The translations under genes were made by a program, and so were the position numbers. A DNA stretch of 64,000 nt, taken from Haloquadratum walsbyi J07HQW2. GTDB lineage: Archaea; Halobacteriota; Halobacteria; Halobacteriales; Haloferacaceae. A model generated the notes under the pieces. That model did no database searches, was not told the DNA's origin, and was given only the letters and a program-made list of their open reading frames with translations. Numbering within the stretch: the first letter of the stretch is position 1; each line of letters opens with the position of its first letter. The DNA is taken from positions 1,187,362 through 1,251,361 of the forward strand of contig NZ_KE356561.1 of NCBI RefSeq assembly GCF_000415985.1, in the 5' to 3' direction. This document shows positions 1 through 64,000 of this stretch, one piece after another.

Positions 1-4
1 AACG

Positions 5-1150
5 ATGGCATCGTTCGACGACGTCACCGTTCTTGTGCCGACGTATAATGAGGCTGAAACAGTCGGTCAAGTAGTCGATGACTTTCGGGAGGTAGGATTC
101 GATGATATCCTTGTTATTGATGGAGACTCCACGGACGAGACTGAGCGTGTCGCAGCCGACCATGGTGCTCGAGTCATCGCACAATCCGGCACAGGAAAGG
201 GACAAGCCGTCCGTGAGGCTGTTGAGCGACATATTGATCGAACATATATTTTGATGCTTGATGGTGATGCAACGTACCATGCTGATGATGCGGAAGCAAT
301 GCTTGAGCCACTTTTTGATGGAGATGCTTCACATGTCGTTGGTAACCGATTCGCTGACCTTCGTGAAGATGCGATGACACAATTCAACCAGATTGGAAAT
401 TCGATCATTAATTGGGGATTTCGTGCAGTCCATGGTGATCAAATTCAGGATATCCTTTCTGGATATCGGGCGTTTACCCGTGCATCATTTCATGAAATGA
501 CACTCACTGCTGATGGATTCGGTATTGAAACTGAAATGGCAGTTGAGTGTGCACGGCGTGATATCCCAACGGCTACCGCCCCTATTACCTATTATCCACG
601 TCCATCAGGATCTGAGACAAATCTTCGACCGGTCCGTGATGGCGGCATTATTTTTCTTGAGTTATTCCGGCAAGCAAAGACCAACAATCCACTATTTTAC
701 TTTGGAAGCGTCGGCGCCGTTTCAACACTTACAGGGCTCGGTGTTGCAGTGTATGTCGTTGTCGAGTGGATTACCGTCCGTGTGCCACATGAAATATTAG
801 CTGTTGTTGCCGCGGCTGGAGTGCTCTTTGGCGTGCAGTTATTGATGTTTGGAGTACTTGCGGATCTAATCTATTCGTTACACTCTGAAACAATGTCTCG
901 AATCGAGTCAACGATGGCGATACAGCAGCCAGGACAGATGACGAGTGGAGTGTCTCACCGTCGAGATTCGATAGAGACAGACAAACAGACTCACAAAGGC
1001 GGGGATCAAGGACGGAATCCTCCCGCGTGGACGATAACAATGAACGAGTATCGGCGGCGTCATCTGATGGTAACGTGGAAGAGAAGTCTCATAAAGAAGC
1101 AGCAATCCCGGCAGAATTGGACAGTACACAGCGTGAGGGACCAGAGATGA
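5..1150 (+). CDS. aglJ: AglJ-type dolichyl-phosphate hexosyltransferase (GT2)
   Basis: Family 2 glycosyltransferase that most resembles haloarchaeal AglJ, which loads the first sugar of the S-layer N-glycan onto dolichol phosphate at the membrane. The GT-A fold is clear: LVPTYNEAETVG near residue 10, DGDSTDETE near 38, the metal-binding DGDATYH near 80 and LSGYRAFTR near 150. Two hydrophobic segments follow (about residues 230-255 and 262-290). After about residue 300 this frame turns basic (RRRHLMVTWKRSLIKKQQ), unlike a halophile protein, while another forward frame becomes acidic and runs to a stop at 1209. The true tail is therefore probably in the other frame. Family confidence is high; the exact Agl assignment is moderate. 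Confidence 0.8.
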   Translation: MASFDDVTVLVPTYNEAETVGQVVDDFREVGFDDILVIDGDSTDETERVAADHGARVIAQSGTGKGQAVREAVERHIDRTYILMLDGDATYHADDAEAMLEPLFDGDASHVVGNRFADLREDAMTQFNQIGNSIINWGFRAVHGDQIQDILSGYRAFTRASFHEMTLTADGFGIETEMAVECARRDIPTATAPITYYPRPSGSETNLRPVRDGGIIFLELFRQAKTNNPLFYFGSVGAVSTLTGLGVAVYVVVEWITVRVPHEILAVVAAAGVLFGVQLLMFGVLADLIYSLHSETMSRIESTMAIQQPGQMTSGVSHRRDSIETDKQTHKGGDQGRNPPAWTITMNEYRRRHLMVTWKRSLIKKQQSRQNWTVHSVRDQR

Positions 1151-1398
1151 CAGACGGAATGAACGGGAGTCCTGAGGACGGGAATAATAATACACGTGAA
1201 TCTCAGTAGCGATTTTATGATTCTATACGGGATATCTTATCGAGATCGCCATACCGTCACACGAATATAGTTTCTCGGACGGCTTTGAAGACTCATTAAC
1301 GAGCGGTTCTTAATGGCATCATACTATGATCGTGTTAAATACCAAGTGTAGTGTCTATGCAGTGGTAATTGACTGCTTTATATTGGTATTTTCGTAAC

Positions 1399-1725
1399 TC
1401 AGAATGGAAGCATGGCTCGAAGCTGTTTCAAGAAGCCACCTGAAGATGTCACCCGGTATTCTTCGAACACTGGATGTAGTGCATTGAGTAATTCGGTTTT
1501 ATTATCAAATTCTCCTTTTTCGACGTCATCAAACGCCTCAGAAAGAGAAACAGTGCTACCAGATGCATCATATGGGACGGCGGGATCTCCAAGTCCGAGG
1601 ACAACTTCCCGTGTCGTTGCCGGAAACGTGAGGTCGGCCTCTGAAAGGTGAGCGTCAAGGGCGGCAATACCGAACGTGAGCGTGTCCGGGTCGTCATCAT
1701 CTTGCTGCGGTGGTCTAACAGCCAT
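1399..1725 (-). CDS. Conserved haloarchaeal hypothetical protein
   Basis: Small acidic protein of 108 residues when started at the ATG at 1725 (MAVRPPQQDDDD); an upstream ATG at 1749 would add eight residues. The composition (DDDDPD, AFDDVEKGEFD) and a compact C-terminal part with FEEY and GGFLKQLRAMLPF look like a genuine haloarchaeal cytoplasmic protein. I do not recognise a catalytic motif or a named domain. It is divergently oriented to the ribbon-helix-helix gene at 2077. Function unknown. Confidence 0.6.
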   Translation of the reverse strand: MAVRPPQQDDDDPDTLTFGIAALDAHLSEADLTFPATTREVVLGLGDPAVPYDASGSTVSLSEAFDDVEKGEFDNKTELLNALHPVFEEYRVTSSGGFLKQLRAMLPF

Positions 1726-1825
1726 TGTAGAGATATACGGGAGTGCCATTCAAAAAGGCTATCTTCTCTATAGTTATGTTAGAGCAATTGCGCTATCAGT
1801 ATATGTGCTAAATACACTATAGTCG

Positions 1826-1843
1826 ATATTTTACAGTAAATAT
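1826..1843. promoter_or_regulatory. ATATTT-N6-AAATAT palindrome in a divergent spacer
   Basis: Perfect 6+6 inverted repeat (ATATTT, six bases, AAATAT) in the 327-base AT-rich region between the hypothetical gene ending at 1399 and the ribbon-helix-helix gene at 2077. It could be an operator, for example for the adjacent small DNA-binding protein, but such repeats also arise by chance in AT-rich DNA. Nothing else recognisable lies in 1750-2076. Confidence 0.25.
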
Positions 1844-2076
1844 AGAAATACGATAAGTCGGACATGTCTAAGATATTTGATGATACCTTCTTGTATATAC
1901 AGTCAAGCTGGGTTGAATTAATCTCAACTGACTGAGAGAGATGTCGTGATCTCGTGTGATATCAAAGTGTATGTTGATGATGCACCATGTACAGTATCAA
2001 AGAGTAGGCTGAAACTCATTCAGACTGGATTAGACCGGACATATTTTGAGTATCGACACGCTATCAGTCTGCAGAG

Positions 2077-2289
2077 ATGACCGAGTATACGACTGTTTCT
2101 GTCCCGAAGGATCTCGCTGCTCGTGTCGATGATACCATCGAGGGCACAAGTTTCTCAAGTACGAGCGATCTTGTACGGTTCCTCCTTCGCAGTATTGTTA
2201 TTCAGCATCAACGCGAGGGACAATTAACTGAGTCAGAATTTGAGGATATTGCTGAACAACTCACTGATCTCGGATATCTCGATCAGTGA
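2077..2289 (+). CDS. Ribbon-helix-helix (CopG/Arc-type) DNA-binding protein
   Basis: A 70-residue protein with the layout of the ribbon-helix-helix fold: N-terminal strand YTTVSVPKDLAARV, helix 1 about residues 11-22, a turn, then SSTSDLVRFLLRSIV as helix 2. These proteins dimerise and bind DNA through the beta ribbon, usually as local repressors. The acidic C-terminal helix (TESEFEDIAEQLTDLGYLD) may serve for dimer or partner contacts. It stands alone with an AT-rich spacer on both sides, so its target is unknown; the palindrome upstream is a candidate for self-regulation. Confidence 0.75.
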   Translation: MTEYTTVSVPKDLAARVDDTIEGTSFSSTSDLVRFLLRSIVIQHQREGQLTESEFEDIAEQLTDLGYLDQ

Positions 2290-2558
2290 GGTAAAACACT
2301 GCCACGAACACCCCACATGCTCAACAATGTGCTAATATAAATGAGTGACAGAGCATCCCTATTTCATATATTTGCATGATTTAATCACACAAACATTAGA
2401 GTTAGATATCTATGATGATACTACTAGGTCATCATTTCATAAACTCACTATTTACCCTTCTATCAACGCTCAATTATAGAACAACAGAATGATTAATTCG
2501 TGAGCAGTGTGTGCTCATCTGCTCTCAAATACAGTCTCATGCAGTAGATGAATAAGAT

Positions 2559-2990
2559 TTACTCAAGCCCAATATCTTCCGCAAGCGTTTCTTCTGGGGG
2601 GTCAGCGTCGATAATATTCACAGAGAGTTTCTGATTATCGCGATCGAAGGCCGCACACGCGTCAATATCCCATGGTGGAATCGCAATCATAACTGCAGCA
2701 GCAAACGTATCCTCACGGGTTGCAGCAAGTGGTCCCTGTGGGTGTGAGACAAATCGAGCACGACCACTCCCTGCAGGCGTCCCCAGGTCAACGCCAAATA
2801 CTGCGGTCACAGACCCGCTTGCCTCAGGAAAATAAAAATGTGTGAGAACTGGTGTGGATGAATCAACACTCGTTGCGTCTGCAAATTCACCCGCGGGTGT
2901 CGATGCAAGAACAGCACTTACTGACTCAGGATCACGGTCAGCGCTCAACGCTAATAGTCCATCAACTAACCCACGAGTGATATGAATCAT
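2559..2990 (-). CDS. Conserved haloarchaeal protein, possibly JAB/MPN-like
   Basis: A 143-residue acidic protein. It begins ITRGLVDGLLALSADRDPESV and has a middle section ending in RFVSHPQGPLAATREDTF, then VMIAIPPWDIDAC. The order helix, strand, SHPxG, helix recalls the JAB1/MPN fold, in which a His-x-His-Pro motif holds zinc. Only one His is present in the SHP element and no clear catalytic Glu/Asp partner is visible, so metalloprotease activity is doubtful. No signal peptide. Adjacent genes on the same strand are separated by about 150 bases and give no functional hint. Confidence 0.55.
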   Translation of the reverse strand: MIHITRGLVDGLLALSADRDPESVSAVLASTPAGEFADATSVDSSTPVLTHFYFPEASGSVTAVFGVDLGTPAGSGRARFVSHPQGPLAATREDTFAAAVMIAIPPWDIDACAAFDRDNQKLSVNIIDADPPEETLAEDIGLE

Positions 2991-3146
2991 ATTATAATTG
3001 GCATGTGCACAATCAAAACATCATCGCCCATGAACAATTTAATATCAGATGTATAATTCTGGATCTAATTACGGATATGGAATCAAAAATCGCTGAGTTG
3101 ACATCGTTGTCGTTGAGCTATCCTGTGTGTGCGCGCATTCTTTTTA

Positions 3147-3854
3147 TCAGAACATCTGTTTAAATGCACGAGTATACGCACTTGGGAGATTTGAACGAGA
3201 GTTATCAACCGCGGCGGCGAGTGATCGGGCTGCGTTTGTCATGATAGCAGTACCGTGACCAACAAGAACGCGCTCAGGTTCACATCTCGAAAGAGCCTGA
3301 CGCGGCGGGAATGGGCGCAGCATCGGATGAATGCCGAGACGTTCACCTGGAGCGCAGTAGTATGGGACTGTTCCAACTGTTTCTGGAATTATGAGTGTGC
3401 CATTTTCTCGATGAAACAGTCCAACCTCCTGCCACGGTGGAATCCCTCGATTAACAATTTCAAAGGCTTCATATCCAGAGTCTCCGAGTTGATTCCGAAA
3501 TCGCTCAACTGAGCCGGAGAACCCATCGACAACACCCGACATCCATGTTGGAATATAGATTGGCACATCATGTCGAGATGCAAGTGCTGTCGCATCTCGG
3601 GTGTGTCGGTCGAGCCCTACAACAACACCAGCAATCTCGGTTGTGTCCGAACCAAACGTCGCCAATAGTTCATCAACACCGGGTGCATCAACAGGATCAA
3701 TCACCCAGAGATCGCCATCATCACCAATAACTGCATGACTGGTGCGTTGCATCATCTCGTCCGGGTGCGCAATCCATCCAACGCCCTCACTCCACCGATT
3801 GACCTCGCGGTATGTACTCGCATCACGACCTTTCATACTCATATTTACGCTCAA
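3147..3854 (-). CDS. Degenerate metallo-beta-lactamase-fold protein
   Basis: Reads as a metallo-beta-lactamase-like protein: an N-terminal SHAVIGDDGDLWVIDPVDAPGVDELLA element, a VVVGLDRHTRDATALA segment where the HxHxDH metal site belongs, and a C-terminal LVGHGTAI. The usual HxHxDH is reduced to D-R-H-T-R-D, so binding of two metals is unlikely. It may be a non-hydrolytic or altered-substrate member of the fold. Several Met codons cluster at the start (MSVNMSMKGRD), so the true start may be up to six codons later. Preceded on the same strand by the small gene ending at 4183, with a 328-base spacer. Confidence 0.6.
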   Translation of the reverse strand: MSVNMSMKGRDASTYREVNRWSEGVGWIAHPDEMMQRTSHAVIGDDGDLWVIDPVDAPGVDELLATFGSDTTEIAGVVVGLDRHTRDATALASRHDVPIYIPTWMSGVVDGFSGSVERFRNQLGDSGYEAFEIVNRGIPPWQEVGLFHRENGTLIIPETVGTVPYYCAPGERLGIHPMLRPFPPRQALSRCEPERVLVGHGTAIMTNAARSLAAAVDNSRSNLPSAYTRAFKQMF

Positions 3855-4182
3855 TGCGGTAGGGATATAACAGTAATTGGGATAGACGCAAAGATAGGAT
3901 AATACCGAAACGAACTATTAGAAGTTATTCTACAGTCCATATCCCGAAATGACGGGACAAGCTCTCCCCCCCAGGCGCTAACTTACTGAATATCTATTCG
4001 ATATATTACAGAGAATTGAATTCTGTACTCTTGTGGGCGTGGATATGATGAGTCTGGTCAGATACCGTCCTGCGAATCAATAGCAATCACACGGCGATGA
4101 TACTGAGTCGGGGCACCAACTCGCGTGGTCAAGAAGTGCAACTTTGTATCATTTCGGCTAACCGAGGAGCAAGTATCATTCA
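3855..4182. other. Spacer, no gene seen
   Basis: No coding frame with halophile-like composition. The only notable feature is a run of C near 3966-3971. Forward open frames here and further right read against the conserved gene on the minus strand and look like shadows. Confidence 0.4.
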
Positions 4183-4479
4183 CTACAATCGGTCGGTGTC
4201 GATCCCGGCATCGGGCGGCGTGACAATAAGGAAGCCACGAAAGTGTGTGAGGTTGCCACCAAGATCAACGACAGGTCGGGCGAATGGTTCAGCCAATTCA
4301 TTGAGATCACCATCAACATTGAGCATGAGTACATTACCAGCCTCAATTGCCGCAAGCCATTCAGTAGGGTCAGTGTCACCATCGAGTATCCCGAGGATCA
4401 CGTTTCCGCTGAATCTATCACCGGTTGCTTCCTCAAGATGGGACTCAGCCCCAGAGAGATTAAGATTGAAATCACTCAT
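4183..4479 (-). CDS. Conserved haloarchaeal protein (DUF5779-like)
   Basis: A 98-residue protein started at the ATG at 4479 (MSDFNLNLSGAESHLEE); an in-frame ATG at 4512 would add an unlikely hydrophobic leader. The body runs GNVILGILDGDTDPTEWL, then GNVLMLNVDGDLNELAEPFARPVVDLGGNLTHFRGFLIVTPP. From memory this matches a small haloarchaea-restricted family annotated as DUF5779; I cannot verify the number. No catalytic residues are evident. It resembles a single alpha/beta domain of unknown role. Confidence 0.65.
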   Translation of the reverse strand: MSDFNLNLSGAESHLEEATGDRFSGNVILGILDGDTDPTEWLAAIEAGNVLMLNVDGDLNELAEPFARPVVDLGGNLTHFRGFLIVTPPDAGIDTDRL

Positions 4480-4684
4480 ACGCTGGTAGAAAGAGACGAT
4501 AGCGAAAAGCATTCTGACAACGAAAGGAAAATTTCCACATATCTTATTGGATTATTATCGTTAAACGAGTATCCTTAATTGAATAATATGAGAATGTGAG
4601 ATCGAATATAAAAAATATAATATATTATGCCATTTTCTCTATCAAAAGGTGTAGAGACTCAGTGATTGTCAATATCGATTCCTA

Positions 4685-4696
4685 AACGTTTATGTG
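4685..4696 (+). promoter_or_regulatory. Probable leuA-operon promoter (BRE/TATA)
   Basis: The stretch AAACGTTTATGTG fits a haloarchaeal BRE plus TATA box. Counting about 27 bases downstream puts the transcription start at roughly 4718-4721, directly in front of the ATG at 4722. The transcript would then be leaderless, which is common in haloarchaea. This means the ORF at 4722, not the leuA frame, begins at the 5' end. Confidence 0.45.
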
Positions 4697-4721
4697 TATG
4701 TCCATGCAGGTCACAAGTACA

Positions 4722-4802
4722 ATGTCTAACGACGATATGGAGGTTCAGTCGGACACCCCGGCTGGTCGAGTTCTTCCAGGGCACATTAGCCCACATTACT
4801 GA
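4722..4802 (+). CDS. 26-codon upstream ORF overlapping leuA in another frame
   Basis: Short ORF beginning MSNDDMEVQSDTPAG, an acidic N-terminus typical of a haloarchaeal protein, and ending PGHISPHY at TGA 4800-4802. Its ATG sits right behind a TATA-like box, so it is probably the first codon of a leaderless transcript. It overlaps the leuA frame by about 80 bases. Reading one base forward at the CCCC run 4756-4759 would fuse its first 12 residues to RLVEFFQGTL, the expected start of LeuA. Either it is a leader peptide that controls leuA, or it is the real LeuA N-terminus separated by a +1 shift. Confidence 0.45.
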   Translation: MSNDDMEVQSDTPAGRVLPGHISPHY

Positions 4803-6039
4803 TTCGGAAATTGACACGGTCCGAATCTTCGACACGACGCTTCGTGATGGCGAACAGTCACCGCGCACATCATTCAGCTATGATGAGAAACGTGACATCG
4901 CCGCAACGCTTGATGAGATGGGAACACACGTAATTGAGGCAGGTTTCCCGGTCAATTCTGATGCTGAGTTCGAATCTGTTAGTGACATCGCATCTGCAAC
5001 GGAGACCACAATTTGCGGGTTAGCCCGCGTAGTTGACACCGACGTCGAGGCCGCGCTTGATTCTGGTGTTGGCTTGGTTCATGTATTCGTTAGCACGAGC
5101 GATGTTCAGTTAGCCGATTCAATGCATGCTTCTCAAGAGGAGGCTGTCGACCGTGCTGTTTCAGCCGTTGAGCGTGTGAAAGACGCCGGCGTTGAGGTAA
5201 TGTTTTCGCCGATGGATGCGACCCGAACCGACGGAGAATTCCTTAGCGAAATCCTCGAAGCAGTTGATGATGCAGGCGTTGATTGGGTAAATATTCCAGA
5301 CACCTGTGGGGTCGGGACCCCGACGCGTTTTGCCGGGTTAATCCGGAAAGTGCGAGCACATACGGACGCTCAAATTGATGTTCACGCACATGATGACTTC
5401 GGGCTAGCCACTGCAAATGCACTGGCTGGATTCGAGGCAGGTGCCGCACAAGCACAGGTTTCTGTCAACGGAATCGGTGAACGAGCCGGTAATGCTGCCT
5501 TTGAGGAGGTTGTAATGGCGGCTGAATCGCTATACGACGTTGACACTGGTATTGATACAACACGGATCACCGAGGTATCGCGACTGATCGAGAATGCGAG
5601 TAATATTCCAGTTCCTGGAAACAAACCTGTCGTTGGTCAGAACGCCTTCTCACATGAAAGTGGGATCCACGCTGCTGGTGTTATCGAAAACACTGATACG
5701 TTCGAACCAGGCGTGATGACTCCAGAGATGGTCGGTGCAAAACGTGAGTTTGTTCTTGGAAAACATACCGGGACACATTCAGTGCGAAAACGACTGGAGG
5801 AATCCGGATTTGCCCCGACAGATGAAGAAGTCCGGACAGTCACCAGACAGATCAAAGATTATGGCGCGGAGAAAGAACGGGTTACTATTGATGTGTTGAC
5901 ACGATTTGCTCGTGAAAATGGTGTCGACCGAAAAAAAGCCGCTCGGAGTGATGATGACGATGATGGGCACGATGACACTAGACCCGACAATAGCAATTCC
6001 ACTGATTCCGACCCCGACCATGGGGAGGTCCGTATCTAA
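4762..6039 (+). CDS. leuA: 2-isopropylmalate synthase family enzyme LeuA
   Basis: Condenses acetyl-CoA with 2-oxoisovalerate, the first committed step to leucine; the closely related citramalate synthase (CimA) uses pyruvate instead and cannot be excluded by motif alone. Signature elements: FDTTLRDGEQSPRTSF, NIPDTCGVGTPTRF, the metal-binding HAHDDFGLATAN, and ISHESGIHAAG-like FSHESGIHAAGV. The C-terminal regulatory domain of long LeuA forms is absent; an acidic tail takes its place. No ATG, GTG or TTG occurs in frame between the promoter and the catalytic domain. The position given starts at CTG 4762; a +1 shift from the ORF at 4722 is the alternative. First gene of the ilv-leu operon. Confidence 0.85.
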   Translation: MVEFFQGTLAHITDSEIDTVRIFDTTLRDGEQSPRTSFSYDEKRDIAATLDEMGTHVIEAGFPVNSDAEFESVSDIASATETTICGLARVVDTDVEAALDSGVGLVHVFVSTSDVQLADSMHASQEEAVDRAVSAVERVKDAGVEVMFSPMDATRTDGEFLSEILEAVDDAGVDWVNIPDTCGVGTPTRFAGLIRKVRAHTDAQIDVHAHDDFGLATANALAGFEAGAAQAQVSVNGIGERAGNAAFEEVVMAAESLYDVDTGIDTTRITEVSRLIENASNIPVPGNKPVVGQNAFSHESGIHAAGVIENTDTFEPGVMTPEMVGAKREFVLGKHTGTHSVRKRLEESGFAPTDEEVRTVTRQIKDYGAEKERVTIDVLTRFARENGVDRKKAARSDDDDDGHDDTRPDNSNSTDSDPDHGEVRI

Positions 6040-6207
6040 TGCGTTTACGGCGGACCGATTGCAGTACCAAGTGGTCAGGTTGTAATTACTCATCTCACGG
6101 TTACGAAATAACACAGGGATACGAGGAACAAGCCCAACACTGTACCGATGGGATATTGAGTAAAGAGCGCATATCAAGACAGTCTAATCGGAGGCACAAC
6201 GTTCTTT

Positions 6208-6405
6208 ATGCTCGAAAGCAACTTCCAGGTAGTAACACTAATGCGAGCATATTATCAGCGAAATACCGTGGGAGTCTTGCAAGGTCAGGCTCGAATTTGG
6301 ACTCAAGTTCCCACTGTGTTTCAAACTATCATAAACACTGTTCAAGATCGTCTGGACAGCGCTCGCGGTATCGGCGTCGACGTTCGTATTGTAGGGGCTC
6401 TTTAG
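6208..6405 (+). CDS. Candidate Val/Leu/Ile-rich leader ORF before ilvB
   Basis: A 65-residue ORF starting MLESNFQVVTLMRAYYQ and ending VDVRIVGAL. By hand count about 20 of 65 residues are Val, Leu or Ile, and about 41 of 65 codons begin with a purine, a coding-like bias not shown by the overlapping frame. A GGAGG sequence lies 13 bases upstream of the ATG. Its TAG stop (6403-6405) falls inside a hairpin. Position, composition and stop placement would suit a leader peptide sensing charged branched-chain tRNAs ahead of ilvBNC. It might equally be a small ordinary protein or a remnant. Confidence 0.35.
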   Translation: MLESNFQVVTLMRAYYQRNTVGVLQGQARIWTQVPTVFQTIINTVQDRLDSARGIGVDVRIVGAL

Positions 6406-6409
6406 CCCC
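6394..6409 (+). promoter_or_regulatory. GC-rich hairpin in the ilvB leader
   Basis: Perfect stem GGGGCT / AGCCCC with a four-base CTTT loop, followed 12 bases later by a T-run (ATTTTT). The stop codon of the Val/Leu/Ile-rich ORF lies at the loop and 3' arm, so a ribosome at the end of that ORF would prevent the stem from forming. This could act as an attenuator or terminator in front of ilvB. Confidence 0.4.
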
Positions 6410-6691
6410 ATCACTTACCCATTTTTCACCTCGTTGCTTGCTTTGTCCGCCGTTGATGTCACAACATGAGCGATACAATATGGTATCAGGACTTCCACTG
6501 CCGCATGACGCTGTAGGTGGTAATGGAAGCGATTCTGAATGTATGTGTTTGCATCCGACTGAAGTTATGAGGACATCCCGGACAGAAGCAATCGAGCGTA
6601 CTACCACGACGTTGAGACAACCAACTAACCTACAGAAGCAGTCGCGATCACGGTCAAATCATAATCACAACTACGAGGATCATATGAGCCA

Positions 6692-8485
6692 ATGAGTAAA
6701 CAAGCATCAACAAACCCAGATATCGAGACAGAAGCAGACACAGACGCACAGCCACAGGCACAACAACCATCACCGGAGACGACGAGTGATGTCTTGCCGA
6801 TTGAGACCGGTGCAGATGCAGTTATTCGGGCACTTGAAAATGAGGGTATCGAAGCCGCGTTTGGTGTGCAGGGCGGCGCAATCATGCCAGTGTATGACGC
6901 ATTATACTATTCTGATATTCGTCATGTAACAATGGCACATGAACAGGGAGCCGCACATGCTGCTGATGCCTATGGTGTCGTCAAGAATGAGCCAGGTGTT
7001 TGTATGGCCACCTCAGGTCCTGGTGCAACAAATCTTGTGACTGGAATCGCTGACGCAAATATGGATTCTGATGGGATGCTCGCGCTGACTGGACAAGTTC
7101 CATCAGATATGGTCGGTTCAGATGCATTCCAAGAGACAGATACGATTGGTATGACCGCACCACTCACCAAACATAATTATTTTGCTGATGATGAAGACAC
7201 AATCGGCAGTACAGTTGGTGAGGCGCTTGCACTTGCCGATGAGGGGCGACCAGGTCCAACACTTGTCGACCTTCCAAAAGATATTACAAGCGCTGATACC
7301 GAGCGTGAGCCTACTCCCGGCAAAGCGCCAGCAACAACACGACCACAATATAGCGCTGATGAGGATTCGGTTCTTACTGCAGCAACCGCGATTGAGGAGG
7401 CATCACGACCGTTATTATTGTTTGGTGGCGGTGTAATCAAGGCCGGTGCAACTGAGGAAGCGCGCGCGTTCGCTCGCGAGCACGAGATTCCTGTTGTCAC
7501 CACAATGCCTGGTATTGGTTCCTTCCCTGAGGACGATGACCTGTGTCTTTCCTGGGCAGGAATGCATGGCACCGGCTATGCAAACATGGCAATCACCCAC
7601 ACTGACCTTCTGATTGGTGTTGGGACGCGTTTCGATGATCGACTCACCAGTGGCGTTGATACTTTCGCGCCCGAGGCAGAGATCATACATATCGACATCG
7701 ATCCTGCAGAGATTTCAAAGAACGTTTACGCAGATTATCCATTGATTGGTGATGCCGAGACGGTGCTTGAACAACTTGATACGACCATCGAGACGGCTCC
7801 AAACACAGATGAGTGGTGCGAGCAGTGTGTTGAGTGGCAAGAGTCCTACCCGATGGATTATGCGATGCCGGAGGATGAACCGCTGAAACCACAGTTCATC
7901 GTTGAGGTGATGGATGAAGCAACAGCGCCGGATACAATCGTCACAAGCGGCGTTGGACAACACCAAATGTGGGCATCACAGTATTGGACGTACACTGAGC
8001 CACGAACATGGGTGTCGAGTCACGGACTTGGAACGATGGGATATGGACTTCCCAGTGCAATCGGTGCACGGATCGCGGCTGATGATGATCAAGATGTTGT
8101 GTGTATCGATGGTGATGGCTCTTTCCTGATGACGATCCAGGAGCTTTCAGTGGCTGTGCGTGAGGAACTTGATATTACAGTTGCAGTCCTGAATAACGAA
8201 TATGTCGGGATGGTGCGACAATGGCAGGATGCCTTCTTTGAGGGTCGACGAATGGCATCAGAGTATAATTGGTGTCCAGAGTTCGATACACTCGCAGAAG
8301 CATTTGGAGCAAACGGATTCCGAATCGATGAGTACGATGAGGTTGCAGAGACCGTCGAAGCAGCACTCGATTACGATGGTCCATCAGTGATCGATTGTCA
8401 TATCGACCCCGGAGCAAATGTTTATCCGATGGTTCCTTCTGGTGGTGCGAATGGGAAATTCGCTCTGACGGAGGATCAACTATGA
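6692..8485 (+). CDS. ilvB: Acetolactate synthase large (catalytic) subunit
   Basis: Thiamine diphosphate enzyme joining two pyruvates to acetolactate (valine, leucine), or pyruvate and 2-oxobutyrate to acetohydroxybutyrate (isoleucine). An acidic N-terminal tail of about 35 residues precedes the TPP-binding N domain with the activating Glu in TMAHEQGAAHAADAYG, then the central domain (LLLFGGGVIKAGA), then the C-terminal TPP/Mg motif GDGSFLMTIQEL ending NNEYVGMVRQWQ. Length 597 residues is slightly above the usual 550-575 because of the tail. The ATGA overlap with ilvN implies coupled translation. The long leader upstream suggests separate control of ilvB within the operon. Confidence 0.95.
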   Translation: MSKQASTNPDIETEADTDAQPQAQQPSPETTSDVLPIETGADAVIRALENEGIEAAFGVQGGAIMPVYDALYYSDIRHVTMAHEQGAAHAADAYGVVKNEPGVCMATSGPGATNLVTGIADANMDSDGMLALTGQVPSDMVGSDAFQETDTIGMTAPLTKHNYFADDEDTIGSTVGEALALADEGRPGPTLVDLPKDITSADTEREPTPGKAPATTRPQYSADEDSVLTAATAIEEASRPLLLFGGGVIKAGATEEARAFAREHEIPVVTTMPGIGSFPEDDDLCLSWAGMHGTGYANMAITHTDLLIGVGTRFDDRLTSGVDTFAPEAEIIHIDIDPAEISKNVYADYPLIGDAETVLEQLDTTIETAPNTDEWCEQCVEWQESYPMDYAMPEDEPLKPQFIVEVMDEATAPDTIVTSGVGQHQMWASQYWTYTEPRTWVSSHGLGTMGYGLPSAIGARIAADDDQDVVCIDGDGSFLMTIQELSVAVREELDITVAVLNNEYVGMVRQWQDAFFEGRRMASEYNWCPEFDTLAEAFGANGFRIDEYDEVAETVEAALDYDGPSVIDCHIDPGANVYPMVPSGGANGKFALTEDQL

Positions 8486-9273
8486 GTTCTGAATCGAATG
8501 CCGATGCCGATACTGACACTGACAGTGATACCAACGCCAGCGCAGACGCCGAAATGGAGTCGACAGACACGTCGGCAGTTGAGATGGTCGAACGAGGAAA
8601 TCCAACCCCTGACACAGATGGTGATCTTCCAGAACAGGGGATGAAAGGGGCTGAGCCAGCTGATCGACCGCATCCATCTGGACGACGCAATGAGCAGGGG
8701 ATCCGCGTCGACCCAGAAGCCGCAGCAGAATATGACCCACGACGTGCGGTGTTATCTGCGCTTGTTGAGGATGACCCTGGTGTTCTGTCACGGGTTACCG
8801 GGCTGATTTCACGACGACAGTTTAATATTGAAAGCTTAACAGTCGGACCGACAACAATTGATGGGCATTCACGAATCACGATGGTTGTCGAGGAAACGGA
8901 ACCAAATATTGACCAGATTGAAAGACAGCTCGATAAACTCAAACCTGTGATTGCCGTTGGGGAACTCGCTGATGATGCAATTCGGACTGAGCTTGTGTTA
9001 TTGAAAGTTCGCGGAAATGAGCCTGATAAGGTCAATGCAATAACACAGATGTATGAGGGTAAGACCATGGATGCTGACCCACAGACGATTACAATCCAAC
9101 TTACCGGTGATGAACAGAAGATTGACAGCGCTATCGACGCATTCGAACAGTTCGGAATCATTGAGATAGCTCGAACAGGATATACTGCGTTGGCGCGTGG
9201 TGATACAGCGACCGTTCCCGGCGAAAAGCCAGGAACAGCAAATGAACCAACAAAACCAATAAATACACGATGA
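8482..9273 (+). CDS. ilvN: Acetolactate synthase regulatory subunit
   Basis: Small subunit that activates IlvB and gives feedback inhibition by valine. The start is set by the ATGA overlap with ilvB at 8482; the open frame extends further upstream but would lie inside ilvB. The first 85 or so residues are an acidic, low-complexity extension ([17 protein letters not shown]). The ACT domain then begins at [25 protein letters not shown] and is followed by a second regulatory domain ([16 protein letters not shown]). At 263 residues it is about 80-100 longer than typical bacterial IlvH, mostly through this tail. It overlaps ilvC by four bases. Confidence 0.93.
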
Positions 9274-10382
9274 CAGAACCAGAACCAGAAACAGAAACGC
9301 AAGCACAAACAGAGAAAGGTACGGATACGGCATTAGATACAACAATATATTATGATGATGATGCAGAGCGTGAGTATATCGATACCAAGACGGTAGCCGT
9401 ACTTGGCTACGGAAGCCAAGGACACGCACACGCACAGAATCTCGCCGATAGTGGTATTGATGTAATTGTCGGATTACGCGAGAATTCAAGCTCTCGAGAC
9501 GCTGCCATAGCGGATGGACTTCGTGTTGAGATACCAGCAACAGCTGCTGATGAAGCAGATATCATTTCACTGCTCGTCCCGGATACAGTTCAACCGGACG
9601 TATTCGAGACGATTCGCGATGGTCTAGATGCAGGCGACACAGTGCAGTTCGCTCACGGATTCAACATTCATTATAGTCAGATTCAGCCGCCTGCAGATGT
9701 TGACGTGACGATGGTCGCACCAAAAGCACCGGGTCATCTTGTCCGCCGGAATTATGAAGCCGGTGAAGGAACACCCGGTCTCGTTGCAGTGTATCAGAAT
9801 GAAACCGGAGACGCGCGCAAGGAAGCAGTAGCATATGCACATGCAATCGGTTGCACGCGTGCCGGTACGATTGAGACAACATTCCGTGAAGAAACTGAGA
9901 CTGATCTCTTTGGCGAGCAAGCGGTGCTTTGTGGTGGGGCAACAGCACTTGTAAAGCAAGGATACGAGACACTTGTCGATGCTGGGTACTCACCGGAGAT
10001 GGCATACTTTGAGTGTCTGAATGAACTCAAACTGATTGTTGATCTGATGTATGAGGGTGGTCTCAGTGAGATGTGGAATTCCGTATCGGATACTGCTGAG
10101 TATGGTGGACTTACGCGTGGAAATCAAGTGATTGATGAATCTGTCCGTGAAGAAATGGAGTCAATTCTTGAGGGGATCCAAGATGGCTCATTCGCACGTG
10201 AGTGGATTTCAGAGAATCAGACAAACCGCCCGTCATATACACAGTTGAAGAACGCTGAGGAAGCGCATGAGATTGAGACGGTCGGTGAACCATTACGTGA
10301 TCTATTTGCCTGGAGTGACGATGACGAGAGCAATGGCGAAAGTGAGACCGTAGCCGAGCCAGAGGCTACTGCTGACGATTAA
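9270..10382 (+). CDS. ilvC: Ketol-acid reductoisomerase
   Basis: Isomerises and reduces acetolactate to dihydroxy-isovalerate with NAD(P)H and Mg2+. The Rossmann motif [13 protein letters not shown] is near residue 46, after an acidic N-terminal tail. The catalytic His is in FAHGFNIHY. Metal-binding Asp and Glu are in [14 protein letters not shown] and [17 protein letters not shown], as in class I enzymes. The C-terminus carries an acidic tail ([16 protein letters not shown]) not needed for the fold. ATG overlaps ilvN by four bases; leuC follows after 34 bases. Confidence 0.95.
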
Positions 10383-10416
10383 GAATTAGAATAACCGATT
10401 AACGATTAACTTTATA

Positions 10417-11883
10417 ATGAGTTCAAATACGCTGTACGACACTGTCTGGGAGAAGCACAAGGTCGCTGATTTGCCGAACGGACAAGACCAGTTATTCATT
10501 GGATTACATCTTGTTCATGAGGTGACAAGTCCACAGGCGTTTGGTATGCTGCGCGAACGGGATCTTGATGTTGCATTTCCTGATCGCACGTTTGCGACGA
10601 CTGACCATATCGCGCCAACGACATCACGAGGTCGTGAGCGACCATTGCAGGATAGTCAAGCTGAGAATATGCTGCAGGCACTTGAGCGGAACACGTCTGA
10701 TAATGGAATTACATTTTTTGGATTAAATGGTGAAAAGCAGGGTATTACCCATGTCGTTGCACCGGAATTAGGATTGAGTCAACCAGGAATGACCGTTGCT
10801 TGCGGTGATTCGCATACGAGCACACATGGTGCATTCGGCTCGATTGGAATTGGAATCGGAACCTCACAAATTCGTGATGTGTTGGCGACCGGATGTATCG
10901 CTGCTGAAAAACAGCAAGTTCGCCGAATCAATGTGACCGGAACACTCGATGACGAGGTGTACGCAAAAGATATTATTCTGAAGATTATCCGGGACCTCGG
11001 TGTCGGCGGCGGTGTCGGGCATGTGTATGAATATGGTGGGGAAGCAATCGAGAATCTCGACATGGAGGGTCGACTTGCAGTCTGTAATATGTCAATCGAG
11101 GGTGGTGCACGCGCTGGCTACATTAATCCTGATCAGACGACATATGAGTATCTGAAAGATCGTGAGTATGCACCTGATGCAGATGAATGGGATGAGCACG
11201 TTGAGTACTGGAATACGCTTCGATCAGGTGATGATGCCGAATATGATGATGTTGTTGAGATCAACGCCGATAATCTCGCTCCAATGGTCACATGGGGGAT
11301 TAATCCTGGTCAGGTCGTTAACGTTGATGAGGAAATTCCACATCTTGACTCAATGGCTGATGAGACAGCCAAGAAAGCCGCACGAAAAGCATTCGATCAT
11401 ATGGAAGTTGAGCCTGGTGAGACGATGGTCGGGTATGACGTTGACGTTGCCTTCTTGGGCACCTGTACAAACGGGCGATTCTCGGATTTCAAAGAAGCTG
11501 CACGCGTGATTGAGGGGCGACAGATTGACGAAGATGTTCATGGGCTTGCGGTTCCTGGGTCTGAAACGGTCCGAAAGCAGTGCGAAGCAGCGGGTCTCGA
11601 TGAAATCTTCCGTGAGGCTGGCTTTGAGTGGCGTCAAGCAGGTTGTTCAATGTGTTTGGCGATGAATAATGATAGTCTTGAAGCTGGTGAGGTATGTGCA
11701 TCATCATCGAATCGGAACTTCATCGGTCGACAAGGTGATAAAGAGGGTCGAACGGTGTTGATGTCGCCCGCAATGGTTGCTGCAGCAGCTATCGAGGGTG
11801 AGATTGTTGATGTTCGTAAGCGTAATCTCACAGATATTGACGCTGAGAGAAATCCAACCGCGGTTATTAAAGGTGATTACTGA
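10417..11883 (+). CDS. leuC: 3-isopropylmalate dehydratase large subunit
   Basis: Aconitase-family subunit that holds the 4Fe-4S cluster and, with LeuD, converts 2- to 3-isopropylmalate. Start MSSNTLYDTVWEKHKV is typical. Cluster Cys residues are visible in FLGTCTNGRFSDF and RQAGCSMCLAMN, and the substrate loop CGDSHTSTHGAFG is intact. Length of 488 residues is as in bacterial long LeuC forms. The stop overlaps the leuD start by one base (TGATG), so translation is probably coupled. Isopropylmalate is the expected substrate because leuB and leuA share the operon. Confidence 0.94.
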   Translation: MSSNTLYDTVWEKHKVADLPNGQDQLFIGLHLVHEVTSPQAFGMLRERDLDVAFPDRTFATTDHIAPTTSRGRERPLQDSQAENMLQALERNTSDNGITFFGLNGEKQGITHVVAPELGLSQPGMTVACGDSHTSTHGAFGSIGIGIGTSQIRDVLATGCIAAEKQQVRRINVTGTLDDEVYAKDIILKIIRDLGVGGGVGHVYEYGGEAIENLDMEGRLAVCNMSIEGGARAGYINPDQTTYEYLKDREYAPDADEWDEHVEYWNTLRSGDDAEYDDVVEINADNLAPMVTWGINPGQVVNVDEEIPHLDSMADETAKKAARKAFDHMEVEPGETMVGYDVDVAFLGTCTNGRFSDFKEAARVIEGRQIDEDVHGLAVPGSETVRKQCEAAGLDEIFREAGFEWRQAGCSMCLAMNNDSLEAGEVCASSSNRNFIGRQGDKEGRTVLMSPAMVAAAAIEGEIVDVRKRNLTDIDAERNPTAVIKGDY

Positions 11884-12491
11884 TGTCGGTTCACGACACA
11901 ATGGAGATTCGGCGGGTTGCAGGTACCGGTGTGCCTGTCCGCGGAAATGATGTTGACACTGATCAAATCATGCCGGCGCGATTCATGAAAGAGGTCACCT
12001 TCGATAACATGGGTGAGTACGTCTTCTATGATGCACGCCGAGATGACAGTGGGGATTTGAATGATCACCCACTCAATGAGTACAAAGGTGCTAGTATTCT
12101 GATTGTGAACAAAAACTTCGGATGTGGGTCCTCGCGTGAGCACGCACCACAGGGATTGATGCGATGGGGAATCCGCGGAGTTATTGGTGAATCCTTCGCA
12201 GAGATATTTGCAGATAATTGTAAATCACTCGGGATCCCAGCGATGACAACCGACCAGGAGACGATTAATCATCTTCAGTCATTTGTTGAGAGTGATCCTG
12301 GAGCTGGACTCGAGATGGATGTCAAGGATAGTACTGTCATCTATGATGGAAAGGAAGTTGCTGTTGAGATTGACAGTGCGATGCAAGAAGCACTTATTGA
12401 TGGAATCTGGGATACGACCGCAGTGATGCATTCAAATATGGATCGCGTTCGTGATGCAGTAAATGAGTTACCGTACGTTGAGGATCGATAA
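11883..12491 (+). CDS. leuD: 3-isopropylmalate dehydratase small subunit
   Basis: Swivelling small subunit that completes the active site of the LeuCD dehydratase. The conserved early region GNDVDTDQIMPARFMKEV and the key loop NKNFGCGSSREHAPQG (about residues 78-93) are intact, with the substrate-specificity Arg/Glu region following. Its 202 residues match the usual 190-205. It starts in the last base of leuC and is followed three bases later by leuB. Confidence 0.95.
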   Translation: MSVHDTMEIRRVAGTGVPVRGNDVDTDQIMPARFMKEVTFDNMGEYVFYDARRDDSGDLNDHPLNEYKGASILIVNKNFGCGSSREHAPQGLMRWGIRGVIGESFAEIFADNCKSLGIPAMTTDQETINHLQSFVESDPGAGLEMDVKDSTVIYDGKEVAVEIDSAMQEALIDGIWDTTAVMHSNMDRVRDAVNELPYVEDR

Positions 12492-12494
12492 GCG

Positions 12495-13493
12495 ATGAGT
12501 CGCGGTGGTGAACACGAGATTGTTGTGATTGAGGGCGATGGGATTGGTCAGGAGGTTATTCCCGCAGCAGTGACGATACTACAAGCCATTGATGATGTCA
12601 GCCTTTCTTTTAGCAAGAAACAAGCTGGTGATGCCACTCGAGATGACACGGGAGTTGCCCTACCGGAAACAACATATGAGGCCGCCGCTGATGCAGATGC
12701 AACGCTATTTGGGGCTGCTGGAGAGACAGCGGCTGACGTTATTCTGCCACTTCGTGAAGCAGTTGGCTCATTCGTAAATATTCGACCAGTGCGGGCATAC
12801 CCTGGTGTCGATGCATTACATCCACAGACAGATCTGGTGTTCCTTCGGGAAAACACAGAGGGTGTTTATTCAGGACATGAAACCCGGCTTTCTGAGGATC
12901 TCTCAACATTGACACGAGTTATTACGACATCAGCCTCAGAGCGACTCGCGGAATACGCTTGCTCGTATGTCACTGAACGCAGTATCGATGAGTTCCATAT
13001 TGTTCATAAAGCAAATGTAATGCAAGAGACAGATGGTCGATTTCGTGATGCTGTCTCCCGCGTGGCTACAAGCAGTAACGTTGAGACGACGGAGGTGCTT
13101 ATGGATGCATTCGCAACACGAATTTGTCTTAATCCAACACAATTTGACGTTATTGTGTGTCCAAATCTTGCCGGTGATGTACTCTCTGACCTTGCTGCTG
13201 GACTAGTTGGCGGACTTGGATTACTGCCATCAGCGAATATTGGCAAGACAAACGCACTATTTGAGCCCGTTCATGGGACCGCTCCCGACATTGCTGGTGA
13301 TGGTATCGCAAATCCTTCCGCGTCGATCCTCTCAGCGGGAATGCTTCTTGAACATCTTGGCGAAACGGATGCAGCTACAAATGTGCAGACGGCTGTTGAA
13401 TCAGTGCTTAATTCAGGACCACGCACGCCTGACCTTGGAGGCGATGCGGACACTGAGGGCGTTGTGAGTGCCGTTCTCGAGCAACTTCAGTGA
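12495..13493 (+). CDS. leuB: 3-isopropylmalate dehydrogenase
   Basis: Oxidatively decarboxylates 3-isopropylmalate to 2-oxoisocaproate with NAD+, the last dedicated leucine step before transamination. Family motifs in order: [15 protein letters not shown] at the N-terminus, [26 protein letters not shown], the metal-binding [25 protein letters not shown] and the NAD-binding [11 protein letters not shown]. Length 332 residues is slightly short, as is normal in archaea. Isocitrate or homoisocitrate dehydrogenase are sister enzymes, but operon context fixes leucine. It is the last gene of the operon; a 300-base AT-rich gap follows. Confidence 0.93.
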
Positions 13494-13800
13494 AGCTGAC
13501 GTTGCAATAATGATGTCGACCACGATGAAGCATATTTTAAAATAATACAATACCTTACCATCAGATATCAACAATAGTGATACTGAAAGATACCTAGGAT
13601 ATCACACAGTATCAGGAATGTTCTATGCTATGTACCTCACTGAGGTAATATTAATCGCCGTGGGCACGAGGAACAGTTACAATGATTAAAATCCCTACAG
13701 CGAGCAGTACAATGTATGCGATGGTCACGCACTCCCACGGGGTTAGAGGGGCAGACACAGAGGATTCAGTTTATCGATCACTACAGGGAGCGTGGTAGTA
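13494..13800. other. Spacer between leuB and ptsH
   Basis: AT-rich 307 bases without a convincing gene. Contains an imperfect palindrome centred on CCTAGG (13589-13603), possibly an operator for the phosphotransferase genes. No clear terminator was found. Confidence 0.35.
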
Positions 13801-14070
13801 ATGCCTGAGCAAGTTGTCACTGTCGTGCCTGAAGATGGACTTCACGCACGCCCTGCCTCAAAATTTGTTGAAGCAGCAAATGAGTTTGATTCGGAGGTGC
13901 AGGTAGGACATATTGATGATACGCCGGTAAACGCAGCAAGTATGCTCGCAGTAACAGGACTTGGGGTAACGTGCGGTGATGACGTGCAAGTGCGCGCGGA
14001 GGGACCAGACGCAGACGCTGCACTTGACGAACTTACGCGGATTCTCTCTACCCAAGAGGAGGACCTTTGA
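13801..14070 (+). CDS. ptsH: Phosphocarrier protein HPr
   Basis: General phosphocarrier of the phosphoenolpyruvate phosphotransferase system; it takes phosphate from enzyme I onto a His and passes it to an EIIA or to a DhaM-type partner. The active site is DGLHARPASKF with the His at residue 15. The body (NAASMLAVTGLGV) fits the 85-90-residue fold. ATG at 13801 is chosen because it gives the standard MPEQVVTVV strand; a GTG at 13792 is in frame. It ends just before ptsI with GAGGAGGA, a good ribosome site for ptsI. No EII permease gene is in this window. Confidence 0.93.
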   Translation: MPEQVVTVVPEDGLHARPASKFVEAANEFDSEVQVGHIDDTPVNAASMLAVTGLGVTCGDDVQVRAEGPDADAALDELTRILSTQEEDL

Positions 14071-14074
14071 ACAA

Positions 14075-15784
14075 ATGAAAGAACAGCGGCTCAGTGGTGT
14101 TGGTGTCTCACCAGTATCAGCTGTTGGAACGGCAGTATGGTATACACCAGAGCCAGAACTTGCTGATCCGCCAGCCCCAGAGACAGTTGATACTGACACC
14201 GAGTTGGATCGCTTCTTGACAGCCAAACAGACAGCAAAATCAGAATTACAGGACGAACGCGAGCGGACCGCGGCGGCAGTTGGTGAGTCAGAAGCAGAGG
14301 TGTTCGATGCACATATTCAATTTCTTGAGGACCCACAGATAGAATCAGGTGTTGAGTCGGCGGTCAACTCAGGATGTCCAGCAGAACATGCTGCCTCTGG
14401 GACATTCGCTAAGTTTATTGAACAGTTTGAAGAGATGAGCGGACAGATGGCAGAACGGGCGGATGATTTGCGTGACGTACGCGATCGTCTAATTCGAATA
14501 TTAACTAATGGTGAGCGCGCAGACCTAAGCTCAGTCCCACCAGATAGCGTTATTCTCGCAGAGCGACTTACACCGAGTGATACCGCACAGCTTGATCCAG
14601 ACCGAGTCGCAGGGTTCGCAACAGTCACCGGTGGACGCACCTCACATGCAGCCATCTTTGCGCGATCACTCGCACTTCCGGCTGTCGTTGGTGTCGGTGC
14701 AGAACTCAACACAATTGAAGCTGAATCGTCGGTAGTCGTCGATGGCATAGCGGGGACAGTCATCAATGATCCCACCACAGAGACACAAGCAAACGTTGGA
14801 GGTGAATCCGTTACGATACAAGCTGACTCAGTGTCGACGATAGATGGACGCTCAATTGAGGTGGCTGCAAATGTTGGGACTAGTAATGATGTCCAGACAG
14901 CAACGGAGTATGGTGCAGACGGGGTTGGACTATTTCGATCAGAGTTCCTGTTTCTTGATCGCGCAGAGCCACCGACAGAAGCCGAGCAATACGAAACGTA
15001 TCGATCTGCAATTGAATCATTTCCCGATGGTCGAGTTGTTGTTCGTACGCTGGACGTTGGTGGTGATAAACAAATTGAATATCTGGATCTCCCAGCTGAG
15101 GACAATCCATTCCTTGGCGAACGTGGGATCCGGCGATCGTTAGGACCTGATGAGGATCTCTTCAACACACAATTACGTGCATTATTGCGTGCCGCGCGTG
15201 ATGCTGACAGTGGTGATCTTGCGGTGATGCTTCCACTCGTCTCAACAGTCGAAGAAGTGACCAAAGCACAGTCGATGATTGAGACGGTCGCGAATGCAGT
15301 GGAGACAGACAGTGTCGATGATAACACCGGTGGGAGGGTCGAAACGCCAGAATTTGGTGTGATGATTGAAACACCCGCAAGCGCATTCCTTGCCCCGGAA
15401 CTCACCGAGCACATTGATTTTTTCAGTATCGGAACAAATGATCTTGCGCAATACGTAATGGCAGCAGAACGGGGAAATGACCGCGTGAAGGCGCTTGGTG
15501 ATTATCAGCAACCAGCTGTCATTCGGGCGATTGATGCAACAGTGCGCGCCGCTGAAGGAACGGACACATGGGTCGGAATGTGTGGAGAAATGGCAGGTGA
15601 CCCATCGATGACAGAGTTACTCATTGGAATTGGGCTGACGGAATTAAGTATGAGTGCTGTCTCTATTCCGCGTGTGAAAACAGCAGTTCAAACCACGAGT
15701 GTATCGGAAGCTCAAGCACTTGTTGAGAACGTACGTGAGGCGACGACTCAGGATATGATTACATCGTTGCTCAATACTGAATAG
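14075..15784 (+). CDS. ptsI: PTS enzyme I (PEP-protein phosphotransferase)
   Basis: Transfers phosphate from phosphoenolpyruvate to HPr. The open frame reaches back to 13976, inside ptsH, but ATG 14075 gives the family start MKEQRLSGVGVSPVSAVG. Order: N-terminal helical HPr-binding domain, swivelling phospho-His domain with GGRTSHAAIFARSLALPAVVG (active His near residue 192), then the PEP-binding TIM barrel (GADGVGLFRSEFLFLD, FFSIGTNDLAQY, MCGEMAGDP with the catalytic Cys). 569 residues, the usual size. The Shine-Dalgarno-like GAGGAGGA at 14055-14062 supports the start and the coupling to ptsH. Confidence 0.95.
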   Translation: MKEQRLSGVGVSPVSAVGTAVWYTPEPELADPPAPETVDTDTELDRFLTAKQTAKSELQDERERTAAAVGESEAEVFDAHIQFLEDPQIESGVESAVNSGCPAEHAASGTFAKFIEQFEEMSGQMAERADDLRDVRDRLIRILTNGERADLSSVPPDSVILAERLTPSDTAQLDPDRVAGFATVTGGRTSHAAIFARSLALPAVVGVGAELNTIEAESSVVVDGIAGTVINDPTTETQANVGGESVTIQADSVSTIDGRSIEVAANVGTSNDVQTATEYGADGVGLFRSEFLFLDRAEPPTEAEQYETYRSAIESFPDGRVVVRTLDVGGDKQIEYLDLPAEDNPFLGERGIRRSLGPDEDLFNTQLRALLRAARDADSGDLAVMLPLVSTVEEVTKAQSMIETVANAVETDSVDDNTGGRVETPEFGVMIETPASAFLAPELTEHIDFFSIGTNDLAQYVMAAERGNDRVKALGDYQQPAVIRAIDATVRAAEGTDTWVGMCGEMAGDPSMTELLIGIGLTELSMSAVSIPRVKTAVQTTSVSEAQALVENVREATTQDMITSLLNTE

Positions 15785-15895
15785 ATAGTTTATATTTGTA
15801 ATTTGACATATAAAACGCCTATCTGATGTCTGAGACATGTCGCTCCACATTGCTTATGATGGAGGCGATAAAACAGATGTATGAGGTGACAAAAA

Positions 15896-16888
15896 GTGCC
15901 GTTCTACGGCGGGAGTGAACTTGCAACCGTCTACGACGATGCGCTCACAGAGGGATTTGGGCTTATTGCATCCAATATTGCCGAGCCAAATATTATGATG
16001 GGGCTAATTGAGGGTGCTGCCCGAAAGGATTCAGATTTACTATTACAACTCAGTGGGGGCGCCAGCACGTTTGCTGGAAATGAAGATCCAGTTGATGGGC
16101 TTCGAACAATGGGAACGTATATCGAGGCGATTGCTGATCAGTATGATATTGGCGTATTTCTCAATATGGATCATCAATCAGATCTTGGATTCATCGAGGC
16201 GCAGATGGATCTTGGAATTCCCTCCTCAATCATGATCGATGCATCGCATGAGCCGTTTGAGGAAAACGTTGCGCGAAGTCGTGAAGTGGTTGAAATGAAA
16301 CAGGACAAAGATGCAGATGTTCTCATTGAGGCTGAACTTGGACAGATCAAGGGTGTAGAAGATAATATCGAAGCTGCTGAGGCGTTCTATACTGATCCAG
16401 AGCAAGCTGTCGAGTTCGTTGACCGAACTGGGTGCGACCTACTTGCTATTTCTGTTGGTACCCAACATGGTGTTGCGAAAGGCAAGAACTTAGAACTTCG
16501 TCCCGACCTTGCTCAAGAGATTCGACAGACACTTCGGGATCATGGATTAGATACACCACTCGTACTTCATGGATCATCAGGTGTCCAACCGGAGCAACTT
16601 CAGGAAATGCTTCAACACGGCATCTGTAAGGTGAATAAAGATACCCGGTATCAGTATGAGTACACTCGAACAGCATTCGATTTATACCGAGAGGATGGAA
16701 CAGCAATTGTTCCGCCCGAGGATACTAATGCAAATCGAGAGACATTTTTCAACGATACTGAGTGGTCACCAAATAAAGATGTTTTTGACCCACGAGTCGC
16801 CGGTCGAGAAATTCGTGGTCGGATTGCAGATGTTCACGCAGAACTTACAGAGGTATCCGGCAGTGCTGGACATAGTCGATTTGCCTGA
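15896..16888 (+). CDS. fba: Class II fructose-bisphosphate aldolase
   Basis: Zinc-dependent aldolase interconverting fructose 1,6-bisphosphate with dihydroxyacetone phosphate and glyceraldehyde 3-phosphate. GTG start ([16 protein letters not shown]). Active-site elements: FLNMDHQSD with Asp-His, [12 protein letters not shown], the zinc-binding [25 protein letters not shown] and [13 protein letters not shown]. 330 residues. It follows ptsHI by 111 bases on the same strand. In other haloarchaea a class II aldolase lies with fructose PTS genes; in Haloquadratum the PTS has been linked to dihydroxyacetone use. Either way the product would feed triose metabolism. Confidence 0.93.
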
Positions 16889-17094
16889 GCGCGAGCATGA
16901 TATGCGGTAAGAACAATAGATTATTCAACCCTCTCCGATCCAGTCCAGTCCAATTCAACTCGCGACTACGGTCATTCAAATTGAATTAATTCGTATTCTA
17001 CGACATACAGCTTATGAAATAAATGAATCGTAACTATATGAGTAGAGACAATCCATCCCTTGATATTTTTCTGATTGAGTGTATACATGCGAAT

Positions 17095-17241
17095 ATGCCA
17101 CAGATACATGTTGATGATGAGACGATTGCACGACTTGATTCACTCCGGGAAGATGATGAGGATTATAATGCGATTGTCACTGAACTATTGAATATATACG
17201 AAACAGAAGAATTGACATTATTCCACAGTGGTGATGGATAG
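17095..17241 (+). CDS. Small antitoxin-like protein
   Basis: A 48-residue acidic protein from the internal ATG at 17095 (MPQIHVDDETIARLDSLREDDEDYNAIVTELLNIYE); the frame is open to 17023 but the added residues look non-coding. It has a strand, a long helix, then a helix ending LTLFHSGD. This is a common haloarchaeal small protein of ribbon-helix-helix/VapB-like appearance. No toxin gene is adjacent, so an orphan or solitary regulator is more likely than a toxin-antitoxin pair. Confidence 0.6.
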   Translation: MPQIHVDDETIARLDSLREDDEDYNAIVTELLNIYETEELTLFHSGDG

Positions 17242-17509
17242 CCTATCGTACCTGTTTATTTGGTCTGAATCCATCGTGGGCAAGCACGAGATTCAGAATA
17301 TTATTGATACAGTGCGTAATCACGCCATCCCTGACCGCTCAGTCAGAGACAAGACTGTGAGTGTCGTTTTTAAATAATTCTGTATTTTCGATTCGGACAC
17401 TGGCAGTAATAGAAATAGCGATAATAGTGAAATACAGCCATCTCATTACTTTCTCTCGTGAATAGGGGATGTGAATGACGGTGGAATTATATTAATCGTG
17501 CCGTTAACC

Positions 17510-17995
17510 ATGTGTGTGAGCGTCAACGTCGAAGTGCAGGTCGACCCTCCAGGGGAGGATGACCGCGTTGAAACAGCGTGGACCCTCAAAGAACAGATTC
17601 GAACAGAGGAGGGGGTACTTAAACAGCGACGACCCTTCTTTACCGACGCGTATCGTCGTTCGAAGACACACCTGCTCTTCGAGGATGACGATCTTGTTGG
17701 ATTCGCCTCGGTCCGGCGTGATGGGTATATTCTGTTTCTTGCTGTTGCTCCTTCTTATCGTGGTGAGGGACATGGAAAACGGTTAGTTGCAGAGGCAGCA
17801 GATGATCATGAATCGATTTCATGCCATGCACGTGCGACGAATGAATCCGCACTTTCATTTTATGAGTATCTTAGTTTTGAGATTGTCCGACGAATCACCG
17901 GCTATTATGAAGATGGTGGTGATGCATACTATCTTAAGCTTGGTGACACGCCCTCGATACGAGATCGGTTTGCAGACTTACTCCGACGGTCGTGA
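17510..17995 (+). CDS. GNAT-family N-acetyltransferase (RimI-like)
   Basis: Acetyl-CoA-dependent N-acetyltransferase, possibly for protein N-termini as in RimI. The acetyl-CoA loop is VAPSYRGEGHGKRLV (motif A, Q/RxxGxG/A) after the core strand GYILFLAVAPS, and the C-terminal motif B is SALSFYEYLSFEIVRRITGYY. The ATG at 17510 is followed by a GTG at 17516 that could also be used; the upstream start at 17471 adds a doubtful segment. 161 residues. Stands alone between long spacers. The substrate cannot be told from sequence. Confidence 0.75.
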   Translation: MCVSVNVEVQVDPPGEDDRVETAWTLKEQIRTEEGVLKQRRPFFTDAYRRSKTHLLFEDDDLVGFASVRRDGYILFLAVAPSYRGEGHGKRLVAEAADDHESISCHARATNESALSFYEYLSFEIVRRITGYYEDGGDAYYLKLGDTPSIRDRFADLLRRS

Positions 17996-18279
17996 GCGGC
18001 TATGCGTATGCGTGTGGGTGTAATCTACCCTCTGAATAATGACAATGAGTGTTTCTGGGATGTCCATTGACACTAAATTAGCTCATTCGTCGGGATGGTC
18101 TGATGTATCGCATCGGTACTGCTGTCTTTCGGAGTATACTCACCAATAACGGAGTGTGCTGATGTATGAATCATACTGTGAGTATCTAGATATCAATGAG
18201 ATACATGTACGATCATAGTGTTTCAGGATAATTGGTTATCACATGAGATTTTTATCTGCATGATAAATTGTGTCTAGTT

Positions 18280-19008
18280 ATGCTTGGGTTGAATGTTGAT
18301 GAGCGGGCTCGGACGCTTTTTGAGCAGGAACGTATTCCGCTGTTTTTATCATCGGACTCTGGGTTTTCACTAATCGTTCACTTCTCACAATCGCAGTTCC
18401 GGTCATCTTTATTGTTATATGACGAGGAGTTGAGTTACTTGCCAAGCCGTATGATATTCCATCGGGAACTGACGGGATAGCTACTGGAATGGTCCTCACT
18501 GCCATCGATGGGTCGTGGTTTAAACCGACCATGGCTTGCCGCGATCGCTTTTATATGCGGAATTTGGCTTGTTGCCGACGGATACAGGACGTATCGTGAT
18601 GGACCGTTCAATAAATCGGCTGATCCATATTTTGATACTACCTGGAGCAGTATTGAGGAAATTAGACGGGTACAACAATCGGATCGGATCATGCGTGCGG
18701 TTCGTGAGCGTCTGCAGACACCACCTGCAGTCGCGGCAGATGTTGGAGTTTCTAAAAAAGAGGCGACAATGGCACTCAAAACTCTCAGTAATCGCGGTAT
18801 GGTAGAGCGAATTGACTATGAAAATAGAGATATGATAGATATTAAGAGTAATACAGATGATAGCTCAAACTCAGACATCGATCGGGACACTGCCGCATCC
18901 GGTAAACGACCGCTCAATAGAGATGGATCACAGCAACGACAAATACTGTACCGTGCAACTGAGGGAGCATTCAGCGAGCGAAACAAGATCATGCAGGTGT
19001 TTCAGTGA
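18280..19008 (+). pseudogene. Decayed membrane protein with C-terminal winged-helix region
   Basis: Several frames together read like one protein. From ATG 18280 frame 1 gives LNVDERARTLFEQERIPLF. Frame 3 then gives hydrophobic AVFIIGLWVFTNRSLLTIAVPVIFIVI, a TGA, and RGVELLAKPYDIPSGTDGI. Frame 1 resumes from about 18520 with WLAAIAFICGIWLVADGYRTYRDGPF and a helix-turn-helix-like ERLQTPPAVAADVGVSKKEATMALKTLSNRGMVERI. The part from 18508 is an open 166-codon frame. At least two frameshifts and one stop are needed to join it, so I call it a pseudogene. If the errors are in the sequence, the product is a membrane-anchored DNA-binding or sensor protein. Confidence 0.5.
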
Positions 19009-19076
19009 ATTCTAAAGCGACTGTTTCGGCCGTTTCGATAGCTCCGTGTAAATCTAATTGATATTGAAAATAGCTA

Positions 19077-19925
19077 TCAGAATGACTCAACACCATTATC
19101 TGTAATCACTCGATCGATAAGTGACACAGGCGTTGCGTCGTATGCGGGGTTTTCAATCATAATATTTTCAAGTGGTTCAAGCGACACTTCAGCCGGTGAT
19201 CGGTATTCATTTTCAAATACAAAGCTTCCGTCAACAACCTTCGCGGCTGAGCCAATAACGGTGACAGGGACATCGACTGCGGCTGCTGTTGCGACAATCG
19301 GGAATGTCCCAACACGATTATATAACGTGTCGTTGACAATACAGTCCATCCCGACAACAACCCGGTCGCAGTCTGATAGAAACGATCCAGCAGCGCTGTC
19401 GATAAGCAAATGTGGTTCTACATTGTCCAGTTCAGCAAACCGACGAGCAGCCTTTCGACCGAGATATCGAGGTCGTGCTTCTGTCACATACACTTTTAGC
19501 GGCGTCTCTGTTCCAGTTGCACGCTCGATCGCTTCAAGCACCGTCGATGAGTAATCATGTGTTAGAACCGTCTCATCAGCTTCAAGAGTTGGGGCAGCTT
19601 TGGCGGCTGCTCGGGATTTTCCCTCAGTGACATCTTCAACAACACGATGGATGACCTCCTCGAGAAGCTCCTTTGCGTCATCAAGGTCGTCTTTACGATC
19701 AACTACGTTGATTTTGATCGTCTGCATGGCGTTGAATAATGACGCATGAGATGGGTTTGCTCGTTTGAGTGCCCCGACATTACGTTCAAGATCACGTTCA
19801 AAATTCTCAATTGTGGTATGATCTCGATTAAGAAGATCAGTGAGTGCTTTAGCCGCTTTGACAGCAACGACTGAGGAACTATGCGTTTGCATTTCTTGAA
19901 TCTCTTCAATTGTATTATCTATCAT
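19077..19925 (-). CDS. eIF2B alpha/beta/delta-like protein
   Basis: Belongs to the eIF2B-alpha / methylthioribose-phosphate isomerase / ribose-1,5-bisphosphate isomerase superfamily. N-terminal helical part (about 1-110), then a Rossmann-like domain with VYVTEARPRYLGRKAARRFAEL, VVVGMDCIVNDTLYNRVGTFPIV and VPVTVIGSAAKVVD. The Asp of the GxD element expected for the isomerases is present in GMDCI. At 282 residues it fits archaeal members annotated as translation factors. In haloarchaea the family may instead serve ribose-1,5-bisphosphate in nucleoside recycling; sequence alone does not decide. Confidence 0.8.
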   Translation of the reverse strand: MIDNTIEEIQEMQTHSSSVVAVKAAKALTDLLNRDHTTIENFERDLERNVGALKRANPSHASLFNAMQTIKINVVDRKDDLDDAKELLEEVIHRVVEDVTEGKSRAAAKAAPTLEADETVLTHDYSSTVLEAIERATGTETPLKVYVTEARPRYLGRKAARRFAELDNVEPHLLIDSAAGSFLSDCDRVVVGMDCIVNDTLYNRVGTFPIVATAAAVDVPVTVIGSAAKVVDGSFVFENEYRSPAEVSLEPLENIMIENPAYDATPVSLIDRVITDNGVESF

Positions 19926-20082
19926 ATATCAGCCTCACCAACAATAATCAAAACCGTTCTGAATATACGGCGTGTGTAATTTTCGCTCACGATATTTCCT
20001 CAGTAATTGTTCTTCTTGTATCTGAACTCTGTTGTGTCGTTTGTGATGTGTCTGTCTCAGTATGTAAGTGTGAATTTGGGGT

Positions 20083-20454
20083 TTAGTCTGCGTCCAATTG
20101 AATACGTGAGGAATTATCTTTTATCTCCTTATTCAGCGAAGGAGTTGAAACAGCATCTGTGTCAGCATTATCAATACCAACACCAGCGGCAAGACCGACA
20201 TCGGCATACATATCAATATTAGTGTCAGTATCACTCCAGTGTGCGTAACTGAATACAGAGACTGCAGTAATGATCCAAATCATAGCACCAACTCGAATAG
20301 CAAACTCAACGTGGGCTCCCCACGTTGGAAGTGTCGCAGCGAGAGAAAGTAGAGTCACGACTGGTGCACCGATAATAATTGTCAGGACAAATGTTATTTG
20401 CATCATCCATCCGTAGTTGACCTTGCCTGGATCCGTTATCTCAGCCGGTTCCAC
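20083..20454 (-). CDS. Small haloarchaeal membrane protein (two TM segments)
   Basis: A 123-residue protein starting MEPAEITDPGKVNYGWMMQ. Two membrane spans are visible: ITFVLTIIIGAPVVTLLSLAA (about 20-40) and IRVGAMIWIITAVSVFSYA (about 53-71). An acidic low-complexity tail (DTDTNIDMYADVG onward) follows. It resembles a conserved haloarchaeal family that I recall as DUF5822. No catalytic residues; role unknown. Located convergently with nothing obvious; its start faces the cdc48 operon across 370 bases. Confidence 0.65.
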   Translation of the reverse strand: MEPAEITDPGKVNYGWMMQITFVLTIIIGAPVVTLLSLAATLPTWGAHVEFAIRVGAMIWIITAVSVFSYAHWSDTDTNIDMYADVGLAAGVGIDNADTDAVSTPSLNKEIKDNSSRIQLDAD

Positions 20455-20780
20455 AAAGTAGTATTCGTCGCAGTATTAAAAGTAATATCGATTCAACTGA
20501 TGCCGGTGCCGTCCGTACAATACGTTGAACCTCAATAGCACAGTGGATGACTGTGTATAGATATATTATCTATTGGACATGATTATTCGCATCGACTATA
20601 TGATATTTTGATATATGTGGTGTGAGATGCTATAGAATCTTACGATTGTAATTTAGTGGACTTGAGCTCAGATCTATAACGACTAATATCTTCGTGGAAG
20701 TACGATTTTGGACCGATAACTGTGAACCGCAACACAACCACTATTTTGGCATGTCCGCTGCCGTAATGCGATTATTGTGC
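20455..20780. other. AT-rich divergent spacer
   Basis: No gene, tRNA or repeat found in this stretch. It separates the divergent membrane protein gene from the promoter of the cdc48 operon. Confidence 0.4.
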
Positions 20781-20786
20781 GACAGA

Positions 20787-20819
20787 TTTATATATTATAC
20801 TCCCTAACTTGTGGTTAGG
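20787..20819 (+). promoter_or_regulatory. cdc48-operon promoter with inverted repeat
   Basis: A TATA box (TTTATATA, from 20788) is followed by a perfect inverted repeat CCTAAC-TTGTG-GTTAGG at 20803-20819, only seven bases before the ATG at 20827. The repeat would overlap or directly follow the transcription start, where a repressor could block initiation or an RNA hairpin could hide the start codon. Confidence 0.5.
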
Positions 20820-20826
20820 AAACAAG

Positions 20827-21075
20827 ATGAAAACACAACAGTTCGCCGGCGAGAGCGGACGATTCAGCCGCCGGTACGAGTATGACGATAGTTGGGTCCT
20901 CGCCGTCGAATTAGGTCCCAGTGTGACCACCGTTGATGTTGATATCGTCGGAACAACAGCAATTATTATTGCGAAGACAGACAATAATGTGATTGAGACG
21001 GAATTTGAACTCCCAGAGGGTGAGACGACGGTCACAACCGCTAACGGAATAACTACAATTACAATAGAACAATGA
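20827..21075 (+). CDS. Hsp20-like small protein (DUF7127-like)
   Basis: An 82-residue acidic protein from ATG 20827 ([30 protein letters not shown]). The rest is a string of short beta strands ([45 protein letters not shown]), which is how the alpha-crystallin/Hsp20 (CS-like) fold looks. From memory a haloarchaeal family named DUF7127 sits in front of cdc48. The ATGA overlap with the AAA+ gene suggests co-translation. A role as adaptor or substrate-recruiting partner of the ATPase is inference. Confidence 0.7.
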
Positions 21076-23333
21076 AGCTCACTGTCAAACCACTCAAACA
21101 GAAGGACGCTGGTAGAGGATTAGCCGCAATCGATCGTGATGTTGCCACTGAACTTGATCTCGAGGGCGGCGATTACATCCGAATCGAGAGCGAAGATGCC
21201 ACAGCCATTGCTCGAGTATGGCCTGGCTATCCTGATGACCAGGGTACAGGTGTTATTCGGATTGATGGACAACTACGTCAACAGGCAGACGTTGGCATTG
21301 ATGATAGCGTTGATGTCGAAAAAGCTGATATCAACCCGGCAAAGCACGTTGCAATTGCACTCCCACAGAATCTTCGAATCAGTGGGAACATTGGAGCACA
21401 CCTTCGAGATAAACTCTCAGGACAGCCGGTAACGCAAGGACAGAACATCCGAGTTCCATTCGGATTCGGATTCATGTCTTCATCGGCACAGCCGATCCCG
21501 ATGAAGATTGCATCGACAGAGCCGTCAGGAACGGTGATTGTCACCGATTCGACAGAAGTAACACTCAGCCAGCAACCAGCTGAAGACATCCAATCTGACG
21601 GGAGTGACGGGTCGAATACTCCAGCCGTTACCTACGAGGATATCGGTGGTCTCGAAAGAGAACTTGAGCAGGTTCGAGAGATGATTGAGCTGCCGATGCG
21701 TCATCCTGAGTTGTTCCAACGGCTTGGGGTCGAACCACCGAAGGGAGTGTTGTTGCACGGTCCACCGGGAACCGGAAAAACACTCATCGCCAAAGCGGTT
21801 GCCAATGAGATTGATGCAAGTTTCCACACGATCTCTGGTCCAGAGATTATGTCGAAATATTACGGAGAGTCCGAGGAACAACTCCGTGAGATATTCGAGG
21901 AAGCCGAAGAAGAGGCTCCATCAATTGTCTTTGTCGATGAGATTGACTCGATTGCACCAAAACGCGAAGAAGCTGGTGGTGACGTTGAACGACGCGTCGT
22001 CGCACAGTTACTCTCGTTGATGGATGGTCTCGATGAGCGTGGTGAAGTCGTTGTCATTGGTGCAACGAATCGTGTCGACGCACTTGATCCGGCACTGCGC
22101 CGTGGTGGTCGATTTGACCGCGAAATCGAGGTTGGCGTCCCAGATCGGGAGGGTCGAAAAGAGATTCTCCAGGTGCACACACGGAACATGCCACTCTCGG
22201 ATAATGTTGATCTTGATGGATACGCCGATAATACGCATGGGTTCGTCGGTGCAGATATCGAGAGTCTCGCCAAAGAAGCTGCAATGAATGCGCTTCGGCG
22301 AATCCGCCCAGAACTTGATCTTGAGGCTGATGAGATTGATGCAGACATCCTCGAATCATTATCGGTGACTGAGACAGACTTCAAGGAGGCGATCCGAGGC
22401 ATTGAGCCATCTGCCCTTCGTGAAGTATTCGTCGAAGTCCCTGATGTGACATGGGGTGATGTCGGCGGTCTTGTGGACACGAAAGAACAATTACGCGAGA
22501 CAGTTCAATGGCCACTTGATTATCCAGATGTCTTTGATGAGATGGACATACAATCAGCTAAGGGCGTGTTGATGTATGGTCCGCCTGGAACAGGCAAGAC
22601 GATGCTTGCAAAAGCCGTTGCAAACGAGTCTGAATCGAATTTCATCTCGGTGAAAGGTCCAGAGCTGTTGAACAAATATGTTGGCGAATCAGAGAAAGGT
22701 GTCCGCGATATCTTCAAGAAAGCACGAGAAAATGCCCCAACAGTAGTGTTCTTTGATGAGATTGACTCAATCGCGACTGAACGAGGAGGATCAACGGGCG
22801 ATTCAGGCGTTTCAGAACGAGTTGTCTCACAACTACTGACGGAACTTGATGGTCTCGAATCGCTCGAAGATGTAGTTGTGATTGCTACAACAAATCGACC
22901 TGATCTTATTGACTCTGCATTACTACGCCCAGGACGGTTGGATCGGCATGTACATGTGCCCGTTCCAAGTGAGACTGCGCGAGAAGCAATCTTTGAGGTG
23001 CACACTGAGGAGAAGCCACTGGCAGACAGCGTCAGCCTCTCACGACTCGCCGCACGCACTGAAGGGTACGTTGGTGCTGATATCGAAGCAGTATGCCGTG
23101 AGGCATCGATGGCTGCAAGTCGAGAATTCATCAACAGCGTCTCACCTGAGGAGGTTGATGAATCAATCAGCAACATTCGAGTGACCATGGGACACTTTGA
23201 GGATGCTCTCAATGAGGTCGGTCCAAGCGTCACTCAGGAGACACGCGAACAATACGAGCAGATCGAGCAACGCTTTGAGACGAGTAGTGTCGAACGACAG
23301 CCAGAGGCTGGTATCGGTCGAACTTTCCAGTAA
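21072..23333 (+). CDS. cdc48: Cdc48/VAT-type AAA+ ATPase
   Basis: Double-ring AAA+ unfoldase that extracts or remodels proteins, in archaea feeding the proteasome. N-terminal double-psi barrel and CDC48_2 region (about 1-180), then D1 and D2 rings. Walker A GPPGTGKT occurs near residues 230 and 503. Walker B is [14 protein letters not shown] in D1 and [16 protein letters not shown] in D2. Arg fingers lie in [14 protein letters not shown] and [13 protein letters not shown]. 753 residues, full length. The C-terminus ends [10 protein letters not shown] without a long acidic tail. Co-transcribed with the Hsp20-like gene. Confidence 0.95.
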
Positions 23334-23538
23334 GCAGTCAGTCACTCCCTCAGGAATATACTGTTACTCGACTCGCTGATTTTATATTATTCTATTCTAT
23401 TCTGTTGAGCGTCACTGAAGCAAACGTCATGTCACTTGCTGAGAAATCGTGCATGATTGATCTCTCATTGATATGGTTAATCCAGTAATGACGACAAACA
23501 CGGCTCAGTGGCGACTGAAAATAATATTAATCTCGGTA

Positions 23539-24006
23539 TTAGACAATACCGGCAGCACCGAGATCAGCAATAATCGACTCGACGTGGTCGGTGGGTGAAA
23601 CGCCCTCATACATAAACGCGACTGTACCTGTCGGATCAATAACATACGTATTTCGAAATACGCCGTCAAAGCTGTTACCGAACATATTTTTTTCCCCATA
23701 TGAATCATACGCACTAGCAACAGTCCCGTCATCCGAGAGTAGTGGAAACGGGAGATCGTATTCACCTGCAAACATATCTAGATCAGCGACTGGATCATCA
23801 CTAATACCGATCACAGCAATTTCGTTTTCCTCAAATATACCAACTGTATCGCGAAACTCGCATGCCTCAGTGGTACATCCCGGTGTATCAGCGCGAGGAA
23901 AGAAATATACAATAACATGTTGACCACGATACGATGATAATGAGACTGTCGCTCCATCATTCGATGGGAGTGAAAACTCCGGAGCAGACGAGCCAGTTTC
24001 GAGCAT
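23539..24006 (-). CDS. bcp: Bcp/PrxQ-type peroxiredoxin
   Basis: Thiol peroxidase that reduces H2O2 and organic peroxides. ATG 24006 (MLETGSSAPEFSLPSNDG) is preferred over the upstream MHIC start. Thioredoxin fold with the peroxidatic Cys in PRADTPGCTTEACEFRD and the resolving Cys five residues later, the atypical 2-Cys Bcp pattern. GYGEKNMFG-like YGEKNMFGNSF and NTYVIDPTGTVAFMY complete the fold. 155 residues, normal. It is convergent with nothing and lies 48 bases from the gins51 end on the same strand. Confidence 0.92.
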   Translation of the reverse strand: MLETGSSAPEFSLPSNDGATVSLSSYRGQHVIVYFFPRADTPGCTTEACEFRDTVGIFEENEIAVIGISDDPVADLDMFAGEYDLPFPLLSDDGTVASAYDSYGEKNMFGNSFDGVFRNTYVIDPTGTVAFMYEGVSPTDHVESIIADLGAAGIV

Positions 24007-24053
24007 ACAGATATGCAATCGCGACAGTGCTTCAACAATACGGTTTTATTTGG

Positions 24054-25381
24054 TCAATCCAGCCGCTCCGCGGCGTCTTGAGAGAGAAGCGGCTCAGCGT
24101 TCGTCTCTGGAAGCATGATGATGTCTTCTGCTGCAAGGTCGTATTCACGTTGATCAACGCCCAGGATACGACCAACATCAGCGGTAATACGAAGTATAAC
24201 ACGATCTGGATCATCAGACGTGGTATCTGGTGTTATATCTGATTCCAACTCAGCACCTGGCTCTGTCGCCGTCTCTCCTTCCGAGATATTATAACTTTCA
24301 TCTGTGCGCATCCCGGATATCTCATCTGAATTATGATTGATGTCCGTGCTTCCAAGCTCCGAAGAAGGTGTATTGGTGGAATCCGTATGATGAGAGTGGG
24401 ATACAGTTTCAGGCTCAGGCATAGACTGGGAATTTGAGTCTGTCTGAGTTGTCGATGCAGAATTAAGAGTGTCACTCGGTGTCTCCACGTCTGAATCGCT
24501 CTTAATAGGGTTTTGCGGAGTTGACTGTGGTTGTGTCGGTGTCGGTTCTGCCGTATCGCCATCAGTCACCGGATCATCTTGAGCATTATCGGAATTATCA
24601 GGATCCGTGTTCACCGGTGATGTGTCAACCGCATTCACAATATTACCACCATCACCCATTGCAGCGGCAAGAACATCATCTGGATTTGGTGGGGTTGAAT
24701 TATCAGCTGGATCTGAGCGTTGCCTTTCAGTTTCAGTCTCGGTATCAGCGTTCGATCCGTCTTGTGCACGCGAATCTGATGTCGAATCAGCATTGGCAGT
24801 ATCTTCCACACCAGCGCTGATTTCAGAGTTTGGGTCACTGTTCTGAGATTGAGACGCAGCCGAGACGCTATATTCAGTATCTGAGGATTCCGTGGATGAA
24901 GCTGATTCAGTAGGTATTGATTGATCTGGATTCTTTTGAGCTGTATCTCCATCTTCGGGTATCGGTGTCTCTGTGTGTGCTGAATCCTCTGTTCCCTCTC
25001 CGCCAAGCACGCTGAGTACGTGTTCACGGTTTGTTATAATTGCTCAACAAGATCATCAAACAGCGCGCGTTCTTCACTCGTGAGCCCTCCAGTATCGGTT
25101 TTCATATCGGCTGCATCGAAAGAGGCGAGTTTGACTACCTTACCAATCCGGCGTTCATAAATCGCTTTAACGACCTCCTCAGCAGTCTTAATCTCATCAG
25201 TCAATCGTCCGATGGAGGGATCACCAAAGGGGTCATCAGTTGCTTCCGCAAGACGTCGCCGTTCAGCTTTCCGTTCAGCGATATATTCAGCAACATCTTC
25301 ATAAAATGTATCAGACAGATGTTGCAGGCTATCCATCTGTCGTTCTGTCCGTTGAACATCCTGCAGTTCGGTTAGATCCAT
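24054..25381 (-). CDS. GINS subunit Gins51, split by a -1 frameshift
   Basis: Replication factor that joins MCM and the GINS complex in the archaeal CMG helicase. The upstream half (ATG 25381) is MDLTELQDVQRTERQMDSLQ to FDDLVEQL and stops at TAA near 25049. Reading one base back, the other frame continues IITNREHVLSVLGGEG. It then runs through an unusually long acidic Ser/Asp/Thr-rich linker (roughly 210 residues) to the small B domain: VILRITADVGRILGVDQREYDL and LPETNAEPLLSQDAAERL. Both conserved domains are intact; only the junction is broken. It lies behind priS, the standard archaeal pairing. A sequence error or recoding is more likely than loss of function, since GINS is needed for replication. 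Confidence 0.8.
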
Positions 25382-25627
25382 TTGTTGTGACTCAATCCAG
25401 GTATCGTGGGTAATAGGTTGCGTTCATAATATACTGCCGGAGATGAGCTATACTAATATCTGACTGAGACTACCAATCATTATGGTGAATAGTTTACTTC
25501 ACAGTTGCAAGCAGAGCTTATACTATAGAATCATTCCATTCGTACATTGATGTAACTGTGGGTTCGGACATCCGGTGTTTATCCGCTGACAGTGAATATA
25601 AGCCAAAAATACACTCATAATCATCAG

Positions 25628-26785
25628 TTATTGGCTTACCTTTTCGGCTCGACCGCGAGTCATCAGAAAGACTCCCAGACATTCTTCAACAGAGTGTATC
25701 CCTTCAGTGATGCTGAATGTGTCACCATCGAATGTTGTTGCTCCTGGGTCAGTGACTCGCACCCGTATATCTCGACCTCGGAATCGTTCGGGAACGGCGT
25801 CCTCAAGCGGATGAAATGAAGCGATTTCCCCACGAGTAAGTGGGATAACAAGGAGTCCTGAGCCGCCATGGAGACTCCCAGGAAGTCTAATCAGACGGTT
25901 TGTATCAGTCGTCACTGGTTCGTCAATCGGTGCGGTCTCTTGTTCAAATGCTGTCTGTGCGAGTGCGTCGACAAGGATACGGATCCCAGCTCCGCCAGCT
26001 TCAAGATTCCCTGCTTGAATTGCCTCTGGATTTGCGTTAATTTGTCCGAGAATTGTCTCCGCTCGTCCTTCTCCAATTCCCTCGAATGACTGTAATCGCT
26101 TGAGGGCTGTTGTTTCATTACTCGCCTGAAGCTCCTCGACAAGCTCAAGTAGGCGTTTATGAACTCGCCACCCCCATCCGCCACGGTGTCTGAGGGTCCG
26201 CTGTGTTGTTCCTTGGTTTGATTCTGTGTCAATGAATATCTCAACACTCAGATCAATTGCGCGGATATAATCGACAATCTCTCGACGAGCAGCACTATCG
26301 AGACGACGAACCCGTTCATCGCGAACATGAACATGGTATCCCCGCCCTCCAGAGAAGACGACCTGTGTTTCATCGAAAGCAAAGTCATTGTCAATAAACG
26401 CAAGTAGTGTTTGGAGTTCCGCCTTGCACGCTGTGAGCATATCTGCATATGATGTGGTATCAGGGTCAATCCCTGGCAGGTGATCAGCATCAAGATCAAA
26501 AATAAGATCAGCGGATTGCCAGTCTTTTTGATCCATTGTTGTTGCACCCGGATCAGTAAATCGTGCTGCAGAGAAATACACATGTCTTGGCGCAGTCCGG
26601 TGGAGGAAGTCATCAAGACTCCCAAGTTCAAGCAATGACTGATGACGGACCATTGTTGTGCTTCCAGCAGTCCACGGAATGTGTCCCCACTCACGACGAT
26701 TGGCTGCTGGCGGCGTATCTATATTAGCGCGAGCATAGTAATCACCGAAACGGCCTTTCAGATACGTCCGAGTACGGTCCTCCAT
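25628..26785 (-). CDS. priS: DNA primase catalytic (small) subunit PriS
   Basis: Makes RNA primers for replication with PriL. Start [20 protein letters not shown]. Catalytic acidic motif [10 protein letters not shown] (about residues 94-103) and the nucleotide-binding [12 protein letters not shown] with its His. [12 protein letters not shown] near residue 310 holds the later conserved Arg/His. A central helical insert ([18 protein letters not shown]) contains a helix-hairpin-helix-like turn. 385 residues, normal for haloarchaea. gins51 follows after 246 bases on the same strand. No zinc-binding Cys cluster is visible, as usual in haloarchaeal PriS. Confidence 0.93.
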
Positions 26786-26969
26786 CGCTCAGGGTATATC
26801 CAAGGCGGGGGTAAATTGATTGCGTCTCATTCTTGTTAATAATCTATTCCGCCGTGTTTTGAAAAAGAGTACGAACAGCTTGTGATTGGATCATTGAACA
26901 ACAGAAAGATATTGTATCGTTTGAGTCTGTATCCGGAATATCCTTGTCGGCAGACATCAAATCAAATGT

Positions 26970-28361
26970 ATGACGATGACACTCACTGCCCGCACACTTT
27001 CAGAGTTAGCACCAGATGAGCGGGCGGCATTTTTTGATCGAGATGCTGGGGTAGCTGATGCCCGTGCGGACGCCCGCACAATTTTGAGTCGTGTGCAAGA
27101 TGAGGGTGACGTAGCGCTTCGTGAACTCGCCCGCGAGCACGACGATGTCGAGGTCGGGACGATCAATGTGACTGATACTGCAGAGCGAGCATATGATGAG
27201 ATTGATGAGGCAGTTCGCACGTCACTTGAAACAGCAGCAGCAAACATACGCACATTTCATGAAGAGCAGATTCCAGATGACTGGCGGAGTACATATGAGG
27301 AGGACCATCGTGAATTAGGACGTCGATTTCGTCCGCTTGACCGGGTTGGTGTGTACGCCCCTGGTGGTACCGCAGCATACCCCTCAAGTGTATTAATGGG
27401 CGTCATTCCAGCCGTTGTGGCCGGTGTTGAACACGTTGCACTTGCAACGCCACCAGGGGACCCGGTACATCCAGTGACGCGTGCGGCTGCTCACATCGCA
27501 GGTGCGGATCGAATCTACGCTGTTGGCGGCGCTCAGGCTGTTGGAGCACTCGCGTACGGAACTGAATCAATTGATGCTGTACAGAAGATTGTTGGACCCG
27601 GTAACCGATGGGTGACAGCAGCAAAAGCAGAAGTTCGAGGTGATGTTGATATTGACTTTCTCGCTGGTCCGTCGGAAGTTCTTGTGATAGCTGATGAGAC
27701 TGCAACGCCTGAATATGTTGCTGCAGATTTACTTGCACAGGCTGAACATGATCCAAACGCATCAGTAGTGGCTGTCACAGATCATGAAGATACTGCTGAG
27801 GCAATCATAAAAGCGGTCGAAGCACAAATTAGTGACCGACAGCGGTTAGATGTTATTACAGAAGCGCTCGAACAGGCCGCATCAGGTGTCATTGTAACTC
27901 GATCTATGTCAGAGGCGATTTTATTCGCTGAAGAATACGCCGCGGAGCATCTTTCAATTCAGGCTGCAGATGATGAAGCAATTCTTGACCGAATTAAAAA
28001 TGCTGGAAGTGTATTTTTGGGCTCACACACGCCAGTCGCAGCCGGTGATTATGCTTCAGGAACGAACCATGTTCTTCCGACTTCTGGTGGAGCACGTCAA
28101 TATGGTGGATTATCTGTCGATACATTTCTCCGGTCAACGACAGTCCAACGTATTGATAAGACAGGGCTAGATCGACTCAATAAGACGATTCAAACGCTTG
28201 CAACAGCAGAAGGACTTGAAGCGCATGCTGAGAGCGTTCGAATACGGACTGAAACAGCCAGAGCCGAATCCGAATCGACGCCGGAACGCACTACTGATAC
28301 AGATATGGATGGTGGTGGAATGTCGGAGAGCAGTGTTACTGCTACCGAATCAAATAAATAA
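26970..28361 (+). CDS. hisD: Histidinol dehydrogenase
   Basis: Zinc enzyme performing the last two oxidations of histidine synthesis. Start [25 protein letters not shown]; the second ATG at 26976 is an equal candidate. Motifs: [63 protein letters not shown], the zinc ligands around [11 protein letters not shown] and EHLSIQAAD, and [13 protein letters not shown]. After about residue 425 an acidic low-complexity tail follows that is absent from bacterial enzymes. No other his genes are adjacent. iscA follows after 72 bases. Confidence 0.94.
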
Positions 28362-28433
28362 GAATATGAATATTTGTATGATGATATAAAAAATAGCGTC
28401 ACCATTAACTCGGTAGATATGGTACCGTAGATT

Positions 28434-28799
28434 ATGAGTGTTGAAGCAGATGATACGGGTGGTGAGACAACTGTGACAATTACCCAAGAAGCTGCGTCCG
28501 AGGCAGTCCAATTGATTGAATCGGAGGGTCTTGATACGAATAAAGCAGGATTACGATTATTCGTTCAACAGGGCGGTTGTGCGGGATTATCCTATGGGAT
28601 GCGATTCGACGATGAGCCAGAGTCTGATGATGCAATCGTTGAACAGCATGGGTTGCGTGTGTTTGTTGATCCTGCGAGTCAGAATTATATTGGCGGATCA
28701 AAGCTGCAATATGAAGGCGGGCTTCAGGGCGCTGGCTTTCATGTTGAAAACCCGAATGTTGTGAGTGAATGTGGATGTGGCGAGTCATTCCGAACGTAG
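28434..28799 (+). CDS. IscA/HesB-type iron-sulfur carrier
   Basis: A-type carrier that holds an Fe-S cluster or iron and delivers it to client proteins. The three conserved Cys are in FVQQGGCAGLSYG and the C-terminal SECGCGESF. Length 121 residues with an acidic 15-residue N-terminal tail. The domain start TVTITQEAASEAVQLIESEG is standard. It follows hisD on the same strand, with a TATA-poor gap of 72 bases, so it may be read through from hisD or be independent. Confidence 0.93.
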   Translation: MSVEADDTGGETTVTITQEAASEAVQLIESEGLDTNKAGLRLFVQQGGCAGLSYGMRFDDEPESDDAIVEQHGLRVFVDPASQNYIGGSKLQYEGGLQGAGFHVENPNVVSECGCGESFRT

Positions 28800-28989
28800 T
28801 ATATAGGGACTGGTATCGATATCCGTTGATGAGTATGGTAATGACAGCTAACTCTTCTGGACGGCGTCGGTTATATTCACAACTACTTTGAGATTAGAGC
28901 ATTATGTGTAGAGATATTCATGCGTAATAATGGAATATATCGGCACACTCAACACTGATATCGACCTGATTTTATTTCAGAATTAACTC

Positions 28990-29113
28990 AAGTATTTACA
29001 AGCGGTACGAGGCGGATGCCACGGGGCTTGACTCCGTGACCGTGGATGAAACCGACACTATTGCCACAGACCACAGCTTTTCAGACGTCTTAGTGCCAGT
29101 TTCAGATATAGAG
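28990..29113. repeat. Element-derived flank with a GGGGCTTGA hairpin
   Basis: GC-rich patch just left of the tnpB pseudogene. It contains CACGG-GGCTTGACT-CCGTG (29020-29038). The core CGGGGCTTGACTCCG differs by one base from the hairpin core on the right side of the pseudogene (30483-30497), so the element seems bracketed by related hairpins. This may be the leftover end of a second IS200/IS605-type element. The 28800-28990 stretch before it shows nothing recognisable. Confidence 0.4.
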
Positions 29114-30512
29114 ATGTGGTATGATTACCGCTTCCGTGCTTACCCAGACCGAACAGAATAGGGGTAGCTACGGAAGCAGAACGTCATGTCAACATCCACA
29201 TCCACTGACAAGCCTACGATCACACCCGCTACGAGTATCAAGAACTCAATACGGAGAAACATACACTCGGGAGTGCGTCCCAGCATCAGAAGCGACTTAC
29301 CGAGTGGACAAACGAGACGAGTGGGGCATATCCTCGGAAGTCCACTCAAAAGCAATGCAGGAAACCGTCGAACAATTCTACAAGAACCTCTCCCTCTCAA
29401 ACCTCTCCGCAAAGAAACAGAACGAGAACGGACACACAGTCGGGTGGCTCAAGTGGAAATTGCTACGAGATTTCCAGAGTATGACGTATTCGCAGTCTGG
29501 CTTCGAACTCAAACACACGAGTACGAGTGGTCAAACTGCGACTCTCTGGCTCTCCAAGATAGACGACATCCCAATTCAATATCACCGGGAAGTCCCTGAC
29601 AACGCCATCGTCAAAGAGGTCACGCTGAAAACAGAGAAGACTGGTGAGTGGTACGTCACAGTCGGTCTTGAAATCGAAGATGTCGAGCTTCCCAAGAAGT
29701 CAGAAATAGACGACATGAACCCTGAGCTGGAGATCGTGTCGGCATTGACCTCGGCATACAGAATTATAACTATGTCTACACATCGGATGGTGATAGTGAG
29801 AGTGTAGGCTGGCTCGACCTCTCAGATGAGCACGAACGCTTACAATGCAAACAATACAGTCTCTCACGAAAAGAACGTGGCAGTAACAACTGGGACTGGG
29901 AGAACCAGCGACAAAGAGTAGCCAAAGCCAGACGTCAGATTAAGCGAAAGATCGAGGACTTCCAGCACAAGCTCTCCACATGTCTCGGCAACAAGTACGA
30001 CGCCGTATTTGTGAAGGAATTAAAGTTGAGTGTCTCGGGAATGCTCCAGTCAAGTGGGAACGCTCGAAACAACCAGGACGCCGCGTGGCGTGGGTTTATT
30101 GATATGCTAGAGTACAATACAAGGCAAGGGTGACATGCACGGCACCCATGTTGTACAAGTGAATCCGCATGGGACGACAAGAGAGTGCGCTAAGTGTGGT
30201 GTCGAGACCGACAAGCCGTCGTGGGTCAGGGAACACTCGTGCCCGAACCGTGGGTTCGAAGCGGATAGGGAAGGGGAAGGGACTTGAACGCGTCATATAA
30301 TGTTCTGTCTCTGTCTCGTGGTCTTCGGGAATTATACTGAGACTTAGGGCAGGGCTGGGCTGGGACAGACCAGAGTCACGCCTATGGAGACTGTGACCGC
30401 TGTGGATGAAGACTCTGTTCGGGAGTCGGTGTCTGCAAGTCACGTCATTGAAACAGAAACAGGAAGCTCTCGGAGTCGGAGTCGGGGCTTGACCCCGAGG
30501 CAGTTCACCATC
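29114..30512 (+). pseudogene. IS200/IS605-family tnpB pseudogene (RNA-guided nuclease relic)
   Basis: Pieces of a TnpB protein lie in order in different frames. MWYDYRFRAYPDRTE (29114) is the typical N-terminus and is soon followed by stops. A 29121-frame part gives EWGISSEVHSKAMQETVEQFYKNL to the WYVTVGLEIEDV strand. Another frame has the RuvC-I motif VGIDLGIQNYNYVYTSDG from about 29730, then a long helical part with FVKELKLSVSGML. The zinc ribbon follows (CAKCG present; the second pair reads CPNRG, one Cys lost), then NASYNVLSLSRGL. A characteristic TnpB tail with VSASHVIETE follows. At least four frameshifts or stops, so inactive. A TCGGGG-CTTGA-CCCCGA hairpin (30482-30498) near the end is the expected right-end structure. 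Confidence 0.75.
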
Positions 30513-30616
30513 CGGGATATCATTGCAGGAATCATTCATCATACTAGTGTCATCGCTGATTGTATACTCCACTGTATCAATGACGTTGCTAATCATAATC
30601 TAATAACCTGTGAAAA

Positions 30617-30626
30617 ATTTTATATT
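30617..30626 (+). promoter_or_regulatory. TATA box for the gene at 30651
   Basis: TTTTATATTC lies about 25-30 bases ahead of the ATG at 30651, consistent with a leaderless transcript. It supports starting the gene there and not at the upstream ATG in the tnpB relic. Confidence 0.4.
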
Positions 30627-30650
30627 CTGTACTACTATGTATATTGTTGT

Positions 30651-31013
30651 ATGCCCACTGTTAGCACGCCTCTACTAGAGGAAGCCCAGACGATATTCGC
30701 ACGTCTTGGCTACAGTGTATCGGGCGACGAATCAGGGTTCATCGCTAAACGAAAATGGCGAAGTGTCCACGTGACAGCGTTTTGTTCCGACACAGCACTG
30801 AACGAGAGACACGCACGAACAGATGGCGGCACGATATCAGATCAGTACCAACTGCGATGTTTTGTTACTCCTGAAGCTAAGACTACATGGCTTAAAGAAG
30901 AACTCACGACGAGTGATCCTAATTACGAGTGGGCGATTATTGGTGTTGAGTCCGATGAAGACGGGGGATGGAATACAAACGAATATGATGTCATACTATC
31001 GGATGCAGATTAA
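30651..31013 (+). CDS. Conserved haloarchaeal hypothetical protein (DUF7116-like)
   Basis: A 120-residue acidic protein: MPTVSTPLLEEAQTIFARLGYSVSGDESGFIAKRKWRSVHVTAF, then YQLRCFVTPEAKTTWLKEELTTSDPNYEWAIIGVESDEDGG. The open frame extends to 30384 through tnpB tail sequence, which does not belong to it. The pattern (helix, strand pairs, RCFVT, YEWAIIGV) matches a small haloarchaea-only family I recall as DUF7116. Function unknown. It sits between two IS200/IS605 relics, so its promoter region may have been replaced by the insertion. Confidence 0.6.
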   Translation: MPTVSTPLLEEAQTIFARLGYSVSGDESGFIAKRKWRSVHVTAFCSDTALNERHARTDGGTISDQYQLRCFVTPEAKTTWLKEELTTSDPNYEWAIIGVESDEDGGWNTNEYDVILSDAD

Positions 31014-31096
31014 CAACACATAGTTGTCCAATATAAAGATATTCTCAACTAGATACAGTCTCAACTCAATGAAACCCGACAGTATGTCGATTATCT

Positions 31097-31172
31097 AAGT
31101 TCAAGCGCAAGACCCCTTCCTCAAGGAACGGACGGCGACGAGCCGTGAGTGAGTAGGTCGGGGTAGTCCGCT
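31097..31172 (+). repeat. Right-end / omega-RNA-like relic of an IS200/IS605 element
   Basis: A compact, highly structured GC-rich patch in AT-rich DNA. TTCC-TCAA-GGAA (31117-31128), ACGGC-GACGA-GCCGT (31132-31146), and CCCC (31113-31116) able to pair with GGGG (31160-31163). CGGAC (31129-31133) can pair with GTCCG (31166-31170). This is the look of the 3' end of haloarchaeal tnpB elements, where the guide (omega) RNA is made. No tnpB frame precedes it directly, so it is a solo end. Apart from it, 31014-31446 shows no gene. Confidence 0.45.
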
Positions 31173-31446
31173 GGGACCGAATGATCATATGTTTTCAGTA
31201 TCATTGGATTTCGGTACTTCGGTCAAATATCGTGTTAGGCAACTGCCGCATCAACCACACAGCCTAAAATAACAGCGGAGTTCGATACTCATCAGGATAA
31301 CCAAATTCAAACAGCCATATTATTAGATAAAAATAGGGAGTCGCTACGCGCAAATAGATATCTACGGACTATTCGGGTGTAAATAAGATCTACAGATTTT
31401 GATTCGATATTGAGACTTTCATCAGTTATCCCCCACAAATGACGGA

Positions 31447-31851
31447 TTAATTAAATACATCCTCAATTGAGCTAATGCGCTTATATTGGAGAATATCTTT
31501 ACCTGAGAGATCGCGAGGGTGCACATCAACAGTCTGTATCTGTTTCCGTCCCTGATCATCGGCGTATGCGATCAAATATGTTATATCTTCGTCATTAACG
31601 AGTTCCTCTTGGACAGTTTCTAAGAGGTCATCTATCACAGTGTCTGTATCTGTCCCCTCGAGTTGATTGAGTATGCTTTCGAGGTGTTCAGTTTTTTCCC
31701 ACTCTTTGATTTGCTGTTCAAGTTCGGTGATATTCTCATCAATCGAATTGAATTTTGACTTACACACAGATATATAACTAGATGTGCTGGCGGGGGCAAC
31801 TTCGAGAGTCTCAGCAATATGTTTATCACTTTTATCCAGAATATCACGCAT
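31447..31851 (-). CDS. Helix-turn-helix-like protein, start missing or truncated
   Basis: The first in-frame ATG (31851) falls inside a helix-turn-helix-like block. In the same frame further upstream the reading continues coding-like as SDVAQIISTETRISYKQATALL, then MRDILDKSDKHIAETLEVAPASTSSYISV, back to a stop at about 31990 without any ATG or GTG. The block resembles sigma-like haloarchaeal regulators (helix, KHIAETLEVAPASTSSYI recognition turn). Then a coiled-coil-like NITELEQQIKEWEKTEHLESIL and a short alpha/beta C-terminus follow. It has probably lost its true start or uses a rare one. Function unknown. Confidence 0.5.
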   Translation of the reverse strand: MRDILDKSDKHIAETLEVAPASTSSYISVCKSKFNSIDENITELEQQIKEWEKTEHLESILNQLEGTDTDTVIDDLLETVQEELVNDEDITYLIAYADDQGRKQIQTVDVHPRDLSGKDILQYKRISSIEDVFN

Positions 31852-32150
31852 TAAGAGCGCTGTCGCCTGTTTATAAGATATCCGGGTCTCAGTTGAGATT
31901 ATCTGAGCAACATCTGAAACGTCGGTTTCGTAGGTATGGCTGTCTATGAGTACTATACCACTACTTACTGGTATGAGTCTTTATATTCAGTATATAAATC
32001 TTCTGAATCTGATCTACTTTAGATAATACATTATACTATAATCTACAGAAGTAGTGCTTCAGAAAAATTTATTTGCTGTCATGATATGAATTGAGGAAAG
32101 TAAGAATCGAATCGCACTCCTCAGTTTAATTATAGAGATTGTGGCAGAAA

Positions 32151-32171
32151 ACCTACGGCTTTAGCCGTGGG
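32151..32171. repeat. Solo IS200/IS605-type end hairpin
   Basis: CCTACGGC-TTTA-GCCGTGGG, an almost perfect stem followed by GAGAGTGTCAC. This is the typical subterminal hairpin recognised by the single-strand transposase of IS200/IS605 elements. No transposase lies beside it, so it is a solo end or a small non-autonomous element. The rest of 31852-32308 shows no gene beyond the upstream extension of the previous entry. Confidence 0.5.
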
Positions 32172-32308
32172 AGAGTGTCACGAAGAGCAGTGTGTTCTAT
32201 GACCTGGTACTACAACTGAGAGCATACGAGACGGGACTGAGAGAGCTAGCTTAGTGTTTAAAAATGACAATAATGAGGGCAATCAATTGATGTGAGACAT
32301 AAGTATCT

Positions 32309-33319
32309 ATGAACCATCATAATCAGAATAATATTGAAACGGAACCATTCGATGAACTAGCCGACTCAATTGAGGTGGGCGTCGCTATCTATGGTCAAAG
32401 TGGTCGGTATATATACGTTAATCAGTCATACGCCGAATTATTTGATGTCACACCATCAGAATTGAATACAAAGTCACTGTGGGAGGTTGTTACTGAAATC
32501 GGTGCGGATGATTTTGATGAGTATTGGATATCATTCGAAGATGGTGAAACAAGGAAAACTGAAACAATACACAAATATAATAATCAGGAAGTCCCCGTAG
32601 CATCAACCACGACCCAGCGGTCAATTAATGATACCGTGTATCATTTTGAAACGGTTACCGATATTTCAGAGTCCAAGCACGAAGCACAAGTGAGTAATGG
32701 GCAAGGTCAGTTGCTCGGAAATTTTGCGGGTGTCGTCTGTCATGATCTACGTAATCCATTATCTGTTGCTCAAGGGTATATTGATGTTTTACAAGATGAT
32801 ATCGACCGAGGTGAATTACAACTTGCTGATGATGCGCTTAATCGCATGAGTGTGTTGATTACTGAATTTTTACGACTCGCACAGGATTCTGAGATTAATG
32901 AGATGTCGTCAGTTTCATTAGAGACAGCAGTAGAGCACGCGTGGAAAAATGTAGAAGCCAAACGGGCAGTCCTGCGCACGCCTGAGACAGACGCACAAAT
33001 TGTGGCTAACGAATCGTACTTACAGCAACTTCTTGAGAACCTCCTCCGGAATGCGATCAAACATGAGGGACCAGAGGTCGATGTGAGCATTGATACTACC
33101 GAGGATGGGTTCTACGTAGCCGATGATGGGTCTGGTATTTCGCCAAATAAGCATAATCGTATCTTTGAGACAGGATACACGGTTGAGGAGGACGGAACCG
33201 GGTTTGGATTAAGCATCGTTCAACAAATTGTCACTATTCATGATTGGGATATAGGGGTCACGAAAAGTTCCGATGACGGTGCACGGTTCGATATTACGAA
33301 CGTAGAATTCGATGAATAA
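32309..33319 (+). CDS. PAS-domain sensor histidine kinase
   Basis: Soluble two-component kinase. One PAS domain (about residues 15-130: GVAIYGQSGRYIYVNQSYAELF), a HisKA dimerisation domain with the phosphorylated His in VCHDLRNPLSVAQGY, and an HATPase domain with the N box LLENLLRNAIKH, G1 DDGSGISPNKHNRIFE and G2 GTGFGLSIVQQI. No membrane span or signal peptide. No response regulator is adjacent, as is usual in haloarchaea, where many such kinases are orphans. The ligand of the PAS domain is unknown. Confidence 0.9.
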   Translation: MNHHNQNNIETEPFDELADSIEVGVAIYGQSGRYIYVNQSYAELFDVTPSELNTKSLWEVVTEIGADDFDEYWISFEDGETRKTETIHKYNNQEVPVASTTTQRSINDTVYHFETVTDISESKHEAQVSNGQGQLLGNFAGVVCHDLRNPLSVAQGYIDVLQDDIDRGELQLADDALNRMSVLITEFLRLAQDSEINEMSSVSLETAVEHAWKNVEAKRAVLRTPETDAQIVANESYLQQLLENLLRNAIKHEGPEVDVSIDTTEDGFYVADDGSGISPNKHNRIFETGYTVEEDGTGFGLSIVQQIVTIHDWDIGVTKSSDDGARFDITNVEFDE

Positions 33320-33462
33320 TTATTGATTAGCTGCAGTTCAATTGATGATGATGAGATCATATGATCTTATCTCGACCTGAGTCGACTGACGACTCTCCGT
33401 TGTACTGCGAGTATTGATACATATCGATGAATACTTTCGCGCTGGTATCTCATATTTATGAG

Positions 33463-34860
33463 ATGCCGCGACTGCTTCAGTACTCAGATGTTGAGAATGT
33501 ATTTGACAATCCACGTCAAGCAGGACATCTCGCTGGAGCAATCAGGACTCGAAGTGATAGTGATACAATTGTCTGTGGGACTGGAGACAACACTGCACCA
33601 GGTGTCCTCGCATTGATCGACCGTGGACAACAAGCACTAGAGTTATTTGAAGCGGTCAGTACAGATGTTGAGACGTTTGGCAACCACGATTTTGATTTCG
33701 GGACCGCAGCCACACGGTCCATCGTCGCAGCAAGCCCACAGACATGGGTATCAACAAACGTCTATCACCGAGACAGTAACGGAACTTCCGGAGACCGATT
33801 TGCGGCTGACGATGTCGTTCCAACGATAATTGAGTCCGTGGATGGAGAAACAGTCGGGTTTATGGGTATAACAGACCCAGCAACACCATCATTGAATCCG
33901 ATGGCTGATGATCTCTACTTTACTAATCCATATGATGCAGCTGAAAACGCGGTTGAAACGCTCCGAGCAGCCGATGTTGATTATGTTGTTGCGCTTTCAC
34001 ACCTCGGAAGCGGAGATGGTGAACTCGCTCAACAAGTAGATATTGATGTTATTCTTGGCGGACATCTTCACAGAAAAAGGCATGAATGGATTGATGGGAC
34101 GCTTTGTTTACGACCAGGTGCGAACGGTAAGGCAATCATTGAGGTAACACTCGATACAGGAGAGATTACTGCAACACGGCATGAGACAGCTAATGCGCCA
34201 CTAGCAGATGATGTTGTCTCAGCACTTCAGGGTCGGATTGAAACCGCTGGGCTTGATGAAGTCGTTGCTCATGTGTCAGAGCCACTTGAGCGGACTGACA
34301 GTGCAGTCTTCGGTGGTGAGTCACGAATAGGGAATTTTGTTGCTGACGCATATCGCTGGGCACTTGATACCGACATTGGACTGCAGAATAGTGGTGGAAT
34401 TAGAAATGGTCCAGCATTGTGCGGTGATATCACAGTTGCTGACCTTATCGGGGTTATTCCGTTTAACGAACACATCGTCCGTGCAGAACTAACCGGAGAA
34501 ACGTTACGTGCAGTATTACGTGAATCAGCCGCATCGGTCGTTGATTTTGGTGAACCAGAGTGGTGGCACAGTCATCTCTCAGGGGTGACAGTTGTATGGG
34601 ACGACGATGCTGAGACCTTGCAAACAGCCTACGTTGACAATGAGCTAATTGATCCTGAGCAATCGTATACGCTCGCAACATCAGCATATGTTTTACATAG
34701 CGATCATGAGTTTCCAACACTCAGTAATCGTCATCGTGTGGGTGAGGGTGATATTCAATTCGAGGTTCTGATAGAGTACGTTCGTGAGCGAGGAATCGAC
34801 GCTGCAATGGAGGGACGCGTGCAGCGAATTGGAACAATCAATGATGAGTCTGTATCATAG
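33463..34860 (+). CDS. UshA-like 5'-nucleotidase / metallophosphatase
   Basis: Two-domain enzyme of the 5'-nucleotidase family. Metallophosphatase part (about 1-200): YSDVENVFDN, CGTGDNTAPGVLAL, TFGNHDFDFG, VALSHLG and GGHLHRKRH. The C-terminal nucleotide-binding domain has GNFVADAYRWALDTDIGLQNSGGIRNG and PFNEHIVRAELTG. The first metal motif reads D-V-E where D-x-H is usual. No signal peptide is present, so the protein is probably cytoplasmic. The ATG at 33463 gives the family start MPRLLQYSDVEN; an upstream ATG at 33427 is in frame. Substrate unknown, perhaps nucleotides or sugar-nucleotides. Confidence 0.82.
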   Translation: MPRLLQYSDVENVFDNPRQAGHLAGAIRTRSDSDTIVCGTGDNTAPGVLALIDRGQQALELFEAVSTDVETFGNHDFDFGTAATRSIVAASPQTWVSTNVYHRDSNGTSGDRFAADDVVPTIIESVDGETVGFMGITDPATPSLNPMADDLYFTNPYDAAENAVETLRAADVDYVVALSHLGSGDGELAQQVDIDVILGGHLHRKRHEWIDGTLCLRPGANGKAIIEVTLDTGEITATRHETANAPLADDVVSALQGRIETAGLDEVVAHVSEPLERTDSAVFGGESRIGNFVADAYRWALDTDIGLQNSGGIRNGPALCGDITVADLIGVIPFNEHIVRAELTGETLRAVLRESAASVVDFGEPEWWHSHLSGVTVVWDDDAETLQTAYVDNELIDPEQSYTLATSAYVLHSDHEFPTLSNRHRVGEGDIQFEVLIEYVRERGIDAAMEGRVQRIGTINDESVS

Positions 34861-35045
34861 AACTCGAATAATGATGCTATACGAATGTGAATTGCTACTA
34901 TATGAATGTATCTACTCAAATAAATTGTCATGATGATTCATACTTTCGAGTGTATGTGATTGGCGTATGATCTGGATCCACAGTCACAATGAGGTAGAAA
35001 TTTGATTTTTGCAAGTGGAAACGTTCAGGATGCGTGAGAGAGTCT

Positions 35046-35468
35046 ATGTCAATGATGACGCGTGTGGTTGTACCGGTTCGATATCCACTGACAGAGCACT
35101 CGCAAGCAACGCTCGCCGAAGCTATTTCCATTGCACGCGAGCGAACTGCGGAATTAACCGTTCTTCATGTTGATCTATATCAGCAAGGCGACGATGTTAC
35201 TCGAGCGGAATTAAAACATGCTGTTGAGACTGCGTTCGGTTCAATTGGTCGGGCACGATATGTTGTTCGTCGTGGATTTCTCGTTGAGGAGACGATTCTT
35301 GAGGAAGTCGCAGCAGATGACGCTGACATTGTCATCATTGGCTCAAAGCAAGTAAGCCGATGGCGACAGATGCTTCGACGGGTGATTGATGACCCTAATA
35401 TCGAATCATATCTGAAAGATAAACTTGAGTGTGCGGTGATTACTGTAGAACATGATAGCATCGAGTAG
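35046..35468 (+). CDS. UspA-type universal stress protein
   Basis: Single Usp domain of about 140 residues: TRVVVPVRYPLTEHSQATLAEAISIARERTAELTVLHVDLY, then AADDADIVIIGSKQVSRWRQMLRRV, ending CAVITVEHD. The glycine-rich ATP loop GxxG-9-G(S/T) is not visible in its standard form (here GSKQVSRWRQM), so ATP binding is uncertain. Three Met codons in a row (35046, 35052, 35055) and an upstream GTG at 35034 leave the start open by a few residues. Stands alone downstream of the nucleotidase. Confidence 0.75.
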   Translation: MSMMTRVVVPVRYPLTEHSQATLAEAISIARERTAELTVLHVDLYQQGDDVTRAELKHAVETAFGSIGRARYVVRRGFLVEETILEEVAADDADIVIIGSKQVSRWRQMLRRVIDDPNIESYLKDKLECAVITVEHDSIE

Positions 35469-35875
35469 GCTCCTCATTTTCTATGGATGAATTACTGTGT
35501 GTGAACTCAGATGTTAGTAGGGTTGACATACCAGCACGGAAGTCACATTCCGTGTAGTGATTATGCACTTGCACACGCAAGCGCGAAATTCTATCATATC
35601 CAGTCCAGTGACCATGTGACATTGTGAGAAATATCAGCCCATATATCCTGACTAGCGTGATGTGCATCGCTGTGGTCTGATACTCGGCTCTTATATCCTC
35701 AATACAGATATCGTGACATAGTATAGAAACTAAAGAAGAAAGTCCACGAGATAACTCACAAGGAGATATCATCAATATACTATCGACATCACAGGATTGT
35801 CTCCACTGTCATATTAGATACTCTATGGATACAAGGTACATTATTTAGAGTCGGCGTCAGTACCCGCGTGTTGAG
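35469..35875. other. Spacer with a CACGGAA/TTCCGTG hairpin
   Basis: Convergent spacer between the Usp gene and mscS. It contains a perfect seven-base stem CACGGAA-GTCACA-TTCCGTG (35535-35554). It might be a bidirectional terminator, although no T-run follows directly. No gene was found; the reverse frame here looks non-coding. Confidence 0.35.
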
Positions 35876-36907
35876 TCAAGCGTCACGGTCTTCATGCACA
35901 TCTGTATTCACTTCTGAGGGAGACGGAGATCTGCTACTGGCTGGACCGGTTTCGACAGTCGCGTCAAGAGACCCGCTTGTGTGATCAAAGACGAGATGTC
36001 GATGAGGGTATGCAAACTCAAGTTCTGCTGTATCCTCATTAAATCGTGACCAAACAGCATCTGCAACGTCGGATTCAACTGATGGAAGTTTATACGGTCG
36101 CATGACCCAGTATCGAAGTCGAAGAATAATGCCATCGTCACCAAATGAATTGAGAAACACGGTTGGGCGGGCTGGATATCGAGCGTTGCCAACGCGGATA
36201 TCAGGGCCACCCTCAATGACATCATCGATGTCTGCTGCGGCACGTTGAATTAACTCACGAGCTCGTTCAAGATCAGACTCGTAAGTAATAGCAATATCAA
36301 GTGTCTGTCGGACACGTTCATCTTCTGCTGAGAAGTTTGTCACAAGTTGTTCGCGAATAGATGAGTTTGGAACCACGAGAAATGTGTTATCGAGTGTAAA
36401 TATCTTGGTGTATCTAATTGTAATGTCATCAACAAAGCCACGTCGTCCATCATCAAGTTCAATCATATCACCAATCTCATACGGTTGATCGGCAAGAATG
36501 AACAGTCCATTGACAATACTACCTGCGATTGGTGCAAGAACAATACCAAGAACTGCAGAAAATACAGTCACTGATAGAACAATATCACCGAGTCGTAACC
36601 CAACGACACTCGCTCCGAGCGCAATCGTAAGCAGAACAATGCTTAATCGAACAAGGCGAAGGGCTGTCTGCGCAACGCTCTGTCGCTGAAATTGACGAGC
36701 GATTGGACGTCCAATCAGACGGGTGATATATCGTGAAATAACAACACCCACGATTACAACTGCAAGTGCGATCACCCATCGCCACCCTGGGAACTGAAGC
36801 CACTGTGGAATCACGCCCGCAGCTGATGTGTTCACCGAGGGTGTCGGTGTCTGCGTCTGAATCGGCACTAAAGTATCTGACAACATCGCTGTAATAAATA
36901 GACTCAT
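35876..36907 (-). CDS. mscS: MscS-family mechanosensitive channel
   Basis: Small-conductance tension-gated channel protecting against osmotic downshock. Membrane spans: WRWVIALAVVIVGVVISRYI, VRLSIVLLTIALGASVVGL, and the pore helix FSAVLGIVLAPIAGSIVNGLFILADQPYEIGDMIEL, the family hallmark. The beta domain follows (GRRGFVDDITIRYTKIFTLDNTFLVVPNS), then the alpha/beta domain and an acidic Ser/Pro-rich tail. The frame is open to 36988; the ATG at 36907 (MSLFITAMLSDTLVP) seems more natural, and 36886 is possible. Start is therefore uncertain by up to 35 residues. Confidence 0.85.
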   Translation of the reverse strand: MSLFITAMLSDTLVPIQTQTPTPSVNTSAAGVIPQWLQFPGWRWVIALAVVIVGVVISRYITRLIGRPIARQFQRQSVAQTALRLVRLSIVLLTIALGASVVGLRLGDIVLSVTVFSAVLGIVLAPIAGSIVNGLFILADQPYEIGDMIELDDGRRGFVDDITIRYTKIFTLDNTFLVVPNSSIREQLVTNFSAEDERVRQTLDIAITYESDLERARELIQRAAADIDDVIEGGPDIRVGNARYPARPTVFLNSFGDDGIILRLRYWVMRPYKLPSVESDVADAVWSRFNEDTAELEFAYPHRHLVFDHTSGSLDATVETGPASSRSPSPSEVNTDVHEDRDA

Positions 36908-36988
36908 AGATGCCGGTGATTCCAGTAAATATAGATACTGAATTATATCCGTTCCTATCGCAGTAATCGGTGCCATGATAATAATCAC

Positions 36989-37422
36989 ATGGTAACTGCT
37001 GGTACTTCCGCATTATATGTAGAACTTAACCGTCAATGATGAGTCAATTCCCTGCTTTCGGATATCATGAAATACTGCTTATACGCTTACATTCACAGTA
37101 TTGTGAGGTAAATTGATTCCAACAACTTATTTAGACACTACACTGTACCCGTTGTTGACATTTGTCAGATATAATATAAAATATCTTTGGATAATCAATA
37201 ATAATTCTCACCATATCGAATGTGAGCTGTATATACGTGAGACATATCATATAGTTGCCATACTAACATCCTACATCACGCTATGCTATAATATGCCGCG
37301 AAATGACAGGATTGCTATATGTATGTTGGGAAATAAATATCGCACATTGGGTACAAGATTATGAATATTATGCTACTCGAAATATAGTAAACAGTAAGTC
37401 ATTTCAGATAAGATATATTCAT
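36989..37422. other. AT-rich divergent spacer
   Basis: About 430 bases between mscS and the TrmB-family gene, very AT-rich. Several TATA-like stretches occur, but no coding frame looks convincing. A weak CTCAC...GTGAG inverted repeat lies near 37207-37224. Confidence 0.35.
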
Positions 37423-38484
37423 ATGCCAGAAGATTTGCATGTGACGATGGAGCAAGTAGGCGATCGATTTAATCTCGGTGAATATGAGATTGATGCATAT
37501 CTTGCAGTACTTGAGCATGCCCAATTGACTGCTTCTGAGATTGCAGATCAGACCGAAATCCCACAGCCACGGGTTTATGATACGGTTCGCAGCCTTTCTG
37601 ATAGGGGACTTGTCGAGTTACGTGAATCACGACCAATGAAGATTGTTGCTGTTGACCCCGATGATGCATTTGAAAATGTTCAAACGTCCCTTGAAGAATT
37701 AATTGCTGAGCTTGAGGCTCGGTATACTGCCCCAGCACGAGATACGGAAGCTGTTTCGCTTGTTAAATCGCGATCAACGATCCTTCGGTACATCGAAGAG
37801 ATAATTCACAATGCTGAATATGAGCTCGTACTTTCGCTTACCCCGGAGTTACTCAGGCGGTTTCAAGATGATCTTGCAGTTGCGATTGATGCAGGGGTAA
37901 GCATTGACCTTCTCTTGACACCGCTTTCGCGAGCTCCTAGCCCATCAGAGTTTGATTATCTTGAGGTTGCGACAGTTACTCGAGCACGTCGAGGAATTAC
38001 AACACCTGTGCTCGCGGTTGCAGATGGAAACTACTCAATTTATGCAACACAGGATGCACTTCGGGATGACCGTGATCGATATGGGGTTATTTTCAATCGC
38101 TCCGCGCTTGGATTTCTTGTTTCAGGATTCTTTGGAACAGTGCTTTGGTCGACAGCTGAAACGCTTGCAGACGACGGTAAGCAGCGACCTTTCCCACGCC
38201 GATATGCGTCGATTCGCCGCGCTGTGAAAGACATTCGTGAACTTGAGGGGACATTTTATGCATCAGTGTCAGGTCGAGATATTGAAACGGTCGAGCCAGT
38301 CGTTGCTGAGGGCCGGGTTGTGACCACAAAATTCGAAGAAACAGAAGAGGTGGCGGCAATTCGGCTTGAAACCGAAGATGAGGTTATTGATATCGGTGGA
38401 CGTGTTGCAGCGCTTGAAGATATCGAAGCCCAACAGGTGGTTCTCGACCGTGATGGGATCCCGACACGCACACAGTTTGAGTAA
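37423..38484 (+). CDS. TrmB-family transcriptional regulator
   Basis: Sugar-responsive type regulator. An N-terminal winged helix (about 10-75) contains [32 protein letters not shown] coiled-coil link ([21 protein letters not shown]) leads to the TrmB effector domain ([32 protein letters not shown] onward) and a C-terminal beta part ([19 protein letters not shown]). ATG 37423 is chosen over 37303 because the family start [24 protein letters not shown] follows it. 353 residues, close to Halobacterium TrmB (about 357), which controls gluconeogenic and glycolytic genes. The targets here are not visible. Confidence 0.85.
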
Positions 38485-38562
38485 AAAAGTGAAAATCAAG
38501 TGTATTCGCATGCGCGTATTCGGCACAAAAGATATATATTCAATCTCAGAACATCAAATATA

Positions 38563-38991
38563 GTGTCAAAGCAAACTGTCCGCTTCCCTGATGAAGTCGT
38601 CGAGTCGGTAGAGTCTCACGTAAGTGATGAAGAGTTTACTAGTATGTCAGAGTTCCATCGTTTCGCAATTGAGCACTTATTATGTCAGATTGATACTGAG
38701 TATGAACCAGTTATTCAAGAGTACGATGAAATCGAACGCTCGACTGTGTACGCGGGAAAGACAGCAACATCACAAGGTGTTGGACGAGTAGATGATATAG
38801 GTGAATTTCTTCAGACAGCCGGTCGCGTCCGCCAATATGCACTACGCGATAATATTGAAACAGCATATGATCTTATCGACAATCGATATGAACCGAGTAG
38901 TCCAATGGCAATGTTCCTCGATTTAATTGTTCGCGGGACTGCAGGAACGCAATCATCTACCGACGACCACTCTTCGTTACACTCCGAGTGA
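38563..38991 (+). CDS. Ribbon-helix-helix transcriptional regulator
   Basis: A 142-residue protein from GTG 38563 (VSKQTVRFPDEVVESVESHVSDEEFTSMSEFHRFAIEHLL). The first 45 residues form the ribbon-helix-helix fold with the MSEFHRFA second helix. The rest is acidic with a helical VRQYALRDNIETAYDLIDNRYEP segment that may be a dimer or effector part. Conserved haloarchaeal family. It lies 79 bases behind the TrmB gene on the same strand and may be co-transcribed. The upstream part of the open frame (38500-38562) is probably not translated. Confidence 0.75.
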   Translation: MSKQTVRFPDEVVESVESHVSDEEFTSMSEFHRFAIEHLLCQIDTEYEPVIQEYDEIERSTVYAGKTATSQGVGRVDDIGEFLQTAGRVRQYALRDNIETAYDLIDNRYEPSSPMAMFLDLIVRGTAGTQSSTDDHSSLHSE

Positions 38992-39446
38992 ACTGCTCCG
39001 TGGTCAGGTTGTTTGAGGGGCTTATTTTATTCTTGATATGAGATGTTTCAATTTCTATTCAATCTCGGTCTTTTTTGAACTCGACTGTTGTTGTGAGCTG
39101 TATCATGAAGATATAAAACTCCAGATCAAGGAAGCAGAATCACCCGCTGAGTATGGCGGGGTGGCTCAGCAGAATAAATGAGAAAAATCCGTTCCTGAGA
39201 GTGGCGGACGGGGGCAGGATACAAAAAGTTCGGGTTGACTGATCCATCTGAATGTTTCTAGTATGTGTTACCGTCCGATACCATCTTGTGTGTCCTACTC
39301 ATCTCTATTTATACATATGGCTTGCTCGACAAATTCCTATAAGAGGTCACTCTGGTCGTTTGATGATTTGGATTGTGCCAATTTTTGTCCTGCTATCAGT
39401 GATCAAATAAAGAGCTGGACTATCATATCCACCCCATCAATACAAT
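38992..39446. other. Spacer with structured element before rfcL
   Basis: No gene in 455 bases. Mostly AT-rich apart from the GC-rich structured patch at 39141-39216 listed separately. Confidence 0.4.
39141..39216 (+). ncRNA. Candidate pseudoknot-forming RNA element
   Basis: CACCC (39141-39145) can pair with GGGTG (39159-39163). GCTGAG (39146-39151) can pair with CTCAGC (39165-39170). The interlocked order makes an H-type pseudoknot. Soon after, CCGT-T-CC ... GG-ACGG (39189-39212) forms a second stem. The patch is GC-rich within AT-rich DNA. Candidates: an orphan IS200/IS605 omega-RNA or right end, or an independent small RNA. No tnpB frame adjoins it. Confidence 0.35.
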
Positions 39447-40997
39447 ATGACTGATTGGACCGAGCGGTACCGACCATCGACGTTATCGGCAGTCCGAGGA
39501 AATGATACTGCCCGTGATGATTTCGTTGAATGGGCAGAATCTTGGGATGAGCACCGTGAACCGGTCGTTCTTCATGGTGCACCTGGGGTTGGAAAGACCT
39601 CAGCCGCACACGCGCTTGCAAACGACATGGGATGGGAGACCGTCGAGCTCAACGCTTCTGACCAGCGGACAAGCGATGTAATCGAGCGACTTGCCGGACG
39701 AGCAGCAAAAAATGCAACCCTCGCTGGTGCTGCGAATGGAGGTGTAAGCGCTCGACAACTGATCATCATGGATGAAGCTGATAACATACATTATCAGTAT
39801 GATCGTGGAGGTAAACAGGCAGTTACAACCCTGTTGAAGGATGCGAGTCAGCCAATCGTTCTAATCGCGAATGAGTATTATGATATGTCAAGAGGTTTAC
39901 GTAATGCTGCTCAGGAGATTGAATTTCGTGATATTTCCGCCCGTTCAATTGTGCCTGTGTTGAGAAATATTCTCCGACAAGAAAATATTGAATTTGAGCA
40001 AGCAGCACTCAAACAGATTGCCGAGGCAAACAGCGGTGACCTCCGTGCGGCAATTAAGGATCTACAAACAACCGTTGAGGGCAGTGATAAGATCACTGTT
40101 GACGATGTCATGACAGGCGGTCGCGACCAAGCAATGGATATCTTCTCATTCCTTGACAGTGTATTAAAAGAAGACGGGGCTGAAGAAGCACTTCAGAATT
40201 CATATGATGTAGATGAAACGCCTGATGATCTTCTGAAGTGGATTGAAGATAAGGCACCGTTAGTGTATGATGGTGCTGAGTTAGCACGAGCCTATGAGTT
40301 TCTCTCGAATGCAGATGTCTGGACAAACCGCGTGTATGCAACTGATTACAATTATCGCTGGTGGCGGTATGCAACTGATAATCTCGCTGGAGGGGTTGCA
40401 GCTGCTCGTGAAACACAGCGAGGCGGATGGACGCGGTACGGTGGTGCCCCATATCGTTCGACACGTGATTCTACCCGAGATAAGATAGTACGTGAAGTTG
40501 CAGGGACCGGTGGATTTTCGATGGCGACAGCCCGCACAGCAGTGATGCCGTTTCTGACTGCAATAACACGTCTATGCAAGCCACGGTCGCTAACTGTTGA
40601 TATGGCAGCGTGGTATGAGCTTGATGAGGCTGGTGTATCGTATGTGACAGGCAGTGGTGAAACAACGAAGAAAGTAGCTTCAATTGTCGAGGATGCAAGC
40701 GAGCGTCAATCAGAAGCTATCGAGGCGCACGCTGGGAGTGCATTTACCGAGACAGAACGAGAGCAGACAAAAGCAGATCAGCCTGTGGACGATAGTGAGA
40801 GGACAGCGTCTCGTAATAACACTGAAGACAAGCATAAGACCACCACTGTGGGTAATGCTGCCACTGAAAATCATGGACAATCGGAAACAGAGAACGCAGA
40901 CGCCGGTGCAACAGAGTCAGCGTCTGATGCGGACGCAAGTGTAGATGCGGATGCTGATGATGATGACAGTCAAGCTGGTCTTTCAGAATTCATGTAA
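39447..40997 (+). CDS. rfcL: Replication factor C large subunit
   Basis: Clamp-loader subunit that opens PCNA with RfcS. Start MTDWTERYRPSTLSAVRGN. AAA+ core: Walker A HGAPGVGKTSAAHALA (near residue 50), Walker B LIIMDEADNIH, sensor 2 around SGDLRAAIKDLQ, then the collar domain. From about residue 430 a long acidic low-complexity tail (DAGATESASDADASVDADADDDDS) leads to QAGLSEFM. That end resembles a degenerate PIP box for PCNA contact. 516 residues, normal for haloarchaea. Confidence 0.93.
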   Translation: MTDWTERYRPSTLSAVRGNDTARDDFVEWAESWDEHREPVVLHGAPGVGKTSAAHALANDMGWETVELNASDQRTSDVIERLAGRAAKNATLAGAANGGVSARQLIIMDEADNIHYQYDRGGKQAVTTLLKDASQPIVLIANEYYDMSRGLRNAAQEIEFRDISARSIVPVLRNILRQENIEFEQAALKQIAEANSGDLRAAIKDLQTTVEGSDKITVDDVMTGGRDQAMDIFSFLDSVLKEDGAEEALQNSYDVDETPDDLLKWIEDKAPLVYDGAELARAYEFLSNADVWTNRVYATDYNYRWWRYATDNLAGGVAAARETQRGGWTRYGGAPYRSTRDSTRDKIVREVAGTGGFSMATARTAVMPFLTAITRLCKPRSLTVDMAAWYELDEAGVSYVTGSGETTKKVASIVEDASERQSEAIEAHAGSAFTETEREQTKADQPVDDSERTASRNNTEDKHKTTTVGNAATENHGQSETENADAGATESASDADASVDADADDDDSQAGLSEFM

Positions 40998-41285
40998 TAC
41001 CTGTTTGAGTTACAAGACTACAATCTTAACGAACAATCGACTCCTAGCGGATAGATGCAGTCGATATGCGAGCAACGATTGACAGTGAAGTGAAACAATA
41101 AGCACGTATGAAAATAGAAGTGCGAGTCTCTTATGATATATAGAATATTCAATATCAGATGCAACACGGTTCTAGCTTGATGAGAGCGCCAAGCAGTCTC
41201 TCCGGTTGTAATATAAGATGCATATGATCCCGGCATAGCGTATTTGCTACTTACCTGGGCATTTCTGTCATAACTCAGGGATATA

Positions 41286-42020
41286 TTAGAGTAGCTTTGA
41301 GAGGAATTGTTGTCCGCGTTTAGTCGATGGACTATCGAAAAATGAGGTTGGGGAAGCGCTTTCGACAGTTCGACCATCAGCCATTAATACGACACGGTCA
41401 CCGACTTCACGAGCGAATCCCATCTCATGAGTAACCACCATCATGGTCATACCATCAGTCGCAAGATCTCGCATTACACCAAGCACTTCTCCGACAAGTT
41501 CCGGGTCAAGAGCGCTTGTCACCTCATCGAAAAGCATGACTTTGGGATCCATCGCAAGTGCACGGGCAATAGCGACACGTTGTTTCTGCCCGCCAGATAA
41601 TTGATTGGGATAAGATGATGATTGATCAAGCAAACCAACCTCATCAAGTAAATTTTCAGCACGCTGTGTTGCCTCCTCATCGGGAAGGCTTCTGACTTTT
41701 GTTGGTGCAAGCGTGACGTTTTCGAGTGCTGTCTTATGTGGGAACAGATTGAATGATTGAAACACCATTCCAATCCGCTGGCGAAGTCGATTGACATCGG
41801 CGTCCGGTGCTGAGATCGACTGCCCATCAAGACGTATTTCACCGTTCTGAATCTCTTCAAGACGGTTGGCACATCGCAGTAGTGTTGATTTACCTGACCC
41901 AGAGGGACCAACAACGACACACACTTCGCTACTATCGATATTTAGTGTAATATCTTTCAGAACGTGTGTTTCTCCAAAGTATTTATCAATATTATCAAAC
42001 TGTAACAGTGCGTCATCCAT
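41286..42020 (-). CDS. glnQ: Polar amino acid ABC transporter ATPase
   Basis: ATP-binding subunit of an uptake transporter of the polar amino acid type. Walker A VVGPSGSGKSTLLRC, Q-loop VFQSFNLFPHKTALENV (typical of GlnQ/HisP), signature LSGGQKQRVAIARALAMDPKVMLFDEVTSALDP and switch VTHEMGFAREVGDRV. ATG 42020 (MDDALLQFDNIDKYFGE) overlaps the end of the permease gene by eight bases, so translation is coupled; the ORF start at 42065 would lie inside the permease. 244 residues, family standard. Confidence 0.93.
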   Translation of the reverse strand: MDDALLQFDNIDKYFGETHVLKDITLNIDSSEVCVVVGPSGSGKSTLLRCANRLEEIQNGEIRLDGQSISAPDADVNRLRQRIGMVFQSFNLFPHKTALENVTLAPTKVRSLPDEEATQRAENLLDEVGLLDQSSSYPNQLSGGQKQRVAIARALAMDPKVMLFDEVTSALDPELVGEVLGVMRDLATDGMTMMVVTHEMGFAREVGDRVVLMADGRTVESASPTSFFDSPSTKRGQQFLSKLL

Positions 42021-42867
42021 TCGTATCACCACCCCAGTCCGCACGCGCTTCGAGATACTCAACAAGTTGCCCCATCGGAACAGTAATCGAGAGATATGCG
42101 ATTGCTACCAGCAAAAGTGGTGTCCATGGATCGAACGTTGCACTATTGACATCGCGGAACTGTTGAATAAGCTCTGGAATTGCAATTACAGTGAGTAACG
42201 AAGTGTCTTTTACCAAAATAATCTGATCATTACCGATAGCTGCGAGGGCATTTCGCCATGCTTGCGGAATGACAACTTCACGCATTGCTTGAATATATCC
42301 CATACCAAGTGACCGTGCAGCCTCCATTTGACCGTCTGGGACCGCACCGATACCGCCACGGACTGCTTCACCGACATATGCAGCATGATTGAGCGTCAGT
42401 GAAATCACCGCGGTAGGGAGTCCCCACCCCTGAATCGGAAAGGTTCCCGGCCATAGAGTCGGGATACCAAAATAAACCACGAAGATCTGAAATAACAATG
42501 GTGTGCCGCGAAAGAATTGAACATATGCTGCCGAGATTCCTCGTGTTACAGTTGTTTTTGATACGCGAGCTAATCCAACAAAGATACCCGCAATAACAGA
42601 AAACACACTGCTAGTGACAACAATCCCGAGTACAAGCCCATATGCTTCAATAAACTGTGGGAGGATTGTCGGGATTAACCCATAATTAACCTGTGATGTC
42701 AGGATATACGTGATTAATAACACAACACCAAGTGCAAACAGACTCGACACTGCAGCACCAACGCGTTTGAGAACCGCGTCATCCAGGAATCGATCATCTG
42801 CAACGACTGTTTGCGTATCCGTACCTGTCTCCGTGTCTGAAGCCGCGCCTGAGTATGAATCAGCCAT
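42013..42867 (-). CDS. Polar amino acid ABC transporter permease
   Basis: Membrane subunit of the HisM/GlnP type. An acidic N-terminal tail (about 35 residues) precedes the spans VSSLFALGVVLLITYILTS, LVLGIVVTSSVFSVIAGIFVG and others. The conserved FFRGTPLLFQIFVVYFG and EAARSLGMGYIQAMREVVIPQAWRNALAAIGNDQI carry the EAA-type cytoplasmic loop that docks to the ATPase. 284 residues, longer than bacterial forms by the tail. Middle gene of the operon: binding protein (43857-42958), permease, ATPase. Only one permease is present, so it probably works as a homodimer. Confidence 0.92.
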   Translation of the reverse strand: MADSYSGAASDTETGTDTQTVVADDRFLDDAVLKRVGAAVSSLFALGVVLLITYILTSQVNYGLIPTILPQFIEAYGLVLGIVVTSSVFSVIAGIFVGLARVSKTTVTRGISAAYVQFFRGTPLLFQIFVVYFGIPTLWPGTFPIQGWGLPTAVISLTLNHAAYVGEAVRGGIGAVPDGQMEAARSLGMGYIQAMREVVIPQAWRNALAAIGNDQIILVKDTSLLTVIAIPELIQQFRDVNSATFDPWTPLLLVAIAYLSITVPMGQLVEYLEARADWGGDTNG

Positions 42868-42957
42868 TATTGAATAGCAACGAAAGCGTATGCGGGAAGT
42901 GTGGGTGTGTATCGTAGTTCGTGGTCAACAGATCCGTAGTTCAATGTAGTGCACCTA

Positions 42958-43857
42958 TCACCCTGAGAAATACTCTGAATAAATCTCGTCGTATGTGCCG
43001 TTGTCCTTAATTGTTGTAAGAGCCTCATTTACTTCTTCGAGGAACTCAGTATCATCCTGTCGGAATGCAATGCCGTAGTTCTCAATAGTCAACGTCAGAT
43101 ATGGGGGTGCGTCCTGATCGGATTCAGCTGCAACACCCTCGCCTTCGACAAATTCAATATTATCCTCTTGATTTGCGAATTCGGCATTCACCGTATTATC
43201 ATTGATTACTGCATTGACCTGACCATTCTTTAGGGCTGAAAACGCACCGGTGATCTGGTCATATTGGTTTAATTCAATATTTCCATCAAACTCAGATTGG
43301 AGTTCCTCTGCAGCATTCGCACCAGTTGTACCTTTTTGCACGCCGACGACACTGCCCTCAAGATCTGCTCGTGAACTGATTGAACTATCTGCCCGAGTAA
43401 TGATGGTCTGATATGCGGTGAAATATGGGTCGGAAAAATCAACTTTCTCATCGCGAGTTTCGTTAATTGTCATTGCCGACATGATAATGCGGAAATTCCC
43501 ATTATTTAATGATGGAATGATTGAATCAAAACTTGTCGGCTTAAATTCATAGCTGACACCAAGCTGCTCTTCGAACACCGCTTGTGCGATATCAACATCG
43601 AAGCCAGTTAGTTCGCCACTTGTTGTTTCATATTCAAAAGGTCGATATGGAATGTCAGATCCAATAACAACATTTGACGGAACAACTGATTCTGCGGTCG
43701 CAGTGGCAGTATCAGTTTCCATCGATGCATCTGTCTCACTCGAAGCCTCAGTGGTAGTCGCCGTTGAGTCCGATCCAGAATCTGATCCCGCACATCCTGC
43801 AATAAGACCGCCAGCAATGACACCAGCGCCGGATTTTATATAGCTACGTCTGTCCAT
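42958..43857 (-). CDS. Amino acid-binding lipoprotein (solute-binding family 3)
   Basis: Extracytoplasmic receptor of the ABC importer. The N-terminus MDRRSYIKSGAGVIAGGLIAGCAG has a twin-arginine motif and a lipobox (LIAGC) for lipid anchoring at Cys 22, followed by a Ser/Thr/Asp-rich linker. The family 3 core begins VVIGSDIPYRPFEYETTSGELTGFDVDIAQAVFEEQ; GVQKGTTGANAAEEL and YGIAFRQDDTEFLEEVNEALTTI are typical. 299 residues. The amino acid bound cannot be told from sequence. First gene of the operon; 90 bases separate it from the permease. Confidence 0.92.
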   Translation of the reverse strand: MDRRSYIKSGAGVIAGGLIAGCAGSDSGSDSTATTTEASSETDASMETDTATATAESVVPSNVVIGSDIPYRPFEYETTSGELTGFDVDIAQAVFEEQLGVSYEFKPTSFDSIIPSLNNGNFRIIMSAMTINETRDEKVDFSDPYFTAYQTIITRADSSISSRADLEGSVVGVQKGTTGANAAEELQSEFDGNIELNQYDQITGAFSALKNGQVNAVINDNTVNAEFANQEDNIEFVEGEGVAAESDQDAPPYLTLTIENYGIAFRQDDTEFLEEVNEALTTIKDNGTYDEIYSEYFSG

Positions 43858-44095
43858 GCTATCGATTGGTATTTTCCAGGACTATAACAAAGCATCGGTT
43901 CAACGAACAATAAGCCGGTTGAAACACAAACGTATGCACGTATCTACCAAACGTTCGGCAAGAATCTTAATATATTGATATATGTAAGTATATTATTCAA
44001 ATTCCAGAAACAGTGGTGACATACAACAGGTCTGATGCGGAGATTGGCAGCGTAGTTATTATTGATTGATGATGTGAATCTAAATGTATTCGTGA

Positions 44096-44932
44096 TCAAT
44101 CACTGCCCGGGATACCGCGAGAAGGTAGCTGAGTATCCTTTTCTCGCAGGATAATAGTAGCACCAATAGCGAGAGCAAGAATAATCAAAGTACCACCCAT
44201 CGAAAGGTACTGTAACATCCCACCGTAGACCTGACGTCCAATAATAAGTAAAATGATCATTGTCACAGCCGCAAGACTGGCTGTCACGCGTGCACGCAAT
44301 GCGGAAATTGAATTGTCAACCACGGTGGGTGCCCATGCTGCTACAGTAATGAGAGCTGTATATACCATCAGCCCGACTCCGTAGTAGACTGATTGAACGG
44401 TCGGGTCAAATATAATGAACGCGTGAGGTGTTAGGAGCATAAGGATCGGGGCAGCAACCACAGCAAGCGTCCCTGTTCGGAAGAGACTGGATTGATTAAC
44501 CACAGGCTGGCTCCAAACAGTCGCAAGCACGACCCCAGTAAAGATCAACGAGGCGGTGAGGAAGTGCGCTGTTAGAACTACCCATTCATACGTCGTGACT
44601 GTCAGTGCTCCAAGAATAATTTGTGAGGGTAACAATACGGTCGCGCCAGCAAGAGCAACCCGAATACGGCGTTCAATGCCACGTCGCCATGCTGTGATAG
44701 CTGTCCCAAGAATCATGAACCCGGTTATCATCGCAACAAATCGATGGAACCATTCGATAAAGCTGCTCCAGTTTGCTGGGAAAAGACCAAGATAACCGTC
44801 ACAGAAAGGCCACCGACCAGCACAGGTCAATCCAGCACCTGCAGCCGCAGTGTAGACACCGAGGACCATCAACACCCCTGTGAGAAGTGTTGAAGCGGAA
44901 ATAAGCCGACGAAGTCGTATACCAACAGCCAT
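44096..44932 (-). CDS. ctaA: Heme A synthase (CtaA/Cox15)
   Basis: Converts heme O to heme A for cytochrome oxidase, in the membrane. Eight hydrophobic segments can be counted. Heme-binding His are in FIEWFHRFVAMITG and VLTAHFLTASL, and a further His lies in LTPHAFIIF. The Cys pair of the extracellular loop is in GLTCAGRWPFCDGY. 278 residues, the usual archaeal/bacterial size. In haloarchaea ctaA is often apart from ctaB; no oxidase gene is adjacent here. Upstream is a 413-base divergent spacer with a long palindrome. Confidence 0.88.
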   Translation of the reverse strand: MAVGIRLRRLISASTLLTGVLMVLGVYTAAAGAGLTCAGRWPFCDGYLGLFPANWSSFIEWFHRFVAMITGFMILGTAITAWRRGIERRIRVALAGATVLLPSQIILGALTVTTYEWVVLTAHFLTASLIFTGVVLATVWSQPVVNQSSLFRTGTLAVVAAPILMLLTPHAFIIFDPTVQSVYYGVGLMVYTALITVAAWAPTVVDNSISALRARVTASLAAVTMIILLIIGRQVYGGMLQYLSMGGTLIILALAIGATIILREKDTQLPSRGIPGSD

Positions 44933-45345
44933 ACTCAGGTATCTAAGCTACAATTACTTGAATCGCTCTTTCGCTGTTGATATATAAGTGGGGACTGATT
45001 CATCAATTATTAAATAGTATATAATTAATAACTCAAGATATGTTCACACTTTTGAACTAGATTACAATGATCTAGTTCGAAGTGTTTCTTATGGATCAAT
45101 TCCCTGTGAGTGTTATCGTAGTAGAAATGGATCTTATCCCGACATCAGGTTAGACAAATGTAACATCCGAGTGAGTTGAGCTATGGAAGTCCTGACTGCG
45201 ACGAACGAACGTAATAAATGGCGAACGGGTAAGTTACCACAGTCGACTTATGACTGTCATTTGTTATTAATGGATCAACATATTTGATATAAACCACCCT
45301 TGAAATAGTCAATATACTTCAGATGGATACGCTAATGATAATCAT
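44933..45345. other. Divergent spacer between ctaA and the M24-like gene
   Basis: AT-rich, no gene found. It carries the long palindrome described in the next entry. TTGATATAAACC (45282-45293) is a possible TATA region for the M24-like gene. Confidence 0.4.
45047..45084. promoter_or_regulatory. Long palindrome / hairpin
   Basis: GAACTAGAT (45054-45062), seven bases, ATCTAGTTC (45070-45078) is perfect. The arms extend outward as CACTT (45047-45051) with AAGTG (45080-45084), leaving a small bulge, so about 14 base pairs form. Placed 115 bases in front of ctaA and 260 bases ahead of the M24-like gene. Possible roles: operator for a dimeric regulator, or the hairpin of an unannotated transcript. 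Confidence 0.45.
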
Positions 45346-46455
45346 ATGAGCATGGATCGGCTTGAATATCGTCAAAATACGATTGAAACGTTTTTTGATA
45401 CTGAATCGGTTGACGGGATCTGGTTTGCACGCCCGCGAAACTTTGCATGGCTGACGGGTGGAAGCAATGTTATCGACCACACCACCATGATTGGTGTTGC
45501 CGCTGCCGGATACACACGAACTGATGGATTTGTCTGTATCACTAACAATACTGAGGCAGCTAGACTCCGTGATGAGGAACTCCCGGATGAATTCACGATT
45601 ATGTCATATGATTGGTACGAACAGTCACTTGCTACCGCTGTTGCGATGCACACAACAAAAGCGAGTGTAGCAGACTTTGACGTACCGGATACCAAGCAGG
45701 TCGATGGAAGTCAGTTCCGTCGACCACTCGCAGCGAGCGATATACAGCCGTATCGAGAGTTATCACATGAAGTAGCGGCCACGATTGAGCGGGTTGCAAA
45801 GAAAGTCAACCCGGGCGATACAGAACGAGAGGTGGCAACAGCAATCAAAGCTACACATGCTGAGCGTGGTATCAAGACACCAGTTGTTCTTGTTGGCGGA
45901 CATGATCGTGTATCAACGTATCGTCACTTTACTCCAACCACAACGACAGTGGGCTCATATATAGTAATATCAGTGACAGCGGAGCGTCACGGGCGACATG
46001 TGAGTGCGACACGAGCGATAGCGTTTGAGGAGTCAGTGCTAAACCAACTTCGTGAATATCATAATATCGCTATGCGGATTGAAGTGACAGCGCTCGACGC
46101 TACTCGAGAGGCAGCACGAAGCGATGGAACTGCAGCCGATGTATTTGATGCGATCACTGACGCGTATGAGGTACTTGGAGACTCAGAGGAATGGCGCCAA
46201 CACCACCATGGAGGTGCAACAGGCTTTGCAGGTCGAGAATGGATTGCAACACCTGATAGTGATGAAAAAATCAACTCACCACTCGCATACGCATATAATC
46301 CGACTTTTCGAGAGGCAAAATCAGAAGATACGGCGTTACTGATAGATGATAGCATAGAGATAGTCTCAATAACTGGCAGCTGGCCAACACAGCGTGTCAT
46401 GTCCTGTCAGAGTTCGTTTGGCATTGACCGACACAAAGTACTTGATTCAACATGA
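45346..46455 (+). CDS. M24 (creatinase/Xaa-Pro peptidase)-like protein lacking metal ligands
   Basis: A creatinase-type N-terminal domain (RLEYRQNTIETFFDTESVDGIWFARPRNFAWLTGG) is followed by a pita-bread domain (ATIERVAKKVNPGDTEREVATAIKATHAERG to HHHGGATGFAGREW). Active M24 enzymes have two Asp in blocks like DIGxxxxGYxSDxTRT. Here the corresponding part reads VISVTAERHGRHVSATRA, with Ser and Ala at those places, and the terminal Glu motif is also absent. It is therefore probably not a dinuclear-metal peptidase; a binding or altered activity is likely. ATG 45352 is an alternative start. Confidence 0.75.
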   Translation: MSMDRLEYRQNTIETFFDTESVDGIWFARPRNFAWLTGGSNVIDHTTMIGVAAAGYTRTDGFVCITNNTEAARLRDEELPDEFTIMSYDWYEQSLATAVAMHTTKASVADFDVPDTKQVDGSQFRRPLAASDIQPYRELSHEVAATIERVAKKVNPGDTEREVATAIKATHAERGIKTPVVLVGGHDRVSTYRHFTPTTTTVGSYIVISVTAERHGRHVSATRAIAFEESVLNQLREYHNIAMRIEVTALDATREAARSDGTAADVFDAITDAYEVLGDSEEWRQHHHGGATGFAGREWIATPDSDEKINSPLAYAYNPTFREAKSEDTALLIDDSIEIVSITGSWPTQRVMSCQSSFGIDRHKVLDST

Positions 46456-46568
46456 TATTTGCATTTTTATCAGTGAAAGAAGTCACTCAGTTTTGAGTAT
46501 ATCTTTCGTTATCTGTCGAAATACGCTTCGACAGCCAGTTTTTTGAATCCTGGCTTCGTCCCGCGAGT

Positions 46569-48815
46569 ATGGGACTGGAAGATGACGCTCGTGAATATCA
46601 TCGCGACGAACCATCTGGCAAACTCGAGATTTCAACGACGAAGTCAACAAACACACAACGCGACCTTTCGCTTGCATACTCACCTGGAGTAGCTGCACCA
46701 TGTCGAGATATTTCCGAAGACACATCTCGTGGATATGAGTATACTGCAAAAGGAAACCTCGTTGGCGTTGTCTCAAACGGGAGTGCCGTGCTTGGACTTG
46801 GTGATATCGGGGCACAAGCATCGAAACCAGTTATGGAAGGCAAAGGCGTCTTATTCAAACGATTTGCCGATATTGATGTGTTTGATATCGAACTTGATCT
46901 GACAAATCCAACAGATATCGTTAATTCGGTCAGTGCAATGGAGCCAACGTTCGGTGGAATAAATCTTGAAGATATTAAAGCACCAGAATGTTTTGAAATC
47001 GAATCCCAACTCCGGGAGCAAATGGACATTCCGGTGTTCCACGATGACCAACACGGAACAGCAATCATTTCGGGCGCAGCGCTGTTGAACGCTGTTGATA
47101 TCGTTGGAAAAGATCTTTCTGAGCTAAATATTGTCTTTTCAGGTGCTGGTGCCTCAGCAATTTCGACAGCCCGGTTCTACGTTTCACTTGGTGCTAAAAA
47201 AGAGAATATTACAATGTGTGACTCAAGCGGTGTGATTAGCTCCGATCGGGAGTCACTCAACAGATACAAATCAGAGTTCGCAGCAGATATTCCTGAAGAA
47301 ACGCTCTCGGAGGCAATGGAAGGAGCAGATGTCTTTGTTGGACTTTCGGTCGGTGGAATTGTCTCACAGGAAATGGTTGCTTCGATGGCTGAGGATCCAA
47401 TTGTTTTTGCAATGGCAAATCCAGACCCTGAAATTGGGTATATGGAAGCTAAAGAAGCTCGTGATGACACAGTCGTGATGGCAACTGGTCGGTCTGATTA
47501 TCCAAATCAAGTGAACAATGTCCTTGGGTTTCCGTTTATTTTCCGTGGGGCACTTGATGTCCGCGCGACTGAGATTAATGAGGCAATGAAACGTGCCGCT
47601 GCTGAGGCACTTGCCGACCTTGCTCGTCAAGATGTTCCTGATGCTGTTGTGAAGGCATACGGTGACCAACCGCTGCAGTTTGGTCCTGAGTATCTTATTC
47701 CAAAGCCAGTTGACCCTCGAGTTCTATTTGAGGTCGCCCCAGCGGTTGCACAGGCGGCTATTGACTCGGGATGTGCGAGGCGTGATACTGATACGGCTGT
47801 CTATGAAGAACAACTTGAGGCTCGTCTTGGGAAGTCCCGTGAGATGATGCGCGTTGTCCTGAATAAGGCAAAGTCCAATCCAAAACGCGTCGCGCTAGCA
47901 GAGGGACATGATGAGAAAATTATCCGAGCAGCCCATCAGATGTATGAACAAGATATTGCACAGCCAATTCTTGTTGGTAATAAATCAGAAATTGTCGCAA
48001 CGGCGAATGAATTAGGACTTGAATTCGGTCCTGAAATTGTTGACCCGAGCGATGAAACATGGGATCACTACACTGATCGATTATATGAACTACGACGTCG
48101 AGAAGGAGTGACCCGAAACGAAGCTGAAGAGCTCATTCATGGCAATAGTAATTATTTCGCGAGCATCATGGTCGAAGAGGGTGATGCGGATGCAATGCTA
48201 ACTGGGCTCACTCATCATTATCCATCAGCACTTCGTCCCCCATTGCAGGTAATCGGAACCGCACCCGAGGCAAACTACGCTGCTGGTGTGTATCTCCTTA
48301 CGTTCAAGAATCAGGTCGTGTTTGCTGCCGACACGACAGTCAATCTTGCACCGGAAGCAGATGTGTTGGCAGAGATTACTAAACACACAGCAAATCTTGC
48401 TCGACGGTTTAATATTGAACCACGAGCAGCAATGTTGTCATACTCAAACTTCGGGAGTGTGGAAAACGAGGGGACAAAGAAATTACAGGATGCTGTCGCA
48501 TCGCTGCATGACGATCCTGCAGTTGACTTCCCGGTCGATGGAGAAATGCAAGCCGACACTGCAGTGATTGAAGATATACTTACAGAGACGTATGACTTCT
48601 CAGAACTCGATGATCCAGCGAATGTCTTAGTCTTCCCAAATCTTGAGGCTGGAAATATTGGATATAAATTACTCCAACGACTCGGTGGTGCAGAAGCCAT
48701 TGGTCCGATGCTCGTTGGAATGGACAAACCTGTTCACGTGCTTCAGCGCGGTGACGAAGTCAAAGATATTGTGAATTTAGCCGGTGTTGCTGTCGTTGAC
48801 GCACAGAACGACTGA
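46569..48815 (+). CDS. maeB: Malic enzyme fused to a phosphate acetyltransferase-like domain
   Basis: Oxidative decarboxylation of malate to pyruvate, normally NADP-linked. Malic enzyme part (about 1-420): [14 protein letters not shown], the catalytic Lys/Asp region [24 protein letters not shown], metal-binding HDDQHGTAI and the Rossmann [12 protein letters not shown]. The C-terminal part (about 430-748: [30 protein letters not shown] to [30 protein letters not shown]) is phosphotransacetylase-like. It is thought to be regulatory, sensing acetyl-CoA, in MaeB-type enzymes. 748 residues, full length. Single-gene unit. Confidence 0.93.
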
Positions 48816-48955
48816 CAGTCCGCGCCACAGATCACATACTACAATTTCCAATTTCCCGATAGAACAAACCACGAACAGTTAGATCATATCCATCGGATAT
48901 CGATATAATCTGGTTAATTACGTACTCAGTACTCAGGATGTTGGGTTATGATGAA

Positions 48956-49708
48956 TTAATCACTCGCGTATCCACGTCCCTCAAAGCGCGATGGTGGTGG
49001 AATATCATCATCGTCGCTATCACTGCTATGAGATTGACCAGTGGATGTATGCGCCGACACTGCTGATTCTGTCTGCGTGCGCTGTCGTTCACGTACTGAT
49101 TGTGATGGAGATATCCGTTGTTCGCTGATAGAATCTGAAGTATACGTTGCGTCTGGAATAACACATCGCTTCTTGCGGTGATTAACATGACCATACTCAT
49201 GTGGTGCATTCGCAAGCGGATGAGCCGGGTTTTCACGACCATCAATGCGAGCTGCGCGAAGTGATTCAAAGCCAGCAATCCGAGCGCGGATTCCCCGCCA
49301 GTGATGCTCGCTTCCAGGAGGAACACAGTATGGATCGACGGGTCGCCATTCAGGATCTCCGGCAGCAAGGACCTCACCGTTCACTGTCGCAGCTAAGTCA
49401 TCATGATCAACAAGAACACCAACACGAACGTCTGCTGGAGTACGCGCTGCAAGAACATCAAGCCCAAGATGGAGTGCACGATATTCAGCAACATTGTTAT
49501 CCGGTGCAACATCAGGGAGAGATACTCGCGCAACCCGCGTTCCATCGCGTGTCTCGATGACAGCACCAAGTCCACCACCATTACGTCGATACGAGCCATC
49601 AGTCGCGACATAGAAGTGTCGATGATGTGTCTGTGGTGGATGAGCAATGTGGGGTGTTGGAGAGTCATCAAACAAGTCACGGAGCGTTCGCCGACCGTGC
49701 GCGCCCAT
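48956..49708 (-). CDS. rnhA: RNase HI-type protein with C-terminal extension
   Basis: RNase H fold: DGSYRRNGGGLGAVIE holds the first catalytic Asp, NNVAEYRALHLGLDVL the Glu, and VLVDHDDLAATVNGE the next Asp. That leaves three visible catalytic acids and less clear evidence for the fourth. ATG 49708 (MGAHGRRTLRDLFDDSP) is preferred; the frame is open to 49759. About residues 175-250 form a Ser/Asp/Gln-rich low-complexity tail that ends PPPSRFEGRGYASD, not part of the RNase H domain. A role in removing RNA from RNA-DNA hybrids is expected from the family. Confidence 0.82.
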   Translation of the reverse strand: MGAHGRRTLRDLFDDSPTPHIAHPPQTHHRHFYVATDGSYRRNGGGLGAVIETRDGTRVARVSLPDVAPDNNVAEYRALHLGLDVLAARTPADVRVGVLVDHDDLAATVNGEVLAAGDPEWRPVDPYCVPPGSEHHWRGIRARIAGFESLRAARIDGRENPAHPLANAPHEYGHVNHRKKRCVIPDATYTSDSISEQRISPSQSVRERQRTQTESAVSAHTSTGQSHSSDSDDDDIPPPSRFEGRGYASD

Positions 49709-50003
49709 AATCACTGTTAGTGAACGAGTAATCATAAATATACTGTCGAAACAAGACAAAGCGCCGCGCTTTATTCCGGATTACTTCGCTTGATTCAGTC
49801 ATCTGCAATCAACTAAAGAACAAATCGATGGTGCTCATTGTTTGAGAGTCAATCATCCTAACTGATGATATTTTTCTCAGTGAGATAGTGTGAGTTCAAT
49901 ACCACCCTTTCAGGACGAACAGTCTCTCAATCAAACAGAATATATAATTACCCCAGGTAATGAAAATGAAAATGCAGAGTACAATATTCAGACAGTCATC
50001 CAT

Positions 50004-50945
50004 ATGAGCACACATGTGACACGGTATCAAACGATTGTATTGTTTATTATTCTCGCGGGCGCGTGGGGGTCGGCATTCATGGCTATTAAGGCTGGATTGG
50101 CGTATATTCCACCAGTTCTCTTTGCGGCACTACGATACGACATTGCTGGTATTCTTATGCTCGGATACGCCCTTCGTAAGACCAACCAACCAGTACCAAG
50201 GACACGGGCAGGATGGGCGAGTGTTGGCGCTGGTGCAACGTTGATTTTTGCTGGATACCATGCATTATTATTCATCGGCGAAACCGATCCGGCAGTCACC
50301 TCTGCGGCTGCTGCAGTTATTGTAAGTTTCAGTCCGATGCTCACAACGGGACTTGCTCGTGTGTTTCTCCCGGCAGAGCGGCTCACTTTCATTGGATTCT
50401 TTGGTGTGGTTCTTGGTCTCATCGGCGTTATTATTCTCTCATCGCCAGACCCACAGAATATCGTCGCTAGAGGGGCTATAGCTAAATTACTTATTTTCAC
50501 TGCTGCAACTGCATTCGCGCTTGGGTCGGTGCTAACACGTCGACTTGATGCTAGCCTACCAATTGAAACGATGGAAGCCTGGTCAATGCTCGGTGGAGCG
50601 GCACTGATGCATATTATTAGTTTCTTATTGGGTGAATCATTCACCGCAATTGAGTGGACGACTGAGGCAATCCTTGCTCTGGCGTATCTCGCACTGGTCG
50701 CAAGCGCACTCGGATTTCTGATTTATTTTAGATTATTAAAACGACTTGGGGCGATTGAAATCAATCTTGTTTCATATGTTGCGCCGGTATTTGCAGCTCT
50801 AGCTGGGTGGGTGTTCTTAGACGAGATTCCAACAATAGCGACAGTCATTGGTTTCATTGTCATCTTTGCTGGATTCGTGCTTCTGAAACGGGATGCAATC
50901 CGTAGTGAACTCCCACAGATTCGTCAGGTACTCACTCAGTTGTAA
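50004..50945 (+). CDS. EamA/DMT-family transporter
   Basis: Ten-span drug/metabolite transporter made of two EamA repeats. Repeat 1 begins TIVLFIILAGAWGSAFMAIKAGLAYIPP; repeat 2 begins AIAKLLIFTAATAFALGSVLTRR and contains APVFAALAGWVFLDEIPTIATVIGFIVIFAGFVLLKR. ATG 50004 puts the first span near the N-terminus as usual; the frame is open to 49890 with a polar leader that may not be translated. 313 residues. The substrate cannot be predicted; many relatives export amino acids or small metabolites. Confidence 0.85.
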   Translation: MSTHVTRYQTIVLFIILAGAWGSAFMAIKAGLAYIPPVLFAALRYDIAGILMLGYALRKTNQPVPRTRAGWASVGAGATLIFAGYHALLFIGETDPAVTSAAAAVIVSFSPMLTTGLARVFLPAERLTFIGFFGVVLGLIGVIILSSPDPQNIVARGAIAKLLIFTAATAFALGSVLTRRLDASLPIETMEAWSMLGGAALMHIISFLLGESFTAIEWTTEAILALAYLALVASALGFLIYFRLLKRLGAIEINLVSYVAPVFAALAGWVFLDEIPTIATVIGFIVIFAGFVLLKRDAIRSELPQIRQVLTQL

Positions 50946-51251
50946 GATCAATATATCACGTTATGAATACAATATCAAGATTGAGTGTCTCATCACTGAG
51001 TAGATAAAATTTAAAAAATTAATTCGCATGTCTTTCAATTCTCAGACACACGTGTTTTCGCATCGATACACTTAGTACAACGATACGTTAGCTACAACTA
51101 TAAAACATATTTCATATTTTAATTAGAACTGAACCCCATGTCTGTTCTCGTCTGGTGATAAACATTAGATATTTATCTGAATCAGTGCTAAAAGGCGTCA
51201 AATTAGTTGAATGCGTTCAGTCAGGGTCGTAGCAGACAGAACCGGTATGAG
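50946..51251. other. AT-rich convergent spacer
   Basis: 306 bases between the transporter and the convergent small gene. AT-rich (runs such as TTTAAAAAATTAATT); no gene or strong structure found. Confidence 0.35.
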
Positions 51252-51656
51252 TTAATCCTCAATATTCACCTCGTTGACGTTCTCTGGGTCAAGTGTAATC
51301 TCTTCTGTTTCTTCAGTCGTTGATTTGGCGTCGGTATCAGATTCAGCATCACTCTCACTGGTATGATCAACACTATCCTCATCAACTGCCTCAGCCTGAA
51401 GTACTTCACCGACAAGCGTCCATTCGTCTGTAGAGTCGCTGCGACGTCCAGCAAGAATTTCTTCACCATCGTCACTCGTAATAAATCGATACGCCGATTC
51501 GTCATCAATACGATGTCCCTCAGCCTGAAATTCCGCTTGTAAAAACTCGGTGTTTTGCATTTTAAAGACACCTGAGCTTCCATCCGATAACAATAGCCGG
51601 ATAGGCGCCGGAGAGACATTATCAATTTGTTTCGCCACCGGGTTCAGTTCAGCCAT
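51252..51656 (-). CDS. Conserved haloarchaeal hypothetical protein
   Basis: A 134-residue acidic protein from ATG 51656 (MAELNPVAKQIDNVSPAPIRLLLSDGSSGVFKMQNTEFLQAEFQAEG). A small beta-rich N-terminal domain of about 80 residues (IRLLLSDGSSG, YRFITSDDGEEILAGRR, WTLVGEVLQAE) resembles an SH3-like or RNA-binding barrel. An acidic low-complexity tail follows and ends EEITLDPENVNEVNIED. No catalytic residues are visible. It may be co-transcribed with the kinase gene 136 bases upstream on the same strand. Confidence 0.55.
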   Translation of the reverse strand: MAELNPVAKQIDNVSPAPIRLLLSDGSSGVFKMQNTEFLQAEFQAEGHRIDDESAYRFITSDDGEEILAGRRSDSTDEWTLVGEVLQAEAVDEDSVDHTSESDAESDTDAKSTTEETEEITLDPENVNEVNIED

Positions 51657-51792
51657 TGTCAATCAATATGTTTGTTATTGATTCAAAAATTATTGTCGGC
51701 TATTCGACGAAGAGAACACACTCATATAGAGATAAACTGAGAATTCTCAACAGAATTATTATTCCACAAGTGATGATAACGATATTAATTCA

Positions 51793-52407
51793 TCATACCG
51801 CTATGTCATCAGTCTTGAATGCGCCTTCATCACCGGTTGGCTCGTATTCATCGATAGCAGTTAGTACCATCTTAAGTGTCGCATCCTTTCCCCATCGTGC
51901 AGTATTCACTGAGAGGTCATAGAACGATTGATCGGAAACATCAACATTATAATATGATTTATACCGACCAGCTTCACTTACCTCACGAACACGCATTTCA
52001 GCCTCCATTTCTTTACGATCGCTCGTTCGGTCAACGCGAACTTCATCCGGTGCGTCAAGCCAGATGCGAAGGTCTGCACGATTACCAGCAAGCCATCCAG
52101 CAAGACGTGCTTCAAGAATGAATGGATTATTTGCTGCACCCCATTTTTCTGCAATTGTCCGGAGTCGACGGTCAAGCGCGCGGTCAATGTCGTCGGTCTC
52201 GTCACTCTTCGCAATTAGCTGGGATAAAGACATGCCTCGTTCATCAGCAAGATCTCGGAAGATGTCCCCGCCAGAGACATATCCACAATTAAGCGCCTCT
52301 GATAGCCCATCACAGAGAGTCGTGGCACCACAACCCGGCGGTCCGGAGACTGTAATGAAGAGATTACTATCAACTGACCGCGAGGTTGAGGCACTCTTGT
52401 CTGTCAT
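51793..52407 (-). CDS. cmk: Cytidylate kinase-like protein with altered P-loop
   Basis: Archaeal CMP-kinase type: ITVSGPPGCGATTLCDGLSEALNCGYVSGGDIFRDLADERGMSL, then LEARLAGWLAGNRADLRIWLDAPDEVRVDRTSDR and the VREVSEAGRYKSYYNVDVSD lid region. The Walker A motif reads GPPGCGATT where GxxGxGKTT is standard, so the Lys that contacts ATP phosphates is an Ala. I recall this form in other haloarchaea, so it is probably a stable variant and not damage. Expected role: CMP/dCMP phosphorylation for nucleotide recycling; a different substrate is possible. Confidence 0.8.
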   Translation of the reverse strand: MTDKSASTSRSVDSNLFITVSGPPGCGATTLCDGLSEALNCGYVSGGDIFRDLADERGMSLSQLIAKSDETDDIDRALDRRLRTIAEKWGAANNPFILEARLAGWLAGNRADLRIWLDAPDEVRVDRTSDRKEMEAEMRVREVSEAGRYKSYYNVDVSDQSFYDLSVNTARWGKDATLKMVLTAIDEYEPTGDEGAFKTDDIAV

Positions 52408-52632
52408 AGTATTTGAGGATTCCCGTCATCGTAAAAAACCCGTGGAAATACATACGATAAAATTTCAAGTGTACAGTATTAAGTGTAAATAATCGAATGT
52501 ATAACTCAAATAAATATGCCATCTCAATTATACTTGAAATATCAATTCGCATTCAGACATGTAGATCAAATACTTTTTTTGATTTATGATCGTCAGTAGT
52601 TACTGACTTGATCGAGTATATCAATTATACTA

Positions 52633-53289
52633 ATGGACGATCATAACTCAACAGATACCGAGTACATCACTGAATTGCGTGCCAATCGAGATGAGAAAGA
52701 TGGATTCTTTGACTCTCACCCACAATCGCCGCTTTCGGATAGTGCGCGTGAGACATTTGATGGGTTATCATATTTTGAGCCAGATTCATCATGGCGCATC
52801 ACAGCAACAGCAGAAACGCTTGATATTGATCCTGATGACGATGAGACAGATATAGCTGCTAATGAACAGCAACAGAATTCATCAGATTGCGTGGAATATG
52901 AGCCAGTCCCGATGGAAACCTCAACCGGTGAGACAGTCCGATACGTTCGTGTCGTCAAATTCAAATTTGAACGGGGAGGCACGACGCATGAACTCATTGG
53001 CTATCGACAGCGCCCAGACGATCAGGATGAAGCATTATTCGTTCCATTTCGTGATAAGACGACTGGGCAGGAAACATACGCTGGTGGGCGGTATCTTGAA
53101 TTACACCCAAATAAATCAGTTGTGGATGGCTCGACAGTCGTGATTGATTTTAATCTTGCATATACGCCGTTTTGTGCATATAATGATGCTTTTTCATGTC
53201 CACGACCACCAGAGGAAAACTGGCTTGATATTCCTGTGCGGGCCGGTGAGCAGGACTGGACGGGGGATACAGCGGTATTCACCGAGTGA
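52633..53289 (+). CDS. DUF1684-family protein
   Basis: A 218-residue acidic protein. Characteristic DUF1684 elements: ELRANRDEKDGFFDSHPQSPL at the N-terminus, FERGGTTHELIGYRQRPDDQDEALFVPFRDKTTGQETYAGGRYLEL in the middle and VVIDFNLAYTPFCAYNDAFSCPRPPEENWLDIPVRAGE at the end. An acidic insert (DPDDDETDIAANEQQQNSSD) is specific to this version. The fold is a small beta barrel of unknown function. No signal peptide. TATA-like sequences precede the ATG at 52633. Confidence 0.85.
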   Translation: MDDHNSTDTEYITELRANRDEKDGFFDSHPQSPLSDSARETFDGLSYFEPDSSWRITATAETLDIDPDDDETDIAANEQQQNSSDCVEYEPVPMETSTGETVRYVRVVKFKFERGGTTHELIGYRQRPDDQDEALFVPFRDKTTGQETYAGGRYLELHPNKSVVDGSTVVIDFNLAYTPFCAYNDAFSCPRPPEENWLDIPVRAGEQDWTGDTAVFTE

Positions 53290-53405
53290 CTGAATAGTAA
53301 TCGCCAGAATTTGTCATATTTTAACGATGGAATAGATGAATTATTGCTCATACATAGAATTAAGAAAACGCAAATACCATGTTCGCTGGTTTGCATCCCT
53401 TCTAC

Positions 53406-53594
53406 ATGGGACTTCTCGGCAACCGACGAATGCTCATCGGTGCGATATTTATGATCATTGGGACAATCCTCTTATTACCGGCAGTGCTGCCAAATATTGG
53501 AGAGTTGTTCACGTATGCACTTCTCCCCGGAGCTGCACTACTCGTATATGGAACATGGCTCGTTGGAACCTCAGAGAGTGGTCCAGCGGTATGA
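53406..53594 (+). CDS. Small two-span membrane protein
   Basis: A 62-residue protein from ATG 53406 (MGLLGNRRMLIGAIFMIIGTILLLPAVLPNI), with a second span LFTYALLPGAALLVYGTWLV. The frame is open to 53379, so nine more residues are possible. A basic loop before the first span suggests the N-terminus faces inside. It looks like one of the many conserved haloarchaeal short membrane proteins; no function is known to me. Confidence 0.6.
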   Translation: MGLLGNRRMLIGAIFMIIGTILLLPAVLPNIGELFTYALLPGAALLVYGTWLVGTSESGPAV

Positions 53595-53776
53595 GTGCCG
53601 AGGCCAGCTTTCTATCCATACATTTGCGCGAAGAAGTGTACGAACATCACGAAAGCGGCGTCCAATGTTCGTAGAGTGAGACAGCTACTAATAGTAGTTA
53701 AACACAGGCTACTCTAGTTCCAGCGGTCGAACGGAGTCGTGCTGACCGTTGTACCTGTTTACGTATTCCTGTATTT

Positions 53777-56015
53777 TTAATCCTCGAGGCCGTAGAAATC
53801 AAACGCCACTTGCCCAAATTCGTCAATATCACTCTCGTTCCGGACCGAGATATATTAATCGAGAGCTTCCCACGAGATAGCCTCGTCAGATTGGCTACTT
53901 GATCTAAACTCGATGGTGCAGGACTCGTGTACGCGGAGGTAATCGTAGTCTTTGCCACCGCTGGCTGCTGAATCGGTCCATTCGACCAACTGAATGTTGT
54001 CAACGTTGGCGACGCGTTTCTCTCCTTCGTCGGGAGGGTAGAGCCGGAAATAAAACCGGATATAAAAAGCCTCCTCAGGTGTCGACAGCGACCGTTCGAT
54101 ACGTTCCCAGCCGGTCGTCTGGTCGAGGTCGATCGACGCTGAATCCAGTGCCGAACCACTGGTCGACTCGTACCATCGCACGAGTAGTTCCAGTCGGGTG
54201 TCCGTCTCATGGCGGTACTGGCCGAGAAGTGTCGTCGGCCCGGTCACCGGAACGGGCTCGGTCGTCGTCAGGATCGACCGCTGTGAGTCGTCTGCGGTTC
54301 GGGAAAGTTGAATCCCGCCACTCCCGTCGTATCCGAACTCTAGACCGTTGGAATCCGATCCACGACTGAACCGCCATAACGGACCTTCGTACCGTTCGTC
54401 GTCGATATCTGGCTCGTCGAACCTTCCAGTCGGAAGGAGGTCGCGACCCAGTTCGGCAGATTCTGCTCCGTCTATGACTCGGTTGACCCACCCCGAGTTC
54501 CGCGTGTATATCGCCCCGTCTCCGTCCAGCGTTCGGGTTGCCATCTGGGTTGGTGTCTCGTCTTTTGCGACATGTTCCAGCCTGTTGTGGTCGAGTAAGA
54601 ACTCATCAGACGACAACGTAGCTGTTTCCCGGAGTTGCCACGTCCTCGGTTTGTCGACCACCCCTTTCGGAACGTAGCCTTCGATCAGGAGCGGATCAAC
54701 GTACGCTCTGGTAATACCATCGTCGGTGACGTGGACAGTCAAGAGATACGATGGAAACATCGACCAGAACTCTTGATCGAATACGAGGTTTCCAAGCGTC
54801 CACGCGACCAGTGTCCCATCCTGTAGTTCTACTCCACCAGTTACGTGTGGATGGTGATTGACGACGAGGTCTGCACCGGCTGTCTTCGCCGTTTCGGTGA
54901 GGCGTCTGATTTCCTCGATCGGTTCCTGTTGATACTCGGTGCCGCCGTGGATCTGGACGACGGTTACGTCCGCGTTCGCATCCACCTCCGATACCGTCCG
55001 AGATATTCTGTCGCGAGTCGCCGCTGCTACCCCGACACTCCCGGAAAACGTCAGTTGCTCAGTGTCGGATACCTCGGCCACGTCGTCCCCCGACACTGAG
55101 TATGTCTCGGACTGTTTGTCGTCGGCCGACCAGTCGATATCATACTGGTCGCCCGTAACGGTTGTACAGGAGACCAAGCCGATAGTAAGTCCCCGCCGTT
55201 CGAAGTACGTCGGTTCCCACGCTTCTGTGCTGGATCTGCCGGCACCAGACCGTTCGATCCCGGCAGCAGAGAGCGTCTGTAACGTCTCATCCAATCCCGG
55301 CATCAACGCGTCGAGTGTGTGGTTGTTCCCCAGTGCGACATAGTCGATCCCGGCATCAACCATCGCGGGTGCGGCGTCCGGGTGCGATACGAAATGGTAC
55401 CGTTTGGAGGGGTGTCTCCATGGCGTCGTCGTCAGCGGTGTTTCGAGATTCACCGACGTGATATCGGCGTCCTGTAGCAGGGGGGAGATGTACTGTAGTA
55501 TCGTCTGGTGTGATCCCATCCGGTCATCAGGTCGAATCTGGAAGTGCGGTTCGAGAGGGTGGTCGTCCTCGTAGAACCGACGGTCAAACATTACGTCGCC
55601 ACCGAAACTGAGCGCGACTGTTCCCTCACGGGGGTGAGAGTCTGATACGAGGACTTGTTCCCGGAGCCACAGCGACAGTCCGTCGGATAAAGTCCGTTTT
55701 CGTTGCGCGAAGCCAGATGGGTCCGTCACCCTCCACTAATTCAAACCGTCCTTGCTCATCAGTGGTTGTCTCGGCTACGGATCCCCTCCCTGGGACGATC
55801 GCTTTCAGCGTCGCACCGGTTATCTCCTCGCCATCTAAGTCGACAACTCGCCCCGATATGGGCTCGGAGCTACCTGCGGGTTTTTGACTGGTCTGTTCTG
55901 TCGGGGAATCGTTTTCCGTCGACTCGGACGGCGAAAGAGCGTTACATCCGGCGATTCCCGCTCCCGCTCCGACCGTTGCAATCCGAATAAATTCACGACG
56001 AGACCACTGATCCAT
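53777..56015 (-). pseudogene. capA: capA-like metallophosphatase lipoprotein gene with two lesions
   Basis: Relative of CapA, involved in poly-gamma-glutamate or capsule assembly. ATG 56015 gives MDQWSRREFIRIATVGAGAGIAGCNAL, a twin-arginine lipoprotein signal. A carboxypeptidase-regulatory-like domain follows (ISGRVVDLDGEEITGATLK). The frame then stops after RIRLSPP at a run of five G on the + strand (55630-55634). Skipping one base gives RLSPREGTVALSFGGDVMFDRRF and the metallophosphatase domain (NLETPL, GNNHTLDAL, HGGTEYQQ, HHPHVTGG), then a beta-rich C-terminal region. A TAA at 53855-53857 is followed in frame by YISVRNESDIDEFGQVAFDF and a second stop at 53777. Both lesions suggest decay. 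Confidence 0.65.
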
Positions 56016-56341
56016 TGACCTAATAAAAGGCTCTTCGATACAAAAAGGATGGATTATCATCTCTACTATTCACTCCACAAACTCGTTCAACAAACCCAGA
56101 GACTCCGACGAGACGCGGTTCCACTGCGACAACTTGAGAGATTTACCGGATTGTACCTCGACTGAGCAGCGAAAGAGAGTGACCGGATTACAGATTGAGC
56201 GGCGTCTATAGCCACGCTAAACAAATTCAGTATGGATAGATTGTGAGTCGTGAGTGCATACCATAGCAATCGCCAGCATTCTGTCACAAAGCGATAGATG
56301 TTCTTTTCAGTGTTGCTACAATCTATATCGACAGCAAATCA
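56016..56341. other. Spacer with unidentified relic sequence
   Basis: Between capA and the S10-like gene. On the minus strand one frame (about 56087-56310) reads NTEKNIYRFVTECWRLLWY and further hydrophobic residues. Another frame reads KLSQWNRVSSESLGLLNEFVE before a stop. They might be scraps of a transposase or other lost gene; I cannot assign them. Confidence 0.3.
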
Positions 56342-56674
56342 ATGACATTTATTACGAAGCTTAGTTTTCAATCGGGCGACCGGTATGTTCTCGAAAAAGA
56401 GGTTTCAAGTCTTAAAACACTGCTTGAGAAGAAAGGTGCTGAGTGCAAAGGTCCACACGCCGATCCGCCGAGAGAGGTAACCGTTCCACAGTACCGACAT
56501 CTCTCCCCAGGTGATCAATTCAATTCATGGCAATATATCGTGTATGCGCGCCATCTTGAGATTCATGGAAATGATCATATTGCCCGCGAAGTCGGACATA
56601 TGGACTTTCCGGACAGTATTCATGTCGAGATTGAGCTTGAACAACGAAAACCAGCAGGTCACAAGCAATCATGA
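56342..56674 (+). CDS. uS10-like protein (paralogue of ribosomal protein S10)
   Basis: 110 residues with the S10 layout: ITKLSFQSGDRYVLEKEVSSLKTLLEKKGAECKGPHADPPREVTVPQYRHLSPGD, then IVYARHLEIHGNDHIAREVGHMDFPDSIHVEIEL. Strand-helix-loop-strand with the KGPHxxPP loop is how S10 reads. The main ribosomal S10 gene of archaea normally sits next to the elongation factor 1-alpha gene, which is not here. This is therefore probably the second, divergent copy found in haloarchaea. Role in ribosome or elsewhere unknown. Confidence 0.75.
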   Translation: MTFITKLSFQSGDRYVLEKEVSSLKTLLEKKGAECKGPHADPPREVTVPQYRHLSPGDQFNSWQYIVYARHLEIHGNDHIAREVGHMDFPDSIHVEIELEQRKPAGHKQS

Positions 56675-56919
56675 TTAACTGAATCGATAATACTGGTCTC
56701 TAGTTCCGAAATTAAGTTAACGAACAGTATAGTAAGTCGGTCTATTGGATGTAGGGAAAGATAGCTAAAAAAACGGCAAGTGTCGATGTTATAGATTCAT
56801 AACATAATTGATAATACTCACTCTGTCGATTGGTTATCCTGTGTCATGTAAGCAGTATTGGAACGTGAACTGTGAATTGAAGCCTGAACATTAAGTCTCT
56901 CGGCTACACAGTATATTCG

Positions 56920-58248
56920 ATGACACGTGCTGATTTAGTCACATTACGTCGTGATTTACATCAACATCCTGAGCCCGCATGGCGAGAATTTTATACAACA
57001 GCTCGGTTAGTTGATGAATTAGAGACTCGTGATCTTGATGGGATTTATATTGGACCTGAGGTACTTGATGATAATAGACGGGGCGTGCCCGATGATGAGG
57101 AAATAGCCACATGGCGTGCTCGGGCAGAACAAGCGGGTGCCCGAGAAGATATACTTGAGCAACTCCCAGGAGGGCAGACAGGCGTCTGTGCAGTTATCGA
57201 GTGTGGTCCTGGACCAACAGTTGGTCTTCGAGTAGACATCGACGGACTTCCTATCACCGAGTCGATGGATAATGAGCACCATCCAGCGAGCGAGGGATTT
57301 CGCTCGAAAACTGAAGGGCACATGCACGCCTGCGGTCATGATGCCCATGCTGCAATTGGCGTTGGGGTTCTTGATGCGATTATTGAAACGACTAACGCAG
57401 GTGCTGAGGAGACACAACAGGAGGCAGGCAATAATGAAACTGGATTCACAGGAACATTAAAAGTATTTTTCCAACCTGGTGAAGAGCAAATCGTCGGTGG
57501 AAAACCAATGGCGGCATCCGGGCGACTTGATGATATTGACGCATTGTTTGCTGTGCATGTTGGGCTTGATCACCCTTCAGGTGAAGTGGTTGCCGGGATA
57601 GACGACTTTCTTGCTGTTTCTCATTTCGAGGCGGAGTTCACGGGAATGCCCGCACATGCGGGTGCCCGGCCGGAAGATGGCGATAACGCGGTTCAAGCGA
57701 TGGCGACAGCAGTGCAGAATCTCTATGCGATCCCAAGACACACCGATGGTGCGACTCGAGTCAACGCAGGTGTCGTCTCCGGAGGAACGGCGACGAATAT
57801 TATTCCCGAGCATGCAAGTATAAATGGCGAAGTTCGTGGTGAAACAACAAAACTGATGGAATACACCGAGTCGAAGGCAACACAGGTGCTCGAATCAGCA
57901 GCAACAATGCATAATTGTGAGGTTGAAATGACCACGGCAGGCAGGGCACCGTCTGCGACAAGCGATGATATACTTGCAAATATTGTCGCTGAGGTCGCAA
58001 GCGATAATGATAATATCGATTCAGTGATGAGATCTGATGATCTTGGTGGAAGTGAAGATGCTACATTCCTTATGCGGCGGGTGCAACAAAATGGCGGCGT
58101 AGCAGCGTATATTGGGGTTGGAACGGACCATCCTGGTGGGCATCATACAGATACGTTTGATATTGATGAGGCATCAATTGGACACGGTGTTGAAATCCTG
58201 ACAAACGCAATCATTACAACCGAAACGAAATTGAATACACCAGAGTGA
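56920..58248 (+). CDS. M20D-family amidohydrolase
   Basis: Zinc amidohydrolase of the IAA-amino-acid hydrolase / AbgB / hippurate hydrolase group. Motifs: LRRDLHQHPEPAWREFYTTARL, VGLRVDIDGLPITES, the metal-binding HMHACGHDAHAAIGVG, FFQPGEEQIVGGKPM with catalytic Glu, FTGMPAHAGARPEDGDNAVQA in the lid domain, and GGSEDATFLMRRVQ plus HPGGHHTDTFDID near the C-terminus. 442 residues; the stretch LDDNRRGVPDDEEIATWRARAEQAG suggests an AbgB-type subunit. Substrate unknown. No operon partner. Confidence 0.88.
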   Translation: MTRADLVTLRRDLHQHPEPAWREFYTTARLVDELETRDLDGIYIGPEVLDDNRRGVPDDEEIATWRARAEQAGAREDILEQLPGGQTGVCAVIECGPGPTVGLRVDIDGLPITESMDNEHHPASEGFRSKTEGHMHACGHDAHAAIGVGVLDAIIETTNAGAEETQQEAGNNETGFTGTLKVFFQPGEEQIVGGKPMAASGRLDDIDALFAVHVGLDHPSGEVVAGIDDFLAVSHFEAEFTGMPAHAGARPEDGDNAVQAMATAVQNLYAIPRHTDGATRVNAGVVSGGTATNIIPEHASINGEVRGETTKLMEYTESKATQVLESAATMHNCEVEMTTAGRAPSATSDDILANIVAEVASDNDNIDSVMRSDDLGGSEDATFLMRRVQQNGGVAAYIGVGTDHPGGHHTDTFDIDEASIGHGVEILTNAIITTETKLNTPE

Positions 58249-58286
58249 GAAGGATCTCAAAACGGTCTCAACGGACTAATTCGACA

Positions 58287-58466
58287 TTATGAGTACAGAT
58301 GGTTTGCTGAAATAGCAAATGAGGCGGCGATCATAGCAAGCGCAAATCCACTTGCCGCAACTAATTGACCACCAGTGAACCCCGCAGCGAACATTCCAAC
58401 AACACCGACTAGCGTAAGTAATGAAAATAGAATCGTCAGTCCAAATCCGTTATCAAGAGTAGTCAT
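58287..58466 (-). CDS. Small two-span membrane protein (DUF7525-like)
   Basis: A 59-residue protein from ATG 58466 (MTTLDNGFGLTILFSLLTLVGVVGMFAAGFTGGQLVAASGFALAMIAASFAISANHLYS). Two membrane helices with a Gly-rich turn. It lies 48 bases behind phoU on the same strand and may be its transcript partner. I recall a haloarchaeal family annotated as DUF7525 with this look; no function is known. Confidence 0.6.
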   Translation of the reverse strand: MTTLDNGFGLTILFSLLTLVGVVGMFAAGFTGGQLVAASGFALAMIAASFAISANHLYS

Positions 58467-58525
58467 AACGGCTCCCATGATAGATCGCTTTGGAGGCGGT
58501 GAGTTACATTATTCGTTCACTGTGA

Positions 58526-59557
58526 TTAATCAATCTTGACGTGTTCAGATTCTTCATTTAATGCGAGATTGGCTGCGATTTCCGCGTTACGCATCGCATA
58601 CTGCGCTGTCTGTTGCAAACTAACAAGCACTTCACGAACTTGCAGTAAGTCATCGTTATCCATTTCAGGAAGGTCAGAGAGAATTTCATGCTCACGGTCA
58701 CTGATCTGTTGGAATAAGCTTCGAGCAGTGATGGTTTTATCATAATTTCGTTCGACAACAGCACTCACGGCAATTTGAGTGATCTCATCAACTTGATCGG
58801 TGAACTCTCGGATGCGACGCATTGTTCCGTTATCAACATTGAGTGTGTGTTCATCCGCATCACCGACAATCGTCGCAATATCCTCAGCGTTATCTGCAAT
58901 CAGTTCAAGATTTTTTGCAACAGATCGGTATCCGATAAGCGGGAATCCGGAGTTTAAATCAACAGCACGAGCGAGATTTGGATTTTGATATGCGGTGAAA
59001 ATTAGTCGCAGTAAAAGAACGAAAATCTTGTTTGCTTGTCGTTCACGGTTTAATGCTCGTTGTGCGAGATCAGCATTCCCATGCGCAAGTGCTTTGATTC
59101 CCTCGCCACGCATCGTGCTCCCTGTGTTTTCGAGTCGCTCAAGCAGATTATCAAGTGTAAAATCTTCTGGGTCAACTGAACAACGGATGGCGATTCGTTC
59201 TGGTGTCTCCTCGATGACCCCAAGACCCATCAGCTGTGTTTCTGCACTATATACGGCGTTAATATGCTCAGAATCAAGTGCGGCGTCTTCACGTTCAATA
59301 TGAATAACTCGTCGTCCAAGAACGTACTGTGCAACAATAGCACGTTCAAGTGCATTTGCATTCAGATTGTCCGCAACGATCGACGCCGATGAATCTTCCT
59401 GACTTGCAGACTCTGGAAGGACTGTCAGTGTTCCCTTTCCACCCATTCTGAGGGACACCTCATCACCCTTGTTGACATCATGTTCTTTAGCCCATTCTGC
59501 TGGCAAGGTCATTGCCAGTGTTGAAGGGCCGAGCCGCTGTACCTTGCGTGTCTCCAT
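58526..59557 (-). CDS. phoU: PhoU-domain protein with AbrB-like N-terminus
   Basis: Archaeal phosphate-uptake regulator type. N-terminal swapped-hairpin AbrB/SpoVT domain (METRKVQRLGPSTLAMTLPAEWAKEHDVNKGDEV, about 1-45), then a linker and two three-helix PhoU repeats (about 110-340), rich in helices such as ALERAIVAQYVLGRRVIHIE and YRSVAKNLELIADNAEDIATIVG. 343 residues, as in related haloarchaeal proteins. The AbrB part suggests DNA binding, so it may act as a transcription regulator and not only on a Pst transporter. No pst genes are in this window. Confidence 0.88.
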   Translation of the reverse strand: METRKVQRLGPSTLAMTLPAEWAKEHDVNKGDEVSLRMGGKGTLTVLPESASQEDSSASIVADNLNANALERAIVAQYVLGRRVIHIEREDAALDSEHINAVYSAETQLMGLGVIEETPERIAIRCSVDPEDFTLDNLLERLENTGSTMRGEGIKALAHGNADLAQRALNRERQANKIFVLLLRLIFTAYQNPNLARAVDLNSGFPLIGYRSVAKNLELIADNAEDIATIVGDADEHTLNVDNGTMRRIREFTDQVDEITQIAVSAVVERNYDKTITARSLFQQISDREHEILSDLPEMDNDDLLQVREVLVSLQQTAQYAMRNAEIAANLALNEESEHVKID

Positions 59558-59606
59558 ATGTCATTTGATAACTTCAGTACCCTTAATCTTCACTATATGG
59601 GGTTAA

Positions 59607-60713
59607 TTATGTTATTTCAATTATTTGATTCTCAACTCGGCCGATGCGGACTCGAGTCCACTCACGGAGTTCATCATCAAGTGCAGGGTCGCCTGTATCG
59701 ACATGTAATTGACCAGTCGTCTCAAGTTTTGTCGGGGATGCGACGATTTTGATCTCACATTGACGAATAACTTCAGGGGAAAGCTGTGGGTTACCACGAC
59801 CAAATATGAATCCCTGTCCACCAATCGGAGAGACGATAATGATATTCTCATTATCTCTATCAATCTGTGTAAGAATCTCACTCTCAGCTGCATCGCGAAC
59901 CTGAAGCTCCCCATCAGACCACACATCGATACCAAGCGGAGTGAATTCAATGTCGAGTTTAGATTCGATGGCACCGACAGTACTGCCAGATCCAAAAATA
60001 ATTGTTTTGTCACTAGCTTGAACATCGGCAGCAACGCCCGAGGCTACTGCTTCGACACTTCCGTCGCCGCGTTGTTTCGCAGATTGAACCCGATCAGCAA
60101 CCGGTACAGGCACAATCGCTTGTAGGTCAGGGTCGATACGATCTGACACCTCACCTGCCCGATATGCTTCTTCATCAATATCAACGACTTCGCGGCGCTC
60201 TGTGCGGTCAAAACTCATCGCGACCTGTGCAGCGTCCTCAGGAGCAACCGCAAAAACAGAAGAATATACTTTCACACCAGCTGGGACTCCAAGAACCGGA
60301 ACCGTTGATTCTGACCGGGCAGCAGCGACATCTGCTGCTGTCCCATCGCCACCGACAAATAAAATAAGATCAACATCAGTGTCGACAAACGCAGAAACCG
60401 CCAGTCGGGTATCCTCTGCCGTTGTTTGTTGCATGTTCGCCTGTTTACTTGCTGTTGGTGTTCCAAGCACGACTGGGTTCATGCCAGTGTCTGTCGCTAC
60501 TGCTTCACCCATCGGTGCTCCCCAGGTGAACAGTTGACACTCATCATGAGTATCAATGTTTGCACGAAGCGTCTGTAGTGTTCGTTTTGCTCGCTCTGGT
60601 GCATGAGGTTCAGCACCACGGTCACGAGCTGTATCGACTTTTCCATCAGTGCCTTTGAGACCGACACGACCGCCCATCCCAGCAATGGGATTCACCACGA
60701 AGCCGATGTGCAT
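59607..60713 (-). CDS. NAD kinase-like protein (ATP-NAD kinase / AcoX type)
   Basis: Diacylglycerol-kinase/NAD-kinase fold. MHIGFVVNPIAGMGGRVGLKGTDG at the start is the AcoX-type signature. LILFVGGDGTAADVAAA holds the GGDGT motif of the family, and VSPIGGQGFIFGRGNPQLSP closes the fold. 368 residues, longer than PpnK. Such proteins phosphorylate NAD or a related substrate; the true substrate of the archaeal group is not settled. It stands 49 bases upstream of phoU on the same strand and may be co-transcribed. Confidence 0.82.
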   Translation of the reverse strand: MHIGFVVNPIAGMGGRVGLKGTDGKVDTARDRGAEPHAPERAKRTLQTLRANIDTHDECQLFTWGAPMGEAVATDTGMNPVVLGTPTASKQANMQQTTAEDTRLAVSAFVDTDVDLILFVGGDGTAADVAAARSESTVPVLGVPAGVKVYSSVFAVAPEDAAQVAMSFDRTERREVVDIDEEAYRAGEVSDRIDPDLQAIVPVPVADRVQSAKQRGDGSVEAVASGVAADVQASDKTIIFGSGSTVGAIESKLDIEFTPLGIDVWSDGELQVRDAAESEILTQIDRDNENIIIVSPIGGQGFIFGRGNPQLSPEVIRQCEIKIVASPTKLETTGQLHVDTGDPALDDELREWTRVRIGRVENQIIEIT

Positions 60714-60819
60714 ACAACACTTGCGGGGAAGTGGGCGTATAAAATACCCGTGACAGATATTTGTGGTAATAATGGCAATTGAATTAGGGTAGGTGATTCT
60801 ATCCTGCTATGTCAAATTA
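60714..60819. other. Short spacer
   Basis: No feature seen apart from a TATA-like GTATAAAAT (60738-60746, reverse reading ATTTTATAC), which could serve the NAD-kinase-like gene. Confidence 0.3.
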
Positions 60820-61032
60820 TCATATGATGATGTTTGATAACGAGAGTTTGGAGAGCCAACTTCCACATACATGTCTGATATTCCTTAATCGTATGTGCAT
60901 TCGATAATCAGTAATTACCCGTGTAGTACTGGTTTTATGATAAATATGTTTTATGTGTGCTTCACAGACCTCGGCATCCTCCCAGGTCGTGTCCTCACAC
61001 TGTGGGCACATATGTGATGACTGTGTCAGCAT
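60820..61032 (-). CDS. Possible small zinc-finger protein
   Basis: A 70-residue frame from ATG 61032 (MLTQSSHMCPQCEDTTWEDAEVCEAHIKHIYH). CPQC plus the later His residues fit a C2H2-like finger, and the first 32 residues are acidic and protein-like. The second half (TDYRMHIRLRNIRHVCGSWLSKLSLSNIII) is basic and may be out of frame, so the gene may be truncated or decayed. Haloarchaea have many such short zinc-finger proteins. Function unknown. Confidence 0.4.
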   Translation of the reverse strand: MLTQSSHMCPQCEDTTWEDAEVCEAHIKHIYHKTSTTRVITDYRMHIRLRNIRHVCGSWLSKLSLSNIII

Positions 61033-61340
61033 CGTCACGGTGCAGTGTTGATAGATTATCTACGATTAGCCCCTAGATTTTATTCAGATATTCGTGTGGC
61101 GGATGTAGACATGATTTTGATGATAATGTTTCCTGAGTGTCTCTGATTCAGGAGTTCTTGATTCATCCATATTGGCGGTATCACTGATGAATTTCTCAGA
61201 CCGTGCCATAGGGTCAATATACGCGAGCAGGGTTGAGCAATCTAATAATTATCTGTTGAAATAACTCTGCATGTTACTCGAATTATTCACCGGGAAAATA
61301 ATCATCAATACATCAGTAACAATACTGAATCTGGCTGTCG
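61033..61340. other. AT-rich spacer, nothing seen
   Basis: No gene, repeat or clear structure found between the two zinc-binding small genes. Confidence 0.35.
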
Positions 61341-61541
61341 TCAGGCATCATTCATGCGCTGAGTAGATTCCTCACCACAGTGTTGACATTCTGTCACACG
61401 GTATGGTTCACGTGAGAATGCACGGTTTGTTTCTTTTGTGCTCTCGGTCCGTAGATCAATAGATACGTTATGAGGAGTCCGCGCGTCACAGACGTCACAA
61501 TGTTCCACAAGCGTACTCAGTTTGGGTTTACTTTTTGACAT
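61341..61541 (-). CDS. Small zinc-ribbon protein (DUF7835-like)
   Basis: A 66-residue protein: MSKSKPKLSTLVEHCDVCDARTPHNVSIDLRTESTKETNRAFSREPYRVTECQHCGEESTQRMNDA. Two CxxC pairs (HCDVCD and ECQHCG) about 37 residues apart form a zinc ribbon. The spacing and the FSREPYRV segment recall a haloarchaeal family that I believe is DUF7835. These proteins often bind nucleic acids or partner proteins. Single-gene unit. Confidence 0.7.
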   Translation of the reverse strand: MSKSKPKLSTLVEHCDVCDARTPHNVSIDLRTESTKETNRAFSREPYRVTECQHCGEESTQRMNDA

Positions 61542-62032
61542 TGAATTATCCTCACGTAGTACAATGAGTGGGTCCCCATTTAGTACCTACCCTATATACT
61601 TAGGGCAAAGAGTGCAACTGTCGAATACAAAGCTATTCAATTGTCAGGTTAAAATGCGCACAAATGATATTTCTCGGCATAATAACTGGATTTTGTGAGA
61701 GTCTCAATCAAAATTGGATCTCCGATGGTGATATTTGTAGTATGGCGGGAAACATTTAGGTTTGTACATTAATATTTATTTTTTGTGGGGAATATACCCA
61801 GACTAACCGTTTTGCTTCTACTCAATTCACACGAGCTATAAAATCACGCTGAGTTTTCCAACGCGATATTATCGGTCTGAAGATTATTATACTTGTATAG
61901 ATATTGTATCTGAAATGAATTGAAGAGTCATGCAAGAGAGAATACATCCGTCTCGATAATTACGCATATCATAATTCCAACTCGCAGTATGTGTTAATAA
62001 CCGTTATCCGACCGCCGACACTAATATAATCA
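61542..62032. other. Spacer before lhr
   Basis: 491 AT-rich bases, no gene. One short inverted repeat CCCTA-TATACT-TAGGG (61590-61605) lies upstream of the zinc-ribbon gene and might be an operator. TGTTAATAACC (61991-62001) may be the TATA region of lhr, giving a near-leaderless start at 62033. Confidence 0.35.
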
Positions 62033-64000
62033 ATGGCAGATGGGACCGCCACGCGAGGCGTAGACGCCTTTAGCGAGCTTGACGCGCCAGTTCGAGAGGC
62101 GCTATCTGAGCGAGGATTCAATACACCAACAGAACCACAGCGTCGTGCGATTCCACCATTGGCGCATGGCAAGAACGCACTCGTCATTGCCCCGACAGGA
62201 ACAGGAAAGACAGAAACAGCGATGCTCCCTGTCTTTGATGCAATTGCAAAAAGTGACTCCGATGACTCAGAACGTGAGGGATTCTCTGCACTGTACATTA
62301 CGCCCCTTCGAGCGCTCAACCGGGATATGCGTGATCGACTTACATGGTGGGGTGAAACGCTTGATATTGAGATCGATGTACGACATGGTGATACGACCCA
62401 ATATCAACGACGTAAGCAAGCCGAGGATCCACCAGATGTGCTCGTGACGACTCCTGAGACATTACAAGCGATGCTCACAGGGTCGAAGCTTAGAAAGGCG
62501 CTTTCTGGAGTTGATCATGTTGTTGTTGATGAGGTGCATGAGCTTGCTGCTGCAAAACGAGGTGTTCAATTATCAGTCGCACTTGAACGGCTCCAAACCC
62601 TTGCAGGAACATTCCAGCGAATTGGACTCTCAGCAACAGTCGGCTCCCCGACAGAGGTCGCTCGATTTCTTACAGGTGACCGGTCGTTTGAGGTGATTGA
62701 GATTGATGTCGGGAGCGCGATTGAATTCTCTGTTCATCATCCAATAGTTACAGAAAAAGATGAACAACTGGCACGCGAGTTGGCAACTGATGAGACGATT
62801 GCAAGTCATGTTCGTGTCATTCAAAATATTGTTTCAGATCATAGCTCGACGCTTATTTTCGTCAATACGCGACAGACAGCTGAAGCGCTTGGGTCACGAT
62901 TTAAGAAACTTGATGAGCCAATCGAAGTTCATCATGGGTCACTCTCAAAAGATGTGCGTATCGATGTTGAGGATAGATTCAAGAATGGCTCACTAGATGG
63001 ACTTGTTTGTACCTCTTCGATGGAGTTGGGAATCGATGTTGGAGAAGTTGACCACGTCGTACAGTATGGGAGTCCCCGGGAGGTAGCACGGCTTTTACAG
63101 CGAGTAGGACGAGCTGGACATCATCGCGATCGCGTCTCACATGGAACAATCATTACTTCATCACCGGATGATACACTTGAGGCGATTGCGATTGCTCGCC
63201 GCGCCACAGAGGGTATTGTTGAGCCTGCACGGATTCATCACGCAAGTCTTGATACTGTTGCGAATCAGATAATTGGAGTCGTGATGGATGAGGGAGAGAT
63301 ATCAGCTCGTCGAGCATGTGAGATTGTGACAGCTGCATATCCGTTCACCGATCTTGATACACAGACCTTTCGAGAGGTCATAAGAGAATTATCATCAAAT
63401 CGTCTCGTGTGGCTTGAGGAAGATGCAGATCGACTTGAGAAATCCAGTGGAACGTGGCAGTACTTCTATGCAAATCTCTCGATGATCCCTGATGAAGAGA
63501 CATATGAAGTGTATGATATTTCCTCGCGAGGACAGATTGGCACGTTGGATGAACGGTTTGTCCTAAATTTTGCCGAGCCGGGAGCTGCATTCATTCAGCG
63601 CGGAGAGATGTGGCGGATTAACGATATTGATGATGATGAGACCCAGGTGAATGTAACACCGATTGAAGACCCAAGTGGTGAGGTGCCATCATGGACTGGT
63701 GCTGAGATCCCGGTCCCAGCGCATGTCGCGAATGAAGTGGGTGAGATACGCGATACGGCTGCAAAACAGCTTGTGACAGGTGCAGATCGAGAAGCCGTAG
63801 CTCGGGACCTCAAGAGGCGATACCCTGCAGACGTCCAGACGATTATGTCCGCAATTGAGCCGATTGAAAGACAGGTAATTGGTGAGTATCCGATTCCAAC
63901 AGCAGATCGTCTCGTGATTGAGGCACAAGCACGAACGGTTGTCATAAATAGCCCGCATGGACATCGGATAAATGAGACACTGGGGCGGTTACTCGCAGCG
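62033..64000 (+). CDS. lhr: Lhr-type DEAD/DEAH helicase (3' end outside window)
   Basis: Long ATP-dependent helicase, Lhr family (superfamily 2), linked to DNA repair. ATG 62033 (MADGTATRGVDAFSELDAPVREALSERG). Helicase motifs: Q-like TPTEPQRRAIPPLAHGKNALV, Walker A APTGTGKTETAMLP, ALYITPLRALNRDM, Walker B VVVDEVHELAAAKRG, LSATVGSPTEVA, IFVNTRQTAE, SSMELGIDVGEVDHVVQYGSP and motif VI LLQRVGRAGHHRD. The Lhr-specific winged-helix and barrel core follows (DTVANQIIGVVMDEGEISARR). The frame is still open at the last base; full Lhr proteins have about 900 residues, so roughly a quarter is missing. The length is set by the window edge, not a defect. Confidence 0.93.
   Translation, partial: MADGTATRGVDAFSELDAPVREALSERGFNTPTEPQRRAIPPLAHGKNALVIAPTGTGKTETAMLPVFDAIAKSDSDDSEREGFSALYITPLRALNRDMRDRLTWWGETLDIEIDVRHGDTTQYQRRKQAEDPPDVLVTTPETLQAMLTGSKLRKALSGVDHVVVDEVHELAAAKRGVQLSVALERLQTLAGTFQRIGLSATVGSPTEVARFLTGDRSFEVIEIDVGSAIEFSVHHPIVTEKDEQLARELATDETIASHVRVIQNIVSDHSSTLIFVNTRQTAEALGSRFKKLDEPIEVHHGSLSKDVRIDVEDRFKNGSLDGLVCTSSMELGIDVGEVDHVVQYGSPREVARLLQRVGRAGHHRDRVSHGTIITSSPDDTLEAIAIARRATEGIVEPARIHHASLDTVANQIIGVVMDEGEISARRACEIVTAAYPFTDLDTQTFREVIRELSSNRLVWLEEDADRLEKSSGTWQYFYANLSMIPDEETYEVYDISSRGQIGTLDERFVLNFAEPGAAFIQRGEMWRINDIDDDETQVNVTPIEDPSGEVPSWTGAEIPVPAHVANEVGEIRDTAAKQLVTGADREAVARDLKRRYPADVQTIMSAIEPIERQVIGEYPIPTADRLVIEAQARTVVINSPHGHRINETLGRLLAA

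Follow-up and report, generated by a model that had tools for sequence, protein, structure and literature searches.

A conserved leader ORF and stop-bearing hairpin before ilvB in haloarchaea: a putative ribosome-mediated attenuator

What is the role of the 652 nucleotides that separate leuA (stop at 6039) from ilvB (ATG at 6692) in Haloquadratum walsbyi J07HQW2? We have considered this question in the window, by which we mean the whole 64,000-nucleotide stretch of DNA analyzed here, and in the corresponding loci of related genomes. An initial annotation, made from the window's letters alone, had put the gap at about 650 bases, in line with the exact count, and had suggested that a leader peptide within it controls ilvB by attenuation. 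Bacterial leader-peptide attenuation is textbook knowledge, and the mechanism requires transcription and translation to be coupled. In our judgment, the gap probably controls the ilvB operon as a ribosome-mediated attenuator, one that would sense charged tRNA-Val and tRNA-Ile. Its anatomy, reading frame, conservation and codon specificity can be read directly from the genomes; transcription itself is unobserved, and ribosome stalling, transcript termination and any response to amino acid supply are inferences. In H. volcanii, disruption of ilvB1 (HVO_1508) leads to auxotrophy for Val, Leu and Ile (PMC4300041), and thus control of this kind would act on a biosynthetic step that is needed in minimal medium.

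The leader ORF, its promoter and its hairpin

The ORF of 65 codons (6208–6405) proposed in the initial annotation is present, and valine, leucine and isoleucine account for 20 of its 65 residues (31%). Its frame and stop codon stand. Its start probably does not, because the ATG at 6208 overlaps a TATA-like box (Table 1); this makes the ATG at 6241 the likelier start and the ORF 54 codons long, in agreement with a conserved MR... start in the relatives. With the leader ATG as the point of alignment, the relatives are richest in A+T at -33 to -27, and a block rich in A covers -38 to -36, the arrangement of a BRE plus TATA; the window's own AT-rich block lies at -38 relative to the leader ATG. 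The usual archaeal promoter spacing would place the start of transcription within a few bases of that ATG. Because the TATA box lies about 33 nt upstream of the ATG, the leader mRNA is itself probably leaderless.

Table 1. Features of the leuA–ilvB gap and of the gene behind it, in window coordinates
Feature	Position	Strand	Remark
TATA-like box TTCTTTAT, leader promoter	6202..6209	+	Identical in Haloquadratum relatives L014, L015, L131
uORF1, leader ORF (MRAYYQ...GVDVRIVGAL, then stop)	6241..6405	+	54 codons plus TAG; start inferred; short in-frame ORF in 81/81 loci
Proposed sensor codons ATT (Ile) and GTA (Val)	6388..6393	+	GTA in 81/81 loci
Hairpin GGGGCT-CTTT-AGCCCC with the leader stop codon TAG (6403-6405) inside	6394..6409	+	Stem of 5–9 bp in 81/81 loci
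T5C tract, candidate termination site	6422..6427	+	12 bases past the hairpin; TTTTC in excess in relatives
uORF2 frame	6456..6695	+	TGA (6693-6695) overlaps ilvB ATG; start uncertain among several ATGs
ilvB, acetolactate synthase large subunit, putative controlled gene	6692..8485	+	Pfam TPP_enzyme N, M and C domains

The stop codon had also been described as buried in a GGGGCT/AGCCCC hairpin with a T-run behind it, and these elements are found where that description placed them, the TAG straddling the loop and the 3' arm. Folding of the window sequence by itself gives the hairpin a local z-score of only -1.92, and 5 of 200 shuffled sequences did equally well, so that a single sequence is insufficient proof of the structure; the proof comes from comparison. 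We assembled a first set of 81 gaps, namely the window and 80 public loci around ilvB (including that of Haloquadratum walsbyi J07HQW1, L131), and examined each individually. Every one of them has a short ORF that closes with an in-frame GTAGGGG and ends in the residues IVGA, VGA or VGV. The codon preceding GTA is ATT in 62 loci, ATC in 18 and GTA in 1. Stems of at least 5 bp can form in 81/81 loci versus 16.9 expected when the 3' side is shuffled, and the arms co-vary, a lost inner C-G pair being replaced by T-A or the stem being extended outward to GTAGGGG/CCCCTAC.

The reading frame is maintained as well. Counted for the three frames, an ATG-started ORF reaches into the hairpin uninterrupted in 78, 0 and 10 of the 81 loci, and a stop codon follows GTA-GGG within three codons in 76, 0 and 0. 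The stop lies inside the hairpin in 76 of the 81 loci, and its place is kept while its identity varies (TAG in 58, TAA in 15, TGA in 8). In five Natrialbaceae the stop codon is 12 bases further on, past the hairpin, and in Haloferax the loop is shorter by three bases and the stop comes one codon earlier, with the frame maintained. The body of the peptide behaves otherwise: changes between close relatives are spread over the codon positions as 80/94/83, with 151 nonsynonymous versus 43 synonymous codon changes, and it follows from this even spread that the peptide itself is not under selection. The richness of the body in Val, Leu and Ile, which had been noted in the initial annotation, is not kept among the relatives and is not the signal; only the last codons are conserved.

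Because the genomes are related, these counts cannot be taken as independent events, but they span most families of the order. A GTAGGGG leader is also present at 22 of 25 additional loci taken from other families and degenerate at one, and no such leader was found before ilvB in two deep families (f9 and f11). In a DNA search of the genus, matches beyond the two nearest relatives were confined to 55–60 bases around the hairpin, and these were always located in the leuA–ilvB gap. When up to two mismatches are allowed, 243 of 392 genomes from the order contain the pattern TTGTAGGGGCNNNNTAGCCCC, and the reversed control pattern also gave scattered chance matches; Halorubrum, Halonotius and Natronocalculus lack the exact pattern and carry variants such as GTAGGGGTATAACCCCCTAC and ATTATTATTGTAGGGGCCTAGTCCCCTAC. 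Lack of conservation in near relatives would have counted as refuting the attenuator, according to the annotation that proposed it; the ORF end, the hairpin with its stop and the promoter are in fact kept across Halobacteriales.

What follows the hairpin is less uniform. A TTTTC within 50 nt behind it is found in 31 of the 81 loci versus 4.1 in shuffled sequence, T5 is found in just 5, so that a strong T-run is often missing, and the 16 bases directly behind the hairpin are nearly without G in the relatives. RNAalifold, applied to four genera, revealed no shared antiterminator or second common hairpin. In H. volcanii, the T5C motif terminated 95% of transcripts in a reporter, and a hairpin gave 59% termination in one test (PMC7237163). 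Further downstream, a mini-ORF coupled through ATGA to the ilvB start is present in 68 of the 81 loci, versus 2 and 1 in the other frames, and the role of this uORF2 is probably translational coupling to ilvB. Its product is rich in R, T and P. A frame of 218 codons (6039-6695, +) also covers the entire gap, without interruption in three Haloquadratum genomes, that of the window included; it probably owes its existence to the uORF2 frame and a scarcity of stop codons.

Codon signals before ilvB, valS and pheS

Copies of the motif retrieved from many genomes stand before ilvB (64 copies) and before valS (34), and 4 are opposite-strand sites of the same kind; among the retrieved copies none precedes any other gene. 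The four codons before GTA differ with the gene, being 43% Ile in ilvB leaders and 30% Val, with Ile never seen, in valS leaders. A search of 22 genomes with GGGGCNNNNTAGCCCC, which admits other amino acids before the same hairpin, returned 1–2 sites per genome, mostly the ilvB or valS leaders and a few without GTA. The ilvB-type element precedes valS in many families; in f4, f6 and f7 it is present there as a duplicate with Val-type codons (valS loci L132-L178 and L273-L295), and in the f7 genomes a downstream stretch, CCCCGTTTCGACGGATGTATTGTC, is strongly conserved at the valS element. The valS leader is absent from Haloquadratum and Halobellus, in which valS appears to be leaderless. The window's genome has two valS-like genes about 9 kb apart (L192 and L194, at about 2214288 and 2223204 of G000:C1), one of which adjoins a masked stretch.

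A third leader emerged from a de novo scan for short ORFs with the stop codon in a hairpin, run over 2.0 Mb of a genome of family f7 (G191). The scan gave few candidates, and the single convincing one, MAAESQVRASDGTRPQRPRSGFGFFFAR followed by its stop, lies before pheS (L395:12246-12332, +). Leaders of this kind, about 26 aa long, of the leaderless type and ending in GFGFFFA(A/R) and a stop, precede pheS in 35 of 40 haloarchaeal loci from many families, and the window's own genome is without one. They are rich in Phe and unrelated in sequence to the ilvB element, and placement of the stop in a hairpin is not general among them. On their 3' side there is a conserved GGTGGA...hairpin...GAAACCG element, for which no Rfam family was matched. 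Across the three genes, then, the control codons fit what lies downstream: Ile, Leu and Val for ilvB, Val without Ile for valS, and Phe for pheS. It is difficult to see how three leaders could each match the specificity of their own gene unless ribosomes read the codons.

Over 80 loci, GTA makes up 4.8%, 5.9% and 2.1% of the Val codons of leuA, ilvC and leuC, and 0.18% and 0.69% of those of ilvB and ilvN; it is 10- to 30-fold rarer in ilvB and ilvN (6692-9273 in the window, L052-L130 in the relatives) than in leuA and ilvC. In valS genes that bear a leader its share is 0.84%. ATT has no comparable contrast, at 6.5–8.9% of Ile codons and 7% in ilvB. Genes needed during valine shortage thus appear, on these counts, to have been purged of GTA, the proposed stalling codon of the leader ribosome. 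The gene ilvC is generally a strongly expressed one, and because it belongs to the same operon and is not depleted of GTA, high expression alone is a weaker explanation of the avoidance. It counts against an attenuator that in the AT-richer window GTA reaches 14% of Val codons and so is no rare codon there. Against it, too, are the failure to find an alternative antiterminator fold in four genera, the often weak T-run behind the hairpin, and the five Natrialbaceae with their stop beyond it.

Inferred mechanism and rival readings

In the scheme that we favor, transcription would start at the promoter within the gap, at the leader ATG or a few bases upstream of it, and a ribosome would translate the peptide, which has Ile-Val(GTA)-Gly-Ala among its final sense codons. 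Of these, the Gly and Ala codons would double as the 5' arm of the GC hairpin, with the stop codon in or beside the loop. With charged tRNA-Val and tRNA-Ile abundant, the ribosome would get to the stop and leave, the hairpin would form, and RNA polymerase would tend to terminate at the pyrimidine- or T-rich tract behind it. With valine or isoleucine scarce, the ribosome would stall at ATT/GTA against the hairpin, its footprint would hold the arm open, and transcription would continue into uORF2, whose translation would be coupled to that of ilvB. The footprint of a ribosome reaches about 12 nt beyond the codon it is reading, on the downstream side (PMC4833913), and a stall at ATT or GTA would therefore mask the 5' arm and loop and leave the hairpin unable to form. 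Such a scheme has no need of an antiterminator, and none was found in the four genera folded; lacking a mutually exclusive antiterminator, it would be an attenuator-like variant rather than a member of the classical type. Read-through in starvation and termination in plenty would be the physiologically sensible sign. The earlier suggestion of leader-peptide attenuation is supported to this extent, that the ORF end, the stop-bearing hairpin and the promoter are conserved and the residues before the hairpin track the downstream gene.

A broader proposal, toward which we lean with more reserve, is that haloarchaea have an old regulon, comprising at least ilvB, valS and pheS, in which a ribosome on a leaderless mini-ORF would sense charged tRNA. 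At ilvB and valS it would do so by sitting on a single hairpin, deciding without an antiterminator whether RNA polymerase reads on, and GTA would be the valine sensor codon, purged from the genes needed in valine shortage.

Several other readings of the gap are conceivable. The same leader, with the same sensing by a stalled ribosome, could have a different output, namely termination by FttA/aCPSF1 on the G-poor pyrimidine tract, cleavage of the RNA, or reinitiation at uORF2 and so translation of ilvB. The nearly G-free 16-base tract behind the hairpin, the conserved uORF2 coupled to ilvB, and the attribution of archaeal polarity to FttA (PMC12548453) would all suit such an output. A strict stop-bearing hairpin with a T(n)C tract, however, suits a terminator directly, and a hairpin stopped 59% of transcripts when tested in H. 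volcanii (PMC7237163); for these reasons we give hairpin-assisted termination the larger share and regard the alternative outputs as possible but unlikely. Much less probable is nascent-peptide arrest of the TnaC or ErmCL type, in which the conserved I-V-G-A end itself would stall the ribosome. Although the last residues, IVGA or IVGV, are near-invariant, the body of the peptide is under no amino acid constraint, the Gly-Ala codons are accounted for by the hairpin arm, the residues ahead of GTA vary with the downstream gene, and the avoidance of GTA in ilvB indicates effects of codons and not of a peptide. The mark of arrest peptides such as TnaC, SecM and ErmCL, a conserved nascent chain in the exit tunnel, is not met.

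It could also be argued that the ORF is incidental and that a protein regulating valine metabolism binds the palindrome, as an operator or in the RNA, since GTAGGGG is strictly conserved as nucleotides and common to ilvB and valS. A regulator's site would not explain why the frame, the position of the stop codon and the ATG are all maintained, why changes in the arms preserve pairing, or why the pheS leader follows the same plan in a different sequence; we consider this reading very improbable, and its DNA-operator form is rejected on the frame and covariation evidence. Hardly tenable at all is the idea that the gap codes for an ordinary protein of 218 aa (6039-6695). This frame is open in the window and two Haloquadratum relatives, at 50–51% identity, and it overlaps leuA at its start and ilvB at its end, but it is conserved in Haloquadratum only and no counterpart turned up elsewhere in the family, it has no Pfam match and an NCBIfam match at chance level only, and its conserved 3' part is accounted for by uORF2. 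A T-box, riboswitch or other Rfam leader RNA was rejected, as there was no Rfam match in the window or in the loci of seven relatives.

Relation to known systems

The ribosome-mediated transcription attenuators of ilv operons in bacteria are exemplified by ivbL-ilvBN and ilvL-ilvGMEDA of E. coli. Like them, the haloarchaeal leader is a short ORF with Val, Ile or Leu codons by a hairpin, upstream of acetolactate synthase genes. Unlike them, it belongs to an archaeon and probably to a leaderless mRNA, has its stop inside a single hairpin with no antiterminator seen, confines its signal to the last few codons, and is followed by a second mini-ORF coupled to ilvB. The pheST attenuator of E. coli, with its leader peptide PheM, resembles the haloarchaeal valS and pheS leaders in placing a synthetase gene behind a leader rich in the synthetase's own amino acid, whereas the sequences, the hairpins and the domain of life differ. 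In bacteria such as B. subtilis, valS is under T-box RNA control instead. In tnaC-type leaders, a ribosome at the stop codon controls termination; the analogy is that a ribosome standing at the leader stop, or close to it, determines whether transcription proceeds downstream, and the difference is that the haloarchaeal leader has no conserved peptide body and a codon signal that varies with the downstream gene.

The leader element itself has no Rfam, Pfam or meaningful NCBIfam match. The initial annotation had called this mechanism unestablished in haloarchaea, and we likewise found no report of archaeal leader-peptide attenuation in open-licence PMC full texts; the subscription literature and preprints lay outside this search, and an earlier description may therefore exist. 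An instance conserved throughout an archaeal order would extend leader-peptide attenuation to a second domain of life, one with a eukaryote-like RNA polymerase and mRNAs that are mostly leaderless, and would allow a direct in vivo test of archaeal transcription–translation coupling. It also suggests a rule by which further cases might be sought: short leaderless ORFs, with cognate codons at their end, before synthetase and biosynthesis genes. In the scanned f7 genome, a possible leader containing Val, Leu and Ile, MDTEEYPNPIETERVLLRIRPDRVL and then a stop in a hairpin, which may be chance, precedes a second acetolactate-synthase-like gene (G191:C1 near 1485156, - strand).
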